A stretch of DNA of 64,000 bases. Origin: Nilaparvata lugens (lineage: Eukaryota; Arthropoda; Insecta; Hemiptera; Delphacidae). The translations under genes and the position numbers were made by a program. The notes below the pieces were generated by a model. It was not told where the DNA came from. It ran no database searches and worked only from the letters and a program-made list of their open reading frames with translations. Every line of letters starts with the position of its first letter. Position 1 is the first letter of the stretch. Location of the stretch: contig NC_052507.1 of NCBI RefSeq assembly GCF_014356525.2, forward strand, positions 49,825,952 through 49,889,951, read 5' to 3'. Below are positions 1-64,000 of the stretch, one piece after another.

Positions 1-796
1 CCATATCCTTCCCAATTGAGATTTCTGAAACATGTTTCCAAGACAGCATTGAATATTTTTTACAAAGGAATGTTGCCTTGTCTTAATCCTCTTCTTACTC
101 CCATGACTTTCTCTTTTCCTCTTTAACCTCGATTTTCATTCTCTCGTAAATGAACTTGAATATTTCTAAGTATTTTCCTCTAATACCAAGTCCATAGAGT
201 GTATCTACTACAGATTTTGTTGTAACGCTATCGAACGCTTTCTCATAATCTATAAATAATAGAAACATTGGGAATTTGTAGTCTTTAGAATTTCTTATCA
301 ATTCCAATAATACAAGCATGTTGTCAAAAGTTGAAAAGTTTTTCTTGAAACCGGTCTGATTCACAGAAGTTGATCTAGTCAAATAGTTGTCTATCCTATA
401 CGTTATAACCGCAATAAACACTTTATATATACTGGATAGAAGACTTATCGGTTGATAGTTCTTTATCTCTTTCCTATCACCTTTCTTGAAAAGGAGTATC
501 AGGCTGGCTTCCAACCATATTTCTGGAATTCTTTCGAATCTAAGGCATATATTGAATAGCTTTGTTAATAGATCTATTACCGTATTTCCGCCTGCTTTCA
601 ATTCTTCATTCGATATTCGATCTGGGCTGCCTGCTTTTCCCTCCTTCAGGTGATCAATCACTCGCTTCACCTCACTTTTAAGAATCGCCGGACACTCCTC
701 ATCCTCACTCTCTCTCTCCTGCTGAACCTCGCCTCCCAAGTCGCCAATGTCGTCATTATAGAGCTTCTGATAGTAATTACAGATTATTTTCAGCAT
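1..796 (-). pseudogene. RTE-type LINE reverse transcriptase fragment
   Basis: This is the fingers and palm part of a non-LTR reverse transcriptase (RT), open from 796 down to 95. Early RT motifs are visible: GSPDRISNEELK, then LLFKKGDRKEIKNYQPISLL, then motif A LLFIDYEKAFDS with its catalytic Asp. Below 95 the protein continues in other frames (RGLRQGNIP, then IFNAVLETCFRNLNW), so there is a frameshift or stop near 45-95 and the element runs past the window edge. The YxDD box would lie outside. The spacing and wording of the motifs fit the RTE clade, whose ORF2 copies RNA into DNA at a nicked target. It overlaps by 20 nt, in another frame, the linker segment at 777-1440. Confidence 0.85.
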
Positions 797-1440
797 TCCA
801 TCTATTTGCCCTCACCTCGACTCCATCCTCATTTCTCATACAAATCATAGTATTTTTGCCAAGTTGCTGTAGCCTATTACATTGTTTGATGCTTTTCCCA
901 AATTTGATAGTTTCTTCTAGATCCGATGTTTTCCTATTGCTTGTCCATTCGTTCCATTTTCTTCTTATAAGCTTTGAGGTTTCGCTAAATTCAATCTTGT
1001 CTCTCCCAAATCGTTTTAATTTTCTTCTTTTCTCCAGTAATTTACCTAGTTCTCTTGGTATTTTCCGTTTCTTGTTCTCCTGTTCATCGCCTAGCATTTG
1101 TCTCGTTCTTTTTAGAGTGTTTGTCAATTTGCTTGTTAAAGCCTCCATATCCTCACATATATGAATAGTTTCTTCATTGAATTTCATTTCTAGTTTCTCC
1201 TCAAAAGCTAAAAGTTTCAAAACATCAGTACTCAGTCTTGTGATTTTTTTCTCATGGTACCTTCTCCGATTTTCTTTTACCCTTATTTCAATTTTAACAG
1301 GTCGGTGATCACTTCCGGTATTTATTTTGTCTTCCATATCTACATCCTGAACAATACATTTTTCATCTATGATGAAAAAATCTATTTCATTTTTAGTCTC
1401 ACCGTCGGGACTTACCCACGTCCATTTTCTTTTTCATTTT
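777..1440 (-). pseudogene. RTE-type LINE endonuclease end and linker to RT
   Basis: From 1440 to about 1340 this strand reads the end of an apurinic-type endonuclease, including WVSPDGETKNEIDFFI. The frame at 1337-777 then opens with GSDHRPVKIEI, which holds the SDH catalytic motif, and continues as the Lys/Glu-rich linker to the RT. A one-base frameshift in an A-rich run near 1405-1415 separates the two. It is the middle of the LINE whose RT lies at 1-796 and whose upstream endonuclease part is at 1487-1699. It is broken by frameshifts, so it cannot make one protein. Confidence 0.75.
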
Positions 1441-1486
1441 TCTGGTAAAACGAGTTCATAATAAACATGTTCTTTCCTTCGACGTA

Positions 1487-1699
1487 TTAGACTAGTCGCT
1501 CTCCTCGTTCGTTTCTTTTGCCATATACATATCTTCCAACACATCTCTCACCATCGTTCTTCCCTATTCTTGCATTAAGATCTCCCATAATTATATTGTA
1601 CTTGCATGGATCATTTTCTAGAGCCTCTTCAAGATCTTCATAGAACTCCTCTATTTCTTCTTCTGTAGATGCTGAAGTTGGCGCGTACACTTTGTAACA
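1487..1699 (-). pseudogene. RTE-type LINE endonuclease middle part
   Basis: The translation contains YKVYAPTSAS and then IIMGDLNARIGKN. The latter is the GDxN catalytic motif of AP-type endonucleases in LINE ORF2 proteins and in host proteins derived from them. The open frame extends up to 1804, but the part above about 1700 does not look like endonuclease. It overlaps a 55-bp stretch shared with the start of the dispersed repeat at 2431, so the LINE is broken there. The missing N-terminal third is not in this locus; a similar N-terminal piece occurs alone at 16546-16860. Confidence 0.75.
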
Positions 1700-1748
1700 T
1701 TTTGACATTTGGAGGGATGAATAAAAATTCCTATTTGAAGAAATGTAG
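1694..1748 (+). repeat. 55-bp direct repeat of the 2431 element start
   Basis: TGTAACATTTTGACATTTGG and the following 35 bases match 2431-2485 with a few substitutions. The match begins with TG and stops abruptly. It may be the leftover edge of a second LTR-like copy of the dispersed repeat that starts at 2431. Confidence 0.6.
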
Positions 1749-2430
1749 AGCCAGTAGCCAGCTGGGCAAAGCCATCTAGATTGAAAGTTGTAGCCCTCAA
1801 ACATATGTTTATGAAAAAAAGGATTGTTCCCGAAAGTTATTTATATATTGTTATTTAATGTATTTATGAGTGTTTATATATTTATTTATATGTTTTACAT
1901 TTTATTACCATTGTTTTATGCCATGTTGTTACTGAAAAAACCTCAATTGAACCAGTTACCATCAAAGCCAAAACCAATGTAGCAAAAGAGAAAAATTGTA
2001 CCTGATATATAGAAAATTATTGATATTAAGACCTAGGAATTATAATGAAGTATAAGCCCCAGAAAATTTGTACATCGAAGTTATTGTTTGAAAGAAATTT
2101 ATTATATGAGAATCAAGTGTATTATATGAAAATAGGTTGGCGACCTTGCGAGCGGCAAATTTGAAAAGTACTGTATTAAGATTGTTGTAAGAAGAGGATG
2201 TGTCCAAGATGTTATATTTGTGATAATTTTGTGTTGATAAGGAGAATTTGTTATTGTATTTGATGGAGATCTAAGGGGGGCATAAGCAGATAAGGTCTGC
2301 GAATTATTGAAATTTTTGAGAATGTTTTTGGTGGATAAATTATGGATTATGTCGATGTGTTGAAGGATGAATTTGTATTAAAAACATTGTTGATTCTCAA
2401 AATATTTTGAATTCAAATCCAGGGGCGTGT
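1749..2430. other. AT-rich stretch between the two 55-bp repeats
   Basis: No coding frame is recognisable. It holds two G-rich purine tracts, near 2272-2282 (AAGGGGGG) and 2420-2427 (CCAGGGGCG). If the flanking repeats are LTR edges, this would be the remnant of the internal region, but no PBS or pol motif could be read to support that. Confidence 0.3.
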
Positions 2431-4110
2431 GTAACGTTTTGACATTTGGAGGGATAAATAAAAATTCCTATTTGAAGAAATTTATAGGTCTAAGTGGAAT
2501 AATAGGCTAATATCACCAAAGATGACAATGTTTGAAGATAAGATAATATCAGGCATCATGGCTAAATTTATAACGGCCAAATAGAAATGAAAATTTTGCT
2601 ACCTATATAATATTATGTAAAATATTGAAAATTTGAGGTTAGGTGTAAAATATCTATTGATCGGCGACCTAATGATCAACTGAGTCACATAACATAGAAT
2701 ATAGCCAAACACCTTGGCAGAAACTTATTGTAACGAAATAGTATGCAACTTGAGGAACCAAAAAATCCACGTGGCTAATTGTTGTAATATGAGAATTAAT
2801 CTATAACCTTTAAAAAATTACTCTGCATGTAAAAAATGTATTAAAAAACCCAGACAAAATAATTTAATGTATTAAGGGAGTAGGAGGTTCCTAGGCGCAT
2901 GTATACTATAATAATTTGCATGCACCAATCAAATGGTAGCAATTGATAGGCGGTAATAGTGAGCCGATTCAAATATATTTGTATATATTTCTATGAATAA
3001 TAAGAATTTATGAATTATTGTTGTACAGTTTATGTTTTGGATATGGCCCGAAGGCAGACAAATTATCAAAGATGTAACATAAGTAATAATTTAATAGATC
3101 GGCACGAACTATTTGAGCCATGAATGGTGGAGGAACAGATTATTTAAATTTTATGTAAATTTGGAAATCGGAAGTGAAAATTGTGAATCAGAAAGGAGAA
3201 CTTCCCCACTTGCCTGCCAACCACTACCATGAGATGTCACCAGAAATTGTAGAGCGCAATATCTTACAGTACCTTTCAATAACTTAAAGTTAAATCGAAT
3301 TACTAATTTTCTCATAAGACTTTGTGATACTATTGTAAAGCAAAAGTCATTTAAATATTTTTAATCCCTTTGAAGAGACGACTTCGGCCACAAATAATCC
3401 AGGACCACCAGGAGTTTGGATCACCATCAGCAGCTCATCGAGAATCTGGCATGTGAGTGAATAATATTTGAAATAGTGATTGGGCGCCCTCAGTGATTCA
3501 AAATTAAGTAAGAAATCAAAGCTAGCTCGTCGAAAGGGTTTTAAAAATTAAGAAATTGGTAAAAATACTTGCGCAAGTTGAAAGATTGTATAAGAGGTAT
3601 TTTATTAGATAGTAACGAGTCAATTCATATATCGAAAGATACACCAACCAAAAGAATACTAAGTTCTAAGCTGATAATACAAATGTTCATATGATCATTA
3701 ATTTTTATAATATAATTTGCGATAATATAATGTAGCTCTGATTCATCAGATAAATTGATCTATCTATTTCCGTCAGGTGCCGAATCTTGCACCCTGAGAT
3801 ATATAATATATATTCATTAGAAACTATAGAAATTAATATATATTTTGATTATCGATTTGTCAATATATCATGCTCTGATTTGAGAAGTTTATATTTGAAA
3901 TAGAATTATCCAAATTGACAAGCATCAGCAAGTTGATGTCCAAGCTACATGCATATAAGTGCATATGATCATGAAGTGAAAGCACATGGTAGAGTTCCGT
4001 GCTATAGAACTCAAAAAATAGTATTAACCTGTGATATTTTATTGATTTCGTTCCTTGTTTTAATGTATATTTGTTTTTGTCGCTCTATATATTTTTGCTT
4101 TGGTTTATTT
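2431..4110 (+). repeat. Old dispersed repeat, copy 1 (LTR-like)
   Basis: This stretch aligns along its length with 38385-40120 in the same orientation. Shared landmarks include the opening (TTTTGACATT / TTTTGATACC), GAATTTGAGGTTAGG-like sequence, CCCACTTGCCTGCCA / CCCACTTGCTTGCCA, AAAGCTAGCTCRTCGAA and ACCCTGAGAT. The two copies are clearly diverged, with many indels. There is no coding frame. The TG start and a length of about 1.7 kb would suit a long LTR, but the 3' boundary is not sharp. The gypsy element begins about 90 bp further on. Confidence 0.6.
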
Positions 4111-4194
4111 TTGAGATATTTGTTAATATATGTATAAAATTTTTTATGGTGTAATATTCATTTATTCCTCGATACTATAGGATATAAGTTTTAT

Positions 4195-4198
4195 ATAT
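4195..4198 (+). repeat. Left target-site duplication of gypsy element (ATAT)
   Basis: ATAT directly abuts the LTR end TGTAAAGC, and ATAT also follows the other LTR at 16276-16279. A 4-bp duplication is typical of Ty3/gypsy integrases. The target was AT-rich, so the match is only weak proof by itself; the solo LTR with ATGT on both sides supports the 4-bp length. Confidence 0.6.
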
Positions 4199-5922
4199 TG
4201 TAAAGCTTTTCCTGGGGGAGTCACTCTCACCTCCAAGAATAGGACGATACACGTATAAAGAATCAGATGTGGAATGTAAATAGTCCCACGTTACTGGCCA
4301 AATCATGTTGTGCTGTATTCAAATGCCTCACGTTGTGTCGGCAAATTGTGTAAAGCGGTTTTACTCGCCTCACATACGTAAAGTGAATCTTGCACTGAAT
4401 CAACGGTGTTGAGGTTATAAATTTTGTAACTGCGTGCGTGGACGCTAAGTATATACCAGACTGATTGGTTCACTACAAGATTCAATACAATTGTCGGAAT
4501 CACAGGAGGCCTAAACGCTCGCTCACCCTTGATTCTTCTTATGACAGATTGTATGGTGATGAAATTTTTATAAGTAGTGTAGCGGTCGCTAAGCACTGAA
4601 TACGGATACCTTTAAACTATTACCTGTGAAGAATGAGCATATAAAATCATACAGGTCGAGCAAAAATCCCGATGTAGATAATTTACGGGACTGCATCTCT
4701 AATAAGTTCCGAAGATTAAAATAGGGTACAAGGACCAGATATCGTTCGGAATATATTTCGAGAACAGAGTCTTGTCGGGCTTTGAGCTCTATTGTAGGAA
4801 TTATATGATCTCCAGCTGCATCTGCTGTACAGTTGATGTATTCGCTCCTAAGTTGAGGTTGGTAACAGATAAAAGCTGATATATGAGCAGGTAAGGACAG
4901 AGAATAAATATCTCGATCTGACCCCACTCACTACATCCACTTAGACCTGTTCCAATATCCAGCTTACTTCAATTATTTCGATGATCGTATTCGATCGGTT
5001 CTTGATAATATAGAACGTATCAGACACAATAATTGACAGGATTAAGAAATAATCGAACTCAGAAGACGAATTAACAAAATTGAAATATATTAATATATAA
5101 TATACAATAATAACTCAATTTGTATAATTCTTAAAACTGCTTGATCTCCTAGACATAGTTCCTCTTATACAATGTACATGTGCTAGCGTATATGATAAGG
5201 CAGGTTTGTTGTCTGATAGCAGATTAACATATGTTGTTTCCAAATGATCACCCTTTTGGTGCTATTTCTATGCACTATGATTGGCTTGGACTTGCCAAAG
5301 AGATTCAATCACCATGTGGTTCAGTTGAAATAATAATTAATAATTGAATATTCTTATACAATTTTTATTATGTCTGAGACTTTTATAATTAATTTCTGCT
5401 GTTTTTATCAATAATATAATGTTCATGCTATGACCTAGTTAGTTACAATAATACTTGACATTATAATATAATTTTTTAAGTAATAAATAATTTCAACGAT
5501 AATACATACATTTTATTTTTTATTCGAAATTCTTGGTCCTTTATTGATAGTTTTTTACTTTTTAGAAATAATATTATAGCTTGCATGAATCTGGCATGAC
5601 ATTTTACAATATGTTGAATCAGTCAGCTGTGTTTGAGCTGCTTTAAAACATCTGATCAATAGTAAACAAAGTGTAACCTCAAAATTCAATGAGTAATTCA
5701 ATAAACGATTCGTGCTCAATTTGCAGAATAATTATAATTTTATTAAATAATTCTTAAGAAAATATGCAGTACAGAACGGTACTCTTATCTGATATACAGT
5801 TACTGATAAGGAAGCTTTATCGCTTGGTCGCTAACTATTCCTTTAGCAAATTCTTTCATTTCAAGAAGGTTAATCACAATTTTTCTCTCTTCCCATGAGA
5901 CTTATTTAAAAAATTCATCACA
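4199..5922 (-). repeat. 3' LTR of gypsy element (internally deleted)
   Basis: 1724 bp, bounded by TGTAAAGC at the low-coordinate end and ATCACA at the high end, matching 13703-16275. Where both exist the two LTRs are nearly identical. About 850 bp present in the other LTR (about 14600-15460) and in the solo LTR (about 60100-60950) are missing here, at about 5097-5107, so this copy has a deletion rather than the others an insertion. Small ORFs at 4303-4927 are incidental. Confidence 0.92.
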
Positions 5923-5936
5923 CAAAAGCCCCCAGG
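5923..5936 (-). other. Polypurine tract of gypsy element
   Basis: On the minus strand CCTGGGGGCTTTTG lies immediately before the 3' LTR start TGTGATG. A G-rich tract at this position primes plus-strand DNA synthesis in LTR retrotransposons. Confidence 0.7.
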
Positions 5937-7169
5937 ATATTTTGAATAGGTAATTGGGAGACGAGTCGAAACAATGACTATTTGAAAAATCCGATATTGT
6001 GATGAATACACCATTTCATCTCCTTACTTCTACAAAAACTCCACACTTAACACAAAAAACAATATATCGTGCACTTTTGGCTACGAGAAAATAAATAATT
6101 GATTGTTCCTTCCATTGGATACAACCTAAATACAATAATATTAATGAGGTCTCTTTGGATCCTTCATTAAAACAACTCCACAACTTCCATTCATGGGTGG
6201 CTTATGAGCAGACCCACAACTATAACAAATATAACAAAATTTCACATATTATCCTCTTGGGATTCAAATAATATTCGCAACAAATATAGATTTTCATCAT
6301 TTTTCCTTATTATTACAAGTTTCGACTCTTTGTTTTGGCTTTTACATAAATTGGGTGAGAATGTAATTAACTTCGGTGACTTGACAATTGTCTACCGCTT
6401 GATTCGAGCAATTCCTTTTTTATGCATAGTACGTTGTGTACAAACAGGGTTACACTTGAAGTGATTTTTGACTTTTATCAATGCTGGCTACAAATACTAT
6501 GTTTTCAGGATTATATTCATTGATTTGAATTACAATTCATGATCTTTTTAATGCAACAATAATAAATTTCATATTTGAAGGTAAGAATTTCATTTTCTTT
6601 TGAGCTTTTTAAGAGATACATTCAGATAACATAGAACATGCGCATTTCGTGCAATTTAACATAAATACATATTTTTGGTTGCATTTTTTTTTTTACTTAT
6701 ACTTTCACATTAAATAATAGATAATAATAATTAATAACGATATTGCTTTGATTCATTACAATTTCTTCTGTGATCTCGCACACATTGGCTGGCATGATGA
6801 AGAAAAATTATCGAACAGGCTTTGGTTCTGAATAGGTTTTTCTATCGATTCTGTATTTCGAGGTTATATTTACACATTTTTTCAAATAAACTTTGTTTAT
6901 TTTCTTTCCTCCTATTCACTACTAACTTCATCTTATTTCTAATTTACGATTATTTTCTGTTGATAATATAATTCTTGTTTCTGTTTTTCAGTTGTGCGGA
7001 TTGTATCAGGCGATTTTTCCTGTGATGACTGTAACACGAGGTGGATGGCTTGATCGGGTTGGTAATTTTTAAAGTTGTTTTCAGTTTCATTTACTTGACT
7101 TAAAGTTGATTTCAATTTCTTCTTTTGAAGTGAATTATTGTTTCTAGATGAGTTGAAGTTGTTTATTGG
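5937..7169 (-). other. Gypsy element 3' internal non-coding region
   Basis: About 1.2 kb between the integrase stop and the polypurine tract. AT-rich, with no minus-strand frame that looks like an envelope protein: no long frame and no signal peptide plus transmembrane pair. A plus-strand frame at 6204-6464 is not recognisable. It is treated as 3' untranslated sequence or an eroded third ORF. Confidence 0.6.
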
Positions 7170-8162
7170 TTAGGCTCTTCTGTAGGGTTTTACATTAATT
7201 ACGTTTTCCCACCAGTGATTATTGGCGTTCTCAGAATCTTGAATCTTGATAGTATTGTGTTGTGAAACGTCGGTCACTCGATGCGGTCCCGTGTAAAGAT
7301 GAAAGAATTTTTTGGTTAACTTGCCTAGGGCATCTGAAGATTTATGTGCTTTTACCAGTACTTCATCTCCGACTTCATATTTGAATTTCTTTGTAGCCTT
7401 GTCATGATATTTTTTCCTTTGTAGTGCGGATTTGTCTAACCTATTTCGAACCAATTGGTATAAGTTTGGATCAGGTTGACCAGGTTGATTTGGAAACTTG
7501 ATTAGGCTCTGAATGAATGATTCGTTTCTTGTGCCAAATATAATTTCGTGGGGAGTGTATCCGGTACTGTCACTTACACAGTTGTTTATGCAGTGTTCTA
7601 GGAATGGTACATATTTGACCCATTGTTGATGACGGTGACTGCTATATGCCCTCATAAATCTTGAAATCTCTTTCATTCTTCTTTCCACTGGGTTTGCGCT
7701 GGGAGTGTATGCTGAGACTCTTGATGTTTTAATGCTGGCTTGCTCTAAAACTTGTTTCCACTTGGCACTGCAAAAATAGGTTGCATTGTCCGACAATATG
7801 CGCTGTGGTTTACCAACTTCATTGGTCCATCTTTCGGTGATGCATCTGGCTAGTTTTTCACCAGTGATTTCACCAATAGGGAAGAACATTGTATACTTTG
7901 AGAACAAGCAGGTCAAGACAAAAATGAAGCATTTTTGGTGCATAGACTGAGGTAGTGGCCCATAGATGTCGGCTGATATTAATTCAAGTGGTTGTGAAGG
8001 CAAGATAGGTATCATTTCTCCTGCGATGTGAAAACGGTTATGTTTTGTTTTTTGACAGATGTTGCAAGCTCTTATTAACTGTGTAACTTTTTTATTCAAC
8101 CCTTTGAAGTAACAACACGTTTTCAGGGCATGTATTGTTTTCTTTATGCCAAAGTGACCAAT
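7170..8162 (-). pseudogene. Gypsy integrase domain
   Basis: Integrase inserts the cDNA into the host chromosome. The HHCC zinc-binding region spans the break: GHFGIKK lies just downstream of a TGA at about 8160 and CNIC follows at residues 12-15 of the 309-aa frame starting at 8099. The DDE catalytic core is intact by eye: D44 in SADIYGPLP, D104 in LSDNATYF, and E139 in NPVERRMKE, 35 residues apart as expected. The C-terminus has TGPHRV, like the GPF/Y module, and there is no chromodomain. It shares frame with the RNase H segment, so only the TGA separates them. Confidence 0.9.
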
Positions 8163-8903
8163 TCATTCATGTGTCTCCAAAATTACGTCCTTTTCTAGGG
8201 TGTGTGGTATGACTAGACGCCAAAAATCGGAGTTTTTATTGGCCTTATAAAATAAATGGTCGTTGAAGACAGTGTAGCGTTGTAGATACTGGTGTTCTTC
8301 TACTGGAGGGTTGGATAATTTGCGAATGAGATCTGCGATTTTGTTGTCCATTGATTGTGCGCTTTTCAATTTTTCAGATGTGAGGAGTTCGGTGTGCAGG
8401 AGCGGCGATATATTGAAGGGTAATGTCACTGGTTGATCTTCGGCTACATAGCATTGGAATGTCGTCTCATTGGCATAGGTGTCACTTCCTTCTCTGGACA
8501 AGAAATCAGTGGTTTGATTTCGTTTACCTGGCAGGTGAGTGAGTTCCAAATCAAATTCTTGTAACAACAGAAACCATCTGGACAGTCTGTTATTGGTTAA
8601 CTTGGCTGTTTTGAAGAAAGTCAGGTACTTATGGTCCGTGTTAACAAAAATCTTTTGGCCTAACAACAACGTTCTATATTTCTTGCATACTTCGACAATG
8701 CTAAGCAGTTCCTTTTCTGTGACTGTGTACTTCTTCTGGGCTGCATTCATAGTCTTGCTAAAAAATGCTATGACTCCTTTTTCTCCTTTCTCATCATATT
8801 GAAAAATTTCCGCACCCAAGGCATAATCCGATGCGTCAACATTTATATGAAAAGGTTGGTTTAAATTTGGATGATTCAACATAACAGCTTTCAAAAAAAG
8901 CAT
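8163..8903 (-). pseudogene. Gypsy RNase H and connection domain
   Basis: A 246-aa segment of the pol polyprotein. RNase H removes the RNA strand during reverse transcription. Catalytic positions are visible as NVDASDYALGA, the Glu in YTVTEKELL and the Asp in NTDHK. DFLSRE marks the usual end of the domain. Its upstream junction with RT is a one-base expansion in a run of T near 8903, which shifts frame. Its downstream end is a TGA at the start of the integrase zinc finger. Both breaks look like decay rather than regulated signals. Confidence 0.9.
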
Positions 8904-9168
8904 CCTTCAACTGGTTGAAAATTTCATCTTCTTTGAGCCCCCATGTCCATGGTTTAGATGATGATAGAACGTGACTCAGTTGTGCTGTATAGTGAGACAT
9001 CTGTTTATTGAAGCGACGGTAGAATTATAGGAAACCAATAAAACGTTGAAGCTGTTTACGGCTTGATGGAGATGGAAAGTTTTTTATAGCTGCTAACTTG
9101 TCAATGTCTTGCATGATACCTTTATCAGTTATGATGTGCCCGAGGTATTTGACCTTCTTGGCAAAAAA
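8904..9168 (-). pseudogene. Gypsy RT thumb segment with stop codons
   Basis: Reading on in the protease-RT frame beyond the TAA at 9166-9168 gives FFAKKVKYLGH and then LQRFIGFL, typical of the RT region after the YVDD box. A second TAA interrupts it near 9028. The frame then runs to the T-run frameshift near 8903. Homology therefore continues through two nonsense mutations. Confidence 0.8.
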
Positions 9169-10707
9169 TTAACATTTTGATAATTTTAGTTTCATACCAC
9201 ATTTTATTAATCTACCGAATACTACATCAAGGTGTTGAATATGCTCTGCCACACTCTGTGATGAAATAATTGCATCGTCAACGTAAAGAGCGCAAAAATC
9301 TGAAATGTCTTCACCAATTGACTGTCTTAGGCAGCGTATAAATATAGCCTTTGCGTTTCTAATTCCAAAGGCAAGTCGGGTGAACCTGAGATTTCGGCCA
9401 TTGAAGAGGAAGGACAGGTAATCCCGAGACTCTTCTGCCACTTGTACCTGCCAGTATCCAGCGCTGAGGTCGACGGTGGAGTATATGGTCTTGCCATGGA
9501 ACGTCTGCAACACCTGATCGATCTGGGCGGGAGCTTCACGGTCGTCATCGAGAATCATGTTCAGCTGGCGGGCGTCAAGACAGAGTCGGGTGGAGCCGTC
9601 CTTCTTCGAAACGCAGGTAATAGGCAAACTATAATGCGAGGTGGATGGTTCGATAATGCCTAGTCTTTCCATCCTATCTATTTCTGCAGCTGCTGCTTGA
9701 CGATGAGCGAAGGGGATGGGATAAGATTTTCTATAATAAGACTCATGTGGTTTGACTTCCAATTTGCACTGAAAATGGTTTGCCAATCCCGGCTGTTCTG
9801 AAAATACTGCACGATTTTTTATGAACATTTCTTTCATGGATTGTTTGATTGCGAGCCCACATTCAGAATTGTTATCAATTTCATTCAACAATTTTTTCAT
9901 CAAAATGTCAGTTTCATCTGGTGTTTCATTTTCCGAACTATAGTCATCCACTGAATCATGATTTATTATCTCGCTCTCCTCACTTTGTTTATATTTCATC
10001 CTGTATTCTTTTTCAGGAATGTAATCTTCAACGATGTGGTATCTCACTACTTTTACATCTCCCGCATTGACCTTTAATACTATCTGAGTATTGATACTAA
10101 TCCGGTTGCTATTGTCGATTAATTGCAGTTCGAGATTTTTGAAATCTATATTTGGATTATAGTGGGCTAAGAAATCAGCACCAATAATAATGTGTGGTCC
10201 ATTTGCAGGCAATACCAGGAAGGAGTATGGGAAACACTTTCCTTTGACTTGGATCTCCAGGAGGCATTGTTTAGATATTTGGAGGCGACGTCCTGGTGTG
10301 ACACCTGATAGGTAGGTTGATGTTAATGGTAATGTGGCTATTTCTGTTATGTTTTTTAGGCGGGAATATGAGTCATTCTGGATGAGACTGACTTGTGATC
10401 CAGTATCTATGAGAGCTTTGAATTGTAGGCTGGCTATTTGTATAGTAATATAGGTTTGAAAATGTTTGTGTATTTCTTGAATGCTGGAGTTTTCTTCTTC
10501 TAGCAAGGTTTCTCTGATGTTATTATATAGCGCAGTAGGACGTGTAGATTCTTTTCCTGTATCTGGATCGGTGAGGTTGTCTAGATTTTCCATTTTATTC
10601 GTTTTTTCAGGTTGGGTAGGCTTAAACCGTATAGAGCGGCAACGGCGGTAGATTCCTCTGAGTTTCGGTTTCTTGCCTTGGACTATTTCGACTGGCGGGG
10701 GTGACAT
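9169..10707 (-). pseudogene. Gypsy protease and reverse transcriptase
   Basis: A 512-aa open frame. The aspartic protease has FKALIDTGSQVSLI (active site about residues 101-103) and the flap-side IIIGADFL (about 172-179). RT follows: PIPFAHRQAAAAEIDRM, VSKKDGSTRLCLDARQLN, motif A YSTVDLSAGYWQV and the active site LYVDDAII (about 474-481). It stops at a TAA where family members continue. The frame is the same as gag and is open from the gag stop at 10810 to the Met at 10707, so pol is probably made as a gag extension rather than from that Met. Expected role: processing the polyprotein and copying the genomic RNA. Confidence 0.92.
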
Positions 10708-10800
10708 ATCAGTATTTTTGATTGGCGGTTGTTCTTCTGCTAATTGATTATCATTTCTTTCAGTGTGTAAACAAGTGATGGGCGACTGTGGCGGGTGATT

Positions 10801-10815
10801 TCCATATAGTCAGGT
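10801..10815 (-). promoter_or_regulatory. UGA-CUA at gag/pol junction, possible readthrough site
   Basis: The gag frame ends ACC TGA CTA TAT on the minus strand, and the same frame stays open through 33 codons into the protease-RT ORF. UGA followed by CUA is a context known to favour stop-codon readthrough. The alternative is an ordinary nonsense mutation in a fused gag-pol. Confidence 0.45.
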
Positions 10816-12864
10816 TTTCAGCGATGTTGAGGACCCTTGTGTTTTCTCAGCCATATCCGATTTTCTTCCCTGGTTTTCGTTGGACGTCGTTTGATGCTGA
10901 TTTGCGCTCGCATTACCCATCCGGTTATAATTGTTGTTCCTGCTATGTGTGGCGTTGTTGGAGTATGGTTTATGGGGTTGGTTTATGCGGTCTCGTCCGT
11001 CATGATAGTAGGCGTTTCTCCGGTTTGGATCAGACTGCTGGTTGTGGTTCTGGAAATTCCTCCTATTTTCTGGTTGGTTTTCTTTGTTTAGTCGCTGTTG
11101 AGAATTCGTGTTGCGGTCCTGGTTATTAGCAGAATTAAATGGACGGCGGGCATTAGAAAAAGGGGAAGTATTTTGTTGGGGTTGGGGATCTTGATGCGGA
11201 TGTTCTTGTCGCACAGTGAAGTTATAATCTTCGCGATGCACTGCTTGGATTTCATGGAGATGATTTTCCAGTTCCTTTATAGTCTTAACATGACTGGTCG
11301 CTAGTGCCATCTGTACTGGGTAAGGCAGCTTCCGGATAATAATCTGAGTAAGTGCTAACTCGGCGAAAGGTGTGTCCAGTTGTGAATTTTGGTACCTGAT
11401 GTTTGATACGAAGGCGGTGCATGTCTGGCCACTTCGAGATGAATATTTGCAGGATATGATATCAGATAGTATGACCCGCTGTCGATCTTGTCCCCAATAT
11501 TGCTCCAGGAAGGCATCTATGAATTCGGATAAACTATTAAATTCGGCGGCACGTCCGTGAAGGAAAAGTAAGGGCTCTCCGGGCAACAGAGTGAATAATT
11601 TGAATTTCCATATGGGCCAGGGTGTGGGGGTAAGCTCTTGAACAGATCTCAGTTGTTCGACGAAGGGTTTTGAGGGCATGGACGCTGGGGTGTCATCAAA
11701 ATGTCCCAGGTTTTGAAAAATTGTGGTGGTGCTGTATGACTCTGAGGGCGATGACAGTTCTAGGTTGGTCCGAGAGTGACTTATGCGGGTTTCCATCTGA
11801 GTGATGCGGGTATCCGTCTGCTCAAATCTTTTCCGGACCTCGGCATCGGCACTCTTCCTTTGCTCGGCGGCAGTGTCACATCGTCTATGTAGGTCGCTGT
11901 ATTGTATAGTCAAACTGTCCACCTGAGAGCTGATAGTAGTTTGCTTTTCACTCAGGGTGCTAACATGGCTCTTCAAATTTGTTATATTGGTCGTAACTGG
12001 TTCAAGTTGCCTTTTAACTCGCCGTATAATGTCCTCATGTTCATTTTGACACGCAGAGATATGTTCATTGACTTTGGCCTGCATGCTTTGTGTTATCTGC
12101 TCTCCTGCTTTGATGCAATGCTGTTTTGCTTGATCAACTACTTTCTCTTTCAGAGTATCCATCTCTACACGTATGTGTTCTTTTAAGGTGACTTCGACAT
12201 TGATTACCTTCATATGCATATCTTGTGATATCTGATCCAATCGGTTATTTGTTTCTACAATGGATTTATCCAGATGCTCGGTTAAATCTTTGATGGTATT
12301 ATCTGTATCATGGAATGCTCTGTCCATTCGCTGACTCAACTTCTCCAAACCCTGTTCATTTACCTTCTTTACTTCTTGAACTTCCTTTTTCAATTCTTCC
12401 TTTGTTTGGTCGCTTTTTTTACTTAGATTGTTTATTGCTTCATTTGTTTGTTCGCTTTTTTCTTTTAATTCTTCCTTTGTTTGGTCGCTTTTTTTACTTA
12501 AATTGTCCATCATCTTGGTTATCGCTTTCAGGAGGGTGTCCGTATCCATTGCGGAAGCGAGCGTATGGCTGATGGTTATCCGCTGGTTCTTCATCTGAGC
12601 GACGGTACAAGAAATGGGAGTTCCTGTCTCGGGGGCGGCATTGTCGACCGGATGTTCTTCTGATACTTCGTCCTCTGGCTCTCGGGCTATCAATGGATCT
12701 TCCAATAGAATGCAGCTCTCCTCCACTTGCGTCGACGACAAGTCATCCAGTATATGTGGGTGGAAATCGGCGGATGCAGTGGCAGATGCGGATGGCGGTG
12801 AACGATCGGGTGAGATGTCCTCGGGGTCTGATAGACTTGGATTGGCTGGGTCGTTTCCTGCCAT
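10810..12864 (-). CDS. gag: Gypsy gag polyprotein
   Basis: Start chosen at the Met of MAGNDPANPS (12864), giving 684 aa. The frame is open upstream to 12981, but that extension is a hydrophobic stretch unlike a Gag N-terminus. Residues 1-90 are acidic and Pro/Ser-rich. About 110-370 is a long heptad-like coiled coil holding a 25-residue tandem duplication (NLSKKSDQTKEEL at 121-133 and 146-158). About 395-545 resembles a capsid domain (WPIWKFKLFTLLPGEP, then ALTQIIIRKLPYPVQ). The last 130 residues are rich in Asn, Gln and Arg and probably bind RNA; there is no CCHC knuckle. Gag forms the particle that packages element RNA. This frame is intact, unlike pol. Confidence 0.88.
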   Translation of the reverse strand: MAGNDPANPSLSDPEDISPDRSPPSASATASADFHPHILDDLSSTQVEESCILLEDPLIAREPEDEVSEEHPVDNAAPETGTPISCTVAQMKNQRITISHTLASAMDTDTLLKAITKMMDNLSKKSDQTKEELKEKSEQTNEAINNLSKKSDQTKEELKKEVQEVKKVNEQGLEKLSQRMDRAFHDTDNTIKDLTEHLDKSIVETNNRLDQISQDMHMKVINVEVTLKEHIRVEMDTLKEKVVDQAKQHCIKAGEQITQSMQAKVNEHISACQNEHEDIIRRVKRQLEPVTTNITNLKSHVSTLSEKQTTISSQVDSLTIQYSDLHRRCDTAAEQRKSADAEVRKRFEQTDTRITQMETRISHSRTNLELSSPSESYSTTTIFQNLGHFDDTPASMPSKPFVEQLRSVQELTPTPWPIWKFKLFTLLPGEPLLFLHGRAAEFNSLSEFIDAFLEQYWGQDRQRVILSDIISCKYSSRSGQTCTAFVSNIRYQNSQLDTPFAELALTQIIIRKLPYPVQMALATSHVKTIKELENHLHEIQAVHREDYNFTVRQEHPHQDPQPQQNTSPFSNARRPFNSANNQDRNTNSQQRLNKENQPENRRNFQNHNQQSDPNRRNAYYHDGRDRINQPHKPYSNNATHSRNNNYNRMGNASANQHQTTSNENQGRKSDMAEKTQGSSTSLKT

Positions 12865-12981
12865 GGTTTGCGGAAAAATAACGCGACGAAAAGGTGTAGT
12901 GAATAAAAAACGTGAAAGGGTTGATGTGATATACAAAATAATTGAATAAAAGATCCAAGTGAAATCGTTATAGCTTTGCAA

Positions 12982-13679
12982 TGAATGAAATACAGAAAAA
13001 GTGATTTAACAATGTGTTCAGTGATGAAGTGAATCAATTTAGCAATATCTTTGACATAAAATGATAATAACATAAAGGATACACAATGGATAATGCGATA
13101 ACGAAGGTACGCCTCTTATAATTTATTATTATTATTATTATGAATATTTTACTCTTATACGTTCTTGCCGCAATTCTATATAGGGCTAGTATTCTTCGCA
13201 AAATTTTATATAAAAGCAGCAGTGTTCTGCTTGAATTATTCCACAATATATCTGTGATTTAATTTGGCTTCCCTTTTCATGCCTTAAAAATTTAAAAAAA
13301 ATGTAAATAACTTCAATCTTCTTTTCCGTAAATTTCTATAGACTGCTTTGCTATAGACCTAATGTTCTTAAAACAATATGACCTTTCTTATGGTATTTCT
13401 TATACCTATGACTTATAATATGACCAATTTTCGAATAACACAATAATGAAATTCTGAGTTCGATTTTTTCTCTAAAAAATTCATCAATCGATAAATTTCT
13501 TTTCCGTTCAAAAATTGGGTATGGCACGTCTTGCTATTTTATATAACAGTGAACAGTTAATATTAAATTTGAAGAAATTCACAACCATGAATTTTTCAAA
13601 AAATTTTCCCGTTGTCAGTGCTATAGTATACTGAGCAACTAAATAATCCTCGTAGTCGATTATCCACCTCTTCAATGCC
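12982..13679 (-). other. Gypsy element 5' leader
   Basis: About 0.7 kb between the primer site and gag. AT-rich, with a (TTA)n run near 13123-13140. It would be the 5' untranslated leader with packaging signals. Short frames here are not credible genes. Confidence 0.6.
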
Positions 13680-13697
13680 TATCACTGTTGGGCGCCA
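13680..13697 (-). other. tRNA primer-binding site of gypsy element
   Basis: Five bases inside the 5' LTR end, the minus strand reads TGGCGCCCAACAGTGATA. The first eleven bases match the complement of the 3' end of insect tRNA-Lys(CTT) as I remember it (TGGCGCCCAAC). Position and TGG start are standard for minus-strand DNA priming. Confidence 0.75.
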
Positions 13698-13702
13698 AAT
13701 CA

Positions 13703-16272
13703 TGTAAAGCTTTTTCTGGGGGAGTCACTCTCACCTCCAAGGATAGGACGATACATGTATAAAGAATCAGATGTGGAATGTAAATAGTCCCACGTTACTG
13801 GCCAAATCATGTAGTGCTGTATTCAAATGCCTCACATTGTGTCGGCAAATTGTGTAAAGCGGTTTTACTCGCCTCACATACGTAAAGTGAATCTTGCACT
13901 GAATCAACGGTGTTGAGGTTATAAATTTTGTAACTGCGTGCGTGGACGCTAAGTATATACCAGACTGATTGGTTCACTACAAGATTCAATACAATTGTCG
14001 GAATCGCAGGAGGCCTAAACGCTCGCTCACCCTTGATTCTTCTTATGACAGATTGTATGGTGATGAAATTTTTATAAGTAGTGTAGCGGTCGCTAAACAC
14101 TGAATACGGATACCTTAAAATTATTACCTGTGAAGAATGAGCATATAAAATCATACAGGTCGAGCAAAAATCCCGATGTAGATAATTTACGGGACTGCGT
14201 CTCTAATAAGTTCCGAAGATTAAAATAGGGTACAAGGACCAGATATCGTTCGGAATATATTTCGAGAACAGAGTCTTGTCGGGCTTTAAGCTCTATTGTA
14301 GGAAATTATATGATCTCCGGCTGCATCTGCTGTACAGTTGATGTATTCGCTCCTAAGTCGAGGTTGGTAACAGATAAAAGCTGATATATGAGCAGGTAAG
14401 GACAGAGAATAAATATCTCGATCTGACCCCACTCACTACATCCACTTAGACCTGTTCCAATATCCAGCTTACTTCAATTATTTCGATGATCGTATTCGAT
14501 CGGTTCTTGATAATATAGAACGTATCAGACACAATAATTGACAGGCTTAAGGAATAATCGAACTCAGAAGACGAATTAACAAAATTGAAATATATTATAA
14601 TAAAATATATGATCACAAAGTGCAGATTCGGAACTTGATTTACAGATTGAAAGTGGTTTAACATTAACAAAAATGATTAGCAATTTTCTTGTACTTGCAT
14701 GATACCATGCATGATTCGACAGAATTTTACAATTGATAAAATTTAACAGTTTTGAAAAAAATAGTGAAAAAATAAATTATAAAATGTTTTTTAAATTTGT
14801 TCGGGGTCGTGGTTCTGGCAGCGGAGGATAGTTAATCAACTACAAGCTCTTATAAATTCTATATTGAATAAATTCTAGGCTCTTAATGACTAATAAGCGC
14901 TTGTCGGCGTGGCCAATAATTTAACGAAGAAAAATTTATATTTTCTGCACTGTAATACTTTTTGAAGCGTAGATTGGGGCCCCTTTAAACTTATACAACT
15001 CACGTGAAACTCCTTGGCGGTCGTGGTTTTCTTCTTTGGATCAAAATCGTTTGATCGGCGGCGGGTCCAGGCTTCGGTCTCAGCACGTGGGGAATTTTAA
15101 TTTAATATCTCCTTCACCAAATTAATTAAGGGATAATTTACCTTTAAACTTTTAATTTATCGATTGATGAAAATAGATTTACAAATAACAATTAGAATAG
15201 CCTAAAAATATTGGCTCACAAATAAAACATATAATTCAAACAAAAATTTTTTACGAATAGGTCTTGGTAACTTTAACGAGGTCTGAACGGTGAGGATTTC
15301 AAAAGGGAAGTGAAGTCTTTTTCTCAGCTTCTTGGCTAGAACTTTCTCTCTGAGAATCTCGGTGTAATAAATTTGCATGAAAATTTGCCATTGGTAGAAC
15401 GATTATGACGTAGACGTGACGTCAGTGGCAAGCAGTAGAATATAATTCCTTTAATTACAATAATAACTCAATTTGTATAATTCTTAAAACTGCTTGATCT
15501 CCTAGACATAGTTCCTCTTATACAATGTACATGTGCTAGCGTATATGATAAGGCAGGTTTGTTGTCTGATAGCAGATTAACATATGTTGTTTTCAAATGA
15601 TCACCCTTTTGGTGCTATTTCTATGCACTATGATTGGCTTAGACTTGCCAAAGAGATTCAATCACCATGTGGTTCAGTTGAAATAATAATTAATAATTGA
15701 ATATTCTTATACAATTTTTATTATGTCTGAGACTGTTATAATTAATTTCTGCTGTTTTTATCAATAATATAATATTCATGCTATGACCTAGTTAGTTACA
15801 ATAATACTTGACATTATAGTATAATTTTTTAAGTAATAAATAATTTCAACGATAATACATACATTTTATTTTTTATTCGAAATTCTTGGTCCTTTATTGA
15901 TAGTTTTTTACTTTTTAGAAATAATATTATAGCTTGCATGAATCTGGCATGACATTTTACAATATGTTGAATCAGTCAGCTGTGTTTGAGCTGCTTTAAA
16001 ACATCTGATCAATAGTAAACAAAGTGTAACCTCAAAATTCAATGAGTAATTCAATAAACGATTCGTGCTCAATTTGCAGAATAATTATAATTTTATTAAA
16101 TAATTCTTTAGAAAATATGCAGTACAGAACGGTACTCTTATCTGATATACAGTTACTGATAAGGAAGCTTTATCGCTCGGTCGCTAACTATTCCTTTAGC
16201 AAATTCTTTCATTTTAAGAAGGTTAATCACAATTTTTCTCTCTTCTCATGAGATTTATTTAAAAAATTCATC

Positions 16273-16275
<3 letters not shown>
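13703..16275 (-). repeat. 5' LTR of gypsy element (long form)
   Basis: 2573 bp from TGTAAAGC to ATCACA in plus coordinates. It retains the about 850-bp central block missing from the other LTR. This LTR would carry the promoter; no TATA box or initiator could be assigned with confidence. Open frames at 13807-14154 and 14446-14670 also appear in other LTR copies and look incidental. Confidence 0.92.

Positions 16276-16334
<59 letters not shown>
16276..16334. repeat. (AT)n microsatellite at gypsy insertion site
   Basis: About 59 bp of alternating A and T immediately beyond the LTR. The first four bases form the right target-site duplication, ATAT. Confidence 0.9.
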
Positions 16335-16338
<4 letters not shown>

Positions 16339-16439
16339 ATAAATTATCAGTATTATTGTGAAAGCTCATGTCTAGGCCTATGAAGATTTTAGTGAGATTA
16401 TATCCTAGTAAAACCATGAACAGATTTTATAATTATTAA

Positions 16440-16490
16440 AATAACTCTCATGCTCTACCGATTGACGCCAAGCAAGAGGCTAAGCGTACT
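16440..16490 (-). repeat. tRNA-like D-arm, possible SINE head
   Basis: The minus strand contains GGCGTCAATCGGTAGAGCA, which resembles a tRNA A box and D arm. It lies directly after the RTE endonuclease scrap. No convincing B box, acceptor stem or anticodon arm follows, so it is not a functional tRNA. It may be a decayed tRNA-derived SINE. Confidence 0.3.
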
Positions 16491-16545
16491 CCACCAAAAG
16501 TAACGTGACAACTTGTATTAGTTTAATCCTTCCTTTTAAGTGTCC

Positions 16546-16860
16546 TTACAGTTTCCAAATAATGACTGAAATTCTGTGTGAGTATTGCTTGAAGCTTATA
16601 ATTCTCTTCTTAGATATCTTATTAACTAAAAATCCTGTTCCACCAGTTGGCCCATTTCCATTCATGTACAAAATCATATCATTTTCTAACAATAAGCACT
16701 GCTCGCTATCTCTTCTTATTTCTGCGAGCCCCATTATGTCCCATTCTACGTTCTTTAGTTCTTCTTATAACTGTTCAACCCTCCAGTTCTCTCTGAGAGA
16801 TCTACAGTTATATGTGTATAACTTTATTTTATTCTACTGGAATTTATAAGGATTGGAAAT
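16546..16860 (-). pseudogene. RTE-type LINE endonuclease N-terminal fragment
   Basis: The minus strand reads YTYNCRSL, a stop, then EELKNVEWDIMGLAEIRRD and TGFLVNKISKKRIISF. These are the opening strands of an RTE ORF2 endonuclease, including the metal-binding Glu in LAEIRR. It breaks after VIIWKL, and a shifted IKLIQV shows where the next strand was. The 1-1700 LINE begins just after this point of the protein, so the pieces could belong to the same family, though not demonstrably the same copy. Confidence 0.75.
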
Positions 16861-16869
16861 AATCCAGCT

Positions 16870-17243
16870 TTTTTTGCATTTGGCACTAAGTACCTGATTG
16901 AATGATTACAAAAGTTCAACAGCTGAGTCATAATTTTGACATAGTCCCACTCACATCACTTCCATCATCAACAGACGACGGAATAATTATTATTAGCTGT
17001 TTTTCCAAGGATGAATAAAAATTATCCTTTCATTGTCCTTCAGCGAATTTACCCAGGGATGAGACCTAGTGCAATCGAATTTTTATATTATAAACTATAC
17101 TATGCTCTGAATTCCGTGTGAATCATTAGAGCCGTTTTCGAGATCCGGTGAAATACAAACATATAAACATCTAAATATCTAAACATCCAAACATCAGAAC
17201 ATCTAAACATATAAACAGAAATTGCTCATTCAATAGTATAGGA
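16870..17243 (-). mobile_element. Helitron-like element family 2, copy A
   Basis: The minus strand starts A|TCCTATACTATTGAATGAG and matches 24859-25210 in inverted orientation through GATCTCGAAAACG, GGTCTCATCCCTGGG and the CAATCAGGTACTTAGTGCC end. The 5' TC preceded by A is a Helitron trait. There is no coding capacity. Confidence 0.6.
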
Positions 17244-17329
17244 TGAAAGGAAATAGGACCAGCTGATGGAATATTATGTTTTTTCTCGATATAGTTTTCA
17301 GCTGATTTTGAAACATGAAAATATCAGGT

Positions 17330-17480
17330 CCAAGAGCTCAAAAGCCTGTTCAATTTCAATCATGATTAAATTCCATCAGAACTAATCAGAGCAGGGTTTT
17401 TTATAGAAGGCTTCTCTGATTGGTTCTCGTGGTATTTAGTCCGGGTTAGGAATTAAAAGACAGGACAACTGGCTCACTGA
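17330..17480. repeat. Fold-back repeat related to the 25214 MITE
   Basis: It contains CATGATTAAATTCCATCAGAAC, then GGCTTCTCTGATTGGTTCTCG, similar to the centre and arms of the fold-back element at 25214-25350. The ends are eroded. Confidence 0.45.
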
Positions 17481-17497
17481 AGGCCATGGCTGCGTTT

Positions 17498-17660
17498 TTT
17501 CCCAGAGTTGAGACCTGTTCCAAAATATTTTTTCATCGCAAACGTACTCTATTCCGGATTCAATAAAAAAATGTTTTCGAGATCCGTCAGACATACATAC
17601 TACATTCCGCTAATAGACATATTCAAACAGAAACTGTTCGCTTAGTATTATTATTGAATT
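17498..17660 (-). mobile_element. Helitron-like element family 2, fragment
   Basis: A short diverged copy of the same family, sharing CCCAGAGTTGAGACCTG, GTTTTCGAGATCCG and AACAGAAACTG with the 16870-17243 copy. It is truncated at both ends. Confidence 0.5.
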
Positions 17661-17925
17661 CAATGATTATGATTTCATTTGATGAGAGCTTATTTCACAT
17701 ACTAATAACAACGGGCATAAAAAGCAAAAATGGCAATCATAATTTTGAAATCGAAACAGTAGTTATCATCTTATCTCCATCTGATCTAATGTAAACAAAT
17801 TATAGTAAGATTCTCATCAATGTGTCAGCATTATTTGAATAGGGAGCATTTATGCTATTAATGAAGTATACTGTCAGTTTCAAGTGAATATCAACGAACT
17901 GTTATGCATATTCTCCATTTTTTTT
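17661..17925. other. AT-rich, nothing recognised
   Basis: No coding frame or repeat structure supported here. Confidence 0.5.
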
Positions 17926-18061
17926 ACTTTCCTTGCCCTATTACCATAGGTAAGGAAAGTATTGCTTTCCGAAAAAGATTAAGGTTCCCCAATTTCTATA
18001 CGTTTCAAGGTCCCCTGAGTCCAAATAAGTATTGGGTAAGTTTGGGTATTGGTCTGTATGT

Positions 18062-18162
<101 letters not shown>

Positions 18163-18613
18163 AGTGTATGTGCATCTGTGTACACGATATCTCATCTCCC
18201 AATTAACGGAATGACTTGAAATTTGGAACTTAAGGTCCTTACACTATAAGGATCCGACACGAACAATTTCGATCAAATGCAATTCAAGATGGCGGCTAAA
18301 ATGGCGAAAATGTTGTCAAAAACAGGGTTTTTCGCGATTTTCTCGAAAACGGCTCCAACGATTTTGATCAAACTCATACCTAAAAAAGTCATTGATAAGC
18401 TCTATCGACTGTCACAAGTCTCATATCTGTAAAAATTTCAGCAGCACCACCCCATCTATGCAAAGTTTGATTCTAGATTCTCAATTATCAGGCTTCAGAT
18501 ACAATTTAAACAAAAAAAATCTGGTGTGGCGCACTCACACAACTTTCCTTGCCGTTATGATTTGATCACCTGACGCTAGTGTTCTCGCGCATATCAAGTC
18601 TACTTATAAACAA

Positions 18614-18812
18614 CTAGCCGTCAGGCTCGCTTCGCTCGCCATATCCGTCTAGCCAGGGGGCTCCGCCCCCTGGACCCCCGACTGGATTGTCCAAGAATGA
18701 GATTAGCAGGCTCGCTTCGCTCGCCTGCATTTTTATCATGTTAGGACAATCCAGTCGGGGGTCCAGACTAAACGTCTGGCTAAACGGATATGGCGAACGA
18801 AGCGACGGCTAG
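18614..18812. repeat. GC-rich palindrome at Helitron-like 3' end
   Basis: About 70-bp arms containing CTAGCCGTC, GGCTCGCTTCGCTCGCC, ATATCCGTTTAGCC and ACTGGATTGTCC pair with their reverse complements on the right. Smaller hairpins lie inside the arms (CCAGGGGGCTCCGCCCCCTGG and CCAGACTAAACGTCTGG). It stands out sharply from its AT-rich surroundings. Confidence 0.8.
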
Positions 18813-19293
18813 TAATATAATATTCCCAGGATTGAAGTAGCAGTGCCCAATCAATTTTCCCTCGATAAATGCATTTAAATCTTCAACTTGGTGCCAACCT
18901 AACAAAGTTAACTCAACTTAATGCCAACCTGACAAAATTATTAATTTAGTTGCCAGTTAACAACTGTTTCGAAGAGGTACTCTATCTAGATTATAGTTCT
19001 ATAGTAACATATGATATGGAAATTTCAATTATAATTGGGAGATTGGGAGAAGAAGAATATACATGCTAAAAGACGAACTTTAAACCCTTAAAAACAACCC
19101 TTAGAGTTAAAATATTGCCAAAAGATTCCTTAGTGCGCCTCTAAAGGGTTAACTGAACATACCTACCAAATTTGAACGTTTTTGGTCCGGTAGATTTTTA
19201 GTTATGCAAGTGAGTGAGTGAGTGAGTGAGTGAGTGAGTGAGTCAGTCAGTCAGTCAGTCAGTGAGTGCCATTTCGCTTTTATAATATATAGA
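18614..19293 (-). mobile_element. Helitron-like element family 1, copy A
   Basis: About 680 bp, non-coding. The minus strand begins TCTATATATTATAAAAGCG, then GAAATGGCACTCAC and repeated ACTC/ACTG units, and ends GACGGCTAG|T. TC at the 5' end, CTAG at the 3' end and no target duplication fit Helitrons. A GC-rich imperfect palindrome occupies 18614-18812. Copies B and C are at 31474-32143 and 20894-21243. Confidence 0.65.
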
Positions 19294-19867
19294 AGATCCA
19301 AGCCAGCTGGTGATAGGACAATAACGTTGGAGACATACGAGGTCTGCTGTCTCTTCATAGTGAATCATTTAATAGAATCAACAGTTGCCAACAGTTTGCA
19401 ATAATTGGATAATCACATTTTCTCGAATTTCGAGCTTATTTTCAATTTTAGGTGAAAATGTTACTAAACATTAATTGTAGAGATGCTCATGCTTAATCTT
19501 TTCCACCCGAAATTTTTTGTTTAAATTGTATCTGAAGCCTGATAATTGAGAATCTAAAATCAAACTTTGCATAGATGGGGCGGAGCTCCTGAAATTTTTA
19601 CAGATATGTGACTTGTGGCAGTTGATAGAGCTTATCGATGACTATTCTAGGTATAACTCTAATCAAAATCGTTGGAGCCGTTTTCGAGAAAATCGCGAAA
19701 AACCCTGTTTTTGACAACATTTTTGCCATTTTAGCCGCCATATTGAATCGCATTTGATCGAAATTGTTCGTGTCGGATCCTTCTATTGTAAGGAGCTCAC
19801 GTTCCAAATTTCAAGTCATTCCGTTATTTGGGAGATGAAATATCGTGTACACAGACGCACATACACT

Positions 19868-19952
<85 letters not shown>

Positions 19953-20394
19953 GACCAATATCCAAAAACCACTTTTTTGGACTTAGGGGACCTTGAAACG
20001 CATAGAAATTTAGAAATTGGGGTACCTTAATTTTTTCGGAAAGCAATACTTTCCTTACCTATGGTAATAGGGCAAGGAAAGTAAAAAAATAGTGGAAGAG
20101 ATTCAGCATGAATATCTCTACAATTTACGTTCAGTAACATTTTCACCTAAAACTGAAAATAAGCTCGAAATGCCAGAAAATAAGATTATTTAATTGCAAA
20201 CTGTTGGCAACTGTTGATTCTATTAAATCATTCACTATGAAGAGATAGCAGACTTCGTGTGTCTGCAGCGCTATTGTCCTGTCACCAGCTGTCTCAGATC
20301 TTAGAAGATTTGATATACGCGGGAACACTAGCGTCAGTTGATCAATTTTCATAACGGCAAGGAAATTGTGTGAGTTCGCCACACTAGATTTTTA

Positions 20395-20893
20395 TCAAAA
20401 GCTATCTTCTATTTTCTTTGGTAACACAAGTAATATTTGGGAATAATTGATTCATGGGAAAAGCGCCTTACTTCTATGGAAGATTTTTTACATAAGGAAA
20501 AGCAACAACAGCTATTTGTCGTTTTAATAAATAACCCCTTTCTTTCGTCAAGTTAAATTCTGGCCGAATATCCTCATTCTTTGCACACAGATTCCACAAC
20601 GGACACTTCTGGAGTTTCAGAAATACCCTCCATTCATCATACTGAATAATTAAAATTTCATGGAAACTGTTTAAGTTGTTCACGCGATCTGTCAGATATA
20701 CAAACAAAATTAGTCTTGATAGAATAGGATCAATTGATAGAACTCCCGTCATAAAAGTTTATTTTATGAAACATAAAAATTATCTATAACTTACTCCCAG
20801 GAATAGAAATAATAATAGTTATTCTTATATGTATATTCTAATATTTTTAAATCTGATTACCCTTTTTAAAATTTTTCAACATAACATGTTTCG
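20395..20893. other. Unrecognised AT-rich stretch
   Basis: A 92-aa minus-strand frame (20474-20752) is present but has no recognisable domain and no coding signature I can defend. Confidence 0.4.
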
Positions 20894-21243
20894 GAACCTG
20901 ACAAAATTATCAATAGGTCGCCAGTTATCAACTGTTTCGAATAGGTACTCTCTCTGGATTATAGTTCTATAGTAACATATGATATGGACATTTCAATAAA
21001 TTATAATTGAGAGATTGGGAGAAAAAGAATATACATGCTAAAAGACGAACTTTAAACCCTTGAAACCCACCCTTAGAGTTGAAATATCGCCAAAAGATTT
21101 CTTATTGAGCACCTAGGGCGTATAAGGAAGCTATATTCTAAGTTTTGTTGCAATCCATTCAGTAGTTTTCCAGAAATCGGTCAGTGAGTCAGTGATCAGT
21201 GAGTCAGTGAGTCAGTGAGATAAGAATTTTATAAGAGTATAGA
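20894..21243 (-). mobile_element. Helitron-like element family 1, partial copy C
   Basis: Same 5' half as the copies at 18614-19293 and 31474-32143: TCTATACTCTTATAAAATTC at the 5' end, CACTGACTCACTGA units, then AGCATGTATATTC, CATATGTTACTATAG and CAACTGTTTCG. It lacks the GC-rich palindromic 3' end. Confidence 0.6.
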
Positions 21244-21249
21244 TGTATA

Positions 21250-21545
21250 GATTAACGTGGAGAATGTTCCCTCTCTATTGGTGTCTGGATCATTTCTATC
21301 CGATTTATAGATATTTTTTAATATTAATGATTGATAGGTTCGTCCATGTCGAGATATTCCGAGCAGAAAACATGAAATTTTCAACATGCTGGAAACTTTT
21401 TCGTTTCGAAAGATAAGTGGGTGGTGGAAGCGAGAAAGTTCCTCAAAAATAATTGAAATTATTTTTTCAATTATCAAAAGTAGTCGGAAGATCGTATTTT
21501 GGTCTCCAAGGAATTTTAAAGCTAGGAGAGCGGCTGCATGTTATG
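21250..21545 (+). repeat. Left arm of a large inverted repeat
   Basis: Shares GAGAATGTTCCCTCTCTATT, GGATCATTTCTATCCGATT, AAACATGAAATTTTC and GAGAGCGGCTGCATG with the reverse complement of about 23985-24285. Identity looks around four fifths by eye. No known protein is encoded. Confidence 0.65.
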
Positions 21546-21671
21546 CATTGTGTACTAAATTGTATGCTATAAGCTGACAATTTAGAAGATATTTGACTGG
21601 ATTATTTCAAGCGCAAGCAGCTGATAGCCTCTAGAAAGGCTGTAATGAAACACCGCTAGGATTATTCAATA

Positions 21672-23876
21672 GTATAGCACCTGAAACCGTAAATATCGAA
21701 AAGTGGAACAAAAAAAAACCACAGCCTCGATTTTAATCTTTAATAGCTCAAATTGTTCGTTAGGATGTGCAGAAAAAACGCTATAAGTTTTCAGGGCGGG
21801 GAAAATTGAATTTAACCCTTTAAGGGTTAAAAAAGGGGTAAAAATGGGTAAAATAAAAAAAGTTATAAAATTTCGAAAAAAAATGCGAAAATAATTAATT
21901 AAAGGCCCAATTTTTTTTGAAATATAAAAAATTAGTTAAATACCAATGTGACATACAAAATGAGCCCAACGTAAGGGTTAAAAAGGGCACATTTATGGGC
22001 AACATTTGGTAACTTTCGTTATATTTCAATAAAATTTTTAATGCGTGTGTTTAAAAGGGCAGCGATTTAAAAAATGAATTGAAATATTTGAAACTTATAT
22101 ATTCCATCATCCAAAACCCAAAGGGCAGCCCTTAAGGGCAAAATATGTATGTAGCGTTAAATTATCATAAAAATTTATTTGAATGTTGTTTTAATGGGAA
22201 GCAACTTAAAGAATTAGAACAAAAATTTTATAAATTTAATTTTCCCTGCAATTTTATGGGTCAAAGGGCAACCCTTAAGGGCAAAAGTGCTAAATTGCAT
22301 TCGATTTTCATGAAATTTTTTTTTTTATTTTAAAGGGTACCGATATAAAAAATAATTTGAAACAATAATTAATGAAACCAAAGTACACTTTATTAATAAA
22401 TAAAATATTTTTACAATTTTTTAAATTGTTTAAAAAGTTACATTATTTAAAATATTCAAACAGTATTATCGTCTCCCATAGTAGTTGCTAATTGTTGTTC
22501 TAGAATGTCAGCGTTGTTGTTGAGGATTGGTTGTGGATTGTTTGTACAACCAAATTCTCTGACTTGAAACACAACTATTTTTTATTATACATTACCAAAA
22601 AACGGTATTAACGAACCACGACACAAAACCTTGAGTAAATTACCGCGTTTGAAATTTTTTTGTACCCTACTGCGCAAGTATACAGCAACAATAGAAATCC
22701 AGACTCCTCTTTAGCGAACACGTTCTATGATCGGCATCATAGCAGGGCGCCGAAGATAAAATACTTGTTTTTTTATAACGAAAGAGAAGTAAAAACAAAA
22801 TTTTTATGTTGAAAATTTATTTATAGAAAAATTACTTGTCGTTAGTATTTTTGTTTTTCAATACAAGACTTCTCAGCTTAAAATTTATGGACAAAATTGG
22901 AGCAATTAAAATTTAATTTAGGACTAAAAATGGCCATGTTATAAGATACGCGGGTCCTACACGGGGAAAAAAGTTTCGGAAAACTCGTGGAAATGGCGGC
23001 AAACATATGTGTAATTTTATTGTATACTGAATACATTTCCCACTCTTATTTTCTCTGGAAAACTGTAACATTCGTTGAAAAAATGCACATTTCGAATTAC
23101 ATAAAATTGTCTGGATCAAAAAGTGTACTTAGCAAGTACATCAAAATTTGTGTGAGTATGTGAAATTATATGTTTAAGCACCTGCTATTTGGATTTTCAG
23201 TTCGGAAATTTCCCTCGCTTTCCACAGGCCATTTTCTTCCGGCCAAAAAAAAAAATTTTTTTTTTTGGTCATAACTTTTCTTTGAAGAATGTTAGAGACC
23301 TCTAACTGGTCTCAAATTGAAGCAAATTTAAATATTTAAAAAAAGGTCCTTACAATTTTTTGTGTACAAATTGCCATTTCTGAGAAAATTGGGGGTAAAG
23401 AGTGAAAAATGAGAGTTGTCAGTGACAGCGCCATCTTTGATGGACTGTAACTATTTCCCCAATAGCCGCAAAAAAATAAAAAAAGCTGATTTTCTCCAGT
23501 TTCAATTAGCTTTCTTTTAAGCCATTAAACTTCATTTTCTGACGTGTACTTTTCGATTTATTAAGGAAAAACCGTGGATTTGAGGGGTGAAAATTCAAAT
23601 TTTCAAACCGCTGTAACTCCAAGGGAAAGCATTTTCAGGAAAAGTCGTAAGGAAGTTTTTTTCTTCAAATAATATGTAAAATACGATTCCGTTATTTTTT
23701 TTCATTTTTCGGTTATGGCTTACGGGGGGGGGTTACCGCCCCACGGGGGGGAGAGTCCCCACCCTTAAAATATATAGCGAATACTTAAAACATACTAACA
23801 AAACATTTTAACTACAAAAAGTTTAAAATATACCTGAGAAAATTTTATGCAAGGTCTAAAGCTTCAGGTGCTATAC
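21672..23876. mobile_element. TA-flanked non-autonomous DNA transposon
   Basis: 14-bp perfect terminal inverted repeats, GTATAGCACCTGAA and TTCAGGTGCTATAC, are each flanked by TA (21670-21671 and 23877-23878), the duplication made by Tc1/mariner-type transposases. The 2.2-kb interior is AT-rich, full of AAGGGTTAAAA and AAGGGCA motifs on the left and a G-rich block (23720-23765) on the right. No transposase frame is visible. A 36-codon minus-strand frame ending at 22456 looks weakly protein-like. Confidence 0.65.
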
Positions 23877-23959
23877 TACAAGGCGAGGTTGTCATTTTCA
23901 CTATTTATAATCATGTGGCTTGCAGTTGCTGAATTTTTCAATGGTTCTGAATTTTGTTT

Positions 23960-24290
23960 TTGTTGATCCCAGCCATTGATAGCATATGGTGGCCCCACCA
24001 TTCAGCCGCTATCCTTGACTTTGAAGCTCCTGAGAGGCCAAAATACGTTCTTCCGAGTACGTTTGACAAATGGAAAAATAATTTCAATTTTATCTGAGAA
24101 ACTTTCTCTCGTTCACCACTTACTTATCTTTTGAAACAAAAAAGTTTCTAGCATGTCGAAAATTTCATGTTTTCTGCTCGAAATGTCTCGACATTGACAA
24201 ACATAAACATTAATTAAAAAATGACTATGAATCGGATAAAAATGATCCAGACACTAATAGAGAGGGAACATTCTCCCCGTTCATTTGATA
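23960..24290 (-). repeat. Right arm of a large inverted repeat
   Basis: Reverse-complement homologue of 21250-21545, including the block GAACATTCTCC and the AAAATTTCATGTTTTCTGCTCG core. The arms enclose the TA-flanked element and about 200 bp of other DNA. Confidence 0.65.
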
Positions 24291-24858
24291 TAAAATTATT
24301 ACGCATTATGAAGCCTCATGATTCTGGGAGAAGTGATATTCAAAAGAAAAACAAATCTTCGCGATGTTTCCAATTTTATCATGAAAGTTCAATCTCCTTT
24401 TAATCCTTCAACCTGATACTGTTTTAGTACTACTAGGATATCGGGGATGATAACTTATTCTACATCCAATTCTGACATTGAATTGGAAATTTGAGAAAGT
24501 TGCAATTCTACACGATTTGGCAACCCTGTAATTTCTTCGGATGGAGGGCCAAGTCTCAACTTATTTTACACAAACTATAGGTGTGGCTTTGGAGTTTTGA
24601 GATTCTTCCCTCACAAATGGCGGATGGCTTGGCATTTTGGTGTATTTTGTTCTCTTGAAATTTTCTATATATTTAAAGTTTGGAATACTCTAATAGAAAC
24701 TTGAGCTTTCTTATAAAAGATGTTGTAAATCATCTGTGAAGCTTAGATTTTGTCATTTTCTTATTTTGTGTAATATATTTTCGTATAATATGCAAAGCTA
24801 TAAGCCTACGTTAAGACTTGTATATAAAAGATAAGTACAGTACAGTTTGTAAGTTTTA
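24291..24858. other. AT-rich, nothing recognised
   Basis: No supported gene or repeat. Confidence 0.5.
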
Positions 24859-25498
24859 TCCTATACTATTAAACGAGCAACTTCTGTTTTGATGTTTAGA
24901 TGTTTATATGTTTATATTTCATGGGATCTCGAAAACGATTCTCACAAAATTCAGGACATGGCAGGTTTATAATATAAAGATTCGATTGCACTAGGTCTCA
25001 TCCCTGGGAAAACTCGTTGAAGGACATCAGAAGGATGATTATTATTCATCTTTGGAGAAACAACTGAAAATAATTATTTCGTCGTCTGTTAGTGATGAAA
25101 GTGAGTGAGCGAGTTCATGTGTGTGGGACTGTGTCAAAATTATGACTCAGCTGTTCAACAGCTGACTTTTGTAATCATTCTATTACTTTTGTAATCATTC
25201 AATCAGGTACTTAGTGCCGGTTGCAAAAAAGCCGGGTTTTTTTAATCCTGATTAATTCCAGTAGATCCATCTTTTTGAAATGGTCTTCTCTGTTGGTTCA
25301 CGTGAAATTAATCAGGATTAGAATTTAACCGGCTTTTGTGGAACTGGGCCTTTGTTAGGAAAATTTTTGCATTCCTCTGGGAATTGATCTCAATTTACTG
25401 TGAATAGATAGAACATTTCTGTATGAATGTTATTATAATTCCTTCTTTCGTAATAAATTTTCTACGCTCTTGTACTCCAGAGCGAAGCTCGGCCCCCG
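24859..25498 (+). mobile_element. Helitron-like element family 2, copy B
   Basis: Begins A|TCCTATACTATTAAACGAGC and runs through the homology with 16870-17243. Near the far end it has CCAGAGCGAAGCTCGG followed by CCCCCGATATTG, a short GC hairpin like those before Helitron 3' ends. The true 3' end is uncertain. A fold-back MITE interrupts it at 25214-25350. There are no coding frames. Confidence 0.55.
25214..25350. mobile_element. Short fold-back MITE
   Basis: About 137 bp. The left arm GTGCCGGTTGCAAAAAAGCC...AATCCTGATTAATTCCA pairs with the right arm TTAATCAGGATTAGAATTTA...GGCTTTTGTGGAACTGGGCC. The centre carries a short unique stretch. Confidence 0.65.
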
Positions 25499-26829
25499 AT
25501 ATTGTCTTTTAATCTACAACTGAAATCATTGTTTCTAGTTTTGAGAAAACCTTAGAGTTCATATTAGATTACTATACCCGACATATTTGTGATTCGAATT
25601 ATGATTATTGAGATTAATCTGTATGTAATTGGTTGCTCTGATGTAATCTAAAATTTCCAAATGACTGAAAAATTATGAAATTATAATTTCATTTGCTCTA
25701 AACTGGAGATCTTATTCAGAAACAGTGAACTCATTCATAATTTCCATCAAGATATTGGTGAAGGGAACCGATAGCTTTCCTTTAGGTGATAGGTGAATAC
25801 TTCCAGACCAATTTGGAGAAATTTGAAAGTACGTCAATATACACCTCAATTGAACTATGTACAATGCATTAAACATTTCAAATTTAAAAATATTGATGAA
25901 TAACAATATTCTTCATTGATAATATCCAATTATATTAATCGAGAAGCTCAATCAGCTTTGTTCTGTAATCTACATCGATAAAGTAGACTAATATATATTC
26001 TGATTATTATAGAAAATCACTTGTACTTTTCCCATACATAAACAAAACTAGTTCGGAACTAGTTGTGTTTATGTAAAAAAGTATAAAAAGGGTACTAGTA
26101 ATCCCTATAATAATTGAACAATCCAAGTAGCACTAGTGAAATACTCAATTTATACTTTATTAGATGAAAATTCATATATCTATTTATGTATTTTATTTAG
26201 CCTCATATACTAAATATACGTAATTATACATTATCTGCTCCACCTTACATTCTTTCTATCCTTCCACCTACTTTTCCTTGCATGTCCTCTTCAATCTCCA
26301 TTTCACTATAAAAGCTTCCCTCATTTTAATTTCCCTCCTTTCTTGCGGCTCTTCTTATTCATAATATTATAAATGATATAATATCCATTACTCTTCCTTT
26401 CTGCTTTCCTGCTTCAGATTTTCCTCGGTTCTTTCCTTTCTCTTCACATTAACTCGTTCACATCTATCTCTCTCATCTCGGTTACGTATCACGAAAGGAG
26501 TCGAACAGAGCATCAGTCAAGAAAACAGGTTGACAGTTCTCTTGACTCTCGCCTGCAACAGAATAGCGAAACAGGGACTACACATTTGTGCGAATCTATT
26601 TTGAGACGAGTGAATTCTATGTGATCGAGAACATTGGTATTCACTCTAGCACTTTTCTTGATAGCATTTTCCTCGCTGCAAGGAGAGACAAAACGTGTTT
26701 CCAACTCAATTTTTAAGATAATTCTTATTCTTCATCATTTTCTGAGGATATCATTAATATGTGAAGTGTGTTTGGCTCCGCAGCTTCCAATTTTTCATTT
26801 TATTTTAAAACTTGGACTACTGCATTTAA
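25499..26829. other. Unrecognised DNA with one short palindrome
   Basis: AT-rich. Apart from the 41-bp palindrome at 26035-26075 nothing structured is seen. The open frames (25712-25906, 26513-26704) are not recognisable. Confidence 0.5.
26035..26075. repeat. 41-bp near-perfect palindrome
   Basis: TACATAAACAAAACTAGTTC, one central G, then GAACTAGTTGTGTTTATGTA. The 20-nt arms have one mismatch. Confidence 0.9.
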
Positions 26830-27493
26830 GGCCATTCCACACAGCACATGGCGTGCGTGGCTGGACGCACGCCACGCCGGCCACGCTAGCCACATGCCAA
26901 TTCACACCGCCACGACTGTTGCAATGCTATACCGGCCACGTTTCCCGTCAGTATGTAGGAAGATGTCAACACCGATGGTCCAGTGGTGTGAATCTGGATT
27001 TTCTTGTGGCTTACCTTCAATTCAATTCGTTTATTTCCACTTGGCATACAATACATGTACATATTTATATTTGATAAATTTGGTTTGATGACTCCAACAG
27101 CAGCGGTAGTAATGATAATGAGCTGTTTTTTTTTTTTGTATTCGGTGACAGCATGGGACCAGTGGGTACATCCAATCAATAAAAAAAGGAAGACCTATGG
27201 CAAATTCCATTATTTAATGCGCGACCTTCAGGCTGACAATGATAGTATACGTTCTATACGATAGTATACATCTAGTATACGTTCTGCGCATGCTCGGACC
27301 AAAACGTGGCCGGACACGTTTGAAAAGATCGCTCAGAGAGCGAACGGTAGCCACGCGTGGCTAGTATAGCAAGGGTTGCCGCGTGGCCGTGGCTGCTATG
27401 TGAATTGCTTCATCTGATTAGCTGGGAAGCGATGTTTTGAAAAGTAGCTAGCGTGCGTCCAGCCACGCACGCCACGTGCTGTGTGGAATGGCC
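26830..27493. mobile_element. Non-autonomous TIR element (GGCCATTCC ends)
   Basis: 664 bp with terminal inverted repeats starting GGCCATTCCACACAGCAC and continuing through TGGCGTGCGTGGCTGGACGC at over 40 bp of near identity, then weaker similarity further in. TTTAA flanks both ends (26825-26829 and 27494-27498). GC-rich arms surround an AT-rich core with no transposase. The overlapping small ORFs on both strands arise from the repeat. Confidence 0.8.
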
Positions 27494-27498
27494 TTTAA

Positions 27499-29690
27499 GA
27501 TGTTTAATTTCGATCTCTCTGAAATTCGATGTTTATACCAGCATTACACAATTGAGACTTATTATTCCCATTGTGGAGTACAGAATCATTCACTAGAGAT
27601 GTGATCTATAGGCTATTTTGGACTGTTCTGTAAATTGTAAAAGGAACAGGTCTAGGCATAAGGAACTTTATATATATGAGCTTTGGCCCTATATCCTGCC
27701 TCTCTTTACTGGGAGTATTTTGATTGCACAAAATGTGGATATAGATATAATTATTTTATTCATTTATTTATTGGATAGAGTAAACAATACAGTAGTCGGA
27801 AAAGAAAAAAACAGGCTATTGCCCAAAACTTCTTCAATTTCCTAATTTTGACTTGAATTGTCCAAATATTATGTAGGCTATGTCCATTTCAGTTCATCAT
27901 CAATCTGAATATACACATCAGAATGAAACAAACAATTTCAATTTTATATTGATTGATATTAAAACTCCCGTAAATATATAAAACAAACAACAAATTCACA
28001 AAATAATTTCATAAAAACACATAAATTTTGTGCTCAAAAATATCACGTTCACCATAATCAATTATGATCGTTATTAGTAAGGAGTAGAAAACTAGAATCC
28101 ACATTTTTGTCCCACAGTATCTTCATAGCTCATATTTTATTTTTCTTCGAAAAACGAAACCAAAAATTCTACTATCCCAGTACAACTAGTCCAGAAATTT
28201 ATATGTGAAAGGAAGGTTCAATAAGTAGGCTATTGTAAATAGTCATGGAATCGTTGATTCTATCAAAATTCCTTTTCATAAACCTCATTCAAAAGAGCGC
28301 CAAGCCACTGAGTAGAAGGAAGGAAGATTCTCAAATAAATGAAGTATTTGGTGTTGATCGTCGAAGCGCGGTAAGTACATTGACAGGGTTGAGTAGTTCG
28401 CAGGAGGAACACAGAGGGCGCATCCCACCCTATGCAATCTCTCGTGTTCATATATTCGAAAAATCTACCGCATCATCGTAATTTGGTTTGCTCACCTTTT
28501 TCCAAACCCATTTCTGATTTTCTTTGCCTCTGTTAGCGCCTCCTGATCTAGAGTGTTACACGGATTCTGTTTGACTTTTATCCATTCTCCTCTTCTTCCA
28601 TGAAGTTGTTTTCTTTCTATTATCTTCCGTTATTCGTTTGCTCTGTACATATCTCTCATTTTTATCATCATCCTTCTAGTGCACCCACGATCTTTTTTTC
28701 TAGGATGTATGAATTTCTCCTTATCCCCGTTCCTATTCCATTTTCACTCCTTTCAGATTCATCTTCTCTTCTCTTCTCTTCTATTCTTGGATCTCTCTTA
28801 CTCTCTCTCCCAACATCTATCATTCTGCGAGAATCGCATTCACCCATACAGATATAATGAAATCCATTTCAAATTGTCAGAATTTCATATCTATAACATG
28901 AATGATTTTCATTCAACCAATGCTGATAGTACGGAGTGAATCTCAACATAGATAAGCCCAGATGCAAGCAGGGAGACGAAGACTCTTCTCGCCCAAAAAT
29001 TTCATCTTTCGATTTTTCGTGTGTATGAGCTCCTCCCCATAACCAATTTACTCTTAGCTCCCCATCCTACCATCAGCCAAACGCGAACCACTACAGATTT
29101 TCCCGGATCTACGCGCGGCCAATTTTCAGAAATCAATTTAATATGCAGTCTCTCAGAGTCAGAACGCGAATAAGTTTAATAAATCAGGGCCAATTCTGTT
29201 TGTACATTTCCAAAGTAGTCTGTTAGTGCCAGTTATCGAGAACGTTCAATAAATCAAGGTGAGTGCTACTGTCATTCTATGTGTTTCTTAGTAGAATCAT
29301 CGGAATCATCTTGGGTGAGGAGAGCTCGCATAGCATTAATGGTGAATGAAGACTTTTTTGCTCCCTTCAATGGAGATCACATAGAAAAATATCTTTGGAT
29401 TCACTTTATTTTTCCTTATGTAACTAACTACACAAGGAAGGTTTGTGAGTAGACAAGGGTGAATCAAACAATCCCTTATACAATATTGAAGGATAATATT
29501 CCACTTTAGGACTATTTTCAGAGGTGAAATAAATTTTCTTATTATTTTCCGATTAAGTGACCATGACAAATGAATCATTACAGATACAAATACTCGAATT
29601 TTGATACCAGGAAGCAAGAAAAATAATTTAAACTGAAGACATCTCATTGGTGGATAAAAATTCCATCGTCAGCTAAAGCCGAGTTGAGTA
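27499..29690. other. Unrecognised intergenic DNA
   Basis: AT-rich, with pyrimidine-rich tracts near 28580-28820. Small frames (28245-28481, 28600-28939, 29336-29647) show no domain I know. It may include host intron or intergenic sequence. Confidence 0.4.
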
Positions 29691-29699
29691 AGAGACAAT

Positions 29700-30015
29700 T
29701 CAACCAATCAGAAGGCAGTCAATGACAGTAGCGATTTCGTTGTCATGGCAACAGCCAATGGGAGGACAGCCGCGTTGAACAATGTCTACCAATCACGTGT
29801 GTGTATGCTTCAGGTACACATAACGCACTCTCATTGGCTGATATCATTACTAAGACAGCATTCTTAGTCACAATATTCCGATCAATCATATTATGCTGAT
29901 ACACTAATCAGCATCTAGTACCAGTCCATCCTATGTGTTCTTATTGGCCGATCATTGCAGAAACTCTTTTTTCAAATTAGTCCAATGTTTTAGTTAGAGC
30001 GTTGTCCTTTGTAGC
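29700..30015 (+). promoter_or_regulatory. Cluster of CCAAT boxes, possible promoter
   Basis: CCAAT or ATTGG occurs near 29704, 29755, 29788, 29833 and 29943, with a CACGTG E-box overlap at about 29793. A GAG|GTAGGTGAG sequence near 30017-30028 could be a splice donor after a short untranslated exon. No coding exon could be tied to it. Confidence 0.25.
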
Positions 30016-30028
30016 GAGGTAGGTGAGT

Positions 30029-31473
30029 TGATAAATTGAACAATTGTTGGACGGAAGATGATGGAAGGAGCTGTCGTAAAGAATATTCCGAAAGGTGTCA
30101 TTTAGTGTAAAAAGTAAGATAATTCATATTCACCTGTCACCCCTGTTTACAATCATGAACTTCAATGAATGATAATAATCTTGACGATTTATTGAATAAA
30201 CTCTGGTTATGAACTTGATTCAAGCGTTGATTTGATTTGTAAGCTGGATATACATCTGAAAAAAACAAATACTTGCGGTTGGAAAATATTTTCCGGCAGT
30301 GATTTCCAGTTTTTATCGCAGACAGTTATTCAGATCTTATTTGAAATGAAAACCAGTCGTGACCCATCATTAGAGCGTAACTTCACTGATCTAATAGTGA
30401 GCACAAATAAATTTTCGCGTTGATGATTTTCAGAAAAAACTGAACTGACAAATTCACATACCAAAAAAACTGGCAGTCGTTGGTGCAGTGAGAGCTTTCG
30501 AGTGCACGTCGTCATTATTGCTCTGTCAGTAGTAATGAGTGACGATTTTATGGTGGTTGTCAGCCATAAATCAACAACTGAAGGATACAACAGCGACATT
30601 ATCTCAGCCATTGCTCATACTCCGAAAAAGTTTTGGACAGCTCCCAGAAGTTCACCACCAACCACCATACGTGATACCTTGTTTTGTCGTTTTCATTGTT
30701 ATCTCTAATCTGCCACACACATTACAGGGGCTAGTAGCGTGGAAATGATTAGAATACTTCAACTTATTTTCACCTGAGAGATAATAAAATCTTATTTTTC
30801 GATGTGACATTTTTACAACATCATACATTTGCCAATTCATGGAGCATGAACATACTTTGGAAGATATTGAAGGATAATAGGCCTATAAAGGATATGGACG
30901 GGCTATGTATGGGCTATTATACTGGTTGTATTGGCGCTCAAGTCTGGTTACAGCATAATTTCAATTATCAGATTGAAGTTTCACGTTCGTATGAATTTAC
31001 CACTTTTCCATACAATTTACTAAAATACGTAGATCTGAAATTTTTAGTTTTCTCTACAATTCAAAGATTGTCTGCACTATTTCTGAAGATGCCCTACTGA
31101 TATATGATCATAGTTGGAAAAAAAAGATATATTGATCATTTGTATTGAATAATTCATTCTTCGAATGAGAAACGTCTATCAACTATCAAAATGGTTGATT
31201 AGTAGATTATAATTCATCACACAATAGTTTAAAAGGTTGTCGACACAATCTATTATGTTGATATAGTTTTACTGACTGCAGGCCTACAAAAATTTCAGAT
31301 TGTCCGAAAACCATGAAATAATTTTATGTAGCATCATAACATCATATTAGGAATAATTGTATTGAGGGAATCTGATACTTGATTGACCTTGTGTCATACA
31401 CTGTATTGGCACTCATCAATAGAATTTGTTCAATATTCACAAAGTGAATTCTGTGACGAATGGAGAACCGTCA
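30029..31473. other. Unrecognised DNA
   Basis: Frames at 30502-30708 and 30804-31100 are open but match nothing I recognise. There is no clear exon structure. Confidence 0.4.
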
Positions 31474-32143
31474 TCTATATATAAGCGAAATGGCACTCAC
31501 TCACTCACTCACTCACTCACTCACTCACTCGCATAACTAAAAATCTACCGGACCAAAAATGTTCAAATTTGGTAGGTATGTTCAGTTGGCCCTTTAGAGG
31601 CGCACTAAGAAATCTTTTGGCAATATTTCAACTCTAAGGGTTGTTTTTAAGGGTTTAAAGTTCGTCTTTTAGCATGTATATTCTTCTTCTCCCAATCTCT
31701 TAATTAGAATTGAAATTTCCATATCATATGTTACTATAGAACTATAATCTAGATAGAGTACCTCTTCGAAACAGTTGTTAACTGGCAACTAAATTAATAA
31801 TTTTGTCAGGTTGGCATTAAGTTGAGTTGATTTTGTTAGGTTGGCACCAAGTTGAAGATTTAAATGCATTTATCGCGGAAAAATTGATTGGGCACTGCTA
31901 CTTCAATCCTGGGAATATTATATTACTAGCAGTCAGGCTCGCTTCGCTCGCCATATCTGTTTAGCCAGACGTTTAGTCTGGACCCCCGACTGGATTGTCC
32001 TAATATAATATGATAAAAATGAAAAAATGCAGGCGAGCGAAGCGAGCCTGCTGATCTCATTCTTGGACGATCCAGTCGGTGGTCCAGGGGGTGGAGCCCC
32101 CTGGCTAGACGGATATGGCGAGCGAAGCGAGCCTGACGGCTAG
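31474..32143 (+). mobile_element. Helitron-like element family 1, copy B
   Basis: 670 bp, best-preserved copy. It begins A|TCTATATATAAGCGAAATGG with (ACTC)n at about 31495-31530 and ends GACGGCTAG|T. A GC-rich imperfect palindrome fills 31926-32143 with the same inner hairpins as copy A. There is no target duplication and no coding frame. Similarity to copy A is high throughout. Confidence 0.7.
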
Positions 32144-34744
32144 TTTAGTATATAATTTAGTGAATTTCCTCTATTTTAGTAGAAGAATAGGGTCGGCAGT
32201 CAGATGTATTTTGCTAAGCTTAGAGTCGAGTGTGTAAATCATTATCATTGGCGACAACCCTGTTAATTATCAGCAGCGGATTCATCTCAACCAGAAATTT
32301 CCAGATTTTGTTTACTGGTTTGAGCGTTCTGTTATCTAACATGCAGGCAGCAGCAGTCGCGCCAGAGCGGCCGCTTCTTGTAATTTCTGGTGAGAAGGTT
32401 TGTTTACCGGCCTAATTTATTATAGAAATTAGCAGTATTGGCATCATGGTTACACCCTTAGCATCAAGATCATCTGAATCATACCTTGTCACATGGTCAG
32501 TGGCGTGATCGTCTCCTGAGACTCCTATCGGTAATCTCTTTTCCCCCGGCCTCCTAATTTTCAGCGGACCCTACTCTGCAAGAAGCAGACCTGGGTGACA
32601 GGCAGTAGTTTGGTGATTGGGTTTGTGTACGGCCGCGTTCCAAGCGGCGCTCCCAATAGTGGTTTTCTAGAGGGATAATATTCTATTCCCTATTTTATTG
32701 AATAGAATATTGTGAGTAAAATTACCGACTGTTTGAAGGTAGATTTCCCTGGGGGATTTTCCGTCCTTATAGATTTTATTTATAGTGCAGTTGTTCGGTG
32801 GTCGAGCGTGTGAACGGGTCACGAATCTCCTCTCCTTACGACATTCCCGGTTCTAGATTACTTCTAGGGGAATTATTCTATTTTTGTGTGTTAGAATAGA
32901 ATATTGTAGGACGAGTTCCGGACAACTCGAAGTTAGATCTTCCTTAGGGATTTTCTTTCTTGTTAGTTATTTCTCCCAAATTAGTATCACTGGGGGTGAA
33001 CGAGTTATCCTTGGTTTCGAAACCTGAAGGGATTTTAAGTTTGTACTATAAACAGTTAAGTGGGAAATTTAACTTGGTACTTGTAGCGGATTATTTTAGA
33101 GTGCTTCATTTATAAGACTCTATTCTGCCACTTCACGACGTTTTCAAGTTTAATACGGAGATTGAGAATCAGTTCGTCATTCTCCATAACAGTATCCACG
33201 TCGATTCAGGTAAATGTATGTCAGGACTGGTAGTCCGTATGTTTTTCCTTCTCTGTAGTAAGGTGGCCTTCGATTTAAAGAGTGATTTTTTTCAATTGAA
33301 TCTCTATTCTTGTAGAAAAATCCCTATCCTTTTCAAGAATAGTTTTTCTCAATAAATTTTTATTCTTGTGGGGAGATCCCTGTCCTTTTTGAGAATAGTT
33401 TTCTCGATTAATTTTTGTCCTTGCAGAGAAACTCCTTCCAGCTCTCAGCTTCCGTACAGCTTGAGAACTTCCCAGTCGAAGTCATAAGATTGCAAAAAGC
33501 TTCCTCTCACTTTCTCTTAATTCTTCCTGTTCTAAAATCGTTCCTGATCTTAGTTCCAGATTCGAAATCGTCCCGGTTGCGGTTTTTCAGACCCGCGAAT
33601 CCTTTCTGAAATTCCTAGAAACCTGTCTCCTTTAATAGCAAATATTATTTGCTGGTTTTCCCTGTGAAAAATTTACGAATTTTCCTGTGATCTCAGTTGC
33701 AAGTTAGAGATCGATTTTGTTTGTGTTTTGTTGGCAATTGCTTGGAAAAGCCCATTAAAATCTTTTCCTGATTCAGGAGTCTCTGACTCGATATTTTCCT
33801 TTGGAAAATCCTGGAAAAATCCTTTCCTATCCTTAAAACGACAGACTGTTGTCTTCCCGATATTATTCTACAGACTGTGTCTGTGAAAACCTTTTCTATC
33901 CTCTCATAATAGTCGACATACTGACTATTGATTTTAAAGCGTTTTGGACGATTAAGAGTGATTCCCATTCTCTTAAGGGCTGTTACAGATTAGCCCTTAA
34001 TAACCATCGCGCAGTTGCTAGACTGGCGTGGAAATCCTGTTTAGCAGTTTAAGAATTGCTGAAAATCCTTTCGCAGCTACAGGCTCGCGATTCAGAAATC
34101 CTACATCTAAAACCCTATATACTCAACCTTGAATATCCCGTATTGGAAATTGATACCCTGTATTTAGCTAGCAGGTCCAGCTTGCTGAGAGCTACAGCGC
34201 AATTGTCAGATTGCGGATTATTGAACAGATATTTATTTGCTGTAGAGAATAATAATTTTATTATTGATTCTCTGTATCATATACCCTATACCATAAACCG
34301 TATACCCTATACCCTATACCTCAGAGCCTGTACCCTATTCTCTATAGTTTACACCCTATACCGTACCCTATTTAACTATATCTTTAATAACACTAACAAC
34401 TCCATAGTTCCGCCATACCTTTACTCTATAGTTCTTACCTCAAACCTCATAGAAAAACCTCTTTCCGGGCTCGCAGATCCAGTCTGCCCGCCGTCAGCTC
34501 GCAGTTGGTTCAGACTGCGTCCTACCTTTACAAATATAATTATTTGTAGGGATCTGATAGTCAGATCTGTCTCCTTGTATAGGGCTATCATAATCTCTTT
34601 CAACACCCACCCTGTATTCCAAAGGCCGAGGGCCGAACCGGCCAGTAACGGCACGGGCAAATACTCTTTCCCTGAAATTAAAAATCTCGCGAAAGAAGCA
34701 GAGGGTAAAGAATCATGATAGAGGGAGAAGTGTAGGTCCGGTAA
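32144..34744. other. Moderately GC-rich unknown region with internal repeats
   Basis: Base composition is less AT-rich than its neighbours. Visible structure: two diverged units of about 215 bp (32655-32870 and 32870-33085, each with TCTATT...TAGAATAGAATATTGT); three units of about 56 bp (33270-33440, TATTCTTGTRGRRA...CAAGAATAGTTTTTCTC); and ATACCCTATACC repeats at 34276-34370. A 220-aa plus frame (34056-34718) spans the last of these and has no recognisable domain. The flanks rejoin across the 34745-35922 element, so this unit continues to about 36000. It could be the untranslated part of an unknown TE. Confidence 0.4.
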
Positions 34745-35922
34745 GGCCTCTTTCACACGGAAGAATCCTGGCTCCTGAAGATCATATTTCATATTTCGAA
34801 GCTCTCCTGTGCTTTCACATTGGGATCTTACAAATAAGCCGACGGATCTAACAATTACGCCGACGTTTGCTCAAAGTATGACTCATTACTTTTTCTCAAA
34901 GTCTAACTTCCTTGAAAATATAGATAAAAGATTTCTGATTTCGGATTTGGATTCAGCGACCCCAAATTCGAAGTGTGAGTCCCATTTTCAAAAATACCCA
35001 AAAACAAGGGAGTTATAGCTGTTTTAATATAGCTTTCATTATCATATGATTATATAGTATACGTACAAAGATAACAGTACTCCTGCCTCACGAAGAGACA
35101 GGCAAAGTGTTTAAGAAGTTTTCAAACACCTAAAAAGTTTAAACATGAACATTTTTAATTTTTAAAAGTTCAAAAAAAAACAAACTTCGAAAAGATGAAT
35201 CCAAATATGAACTCATAAATCATCTCCACTCATCACCCAATAAAATACGAGGAAAAGGACAAGTAAACTTCAGTGAATTTCAATTATCATTCAACGATCT
35301 AATTCATCAGGTTCAAATAGTTGAATATTACTCCAGTAAATATTTCTCTGCAACAATCAGAAAAATCTTTTATGAACATACAGTATAAACATTGTGCTGA
35401 TCTGAATCGGTCTATGGTAATAATTGGAACTCAAAGAATGAAAAATGTAATTCCATTCCAACTAAAACGAAACTGATGTCTGTGTTTGTATTAGAACTGC
35501 TGAGTGGATGATGCATACTGAGAAAGTGATGACCAGCCTGGCGACTTTGATGCTTTTGACACCGGAACCTTGTTTTATTTTTATTAAAGAATGAAATTCA
35601 TGTAACATAGTAGAAATTGGGGTTGCTGAATCCAAATCCGAAATCAGAATATTTCTATCTTCATTTTAAAGAAAGATAGATTTTAAGAAAAAGTGATGAC
35701 CGGAGAAACGTAGAATCACCATGTGAAAGCGGCGATTTGTCCGCTAGTATCTCGATCCAAACGGGTTTCTGCTTGCCTCGAGTGGAAAAGACGTGACAAA
35801 AGGAGGTTCCTGGCTCGGGATCACCATGTGAAAGACACGATTGGGCTCAATGTACTTCGACAAAAGAATGTGAACACTGTTCAGTGTTCAAGTTGCACGT
35901 CTCCTATAGTGTGAAAGAGGCC
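34745..35922. mobile_element. Harbinger-like non-autonomous transposon
   Basis: Terminal inverted repeats GGCCTCTTTCACAC and GTGTGAAAGAGGCC are flanked by TAA on both sides (34742-34744 and 35923-35925). A TWA duplication with GGCC-type ends fits PIF/Harbinger. A second inner inverted repeat pairs about 34931-34972 (GATTTCGGATTTGGATTCAG) with about 35612-35655. There is no transposase or Myb-like frame. Confidence 0.75.
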
Positions 35923-35925
35923 TAA

Positions 35926-36587
35926 CTCCACCTGTCAGTAAGGCTACTGACCCCGACCCATATCCGGCTGAAGCTAGTCTGCGCTGTAGCAATACTTCGC
36001 AATTATAAGATAACCTAGGGGGTGGAATAGGTGTATCTGATAATATTATGAATGGCTTGATTGAGAGAGTTGTCAGAATGCTGTTATGTTTAGATCACTT
36101 CCTTCTCTTGACAAAGCCGTTGCTCGAATTCCCTGCAAAGTTTCACTACGGACAGGAGCTGTTGAGAACTCTTCACTCCGAAATGAACTTGCGTTGCTAC
36201 ATTGATTGAATTCACGCTGCTCAAACACAACGGAGTGTAATTGTATCAGTATAACCGAGAATCGATTTATTAATATATATATATATATATAATTTCGAGA
36301 ACAAGGAACGTAATAAATGTTGTTGGAATATCAATTCATAGTTCACATTTTACAGGTATCAGTAAACTATTATGGAGATGACAATTTTCATCCCAATGCT
36401 CCCTCATATCAATTTTGAATAGTGTGAATCGGGATCCCTCAGGAATCAGATTCTTCTGTGCAAAATTTTCCCATTAAGCTTATTTTTCTCAATATTTTTG
36501 AGTTTCCTCACCAAGTTATAAACTATTTCAATTCTACACTTTCAAAAATATTATTTCAACTGAATGACATATGTCATAAATAAATAA

Positions 36588-36666
<79 letters not shown>

Positions 36667-37214
36667 TATAACATTATTAATTAAGAATATGAATGGAAAC
36701 TCCATGCTCTTCCTATGGAATCATAGTATCTCTCGATATATTATTACTTCTTTGTGATCTATATTTCATGATTTCTTGAAAAATACAGATCTCATGTGCA
36801 TTGCATGAGAAATACTAAACTTCTTAAATTGCTGTAAACTATATCAACAACTATGAATTTGTCCAGACTGGTATGAAGTATTTCATGAGTAGGCTACACA
36901 AGTCTACATCAACCTACCATGACGGCCTGGGTGAAACTATAGCTTGAGAAATGCTACAGCTTTGGTGGTTTCAATCAAAATGCTCCAGGTGCGTTGGTTT
37001 AAATCATCCGAACTAAAACAGTGTGATGATAAAAAAGCCATTCAACAACATTAATCATGTTTTCAACATTGAGCATAACCAATGCTTTAGAGTATTTAAT
37101 TGCATTTGCAATGGCAAAACCTAACCTGCACATTGTAACGATGAATGCGAGATTGAAAAAAATCATTCTGTAACAATTATTTTAAATCATCCATAATCCC
37201 CTGTCTTGATTCTG

Positions 37215-37272
<58 letters not shown>

Positions 37273-38384
37273 TCAAACTGTGGAGAATAGTTATATGTAG
37301 TATAGGGGAGTTTCTACTTTGTTCAATTCATTGTTCAATGCTTGAACATACATAGACGATCATAGACGATCATAGACGTATCATAGACGATTCATGGTTG
37401 ATTTCCTGTGTTGGGATGACAGATATATTATTCTGGATTTCTTTTCAACCTCGTAGATTGGTGATATATTTTATTACAAAGTGATTCGATACATATTCTC
37501 TCAGTAATGAAACTGAGCTTCAGTGTGCCGTAGGTAGGTGACACAACCCTAATCACCTATTCCATCAACAAAACCATCTGTTTTTTCTTGCAACACTAAT
37601 TACTCACAAATTGATGCAACAAGCCGGCTCATGTATTTCATGAGAGAACTGCACAAAAGCCAAGCTCAGTATTTCCAGCAGGGCGACATTCCACTAATCA
37701 GTCGTTTAAAATCCATTTACGGTGCATGTAATGTGTGCACTCAACTCACACACATGGAATCGTGTCGCAGCCAGAAAGTCCAGTTCAATATGAAATTATC
37801 CAATTTCAGAAGATCACTATCACCATTGAAATGCAACACGCGATGGAACCAGCGCATATTGATCGCTCTTTTATTAGTATTTATTCCTGATAATCTCCAT
37901 GGAAAAACCAAAACATTGCTTGTTCAGTGACAATCATTAAAATATACACTTTTATCGAATACACGTTTTACATCGTGCAGGAGAATCTGTGTCAGTGCAA
38001 TATCTCAAATTTGCGAATATTCCAACTTCTCGATATTTGTGTTTATTGTCAAATTATATATTTATTAATATTATTAAAACATTACAAATAATATTAACAT
38101 ACAATATTGCCATTAAAAGCAAAAAGTTTACCTCCCTAGCCTTTCCTTCTACCTTTAAAACCTTATTGATAGAACCTTTGTTGGTTATTTTCACATAGGC
38201 CTACTGGATGATTTGAAATCTTGCAGATCTGAGGCACTCCCAGGAGAATATCGGCCTAGATAGACGTATATTATGAACATAGATCTAAGAATATATTGAT
38301 TTCTTGTAGAGTGACTTTTTACATTGTAAAAAGGACTGGATCACTTTTGCTATTACAGTTCCTTTAAAACTAACTTATACCAGA
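35926..38384. other. AT-rich DNA with three (AT)n microsatellites
   Basis: (AT)n at about 36272-36290, 36594-36664 and 37217-37268, and a CATAGACGAT tandem at 37351-37392. A 99-aa plus frame at 37631-37930 is not recognisable. No other gene evidence. Confidence 0.5.
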
Positions 38385-40120
38385 TATGACGGTACATTTT
38401 GATACCAATAAAAACTTCATTAATTGAAATGAATTACTAGGTCTCAGACAGAAAAACCAAAATATCTGTCACCAATGGTGTTATCAGTCGAAGATATAGA
38501 TAAGACGATAACGACTAGAAAGGATGAGATTATGGCTAACAATTTGAAATGAAAATCAATTTCTCAATTATTTAATAAAATAATAATATATTGTGTGAAT
38601 TTGAGGTTAGGTTCTACTATATAAACAATGCTTGTCGGCAATATCAATAACGATCAAGCTGAACATCTACAATTTAATCAGATACTCCCTAACAAAATAA
38701 TTGCATCTAGGTAGCATTCGTTAAGACGAGGACAAGAGGGTTTTGTAACTTATAGCATGCAAAATAAAGGATATAAATGTTTGAAAAGTAAATATAAATG
38801 TTTATTGATATATGTGAGCAAATAAAGGACACAAAAACAAAATAAAAAAACAAAAAGGAAGTAAAATCTAATTTTTCTACACGCATTGATACATTCTGTA
38901 CACTTGAGCCGAATCTGACTGTTCGCCAATCAGAGCACAGTATTTGCTCCGCGCTAAAAAATATTTAATTCAAAATCTCCACGTGGTCTTTATTAAAATT
39001 ATAAAAATTTGTAATTATTGTAGAATGCATGAAACACTATGATTAGAATGAAATGAAAGTTGAGGATAGAAATATTCAGTTTTAATATAGTAATATGCTC
39101 TCGTACTATGTACTATTATTTGACAGTATCAAATTGCATCATCGCGGATCATTTGAAATCCACCAATAGGAAAATATATTTAAATTTTCATGCAAATTTA
39201 GAGTCGGAAGTATCGTTGAAAGAGAATAGGGGAAGATCAACTGCCCACTTGCTTGCCAGAGACTGACCAAGATGCCCACCAATACGAGAGCAATAGTCTG
39301 ATTCCCTTATAAAAATTGAATTTTCATTTATTGCCAAAGTTAAAGTATAAAAAAACAACTTTCAATAAGTAATAAACCTAATTCAGTGAAGTCGCTCTAT
39401 GACATGAGTTATTAATTTAAATATCCTCATTGGAGAGGACGACAGCAGCCCACCAGAAAGTCATAGGACACATGATGTGAATCCATGCTACATATTTAAA
39501 ATTTGTGAAAAATCTTCATACATGAGTTATTGAAACATAATTTATTGAGAGGGTCCTCAGTGCTACGAAATGATAGAAATTTCATAAAGCTAGCTCATCG
39601 AAGGTTTTACTTTAAAATCAAGCTTGATTTAGAGATAATTGCACAAGTAGTATTAATGAGGGAAAAGTCATATTTAGAATATATATGAGAACTAAATATT
39701 ATATTATATATCACTATTTCAAATTATCAAATATGTTCAGCTAATGTATTTAAATATCAGTATTATTAGCATAATAAGAATTATAGAAGCTCAAAGTTCA
39801 CAAAATAAATCTTTTATCTAACTTCCACTGTTGGCCGAACTTATACCCTGAGATTTTATATTTAAAATACCTGATATTATTGGCATATTGAGTTATAAAA
39901 TTCTAATTCAATAATCAGAAGCGAGTCGAATAATTGAGCTATAGAAATCTGTAAAATGTATGCTGATATAAAATCATGAAAGCTATTGATTGATTCTATT
40001 AAGCAGAACAAGAGTTTTAATGGAGCAATCTGTGATATTTTTCTTGTGTATTTTCTCATATTGTGTTCGCATTATTTGTCTCATATATTATTTTTTGCTC
40101 GTTGATTTTATTGTGATTAT
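38385..40120 (+). repeat. Old dispersed repeat, copy 2 (LTR-like)
   Basis: Diverged homologue of 2431-4110, collinear along its length. It ends near the 3' truncation of the LINE whose endonuclease is at 40437. No coding capacity. Confidence 0.6.
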
Positions 40121-40436
40121 ATATTTATTGATTGAATGGTGTTCTTTTCATTTTTAATCCTGTCTTCATGCATGACCAATCTTGTACTAGTTTTTCTATT
40201 ATTATTATTGACAAATTAATAGAATTATCTACCAACTGTATTCTTCATCGAATAAGTTAGATAAATCAGCGATATGCAGTACTGATCATTGAATCTTCAG
40301 AAATAATACGTTCTCAAGATTTATTCAAATAGTTCAACCCTATCACTGAAATCAAACAGACTGATATACAAGGTCTTAGTATCAAGTCGAAGCAGTATTA
40401 CAGCCTCTTCAACATCTATAATAATTGCGGAGCCAG
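40121..40436. other. Unrecognised stretch downstream of LINE endonuclease
   Basis: AT-rich. On the minus strand the endonuclease frame does not continue here and no reverse transcriptase motif is found, so the LINE is truncated at about 40437. Confidence 0.5.
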
Positions 40437-40843
40437 TCAATGCAGCGGTAAAGATTGCCGATTGACAAAGCAGCAGCAGAGTGAAACTTCATTGAATCTT
40501 ATACAATCTTTTATGTACATGCATAATCCATCACATTTATTCTGTTTAGTGTACTTATTTATTGCCGTATATCCAGGAATGTTGAGAATGAACGGCATAT
40601 CTGCAGTCAACCAGGTCTCCGTTAATATTATAATGTGAATATCAGTTTTCAATTCATTGAGGCAGCAAATAAACTGATCGAAATTAGCATTCAAACTACG
40701 TATATTCATAGACATAATATTGAAACACTCAGCATCTTTATTTCTGTCCTCGTGAAAGTGATAGTTTAAATAATCGTCTGTATAAATGCATCTGTTTCAT
40801 TTTCTGTTTCTAAAATATTCAGAGCTTCTTCAGTGTCACTCAT
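40437..40843 (-). pseudogene. LINE endonuclease, N-terminal part (third ORF)
   Basis: The frame begins at ATGAGTGAC (40843), inside the stop of the helicase frame. After one frameshift near 40785 it reads FNIMSMNIRSLNANFDQF and DIHIIILTETWLTADMPF, the first strands of an AP-type endonuclease as in CR1/Jockey-type ORF2, with the metal-binding Glu in LTETWL. A leader of about 45 residues before the domain is normal for these ORFs, which supports 40843 as the true start. It is cut off after KDCIRFNE; the rest of the endonuclease and the reverse transcriptase are missing. The enzyme would nick target DNA to prime reverse transcription. Confidence 0.8.
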
Positions 40844-42685
40844 AACTTATATCATCAGGTCCACTTCTCTTTTCCTTGTTCCATTCAACAAGCCCCTCAC
40901 TATCTATGAATATAAGTTTCTTAATTAGTTTGTCCACAGCATCATCTACTAGACTGTTTGTTAAATACCTGAAAGTTTCAGTGTGTCTAGACAAAGCAAC
41001 AATCGCATGGGGCATGCTGTTATAGATTCCATTCTCCTTGTACTTAAAATTCTGATTATAAAAACATTTTTATGAGTTAGCCCTTGTGCTTCATGGATTG
41101 TGTGAAGTGCAACATCCTCTCTTCACTTTATAGTATCACCCACCATAAGTTTTTCCTATTGAGTGAATGTCAATATCAAAGTGTCGGGTTGTATCAGATG
41201 GTATTCCCCATTTCTGTAAGTAGGCAGAATTGAGATAGCTCTTTCATTAAGCGTCGTAATATTTACATAGACAGTGGAAAGGACAAAACAAACATCGATA
41301 GGACATCTACGAGTTACCGTTTGTTTTGTAAAAGGTTCGCAGAATTTTGAAATGTTATGCCATCTTGTGGCATAATTACTTCTCTCAATATAGGGTATTT
41401 GGTTTGCGTCACCAACTTCAATTATTTTAGAGGCCTTACTCAAGTTAGCAATAAAACCGATGTAACCCGCATGCATAAGTAGAGCTTTATCAATAAAAAC
41501 TCTAACGTATGTTTTATTCTGATTATGATTTATTATATATGAGCCAACTGTCCTGTAATCAAGCTTAAGACGATTACAATGTTTTCGACCATACCTTTCA
41601 ATGACAGTTTCACGGATTGCTTTAATACCTGCCCGTGTTTGAGTGAGTACTAGATCCTTGCCAGGCTCATGATGCGAGGCTATAAAGTAAGATTTACCAC
41701 AGCCGGGAACACTGTCATACCATTTTATTTAAGGAAGTTTATACTCATGAAGAGTTATTCTATTTATAGTTTTTATTAATTCGCTATTCAGCATAAGTGT
41801 AGTATTACGTGTGACTAAAACATATCGTTCTTTAGTAGAGAATTTTAAAGTATCCTCTTGAAATTCTACGTAACTTCCACCCAGCTCCAAGCAATATCCC
41901 ATTCGGTATTTAGAGTTTGTTTTGAATAGGAATATTCAAATTATTATCATAGATGTTCATATTGTTATTCAGGACGCTTATTAGTTCATCACCTGATATT
42001 GACATGTTTCTATGCGTGATCCTAAGAAGAATATTTTTATATATTTTAGCATTTTCGTTATCAGTGTTTTGAAGTAGGGTCCGTAATTCAATCATAGAGT
42101 TCATGAATGCTTCACGTTTATTATGACCTTCAAAGAATCCTCCAGGGTACTCAACTCCCGGACTATCAGATAGGTTAGGTATATTAAGAGAATTAATTTC
42201 ACAATAACCTCGATAATGAAAAATAAACTTCAAATCTCTAGCTCCTATGACAGTACTCAAGAGTTCAGTGGCAGGGATATCAAAATAAGTTTCACCCACA
42301 TTGTTAAAAGAATCAATTCCTATAATCAAAGGGTGATTGAATCTACTCCAATCATTCTTTCTATTCAAAAGATCAATAAGTACCCCATTTTCACCATCAT
42401 TTAATATGGAAATAGGAATGTTTCAATCAGAAAACAAAACTCTTATACAATTAGAATCCCGTAACACATTCAGGTGATTCCATTCTTCAAGAGAGAAATA
42501 TTTTTTATTTCTAAGCAGAGAGAGAGACCTTCGGATGTTTTAATACTATTTCCTATTTTTGTAAAAGATATCATAACATCAACCCTCTCACCAAAATTAT
42601 AAACCAGACTTATCTTAATTTTACCAGTATTAGTTGTTACGTAGAAACTATCAATTTTGTTAAGGATGGAATTTAAAGTAATCAT
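40836..42685 (-). pseudogene. Viral-type SF1 RNA helicase ORF carried by a LINE
   Basis: Reading from the Met at 42685, about 615 codons end at TGA 40836-40838. The first 300 residues are unrecognised. Then come the superfamily 1 helicase motifs of alphavirus-like RNA viruses in order: motif I YDSVPGCGKS, motif II VFIDKALLMHAG, motif III EVGDANQIPYIERS, IV-like RRCPIDV, motif V TIHEAQGLT and motif VI VALSRHT. The family unwinds RNA using NTP. It is broken by about three frameshifts (near 42525, 41920, 41055) and in-frame stops (near 42425, 41730, 41155). Motif II has Lys where Glu is expected. It lies 77 nt after a LINE ORF1 and overlaps the LINE endonuclease ORF by 8 nt, so it looks like a middle cistron. 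The alternative is an integrated virus fragment. Confidence 0.8.
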
Positions 42686-42761
42686 TTTGTGTTGGGTTGA
42701 TTGCTTGATTTTACTATCACTATCATTTCTATTTATCCTCAGTATATTGAATATTTTTCTT

Positions 42762-43935
42762 TCAGATTACATAATCAGTTCTATCAATTATTTGTTGTAA
42801 CGCTTTTTGATAGGAAGGGCACTCTCTGTCACCTACTTTGTGATCGAAAGCTTTTTTATCATTGCGGCAATTTAAACATGAGGGCTTTTTGTTCTTATTA
42901 GGGCACTCTTTAACATCATGTCCTGTAGTGGAACAGTGAGCACAGGTGTTTTGTGCTTGAGTGCAATGCTTACTGATATGTCCAATTTTTTGGCACTTGA
43001 AGCAACGAGAGACGGCAACATAGTCTCCAACTCGGCACACCCTCCAATAAATACCAATCCGCGATTTGTTAATAAATTCTTTTCTTAATTCACCAGTGCA
43101 CTCCACAACCCAATGCAAGGTGTTTTTGTTTTTCGGTCCTATTTCAAAAATCGGCCTGAAGTTTTTCAAGAAAATTTCCCTACTCAATGACAATGACTCG
43201 AGATTTCTCTCAAACACATTGTTTGCCAATTCAGCAGCAGTTATATCTGTAGCGACGTGATACAGAATTATTCTTGGCAATTTGGATTGTGGCTCGCTTA
43301 CCTTTATGTTTGGATGCTGCAGGACATTATCGCCCAGAACATTTTCTTCATTGGCCCTTGGGTAAAGCACTAACAGCGTTCCATTTATTTTTGCTGGCTT
43401 CAGGATGATCACATTCACCTTGGGCGACAGCTTCTTGGTCCGGGGCGGAGACTCCCTGGCTGCAGCAGTGGAGGCAGCACTCGATAATGTAGAAGGTGCG
43501 GTCCTCTTCTTTGGCAGTTGCACGGCCTCAGCAAATGAGATCGGCTTGTTGTGGCTTTTTGCAATTTCACTTGCAAGTTTATTCACACTCTGCTCCAGAG
43601 TGTGAATTTTTCCAAACATTTCCGCGTTTTTTTCTTGTATATTTTGCTTAACATCTATTCCTTCGATACTGATGTTAAGTTCATTGCACACATTTAAAAA
43701 CGAATCATAGTCCTCTCTGGATACTTTTTTTCACGATAATTTCACTCCCCCATTTTAGAAATCTCTCTTGTATATTTTTAAGAGAACGTACCTCGAAACG
43801 TATTCCGCTATCGTTTTTACTTTTCGGTGGCAATTCGGGAGGCATATTCATTCCATCCTTTTCCTCTTCTTCCTCGTATTCGAGCTGCGCGGATGGTGGT
43901 AGTTTTGTTGGCGTATTTATTGGCGAATGGATCAT
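42762..43935 (-). pseudogene. LINE ORF1 (gag-like) with three zinc knuckles
   Basis: Starts at Met 43935. The first segment (76 aa, with an acidic EYEEEEEKDG stretch) is joined to the 309-aa frame by a one-base shift in an A-run at about 43723-43731. The C-terminal half shows the pattern of insect LINE ORF1 proteins: a fold with [14 protein letters not shown] and [15 protein letters not shown], then CCHC knuckles [14 protein letters not shown] and [14 protein letters not shown], and a third Cys cluster beginning CLNC. Such proteins coat LINE RNA. Stop at 42762; the helicase frame starts 77 nt later. It has only one visible break, so it is less damaged than its neighbours. Confidence 0.85.
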
Positions 43936-44369
43936 CTTAAGGCTGATAGATCCAAAACACCATAATTTATTGATAGTTTGATAAATGTTTTTTGAAGAAA
44001 CGGAACCTAGTTTTTAAAGAGAGCAATGTTCAAACGAAAAATTTGGTGACACACTTCTCACTCTGAAAGAAACTTTGAGTAGTTTTCACTATGAAAAACT
44101 GCTGAGTAGACTGCTGGTTGTTGGTGTTGACACCAGTTGTTCCACTTTCACTTCTAATACCAGTCTACACTGATTATTCGCTACGATCTGCACTCTACGA
44201 AGGTCTGATTACAACTGAAAGATAGCAAACATTGATTTTCCATCTGGTTGATGTTGGTTATTGATTTACTATGCCGAATCAGGATCATGATTTGTCTGAG
44301 GACATTAATTTATGAAACACTTCAAGTTGACGATTTTATTAGTTTTCCTCTGCAATATAGTAATACAAC
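43936..44369 (-). other. Probable 5' untranslated region of the helicase LINE
   Basis: About 400 bp upstream of ORF1 with no frame. It separates two head-to-head LINE pieces, so the boundary between their 5' sequences cannot be placed. Confidence 0.4.
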
Positions 44370-45190
44370 TGTATAAATATAATTCATATAAACATTAGAA
44401 GTATTTGGAAAAACTTCGATCAATTCGTTTATTATCTAAGTAATAGCCAAATAAAATTTGACTTAATCGTTTTAACTGGAACTGTACGAAACTGTACTGA
44501 CGATTCTGAATTTGATTTTGATTCACCAGGCTATAATAATGTTAATGCTGCATATGAATTCTCAAAAAGTGATGGTCTGTGTATTTTTAAACATGAATTG
44601 GTAGTTTTTAATTTAAAGGAAATTATGATTGATAATGTGGATCCTCTGAGTTTCAGTTGCAATATTGATGGTTATGACCTCACAGTAATCGCTTCGTACC
44701 GTTCTCCTTCATAATCTATAAATAACTTCATAACTAGTCTGGATTATCATTTGAAATATCCAAAAAATCGACGTGATGTTGTAATCATTGGTGATATGAA
44801 CTTGAATATTTTAGATAATACCAATTTTCACAAATGAATATCTTAGTGTTATGCATTTAAATGGGTATGAATCCTACATAAATAAACCCACAAGATTACA
44901 TAATTGTATAGATAATGTATTTTTAAAACAAGATACTGTCAATGATGGTGAGGTTGTTGGTGCAATACTAGAAACATCCATAGCCTACCATTATTCTACT
45001 CCTCTACATATTAATAGAGCCAAGCAAAGAAAAAACCAAGTCCTATAAGTAATGTCACTAAAATGAATATGTACAGTATCATTTCCGACCTAGAGAATGA
45101 AACATCGGAAGATATTTACAGCGGAGCTGATGATATTGATTCCCTGGTTGACACATTCATTAACAGGTTGACTTACTATATAGAGAAGCG
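44370..45190 (+). pseudogene. LINE endonuclease fragment, opposite strand
   Basis: Reads INIRSIWKNFDQF, FDLIVLTGT, SPGYNNVNAAYEFSKSDGLC, VIASYRSPS, DVVIIGDMNLNIL (GDxN motif), HLNGYESYINKPTR and then CIDNVFLK. This is most of an AP-type endonuclease of the same general kind as 40437-40843. Stops at about 44712 and 44835 and a Glu-to-Gly-like change in LTGT make it inactive. The following DIDSLVDTFINRLTYYIEKR resembles the linker to RT. It is not preceded by a helicase frame. Confidence 0.75.
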
Positions 45191-47980
45191 TTTTTTCATT
45201 GTCAAAATTCCCAATCAATCTTTTCCAATTCGCATTGCGGATATCTATTGTGTTACAGATGCTACTGTTATTTTGACGCTTCACTATTCTGTATTAATTC
45301 CATCGAAATTCAAAGAGAATAATCCACATCATTGTATGTGGATGATGAGAGAATATCCAACACACCTACGCGTCAAATTCAAATTCCGAAAGATCTTCAA
45401 CATTACAGCCAGCTCATTTCACAATGAATAGCCGTTATAATCACAAATACCAACAGGAGAACGAAATATATTTTGGTAGAACATGAGAATTTTGATGAGA
45501 TAAATTTTGAATCACTGTCTGCTCCATTAGAGAGCAAATACTTCTGTCATTATCTGTGACCAACTCAATTCAAACCGGCTCCTATCTCTCACTACTAAAA
45601 TTGTGATGTACAGAATAGTGGCACAGAGGCTGATTAATTTATTATTTTAGATAGTAAAATACCAGCCTTTTCTAGCGCCAAGCTATAAAACATAGTCCAA
45701 TTTTGGCTGAATGATTCTTGCTATGAACAACTCACATATTGGATGCTATCAGGAGAACCAGACTCAATTCCAATATCGTTAAATCAGAGCATCGCTGAAG
45801 TAACGTTCTCTCCTGTAGGTAAGTCCCTAACTGCCTTCTACCATGCGAAAGCTGCACACTGCAATAGCCACAATCTGTGAGCATTGGTAGAATGAGAAAC
45901 ACTAAACTTATTCATAGGGAATGCTGGAAGTTAAAAGTGAGTATCAATATACTGTGTGGTTAATTTCAGATCGTTGTGTATCAATCGATTTTTAGAAGTG
46001 AGAGATTAGTAACTATTTGTGGTTGTGTTTTTATGTTGCATTTTCTTATGTATGTGCTCTGGAGTCTGGAGCCTAATTCCATCATTAGTTTTCTCATCAA
46101 TTTTTCGAAAAATGTTATATTTCTCGTAACATCTACCTTCTTCAACTGAGTCCAGAGCTGGAAGTATTCGATATGATTTTTCAAATTAATGTAGTTGATT
46201 CCGCTTGTAAATTTATCCATTTTTAAAAATGTTGCCTCTTGATCTATGTTATATTATTCAAGGTACAACCAGTGTGAGAAAAGTAGAAGTAGACATCTTC
46301 TATCCCCTATGAGATTTTTGACCCCTTCACAATATTGCTTTGTCCCACGACTTTGACAGATCTTTTCATATCAAGTGCTTTTGTATCTAAAGGCATGGTG
46401 CTTCATCGAAATATCTCGCAACTCCCATTGTTTTCAATTCAACCCCCATTCTCTAGACTCTTGCTCAACTGGCCTCAGCTTCTCAAGTTCCATGCCATCC
46501 TGAGTATGTATATTTTTCCATATGAAATCAGTATCAACCACTTAGTCACACATTTTAGTCCAGTCAAATGGTCGTTTTTCAGGAAACACCCCCGAAAGAA
46601 TTTCCTCGACTGTTCTATATGTATTTTGGTGCGCAGAATTTGAATCTGAAATTCGCTGACACGCCAGAGCGCGGCTTCACCCTCAAAACCCCCAAAAACC
46701 CCTAAAATTTTGGACTATTTTAATTCTTCCATTTAATTACGAAAATTTCTAGGTCTTGGAGAAAAATCATTCTCTACAAAGTTAAAGATGATAGGATTCC
46801 AATAAATTGGGTGGTTGCGTAGGATCCCACCATTCTTGGTTTCGGAGCTACGAATTTTCAAAAAAGGGGTATTTTTAAGGGGTTTCCAAAATTATGCAAA
46901 CCTACCACTTCTACCCTATACAACTTGAATATTTTTCTAGTATAGATAAAAAACACATATCACGTGGAAGAACATTCAATTTTGAACAGGATTCCTTGGA
47001 TTTTTCAAATTTAATAGTGTGGAGAGGGGGAATACACCCAAAAATAGAAAATCATGTCCTACAGCCAAAATACAAGTTGTTCATTATAATATCATTTCAA
47101 GGCCTCCCTGACAAAAAAATACATATTTCAGCTGAAATAATCTCACAAGGGTTATTTTCTATGAGAATCGCCCCTCAGAAACATTTAATTTCTGTATTTC
47201 CCAGTGGAAAGGTATGTCATGAGGAGACGTCAAGGATCAAACACTCATAACTTTTGACAGAATGATCAGATCTCCTCTTACTACAGCTCATTCTTGTAAG
47301 CTCGTCAAGGCGGTTCAAAATCATGCATCATAACTGAAATTTGATGGAAAAAATTCCTCCTCTAGTGTATTTTAGCCCATATTTAAATACACAGAAAAAT
47401 GACCAATTTCTAAACAATTATACTTGCTCTATTTCCATGATCTTTACTCAGTGATTGTTCATTTTTGACATTCATGGTGTTCATTTTAAATATAATTGAA
47501 TTCAATTCCTTCTTATAATTACGCGTAAAATCAATGCTTCAAATACGATAATCAGTTCTGTCACTTTGATGTAAATCTCACTATACTAACCATTACTCAA
47601 AAACTAATCTTACTGTTAATGGTCAATGTCATTGTCACTATTCAAAGATTGATTATCTAATATTTTCAAATTGAAATTTGAAAATATTATATTTCTATCC
47701 TCGCTACGTAATATTCATTCTCATAATGTATTCGATGATCTGCACAACAAAGATCGTTGATCACACTTGTATCTCGAGTATAGACAACGGGAGAAAACTC
47801 TTTAGATAAAATTCAGTGAAAAATTATACTACTGAAACCTTTTGTCGTATCCAGGTGGAGATAGAGATGAGGCTTAATAATTAATGTGATCAGTCTCGTT
47901 TGCTCAAGTTAATCGCCTCATCAATACATGCCCATGTTTTAGCTGGGCAGCGTTTAATCCGAAATCCCTACACATCCTAT
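45191..47980. other. Unrecognised DNA
   Basis: A 118-aa frame at 46894-47250 and others have no known domain. 46680-46890 has AACCCCCAAAAACCCC and AAAAGGGGTATTTTTAAGG, reminiscent of the interior of the 21672-23876 element. No gene supported. Confidence 0.4.
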
Positions 47981-47989
47981 ATGAGTAAA

Positions 47990-48185
47990 TTAGTGAGAGG
48001 GAGAGTGAATGTGACATAGAAGTGAAGTGGATGCAAATAGAGTGCTGATGAAGAGAGAAGGAGTGAGAATAAGAATTGGGGGTTAGAGTGAGGGAGAGAA
48101 ATGAAGGAGACGAAGAAGTGAGGAAAGAAGATAAAAAGAGGAAGAAGACACACAGAGCGAGAGAAGAGTGAGTGATAGGAGGGTG
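47990..48185. repeat. Purine-rich tract
   Basis: About 190 bp of mostly A and G on the plus strand (GAGAG and GAAGA units). The opposite-strand ORFs here are its translation. Confidence 0.7.
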
Positions 48186-48483
48186 ATGGCGGTGAGGCCA
48201 CAGGTGCTCCAGTCTCATCATTTGTGCCAAATTCTGTCCTCATATCATTCGGCCAGTTGGTCTGATTTATCGATGTCATGTATTAATCAGTGATCGTCAA
48301 CGTGCTGTTAGGTTGGAAGGCTGCAATTTGACTGTCTAAACATTTCCAACTGTTGACGTGATCAACGTTTTCAGTCACTGGTCGCTCATATGCCTAATAC
48401 CACTATCACAGAGCTGGATAGGTAGAGGTACAAATAGCATTGAAGAAGACTTATATACCAGACCAGGAATGCGTCTGATTTTT

Positions 48484-49327
<844 letters not shown>

Positions 49328-52300
49328 CAGTATTAAGTTATGAGTTGGAGATGGTTTTTAATCAAGCTGTCTAACCCTGTCAGTATATCAATAAGGTAAC
49401 TTATATTACGGTAGATTAATTTCGTAAGTATAATGTTAGTTGGGTATATGAGGTACCTCATGTTGAAATGATCATGTAAAAAATAAGACGTCGCACTGCT
49501 GCATCAATCCGTGATATCATAGGAAATAAAGTCATGTAAGGTATATGAACAAACATTATTCGTGAATGAACCAGTTATATAGTAGGTCCTGCATGAACAT
49601 ATACTCCCTCTCAAATTCCAAAGTTGATAGTTATTAACTCAGTGATTATGGACATGTAATTATTTTTCTGGTACGGGGAATTTTAGGGGGGAATGGGGCA
49701 AATACTAAAGTCTCAAGAACCGAATGATTATGAAGTGATACACATAGGGATGATTATTTTTGGAAGAGGGAAGTGGTGAATGAATGAAACAATTATATTA
49801 TATTTCAGCTATAGAATAGAATAACTGTCTTTATTTTATACTTTCTTTATTTTATACTTATATTTTACTTTCTTTATTTGCAAACGTCATTGTGACGAAA
49901 GCCATTTTTAATTGAATCAACCAATCAGAAGCCCGGATTTATTTATTCAAGGGTGTATGAACTTAGGTATTTTCAAGAATAACCACTTTCCAGATGATCA
50001 TTTAGCGGTAAACAACCATGGTTGAATGTTCCCCGTTCAATTGTTTCAAATGTTAAAGTAAACGTCCCAAATAACTGTGAATCAGCACCAAGTATCGTCT
50101 CTTATATATTTTTGATTAATTACGGAGTGAAGTGGAACATGAAAAATTAAAACGTCACCGAACTTAGCCGCCGACATCCTGCATGTGCCACACCGAGAGC
50201 GATCCATATCCGAGGTTCAGTCAATTTTCATCCGAAGGCATCCAGTGAGTAATTTCATTTCATCATTTTGTATTGGGCCCAATGCACAGTCCAGTGCATC
50301 GATAAAGTATAACAAAGCGCTAACTACGAATTATTTGAAACCAAGAGTCTCCGACAGTACATGAAATTTGTATTAATTGTAATCTTATTCCTTGCTTTCC
50401 ACGCCATCCCCCTGAGTTTCAGTCGCTCAAGGCTAGTAATTAACTTATTTTTTCGAATGTTATCAAATCTCTCCAATTCAATATCTGGACTTCGTTCAAT
50501 CAAATATCCTTCTAAAAACTTTAAATATAGTAACTATTCAAATTATCATCACAGTGTTGAATGTGTTGTACACATTAGACTGTGTTTTTTTTTATAAAGT
50601 GTGGATTTTTTGTGCGCATTATATTTGCAGTTTACTATCAACTTATAGCAATTCATTTTATCCCGTGTTTGGCAAACTCACAAGGTATAAGTCGAGCAAA
50701 GGCCTCCCTAAACTATATTCTTGGCTGTGTCAGCCGGAAGAGTTGAGCTTATTGATATATTCGCAAACGCCACGTTACACCACATTCCATCATTTGTGAT
50801 TGGATATTATCTTTATATTTTTATTGAGTTCTATGAAGACGGTGTAATCGAGTCGAAAAGAGAGAATAACCACCTCCCAGACCGATTACTCTCTTCTACA
50901 TTCCACCAGAGAAAACTCCTATAATGCTATTATTAATTGAAAACTGCTATTACTAATTCTGTGATTACACTCTTTCTTTGTATTGGCCTTCCTGCTCCCG
51001 GGCAGAGGTGAACCTCAAACAACGTGGAGATCATTACAAGAGGTAACCCCCCAGGAAGCCCATTACAGTATTCAATTAGTAATAGCTGAATCAATATTTT
51101 GTTCAACTAGAGTTGATAATATAGTGTATCGATTGACATGATTGAATTTTATGTACAAAATCTTCAAAGCTGTTATTTATTGTGTTGCTTTGTTCAATTT
51201 CAGTAGGTTGAACTTCATCATAAAATAAGTTAAATATTACTGAGATTTTGATCATTAATAATGCCTAATCAATAGAATGAATTCAGGGTAGACTGGAAAA
51301 GGGGTTATTGATGGATCAGTTATAATATAGTAATTACACAGGTTGAGATCTGTTGAATACAATTAATAGCATATGAAATACATACATACGTATGAAGCAA
51401 AAGTACGCCACGCCATCACAAAAACGTTCCTTCATAAACTTATTCAAAGATGTCGCTTGTGAGGTTCATTTGAATAATGTCTCTTATAATCATTATATGC
51501 AGTAGGTCAAAAATTAATAAAGCAGAATTCTTATTAGACTACATAAACTGACAAAGTATTAAAAAATGGATCTATAAAAAAATTAACATTTAACTGGGTG
51601 GAAGTAATGAGAAAGATTATATAAAACCATTGAGAGAAAAAGAAAGCCCTCTACTATACATAAAGTAATAAGAAATCAGCGTCGGTATACTGATTAATTG
51701 ACAACATTGTACAATTAATTTCGAATTTTCGGTGGAAAAAATGCGTAGTTTTATTCATATTAACGAGTAATTGTGTAATTACGAGATTGCGATAGAAATT
51801 GCAATCAGTGAATAGGCCGACCTGGAAATAAGAGTACAGGAAGTACAAAATTACTGCTTAGAATCCAATACTGAAACTCTATTTATCCTTTCTTTACCCT
51901 TCTATTCATAAACTATGATTCTATTCAATACCGTACCAGTTAAAACAATTCATGCTAACAGAGTAGCCTACAAGGGAGGAAAGACATAAATGCTGCAATG
52001 ATGATAAATTTGAGTAAAAATAGTTTTATTAGTGGTTGATTTCATCTGAAAATACGGAAATTCTGTTCACAGTTATCATCATTATTATTCTTATCATGTC
52101 CGATTAGAATGCTGCAACGTTAGTACTGCAAGTACGTTATCGCTATTTCAGGAGTTTAACAAACAACGTAGGCTACTCTCCAATTCAATGATCATTTACG
52201 TTAATACAATCTAATTGTTTTTTATTGTACGGAATAATACAGTAATATGGAAACAGCGTTTGTGAAATAATTACTTATCATCAACATTGATATCTTCCTC

Positions 52301-52640
52301 TTCCTGTTCGCAATATATGAGTCTTGGGATATAACAAGTCTGGAATAAAATAAAGATAAATTCATGAAAAAAAAAAAATAAAAAATAAGGATGAAAAATT
52401 CTAACAATGGCACTCAATAATGCCTCTCTATCAACACGATCTTGACCTTTTTAACACCTTTGAGATAAATCATTCTATTCCCTAGTGTCTAATAATCTCA
52501 CCATTACTGTTCAACATGACTGATTATGAAATAGAAGTGAATTGAAATAATAATATACTTTTCAAATAATAACTTCGCACTCAGTCTTTGAGCTGAAAAT
52601 ATATAAAGTTCTACGGATTTGCAGATTTGACGCCTAGTGA
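49328..52640. other. Unrecognised AT-rich DNA
   Basis: No TE signature. 50050-50245 is less AT-rich and ends GCATCCA|GTGAGTA, which could be a splice donor. The only frame worth noting is 50361-50597. Host intron or intergenic DNA is possible. Confidence 0.4.
50361..50597 (+). CDS. Doubtful small ORF with signal-peptide-like start
   Basis: 78 codons beginning MKFVLIVILFLAFHAIPLSF, which has the n-h-c shape of a secretion signal. The rest is Ser/Asn-rich with no cysteine pattern or known domain. It lies about 115 bp beyond a donor-like site. AT-rich DNA often gives such hydrophobic starts by chance, so this is listed only as a candidate. Confidence 0.15.
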   Translation: MKFVLIVILFLAFHAIPLSFSRSRLVINLFFRMLSNLSNSISGLRSIKYPSKNFKYSNYSNYHHSVECVVHIRLCFFL

Positions 52641-52666
52641 GATCGGACTCCCCTTCAATACATTAC

Positions 52667-53291
52667 TCAATTTCTGTCTTTCTTGTCTCGTTCATAACTA
52701 TGTACTCGATTCTTGGAGTCCGATGATTGTGGTTGAATTGTCATCGGTTCGCCTCCCACGGAGCTGGTATTGAACTCCTCCAGCTGATCAAGGTGAATGA
52801 TTCGAAGTGGGTTGCCTGCTTTATTTTTCTTGATCATCACTCGACAGTCTCTGGTAAAGGGCGCTGTTAATTTCCTGGCTTTGACCATCGCCCTGGCCGC
52901 GTTAAAGATGAGTCAGGTGTGCGGCGTCAGCTGCTCGTTCAGATATAGCCTACTTGCGAATCCGGCCATGAGGTGTTGACTTCTTTGGTCTATAGATTTC
53001 TCCTCACTTTACGGGCCACAATCCATGCATTCTTAGTAGCACGTGAAACGAATGCTACTACAATAATGGGCGGACGGTTCTCGCCACGTTTTTGCTGTAG
53101 CCTATGGACTGCGGAGATATCATACATATCATAATGAACGTCCAGTAGTCTAGAGATCTAGTCAAGTATGGAGTACAAATTCTCCTTGGGTGTTACTGGG
53201 ATTTCTGTTATCGTAAGATTGTTTTTACGTGTATGTTGTAGATCTTATAATTCTGTGTTAATCCTGTTCACTTCACTTTTCAGTTCTTTAT
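52667..53291 (-). pseudogene. LINE ORF1 remnant with FP-type domain
   Basis: Reads LKSEVNRINTEL, a stop, then TRKNNLTITEIPVTPKENL, DVHYDMYDISAVHRL, RPPIIVVAFVSRATKNAW, and after a break TRDCRVMIKKNKAGNPLRII. This matches the coiled coil plus C-terminal domain found in many LINE ORF1 proteins and named after the FP (few polyhedra) family. In LINEs it probably helps RNA binding. Stops near 53243, 53158 and 52995 and at least one frameshift near 52900 make it a pseudogene. It is fused in frame, upstream, to a LINE endonuclease-RT linker. Confidence 0.7.
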
Positions 53292-53461
53292 TTGAGTAAA
53301 AAGTATTGAATAGTTTCTCGCCACCATACATAGTCATAAATAGGGACCAATCCACAGTGCTCAATGTGTCATAAAAGAATTTCAAGGACTCTTCATTAAT
53401 ACATCTTTCAAATCTGCAACTATTATTGTGTTCAACGTTGGGATTATTGGCTAATTCTATT
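53292..53461 (-). pseudogene. LINE endonuclease-RT linker fragment
   Basis: Translates to FERCINEESLKFFYDTLSTV, then DWSLFMTMYGGEKLFNTFYS, the pattern of the segment between endonuclease and RT in CR1/Jockey-like ORF2 proteins. It continues without a stop into the FP-type ORF1 segment, an order that no intact LINE has. The satellite starts at its upstream edge. Confidence 0.55.
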
Positions 53462-55514
53462 GAACTGCCTCCAAGTACATATATTTACAAATCTACTAGA
53501 ATAATATAAACATTCGTGTAAAATGAAGAATAACTAATCCATCCATCAACAGTATTGGAAGAAGTAAGCTCTCACATCAGTACAGAAATGCCTCCAAGTT
53601 AATATTTTCGACAAATCTACTAGTATAATATAGACATTCATGTAAAATGGAGAATAACAAATCCATTCATCAGCAGTATTAAAATAAGTAAGCTCTCACA
53701 TCAGTACAGAACTGCCTCCAAGTAAATATTTTTGACAAATCTACCAGAAGAATATACACATTTGTGTAAAATGAAGAATAACAGATCAATCTATCAACAA
53801 TATTGAAAGAAGAAAGCTCTCACATCAGTACAGAACTGTCTCCAAATGAATATTTTCGACAAATCTACTGGAATAATATAGACATTCATGTAAATTGAAG
53901 AATAACAAATCCATCCATCTACAGTATTGGAAGAAGTAAGCTCTCACATCAGTACAGAACAGCCTCCAAGTAAATATTTTTGACAAATCTACGAAAATAA
54001 TAAATATACATGCAAGTAGTATTAATTCAATGTGCAGTGATAATTAAGTGTAATATTCAACTATAATTTGGAGTTTCAATTTTTCTAAATTCAAAACTTG
54101 CATCCCATATTTATTTTTGGACGAAAGTTGAGCTTGAACTTTTTACAGAAGAAACATAACTTATTTTTTTGGAAATGTAATCAAAATTTAGGAATGTAAT
54201 AGATTTGGGCCAAGCCTGTTGTTCCTTCCCAATCATATGTATATGATTTGTTATTGTTTCCACGAATAAATAAATAATAGTATGAAGAATGACAAATCCA
54301 TCCATCAACAGCATTGAAAGAAGTAAGCTCTCACATCAGTACAGAACTGCCTTCAAGTAAATATTTTTGACAAATCTACAACAAGAATATAGACATTCGT
54401 GTAAAATGAAGAATAACAAATCAATCCATCAACAGTATTGAAAGAAGTAAGCTCTCACATCAGTACAGAACTGCCTCCATGTAAATATTTTTGACAAATC
54501 TACTGGAATAATATAGAAATTCGTGTAAAATGAAGAATAACAAATCCATCCATCAACAGTATTGAAAGGAGTAAGCTCTCAAATCAGTACAGAAGTGCCC
54601 CAAGTACATATTTTTCACAAATCTATGAGAATGAAATAGACATTCAAGTGAAATGAAGAATAACAAATCCATCCATGAAAAGTATCGGAAGAAGTGAGCC
54701 TCCACATAAGTATTGAACTGCCTCCAAGTACATATTTTTGACAAATCTACTAGAATAATATAGACATTCGTGTAAAATGAAGAATAACTAATCCATCCAA
54801 CAACAGTATTGAAAGAAGTAAGCTCTCACATCAGTATAGAACTGCCTCCAAGTAAATATTTTTGACAAATCTACTAGAATAATATAGACATTCATGTAAA
54901 ATGGAGAATAACAAATCCATCCATCAACAGTATTAAAAGAAGTAAGCTCTCACATCAGTACAGAACTGCCTCCAAGTAAATATTTTGACAAATCTACTAG
55001 AAGAATATATACATTCGTGTAAAATGAAGAATAACAAATCCATCCATCAACAGTATTGAAAGAAGTAAGCTCTCACATCAGTACAGAACTGCCTCCAAGT
55101 GAATATTTTCGACAAATCTACTAGAATAATATAGACATTCGTGTAAAATGAAGAACAACAAATCCATCCATCAACAGTATTGAAAGAAGTGAGCTCTCAC
55201 ATCAAAACAGAACTGCCTCCAAGTAAATATTTTTGTCTAATCTACTAGAATAATAGACATTCAAGTTAATTGAAGAATAACAAATCCATCCATCAACAGT
55301 ATTGAAAGAAGTTAGCTCTCACATCAGTACAGAACTGCCTCCAAGTAAATATTCTCGACCAATCTACTAGAATAATATGCTAGTAATATGCAGACATTCA
55401 TGTAAAATGGAGAATAACAAATCCATTCATCAGCAGTATTAAAAGAAGTAAGCTCTCACATCAGTACAGAACTGCCTCCAAGTAAATATTTTTGACAAAT
55501 CTACCAGAAGAATA
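53462..55514 (+). repeat. 124-bp satellite array
   Basis: About sixteen tandem units of 122-124 bp, each beginning GAACTGCCTCCAAGTAAATA and ending AGCTCTCACATCAGTACA. Units differ by a few per cent to perhaps 15 per cent. Some variants recur at a distance: CTACCAGAAGAATA and ATGGAGAATAAC...TCAGCAGTATTAAAA occur in units 2-3 and again in the last two units. The array ends in an assembly gap, so its real length is unknown. Confidence 0.95.
54005..54277 (+). mobile_element. LINE 3' tail inserted in the satellite
   Basis: About 270 bp unlike the satellite interrupts one unit and ends GAATAAATAAATAATAG, a LINE-like short-repeat tail. It looks like a 5'-truncated insertion. No coding sequence. Confidence 0.55.
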
Positions 55515-55614
55515 NNNNNNNNNNNNNNNNNNNNNNNNNNNNNNNNNNNNNNNNNNNNNNNNNNNNNNNNNNNNNNNNNNNNNNNNNNNNNNNNNNNNNN
55601 NNNNNNNNNNNNNN
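55515..55614. other. Assembly gap (100 N)
   Basis: Exactly 100 N, a conventional gap of unknown size between the satellite and the R1-like LINE. Confidence 0.99.
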
Positions 55615-55616
55615 GT

Positions 55617-57540
55617 CTCATTCAGCCTCTAGCTCGAGCAGTGGACGTGGGGACAGTGCAGCATGCTGTTCTCCGTACTAGCGAGAGAAAGGCTCCAGGC
55701 ATCGACGGAGTCTTGCCAGAGTTCTTGATCAAGTCCTCACCGATGATAGCTGAACCGCTGGCCATGTTATTCAGCTTGTTATTCAGCTTGAGGCTGTCCT
55801 ACTTCCCGAACTCTTGGAAGAAGGGTCGCTTGATCGTGATTCCAAAGAAGGAGGGGGTGGACATGAGCAACCTCAAAAGTCTCAGATCAATCACTCTGGT
55901 CTCTGTGCCTGGGAAAGTGTTTGAGCGGGTGATCCATGGGTTTCTCATGGATCATCTCTCCACCAATGACCCTCTAAGCCGATTCCAGTTTGGATTCGTA
56001 CCAGGCAGATCAACGGCTTATGCTGTAGAGTTCGTTCTTTGGTGAATTCGCCGTCGAGAGACTTGGTACATGCTAGGCCTTTTCATCAACATTGCCGGTG
56101 CCTTTGACAACTTGAACTGGGGGGTTCTCGTTGACAGGTTGACAGATTTCGGTATACCACAGCATCTCATTGCAATCCTGCACAGTTACCTGGAAGAGAG
56201 AAGTGTTGACCTACACCTTAAAACCTTCTCTGTTTCTGAACCAGTGACCAAAGGCTGCCTCCAGGGGTAGGTTCTCGGTCCCTTACTTTGGAATCTGGTG
56301 TTGGACACCTTCCTGAGGATTGTCTTTGGTGATAGCACACAGGCAATTGCCTACACAGATGATGGTCTGGTCTTGATACCAGGGAACTCTCGGAGGGAAC
56401 TGGAGAAGAGATCGGCCAAAGTCTTGCGAAAAATATCTGACTGGTGCGATGTTAACAGGCTAAGCTTGAGCTGGGCAAAGACAGTCGCCGTCTGCTTCGC
56501 TGAGAGTACTGCTCAGTCCGGCAGGCGGCCGGCACCAGGGTACCGGGGCGTGTCGGTGGCTTCTAGGCCTCCTGTGGTAAGATATGGAGGTAGATCGGTC
56601 CAGGTTGTACGGCATACCACATATCTTGGTGTGGTTCTTGATGACAAGCTAAACTTTGTAGAGCACGCTAAGATGGTCGCTGAGAAATCTCGCAGCATCC
56701 TTCTTCAACTAAAGGGCCTAGCCAGCAAGACCTATGGCTTAAAGAATGTGAGCCTCAAACACATCTACAAAGCAGTCTCAGAACCCATCCTGATATGAGC
56801 CGCTGAGGTGTGGGCCAGAAATGGTTTACACTCCCACACCCGAAGAGCACTTCGCTCTGCACAAAGAGACTCACTAATCTGGTCACTGAGAGCCTACCAT
56901 ACTGCTGCAGGAGATGCTGTCTGCATGGTGGCTGGTGTTTTACCCATGGATTTGCTTGTCGAGGAGCGGGTTGCCCTCCGTGCTGTGAAACGAGGTGAGC
57001 CTGTCATTGCGATAGGTTCCCGAGTGAAGCTGGTGCAGCAGCCCGATGGCAAATACAGCGGGGAAGCTGGATTGCGTCCTTTTTGCAAAGCACAGGCAAG
57101 ACGTGCACTTCGGAGCATATCGCTCGCCACATGGCAACAGCTTTGGGATGACTCAACACAGGGAGAGATTACTCGTACTTTCTTCCCCCATGTCAGTGGA
57201 ACATCTGTCTGCGAGGGGAGAGATCACGATCTAGTGCAATTCCTTACAGTCACGGCGCCTTCAATAGTAGGCTTGCAGACCTCGGTCAGGTGGAGGATGG
57301 CCTCTGCACCATGTGTGGTGTGCCAGATACCACCATGCATGCCCTGAGGAGCTGCTGGAGGAATACTCTGGTATGGCAGCAACTCCTGTGCACTCTGGGT
57401 TGTGAAACCCTCCCAGAGGCTATAAATCTACGGCATCTGGTGACCCCAAGGGCCATTTGTCCTTTTAGGGTCTCTTGTAAGGAATCTGCGCAGGTATGAC
57501 TGGTGGAGTGAGCTGGCAACAGAGGTGTGGGAGGAAGGAA
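55617..57540 (+). pseudogene. R1-like LINE reverse transcriptase
   Basis: The 5' part is lost in the gap. The frame reads RKAPGIDGVLPEFL, WKKGRLIVIPKKEG, FQFGFVPGRSTAYAVEF, motif A FINIAGAFDNLNW, VTKGCLQG, VLGPLLWN, active site AIAYTDDGLVLI, and HTTYLGVVLDDKLNF. The C-terminal zinc knuckle CTMCGVPDTTMHALRSC follows after a frameshift near 57250. Domain order and wording fit the R1 clade. It is dead: stops at 56043-56045, 56268-56270 and 56796-56798, the frameshift, and Asn in place of the first catalytic Asp of motif A. Higher GC than the surrounding DNA suggests a TE with its own codon bias. The frame ends near 57500. Confidence 0.9.
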
Positions 57541-59325
57541 GCTGAGCTCTGCTCACTAGGCGAATTTGCACAGTAACCAGAAAAGGGAATAGGCTGCGGC
57601 CCCCATCTCTGGAAGTGGTCTGCTTAACACAGGGCAGGTGGAGCTGTGCAGTCGAGACTGGGATCAAGGCTTTGTCCTCCTTCTCTGGAAGTAGTCTCCC
57701 TACCCTTCCATGTATACCTCGGGACCAACCAAGGATGGTTGAATCTACTTGGTTAGATTAATGTATGGGCAAACATCCACTCCTGGAAGTAGCTGATGAA
57801 CATTTGGCAATAAGTGAAATTGGTTCCCTTTGTCGGTTCATCATGAAACGGCAAGTCTCTCGAACCCTGTGTACATCTCTGCTCCTCTGATTGCAAATAT
57901 TTCGAATGTATAGCCATCTATGTTATGTTTTGAATCTGTGACTGTCTGGATGCTAAGGCGACATCTGGGCTAAATCTGTGATGGGGAGGGGTCTCTTTGC
58001 CAGAGAGAGATCCCCTCAACTACATGCAGTTTGTGTGCTGGGTCAGAGTCTTGGTGGTAGCTTCCGAGGCGGTTGAGCCACATCTGGGGTTCCTTAGCTG
58101 AGGAGACCTCGATCCTTGACTCTGGCTCAAGCTATATGTTTCTGACAAGATGCTGCTTGGCCTGTTGGAGGGCACAGGCTCTCTTTGAGTGGTTCTGTGG
58201 CCAAAGACTTGTTAAGCGGTCTTGCCATTGACAAGAGTGCGTCGAGCCAGTCTCCTTGGTGAATGGCGTCCGAGGCAGGTTGAGCCCCATGATGGGGTTC
58301 TTCCACCGAGGAGACCCGAAGTAGCCGGGTGAAGGCTGGCTCGCATATATATATGTTCTGACAAAGGGGCGGTTCAGCCCTCTGGAAGCGGCAGGGGTTC
58401 CTTTCAGGTGGTCCTGTCGTGGAAGGTTTGCTGGTCAGTCCGGCCAAGAACTGACATTCGTGTGTGCAGCATTGGCCTTCAGCAGTGTTGTGTCCGAGGC
58501 CGGTGAGCCCAATAAGGGGTTCCCGTGCTGAGGAGACCGGCTGTTGGGGGTTGGCAAAGCCTATATATGTCTTAGTGTAGTACATCAACGCTCGTGCTAA
58601 GCAAAGTGTTCCCAAGCGTGCAGGGGCATGGTCACTGAAGCAAGGGCAGGTAGGGATGCCCTCAATGCGTGGTAGGTTGGGTTATCGAGGTAAGCCTGGC
58701 GTGTCTGTGGTATGGGGAGAATATGTTAAATAGTACCCAAGCCTGGCACCGAGCAGCTTTTCCAGGCCCAGTGGTTGGAATAACAATATCCAGCGTGCCT
58801 TCTTGGGGCCCCCGCTGGACGTGGCTCATTACTCCCCTAAAAAGGAGTACTTGAGCCTAGACTAAATTGCCTAGATCCGATCACAATCGAACGCATAATT
58901 CCCAGTGTGGTGGCTAGCTAGATCAGTGGATAAAAATTGATGATGGTCTTACGCAGGCGAAACTCATTGGTGAACCAGTCCTGTGTAACTCCCCATGTCT
59001 TCTCCAAGAGGGAGATAGGAAGGGCTGTGGAATGTGTCCAATGCGACAGTCATATGTCAGTCTTGGATTCGGTGCAAATCTGGGCGAGAGTGGCACGTGA
59101 TCCTGGGAGGCGATGAGGTCTGCCTGGTGGGCCTCATGGCCCATTCCTGTCTGTTGACTCTGGGAGAGGGCGAGATAATACCATCAGCCAAGCGTGCCAG
59201 GTGCAGCTCTCGTGCCCTATAGAAGACTTACTTGGCATCCAGTGTGTCAGTAATCAGGCAAGCTTAATGACGAGCTTTGAGTCACAAATCTTTTTGTGAC
59301 TCTGCAATAAGGGGGTTATATATGT
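57541..59325 (+). other. GC-rich 3' region of the R1-like LINE
   Basis: About 1.8 kb with the same composition as the RT and no credible ORF. It includes the three-unit tandem repeat at 58040-58620 and a perfect 10-bp hairpin at 59279-59302 (GAGTCACAAA / TTTGTGACTC). The solo LTR inserted at its end, and similar sequence continues for about 100 bp beyond 61773. Confidence 0.55.
58040..58620 (+). repeat. Three diverged tandem units in LINE 3' region
   Basis: TCCGAGGC followed by GTTGAGCC, GGGGTTC and GAGGAGACC recurs at 58063, 58269 and 58492, spacing 206 and 223 bp. Each is followed by a TATATRT...TCTGACAA-like segment and a GGTTC-rich segment. Units are well diverged. Confidence 0.8.
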
Positions 59326-61773
59326 TGTGGTGCTCTTCCTGGGGGGATTACTATCGCCTCCAAGGATAGGACGACACAAGTATAATGAATCTTGCACTGA
59401 GTCACCAGTATTGAGGTTAGAAATTTTGAAGATGTGTGCGTGGACGCTGAGTGATTACCAGACTGATTGAGTCACTACAAGATTCGATACAATCGTCTGA
59501 ATCGCGGGAGGCATAAACACTCACTCACCCTTGATTCTTCTTATGACAGATTGTATAATGATACAAATTTTTAAAAGTAGTGTAGCGGTTGCTAAACACT
59601 GAATACGGATATCTTAAAACTATTCCCTGTGATGGAACAGCATACAAAATCATACAGGTCAAGCAAAAATCCTGATGTAGATAATTTACGGGACTGCGTC
59701 TCTAATAAGTTCCAAAGGATTAAGATAGGGTACTAGGACCAGATATTGTTCGGAATATATTCCGAGAACAGAGTCTTGTTGGGTCTTATGCTCTATTGTA
59801 GGAAATTATATGATCTCCAGCTGCATCTGCTATATAGTCGATGAATTCGCTCCTAAGTCAAAGTTGGTAACAGATAAAAGCTGATATATGAGCAGGTAAG
59901 GACAGAGAATAGATAATCCCGATCTGACCCCACACACTACATCCACTTAGATCAGTTCCAATATCCAGGTTGATCCAATTATTTCAATGATCATACTTGA
60001 TCGGTTCTTGATAATATAGAACGTGTCAGACACAATAATTGACAGGCTCAAGAAATAATCGAACTCAGAAGACGAATTGATAGAGTAGAAATATAATATA
60101 ATAAAATATATAATTTGACAGTGCAGATATGAAGCTTGAATTACAGATTGAGAATAGTTTAACATTAATAAAATGATCAGAAGTTTGCTTGTGCTCGCAT
60201 GATACCATGCATGATTCAACAGAATTTTATAATTGATAAATCAAACAGTTTTTTGAAAAAATAGTGAAAACAAATTATAAAAGATTTTAAAAATTACTCG
60301 GATCGTGGTTCTGGTAGCAGAGGATAGTTAATCACCCACAAGTTCTTATAAATTCTATATCAGATGAAACCTAGGATCTTAATAATTATAAGCGCTTGTC
60401 GGCATGGCTATTACTTCAACGAAGAAAAATTTTATATTTTCTGCACTGTTATTTCTTTCGAAGCGAAGATTGGGGCTGCAAAATTTAAAACTCACGTGAA
60501 TCCTCTTGGCGGTCGTGGTTCCTTTAGATCAAATTTGTTTGATCGGTGGCCGGTCCAGGCTTCGGTCTCAGCACGTGTGCAATTCTAATTAAATATCTCC
60601 TCCACCAAAATAAATTAGGGGATAAATAAATTAGAGTTTCTAGAATTATCGATTGATGAAATAAATTCACAAATAATAGATAAATTAGCCCAAAATACTG
60701 GCTCACAGATAAAATATACAAAAATCGAACAAAACTTCACTAATGGGTCTTTGGTAACTTTCAACAAGGTCTTAACGGTGAGGATTTTGAAAGGGAAGTG
60801 AAGTGTCTTCTTCTAAACCTTGGGCTAGAACCTTTTCTCTGAGAATCTCTGTGTAATTAATTCACATGAAAATTTGCTATTGGCACAATGATTATGACGT
60901 AGGCATGACGTCAGTGGCAAGCAGTAAAATAAAATTCTTTTAATTACAATAATAACTTAATTTGTATAGTTTTTTAAACTGCTTAATTCTCTAGATACAG
61001 TTCCTCTATACAGTGTACATGCACTAGCATATATGATAAGGCAGGTTTGCTGTCACAGATCAACATATGATGTTTTCAAACGATCATCCCTTTTGGTGCT
61101 ATTTCTATGGCATATGATTGGCTTAGACTTGCCAAAGAGATTCATTCACCATGTGACTCAGTTGAATCAATAATTTATAATTTAATATTTCTATACAATT
61201 ATTATTATGTTCGAAACTGTTATAATTAATTTTTGCTGCTCTTATCAGTAATACAATATTCATGCTATGACCTAGTTCGTTACAATAACATTTGACATTT
61301 TAATATAATTTCGTGAATAATAAATAGATTTTAACAATAATACATACATTTTATTTTTTCATTTGAAATTCTTGGTCCTTTATTATTAGTTCTTAATTTT
61401 AGAAATAATATTATAGCTTGCATGATTACTTGGCATGACATTTATAGTGTAATGAGTCAGTCAGCTGTGTCTGAGCTGCTACAAAAACATCCGATCAATA
61501 GTAAACAAAAGTGTAACCTCCAAAAGTTCAATGAGTAATTCATAAATGACTTGTACTCAATTTGCAAAATAATTATAATTTTATTAAATAGTTCTCTGGA
61601 AAAAATGTGTAGTACAGAACGGTACTCTTATCTTATACTCAGCTGTTGATAAGGAAGCCTTATCGCTCGGGTGCTAACCATTCGTTTGGCAGATCTTTCA
61701 TTCTATAAGGGTAATTCCAATTTTCCTAGCTAATTCTCTCCTTTTATGAGATTTACTCAAAAAATTCATCACA
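59326..61773 (-). mobile_element. Solo LTR of the gypsy family
   Basis: 2448 bp, aligned over its full length with the long LTR at 13703-16275, including the central block missing at 4199-5922. Ends TGTGGTGC and ATCACA. ATGT flanks both sides (59322-59325 and 61774-61777), a clean 4-bp target duplication. No internal region, so it arose by LTR-LTR recombination. It is more diverged from the other two than they are from each other. Confidence 0.92.
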
Positions 61774-62264
61774 ATGTCTACAAGACATAGGAAAACCCTC
61801 CTGGTCTGTTTAGCTGGCTTGCCAGTACCGAACCCCAACACCCGAAAAGCGTGGTCCATAGCCATGATACGATTTTACGTCATTAGACTCAACATCCAAT
61901 ATATGCTTATCAATTCAAGAAACAGATTCCGTGTACATTTCTCACATGCTTAGCTAAATAGATTATATTCTATATAAAATTTATATAATATCGCTATCTG
62001 ATTCTGTTATAAGTTCAAGTTTCGCGGCGACTGCCGACTACATTCTTATTGGTGGAACAAAATCTCAGCTGATTCTTGTATCGAATGTGAGTGGCACTGG
62101 CATATGCCTGCTGAATGAATGTTGTTAATGACATAGTTTTTTTCTTGTATTTTCAAAAGTTAGATTTTTCTTTTATGTTATAGATAAGATGCAAATAAAT
62201 GTTTTGAATAATTCTATGATAATACCTCCCCCATAAATATAATTATCCTTGTAATATGTACTCA

Positions 62265-62347
62265 TGATACATTTCTCATGATTCTGCAAAGCAGATGATT
62301 GCAAGATGATACATTTCTCAATGATTCTGCAAAGCAGATGATTGCAA
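62265..62347 (+). repeat. 41-bp tandem duplication
   Basis: TGATACATTTCTCATGATTC and the following bases to GATTGCAAG occur twice in a row with one or two differences. Confidence 0.9.
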
Positions 62348-62812
62348 GTGGCAGTGGCTATGACATCACGTCATTATGACCTATAGGCCTAACTGATTTT
62401 TTTTTAAATTTACAAGAAGCGTTATGTTCTGCCAATGTATGAATGGCTTTGAAAAATTTAATTATGAGTTACCCAATTAATTATAGTTGTTATCTATGCT
62501 TCATTATCGATCATCTTATCAGTATTCTATAGTTGTTGACTTGTTAGGTTTCTATCATCTTAGTAGCCTAACCTCTAAATTCGCCTTAGCTTTCAATAGC
62601 AATGTTTATTAGTGGTATGATAGAATTCAACATGACAAATTCTAGAAGCATAAACTGATTTCGCTTACACATATATAGGTTAATACGAGTACTAATGCGA
62701 ACAGATGATTTTGGTTAAAGTATCAATAAAAGTAACATTTTTTGTTGGTAACATTCTATGGTTTGAAATTGATAATTCGAAGTAGAACTATTCATCTTAC
62801 CAATGATCCTAT

Positions 62813-62869
62813 CCAATTGAAATACTTGAAAAAATAGCCTCCCAATTGAAATACTTGAAAAAATAGCCT
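62813..62869 (+). repeat. 29-bp tandem duplication
   Basis: CCAATTGAAATACTTGAAAA and the next eight bases (AAATAGCC T) occur twice with no visible change. Confidence 0.9.
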
Positions 62870-63436
62870 TTGAAACAGCTAATTACAGAGTATTGATGCT
62901 TACTTAGGAATGTTCCATTCTAAGGAAAATCAATTGGTGGAGAAAAAAAGATTTTAATCAAGTGAAAACATCAATAATTTATATCATGAGGTAGGGGTGT
63001 AACAACGATGAAAACACAGCCAGAACAAATTGCGTTATGGTTAGTTAGTTGTTGGTAAGTCCGCAATACACGAAGCAGCAGCACTGTCTCCCAGACATAA
63101 ACCAGTCTCATCAACCACCAATCCAATTAACGGACTGGGCCACGTCGCAGCTGAACACTCTGTCTTGGCCAATTGCGAAAAGAGAGAAGAAAAGTAAAAC
63201 GAGGGAAGAACAAAATAATGGGATGAAAAAGGATAAGGATACTAAGATGAATGTGTTTGTGGAGCGGGAACAGAAGGAAGTCGGTAAAATACGGAAATAA
63301 GTACAAGAAGACAATGTAACGTAGGAGGAATAAGGATAAATCCAGATCAAAAGGGGAGAATGGAGTTGGACCTTGAGAATGGATGAGAGGTGGAGTGGAA
63401 GGAAATGAAATGAATTAGTCGAAAGGGAGAAAAAGA

Positions 63437-63814
63437 ATTAGAAGAAGAAGAAGAAGAAGAAGAAGAAGAAGAAGAAGAAGAAGAGAAGAAGAAGAAGAAG
63501 AAGAAGAAGAAGAAGAAGAGAAGAAGAAGAAGAAGAAGAAGAAGAGAAGAGAAGAAGAAGAAGAAGAAGAAGAAGAAGAAGAAGAAGAAGAAGAAGAAGA
63601 AGAAGAAGAAGAAGAAGACGAAGAAGAAGAAGAAGAAGAAGAAGAAGAAGAAGAATAAGAAGAAGAAGAAGAGAGAAGAAGAAGAAGAGAAGAAGAAGAA
63701 GAGAAGAAGAAGAAGAGAGAAGAAGAAGAAGAAAGAAGAAGAAGAGAGAAGAAGAAGAAGAATAAGAAGAAGAAGAAGAATAAGAAGAAGAAGAAGAATA
63801 AGAAGAAGAAGAAG
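63437..63814 (+). repeat. (AAG)n microsatellite
   Basis: About 378 bp of GAA repeats with scattered GAGA interruptions. The long Ser/Leu/Phe frames on the minus strand are artefacts of it. Confidence 0.97.
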
Positions 63815-64000
63815 ACAAAAAAACGGAGGCTTCAGGCCCATCATGCAAGTAGATGAAGTAGTATCAGTGTGGAGAGGAAATAACAAAGAAAAAAAGACAG
63901 AGCAGCAAGAAGGTAGGATGGAATAAGATTGAGGGGAATTGAACAGTAGTTAAAACATAAATTGAAATAAAAGGATGAAGAGACCTAAAAAAGTAAGTGA
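63815..64000. other. Purine-rich flank of the microsatellite
   Basis: No gene seen. A-rich to the window end. Confidence 0.5.

Follow-up and report, generated by a model that had tools for sequence, protein, structure and literature searches.

Most LINEs have been described as encoding one or two proteins. A virus-type SF1 helicase (SF1H) has been reported at the C-terminus of ORF2 in R1/TRAS LINEs of moths in the consulted part of Lazareva et al. (2015; PMC4686597), so the reports of such domains in R1-type LINEs that the sequence-only reading of this DNA had mentioned are real. According to the consulted sections of Morozov, Lazareva & Solovyev (2017; PMC5563155), SF1H ORFs lie just before, or overlap, the Jockey-type ORF2 in N. 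lugens, other Hemiptera and Orthoptera; these sections mention "dozens of sequences" in N. lugens, describe transcripts of the SF1H ORFs and argue for repeated helicase recruitment by LINEs. A separate helicase ORF ahead of the endonuclease ORF, which the sequence-only reading had taken for a different architecture, had thus already been seen in this species. The helicase ORF is called "ORF1" there, and the same sections make no mention of a zinc-knuckle ORF1 upstream of it: their main text uses the terms "CCHC" and "knuckle" a single time each, where it speaks of LINE ORF1s in general, and never uses "ORF3". Antiviral roles are discussed in the consulted part of Morozov et al. (2019; PMC6338049). 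The literature searched, which left most subscription journals outside its scope, yielded no other work on a three-cistron helicase architecture. The link between the helicase and LINEs has been known since 2017, and what is added here is the three-gene layout and the selection acting on the helicase.

The window, that is, the whole analysed stretch of 64,000 nucleotides, lies on C4 of the 1.085-Gb genome of Nilaparvata lugens (brown planthopper) and contains a decayed, 3′-truncated member of a 6.8-kb Jockey-type LINE of this species. The Jockey group label is based on the domain content and on the consulted part of Morozov et al. for N. lugens. The features of the copy are as follows; its span reaches slightly beyond the 5′ limit that had been assigned to it from the letters alone.

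40479–44220, minus strand: decayed LINE copy of family A that begins (5′) at 44220 and has lost its 3′ part beyond 40479 (blastn of L016 1110–4952, 95.5–96.6% in two blocks)
43936–44220, minus strand: 5′ untranslated leader, from the element 5′ end to the ORF1 ATG
42762–43935, minus strand: broken ORF1 with coiled coil, RRM-like part and three zinc knuckles; 105 nt are deleted near 43377 (domains read from L016 and relatives)
42822–43007, minus strand: zinc-knuckle region of ORF1, approximate (zf-CCHC at residues 242–258 of 42762–43730; knuckles two and three by eye)
42762–42772, minus strand: ORF1/helicase overlap of 11 nt, in which the start codon is retained and the following codon is a stop in the window copy
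40836–42772, minus strand: ORF2, virus-type SF1 helicase, with stops and frameshifts
41156–41728, minus strand: helicase core, an open frame in the window copy, with Walker A GKS and Walker B DK (Pfam Viral_helicase1, E 7.3e-18, and translation)
40836–40843, minus strand: helicase/ORF3 overlap ATGAGTGA of 8 nt, identical in 20/20 fetched copies
40479–40843, minus strand: first part of ORF3 (endonuclease), frameshifted and truncated (the full-length ORF3 of L016 matches Exo_endo_phos and RVT_1)

The minus-strand succession that had been read from the letters, an ORF1 with zinc knuckles, an SF1 helicase and the start of an endonuclease ORF, was borne out by the Pfam match of the helicase core and by that of ORF1 (zf-CCHC, 21 bits, cut-off 20.8), where three knuckles can be seen by eye. 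The endonuclease fragment of the window alone gave no Pfam match and was recognised via the full-length ORF3. The copy is dead: helicase codon 2 is a stop, there are frameshifts, Walker B has changed from DE to DK, ORF1 has lost 105 nt, and nothing remains 3′ of the early endonuclease. Private substitutions amount to 89 of 3729 aligned bases (2.39%), compared with 0.00–0.95% in 20 other copies.

Remains of other elements were also seen in the window. Endonuclease-like and other LINE-type fragments adjoin the element on the opposite strand (44364–45431, plus strand; by eye, with no Pfam match). An LTR-retrotransposon-like set at 7170–13005 (minus strand) consists of a 731-aa coiled-coil gag-like ORF, a protease–RT ORF and an integrase ORF, with an RNase H-like stretch between ORFs that was recognised by eye. 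RT pieces of high G+C content from a different non-LTR element, which has undetermined bases at its start, occupy 55452–57347 (plus strand; RVT_1 in 56271–56798), and a piece of a further RT-bearing element lies at 95–1433 (minus strand; RVT_1 in 95–811, E 1.7e-9).

Searching the genome with the helicase gave 1341 first-look candidates, 68 of which were scored and 17 of these 68 were full-length and stop-free, and the endonuclease part gave 398 first-look candidates, 40 of them scored. Twenty copies were fetched beside that of the window. Further copies in the order ORF1–helicase–endonuclease–RT, which the sequence-only reading had proposed to look for, turned out to be abundant, and its view of the helicase as a cistron of its own between ORF1 and the endonuclease–RT held in many copies as well as in several diverged families. 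In the better-preserved copies, ORF1 (coiled coil, RRM-like part, zinc knuckles) is followed by a 644-aa ORF2 with the SF1 helicase at its end and then by the endonuclease–RT ORF3. All three frames are open over their full length in L016 (426, 644 and 983 aa) and L028, and L010 has open ORF2 and ORF3 with a shorter ORF1 frame. The helicase start codon lies within the last codons of ORF1, and the string forming this 11-nt overlap was present in 15/20 copies, the remaining five lacking the 5′ part that would hold it; the 8-nt overlap, where ORF3 starts within the end of the helicase ORF, was present in 20/20. Copies with a preserved 5′ end begin at, or near, TCAGTCGTAATC, which we take to be Inr-like. 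The 5′ ends are variable and the 3′ ends carry short TTGAA-type tails; among the nine copies having both ends, a clear target-site duplication was seen in one (L028). The helicase ORFs of C4306 and C5:71482847 match 100% over all 649 residues, reflecting either very recent spread or a duplicated assembly contig. L029 and L030 had been considered as "old" copies (85–89%), but were rejected as such, being frameshifted members of the same family.

In ORF3 (P0003), Exo_endo_phos (43–228) and RVT_1 (535–790) were found in one ORF, and one Pfam scan of this protein detected neither an RNase H family after the RT at E 1e-3 nor a helicase match. The zf-CCHC scores of ORF1 lie near the cut-off in L016 (19.6 bits) and P0034 (21.7 bits) as in the window copy, and a low-confidence predicted model of ORF1 (pTM 0.33) found tandem-RRM chains as its best matches (E 6.9e-5). 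The middle ORF was confirmed by profile as a member of the viral helicase family (PF01443, 5.7e-37, residues 358–609; 6.5e-35 and 1.8e-41 for families B and C). A protein search, in which scoring covered the 8000 candidates with the most words in common, revealed at least 26 helicase relatives. Motifs I, II, III, V and VI are kept in 26/27 aligned sequences, P0026 lacking the stretch that bears motifs I and II; consequently, the earlier claim that all SF1 motifs are there applies to the relatives and fails for the window copy with its Walker B DK. Among relatives of 31–81% identity, many positions of the helicase do not vary at all. The viral affinity of the helicase was judged from Pfam, from PDB sequences and from a comparison of folds; in IMG/VR, 63 stretches fitted a pattern for viral relatives and none was confirmed.

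The same arrangement was read in the DNA of diverged families. The helicase of family B (L031) is 51% identical and its overlaps are 11 and 8 nt, that of family C (L032) is 45% identical with overlaps of 14 and 8 nt, and each of the two has a frameshift in ORF3; with L038, which has another helicase (47% identical) at the same position, three relatives in this genome with helicases 45–51% identical retain the cistron order. In the decayed L033 (family D), ORF1 still adjoins the helicase. For L033, a fusion of the helicase with a distant RT was considered and rejected, since at L033:988–7401 the RT (787-aa open frame) belongs to a nested, unrelated LINE with a 1.9-kb duplication on its flanks (98% identity). 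Likewise, helicase P0005 and RT P0054 were rejected as parts of one 3495-base contig, because both cannot fit on it. The protein search with ORF1 yielded 18 relatives, and LOC120351051 (Nilaparvata lugens) is a close one. Four putative ORF1–helicase pairs among the relatives were recognised by a common source and equal-sized contigs; in these pairs and L016, an overlap of exactly 11 nt is compatible with both the ORF1 C-terminus and the helicase N-terminus; 4-residue windows drawn at random from these ORF1s allowed an overlap in 0/1500 trials. The diverged helicases found are those of one family and give no proof of more than one capture, so the repeated recruitment by LINEs suggested in the sequence-only reading goes further than these data.

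Pooled pN/pS in the open copies was 0.19 for ORF1 (7 copies), 0.23 for the helicase (6 copies) and 0.17 for ORF3 (5 copies), values that are somewhat biased by the choice of open copies and leave out the misaligned L018 (ORF1) and L020 (ORF3) of unequal length. Among 21 copies including that of the window, helicase changes seen once were near neutral (66 nonsynonymous, 16 synonymous and 4 stops; 2.62 nonsynonymous per synonymous change expected), whereas those found in at least three copies numbered 12 and 20, respectively (Fisher p 2.8e-5). The same pattern was observed for ORF3 (86:30 once-seen versus 25:36 shared, p 2.0e-5). The contrast was weaker for ORF1 (39:29 versus 5:14, p 0.02) because its private ratio is already below the neutral 2.5. 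Changes found in exactly two copies were set aside (one nonsynonymous and one synonymous in ORF1; four, one and a stop in the helicase; ten and four in ORF3), and the p values serve as a guide only, since the copies share history. The shared changes indicate that the helicase is under purifying selection about as strong as that on the RT.

The pairing of ORF1 and helicase is not universal. Using 75 helicase matches and 38 rows of family-A-like ORF1 matches, 22/38 of the latter had a scored helicase match just downstream, 18 of them at one constant offset. For 10 of the 16 ORF1 matches without a scored helicase the downstream DNA was fetched. Four of the ten contained a whole-length helicase region (L036, L038, L039 and L042), three of these with frameshifts or early stops. 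In another three (L034, L040 and L043), one common in-frame deletion has removed helicase residues from about 256 to 602, and an open ORF2 of 288–293 aa with intact junctions is left, L043 also lacking part of ORF3; L035 has a different, out-of-frame helicase deletion. Measured against the conditions under which the sequence-only reading would have fallen, the outcome was mixed: the order recurs widely, but two near-identical copies of a relative (family E; L037 and L041) have in the middle slot a 79-aa ORF (L037:113–352) with a hydrophobic C-terminal stretch, which overlaps ORF1 and ORF3 by 11 nt each. Neither hhalign (probability 0.2%) nor BLASTP (E 0.62) supported a helicase remnant in this ORF, and among 500 shuffles its best score was equalled or exceeded by 80 and its mean score by 22. 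The core-deleted form and family E cut against a simple "essential helicase".

In RT trees, family E grouped with A and B, and C was placed elsewhere. A single clade made up of the A, B and C RTs plus two close rows was rejected by the AU test (p-AU 4.6e-5); these two rows near A and B were added after the first tree and may or may not come with a helicase. Thus, either certain lineages have lost the helicase, or the ORF1–helicase module was joined to different RTs. For seven paired elements, the ORF1 tree has the same two supported groups as the helicase tree, and neither resolves the rest. As a tentative idea, which we consider rather doubtful, ORF1 and helicase could form an exchangeable front module paired with different endonuclease–RT lineages, in an overlapping-cistron relay whose middle slot holds the helicase or another small protein; such a module, if true, would mean virus-like modular evolution inside LINEs.

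The locus is best explained as one copy of a three-cistron Jockey-group LINE, probably autonomous and active in the recent past, with a coating ORF1, a helicase ORF2 and a nicking and reverse-transcribing ORF3, a reading to which we assign a probability of roughly 0.6. The order of the cistrons, their overlaps, their domain identities and the purifying selection on the helicase in propagating lineages are matters of observation. ORF1 would coat the element RNA, ORF2 would supply an SF1 helicase related to virga-like (tobamovirus-like) replicase helicases, and ORF3 would nick the target and reverse-transcribe. Because stop and start codons overlap at both junctions, ORF2 and ORF3 may be translated by termination–reinitiation, a mechanism cited for LINE ORF2 in the consulted part of PMC5563155. 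The helicase might clear structure from, or strip RNA off, the element RNA or the RNA–DNA hybrid during reverse transcription, and among its putative roles this unwinding was ranked first and silencing suppression second. Not every copy requires the helicase core in cis; since the core-deleted form has multiplied, the helicase can probably be supplied in trans, and a protein that is under selection in propagating lineages yet absent from spreading copies suits a diffusible factor helping in trans.

A separate cistron that is dispensable in cis would fit a diffusible silencing suppressor as well, and the helicase could have been kept mainly to counter the small-RNA silencing (siRNA or piRNA) of the element and not as a replication motor. 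As reported in the consulted part of PMC4686597, the SF1H of moth TRAS moderately complemented a silencing-suppressor-deficient plant virus in N. benthamiana, a result that the authors did not regard as unequivocal, and the tobamovirus helicase domain is itself a suppressor. The SF1 motifs are retained in nearly every aligned sequence, but motif conservation alone cannot tell a motor from a suppressor, and we regard suppression as the unlikelier main reason for keeping the helicase. Alternatively, the middle slot might serve above all to carry translation over from ORF1 to ORF3, as a bridge whose frame must stay open with the helicase as a tolerated passenger. The 79-aa ORF of family E, without detectable similarity to the helicase and overlapping both neighbours, and the end-to-end open ORF2 of the core-deleted copies would suit a bridge; however, a bridge needs no conserved protein, yet many residues are invariant even among distant helicases and the shared changes are mainly synonymous, which makes this improbable. 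Taken by itself, the window copy could even pass for a single LINE copy into which an endogenous viral element had happened to insert between two cistrons; this is refuted by the many candidate loci, the same helicase/ORF3 junction in every fetched copy and the same order in diverged families, and its probability is negligible. The three-cistron LINE would represent an element with near-identical recent copies, in a tractable insect, that has a third, virus-type enzyme under selection at about the level of the RT, and the natural series of helicase present, core deleted in frame and slot taken by another ORF makes the use of a viral helicase to a retrotransposon directly testable.

Compared with the virga-like replicase helicase of ToMV, a tobamovirus (PDB 3vkw), the LINE protein is similar in fold and motifs across ORF2 residues 205–640, but stands outside any polyprotein with methyltransferase and RdRp. 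The TRAS (R1 clade) LINEs of Lepidoptera likewise have a virus-type SF1 helicase in an insect LINE; as described in the consulted part of Lazareva et al. (2015), it is the C-terminal domain of their endonuclease–RT ORF2, whereas here it is a separate protein and ORF3 has no match to it. The closest are the Jockey-type LINEs of Morozov et al. (2017), which, in the sections consulted, come from the same species and encode the SF1H in a distinct ORF that immediately precedes or overlaps the ORF of an endonuclease with a Jockey-type RT. Comparison by description shows that in their detailed contig the helicase ORF overlaps ORF2 by 2 nt, while the overlaps found here are 11 (or 14) and 8 nt, and that the helicase here occupies the middle of three cistrons and is preceded by a distinct ORF1 with zinc knuckles.
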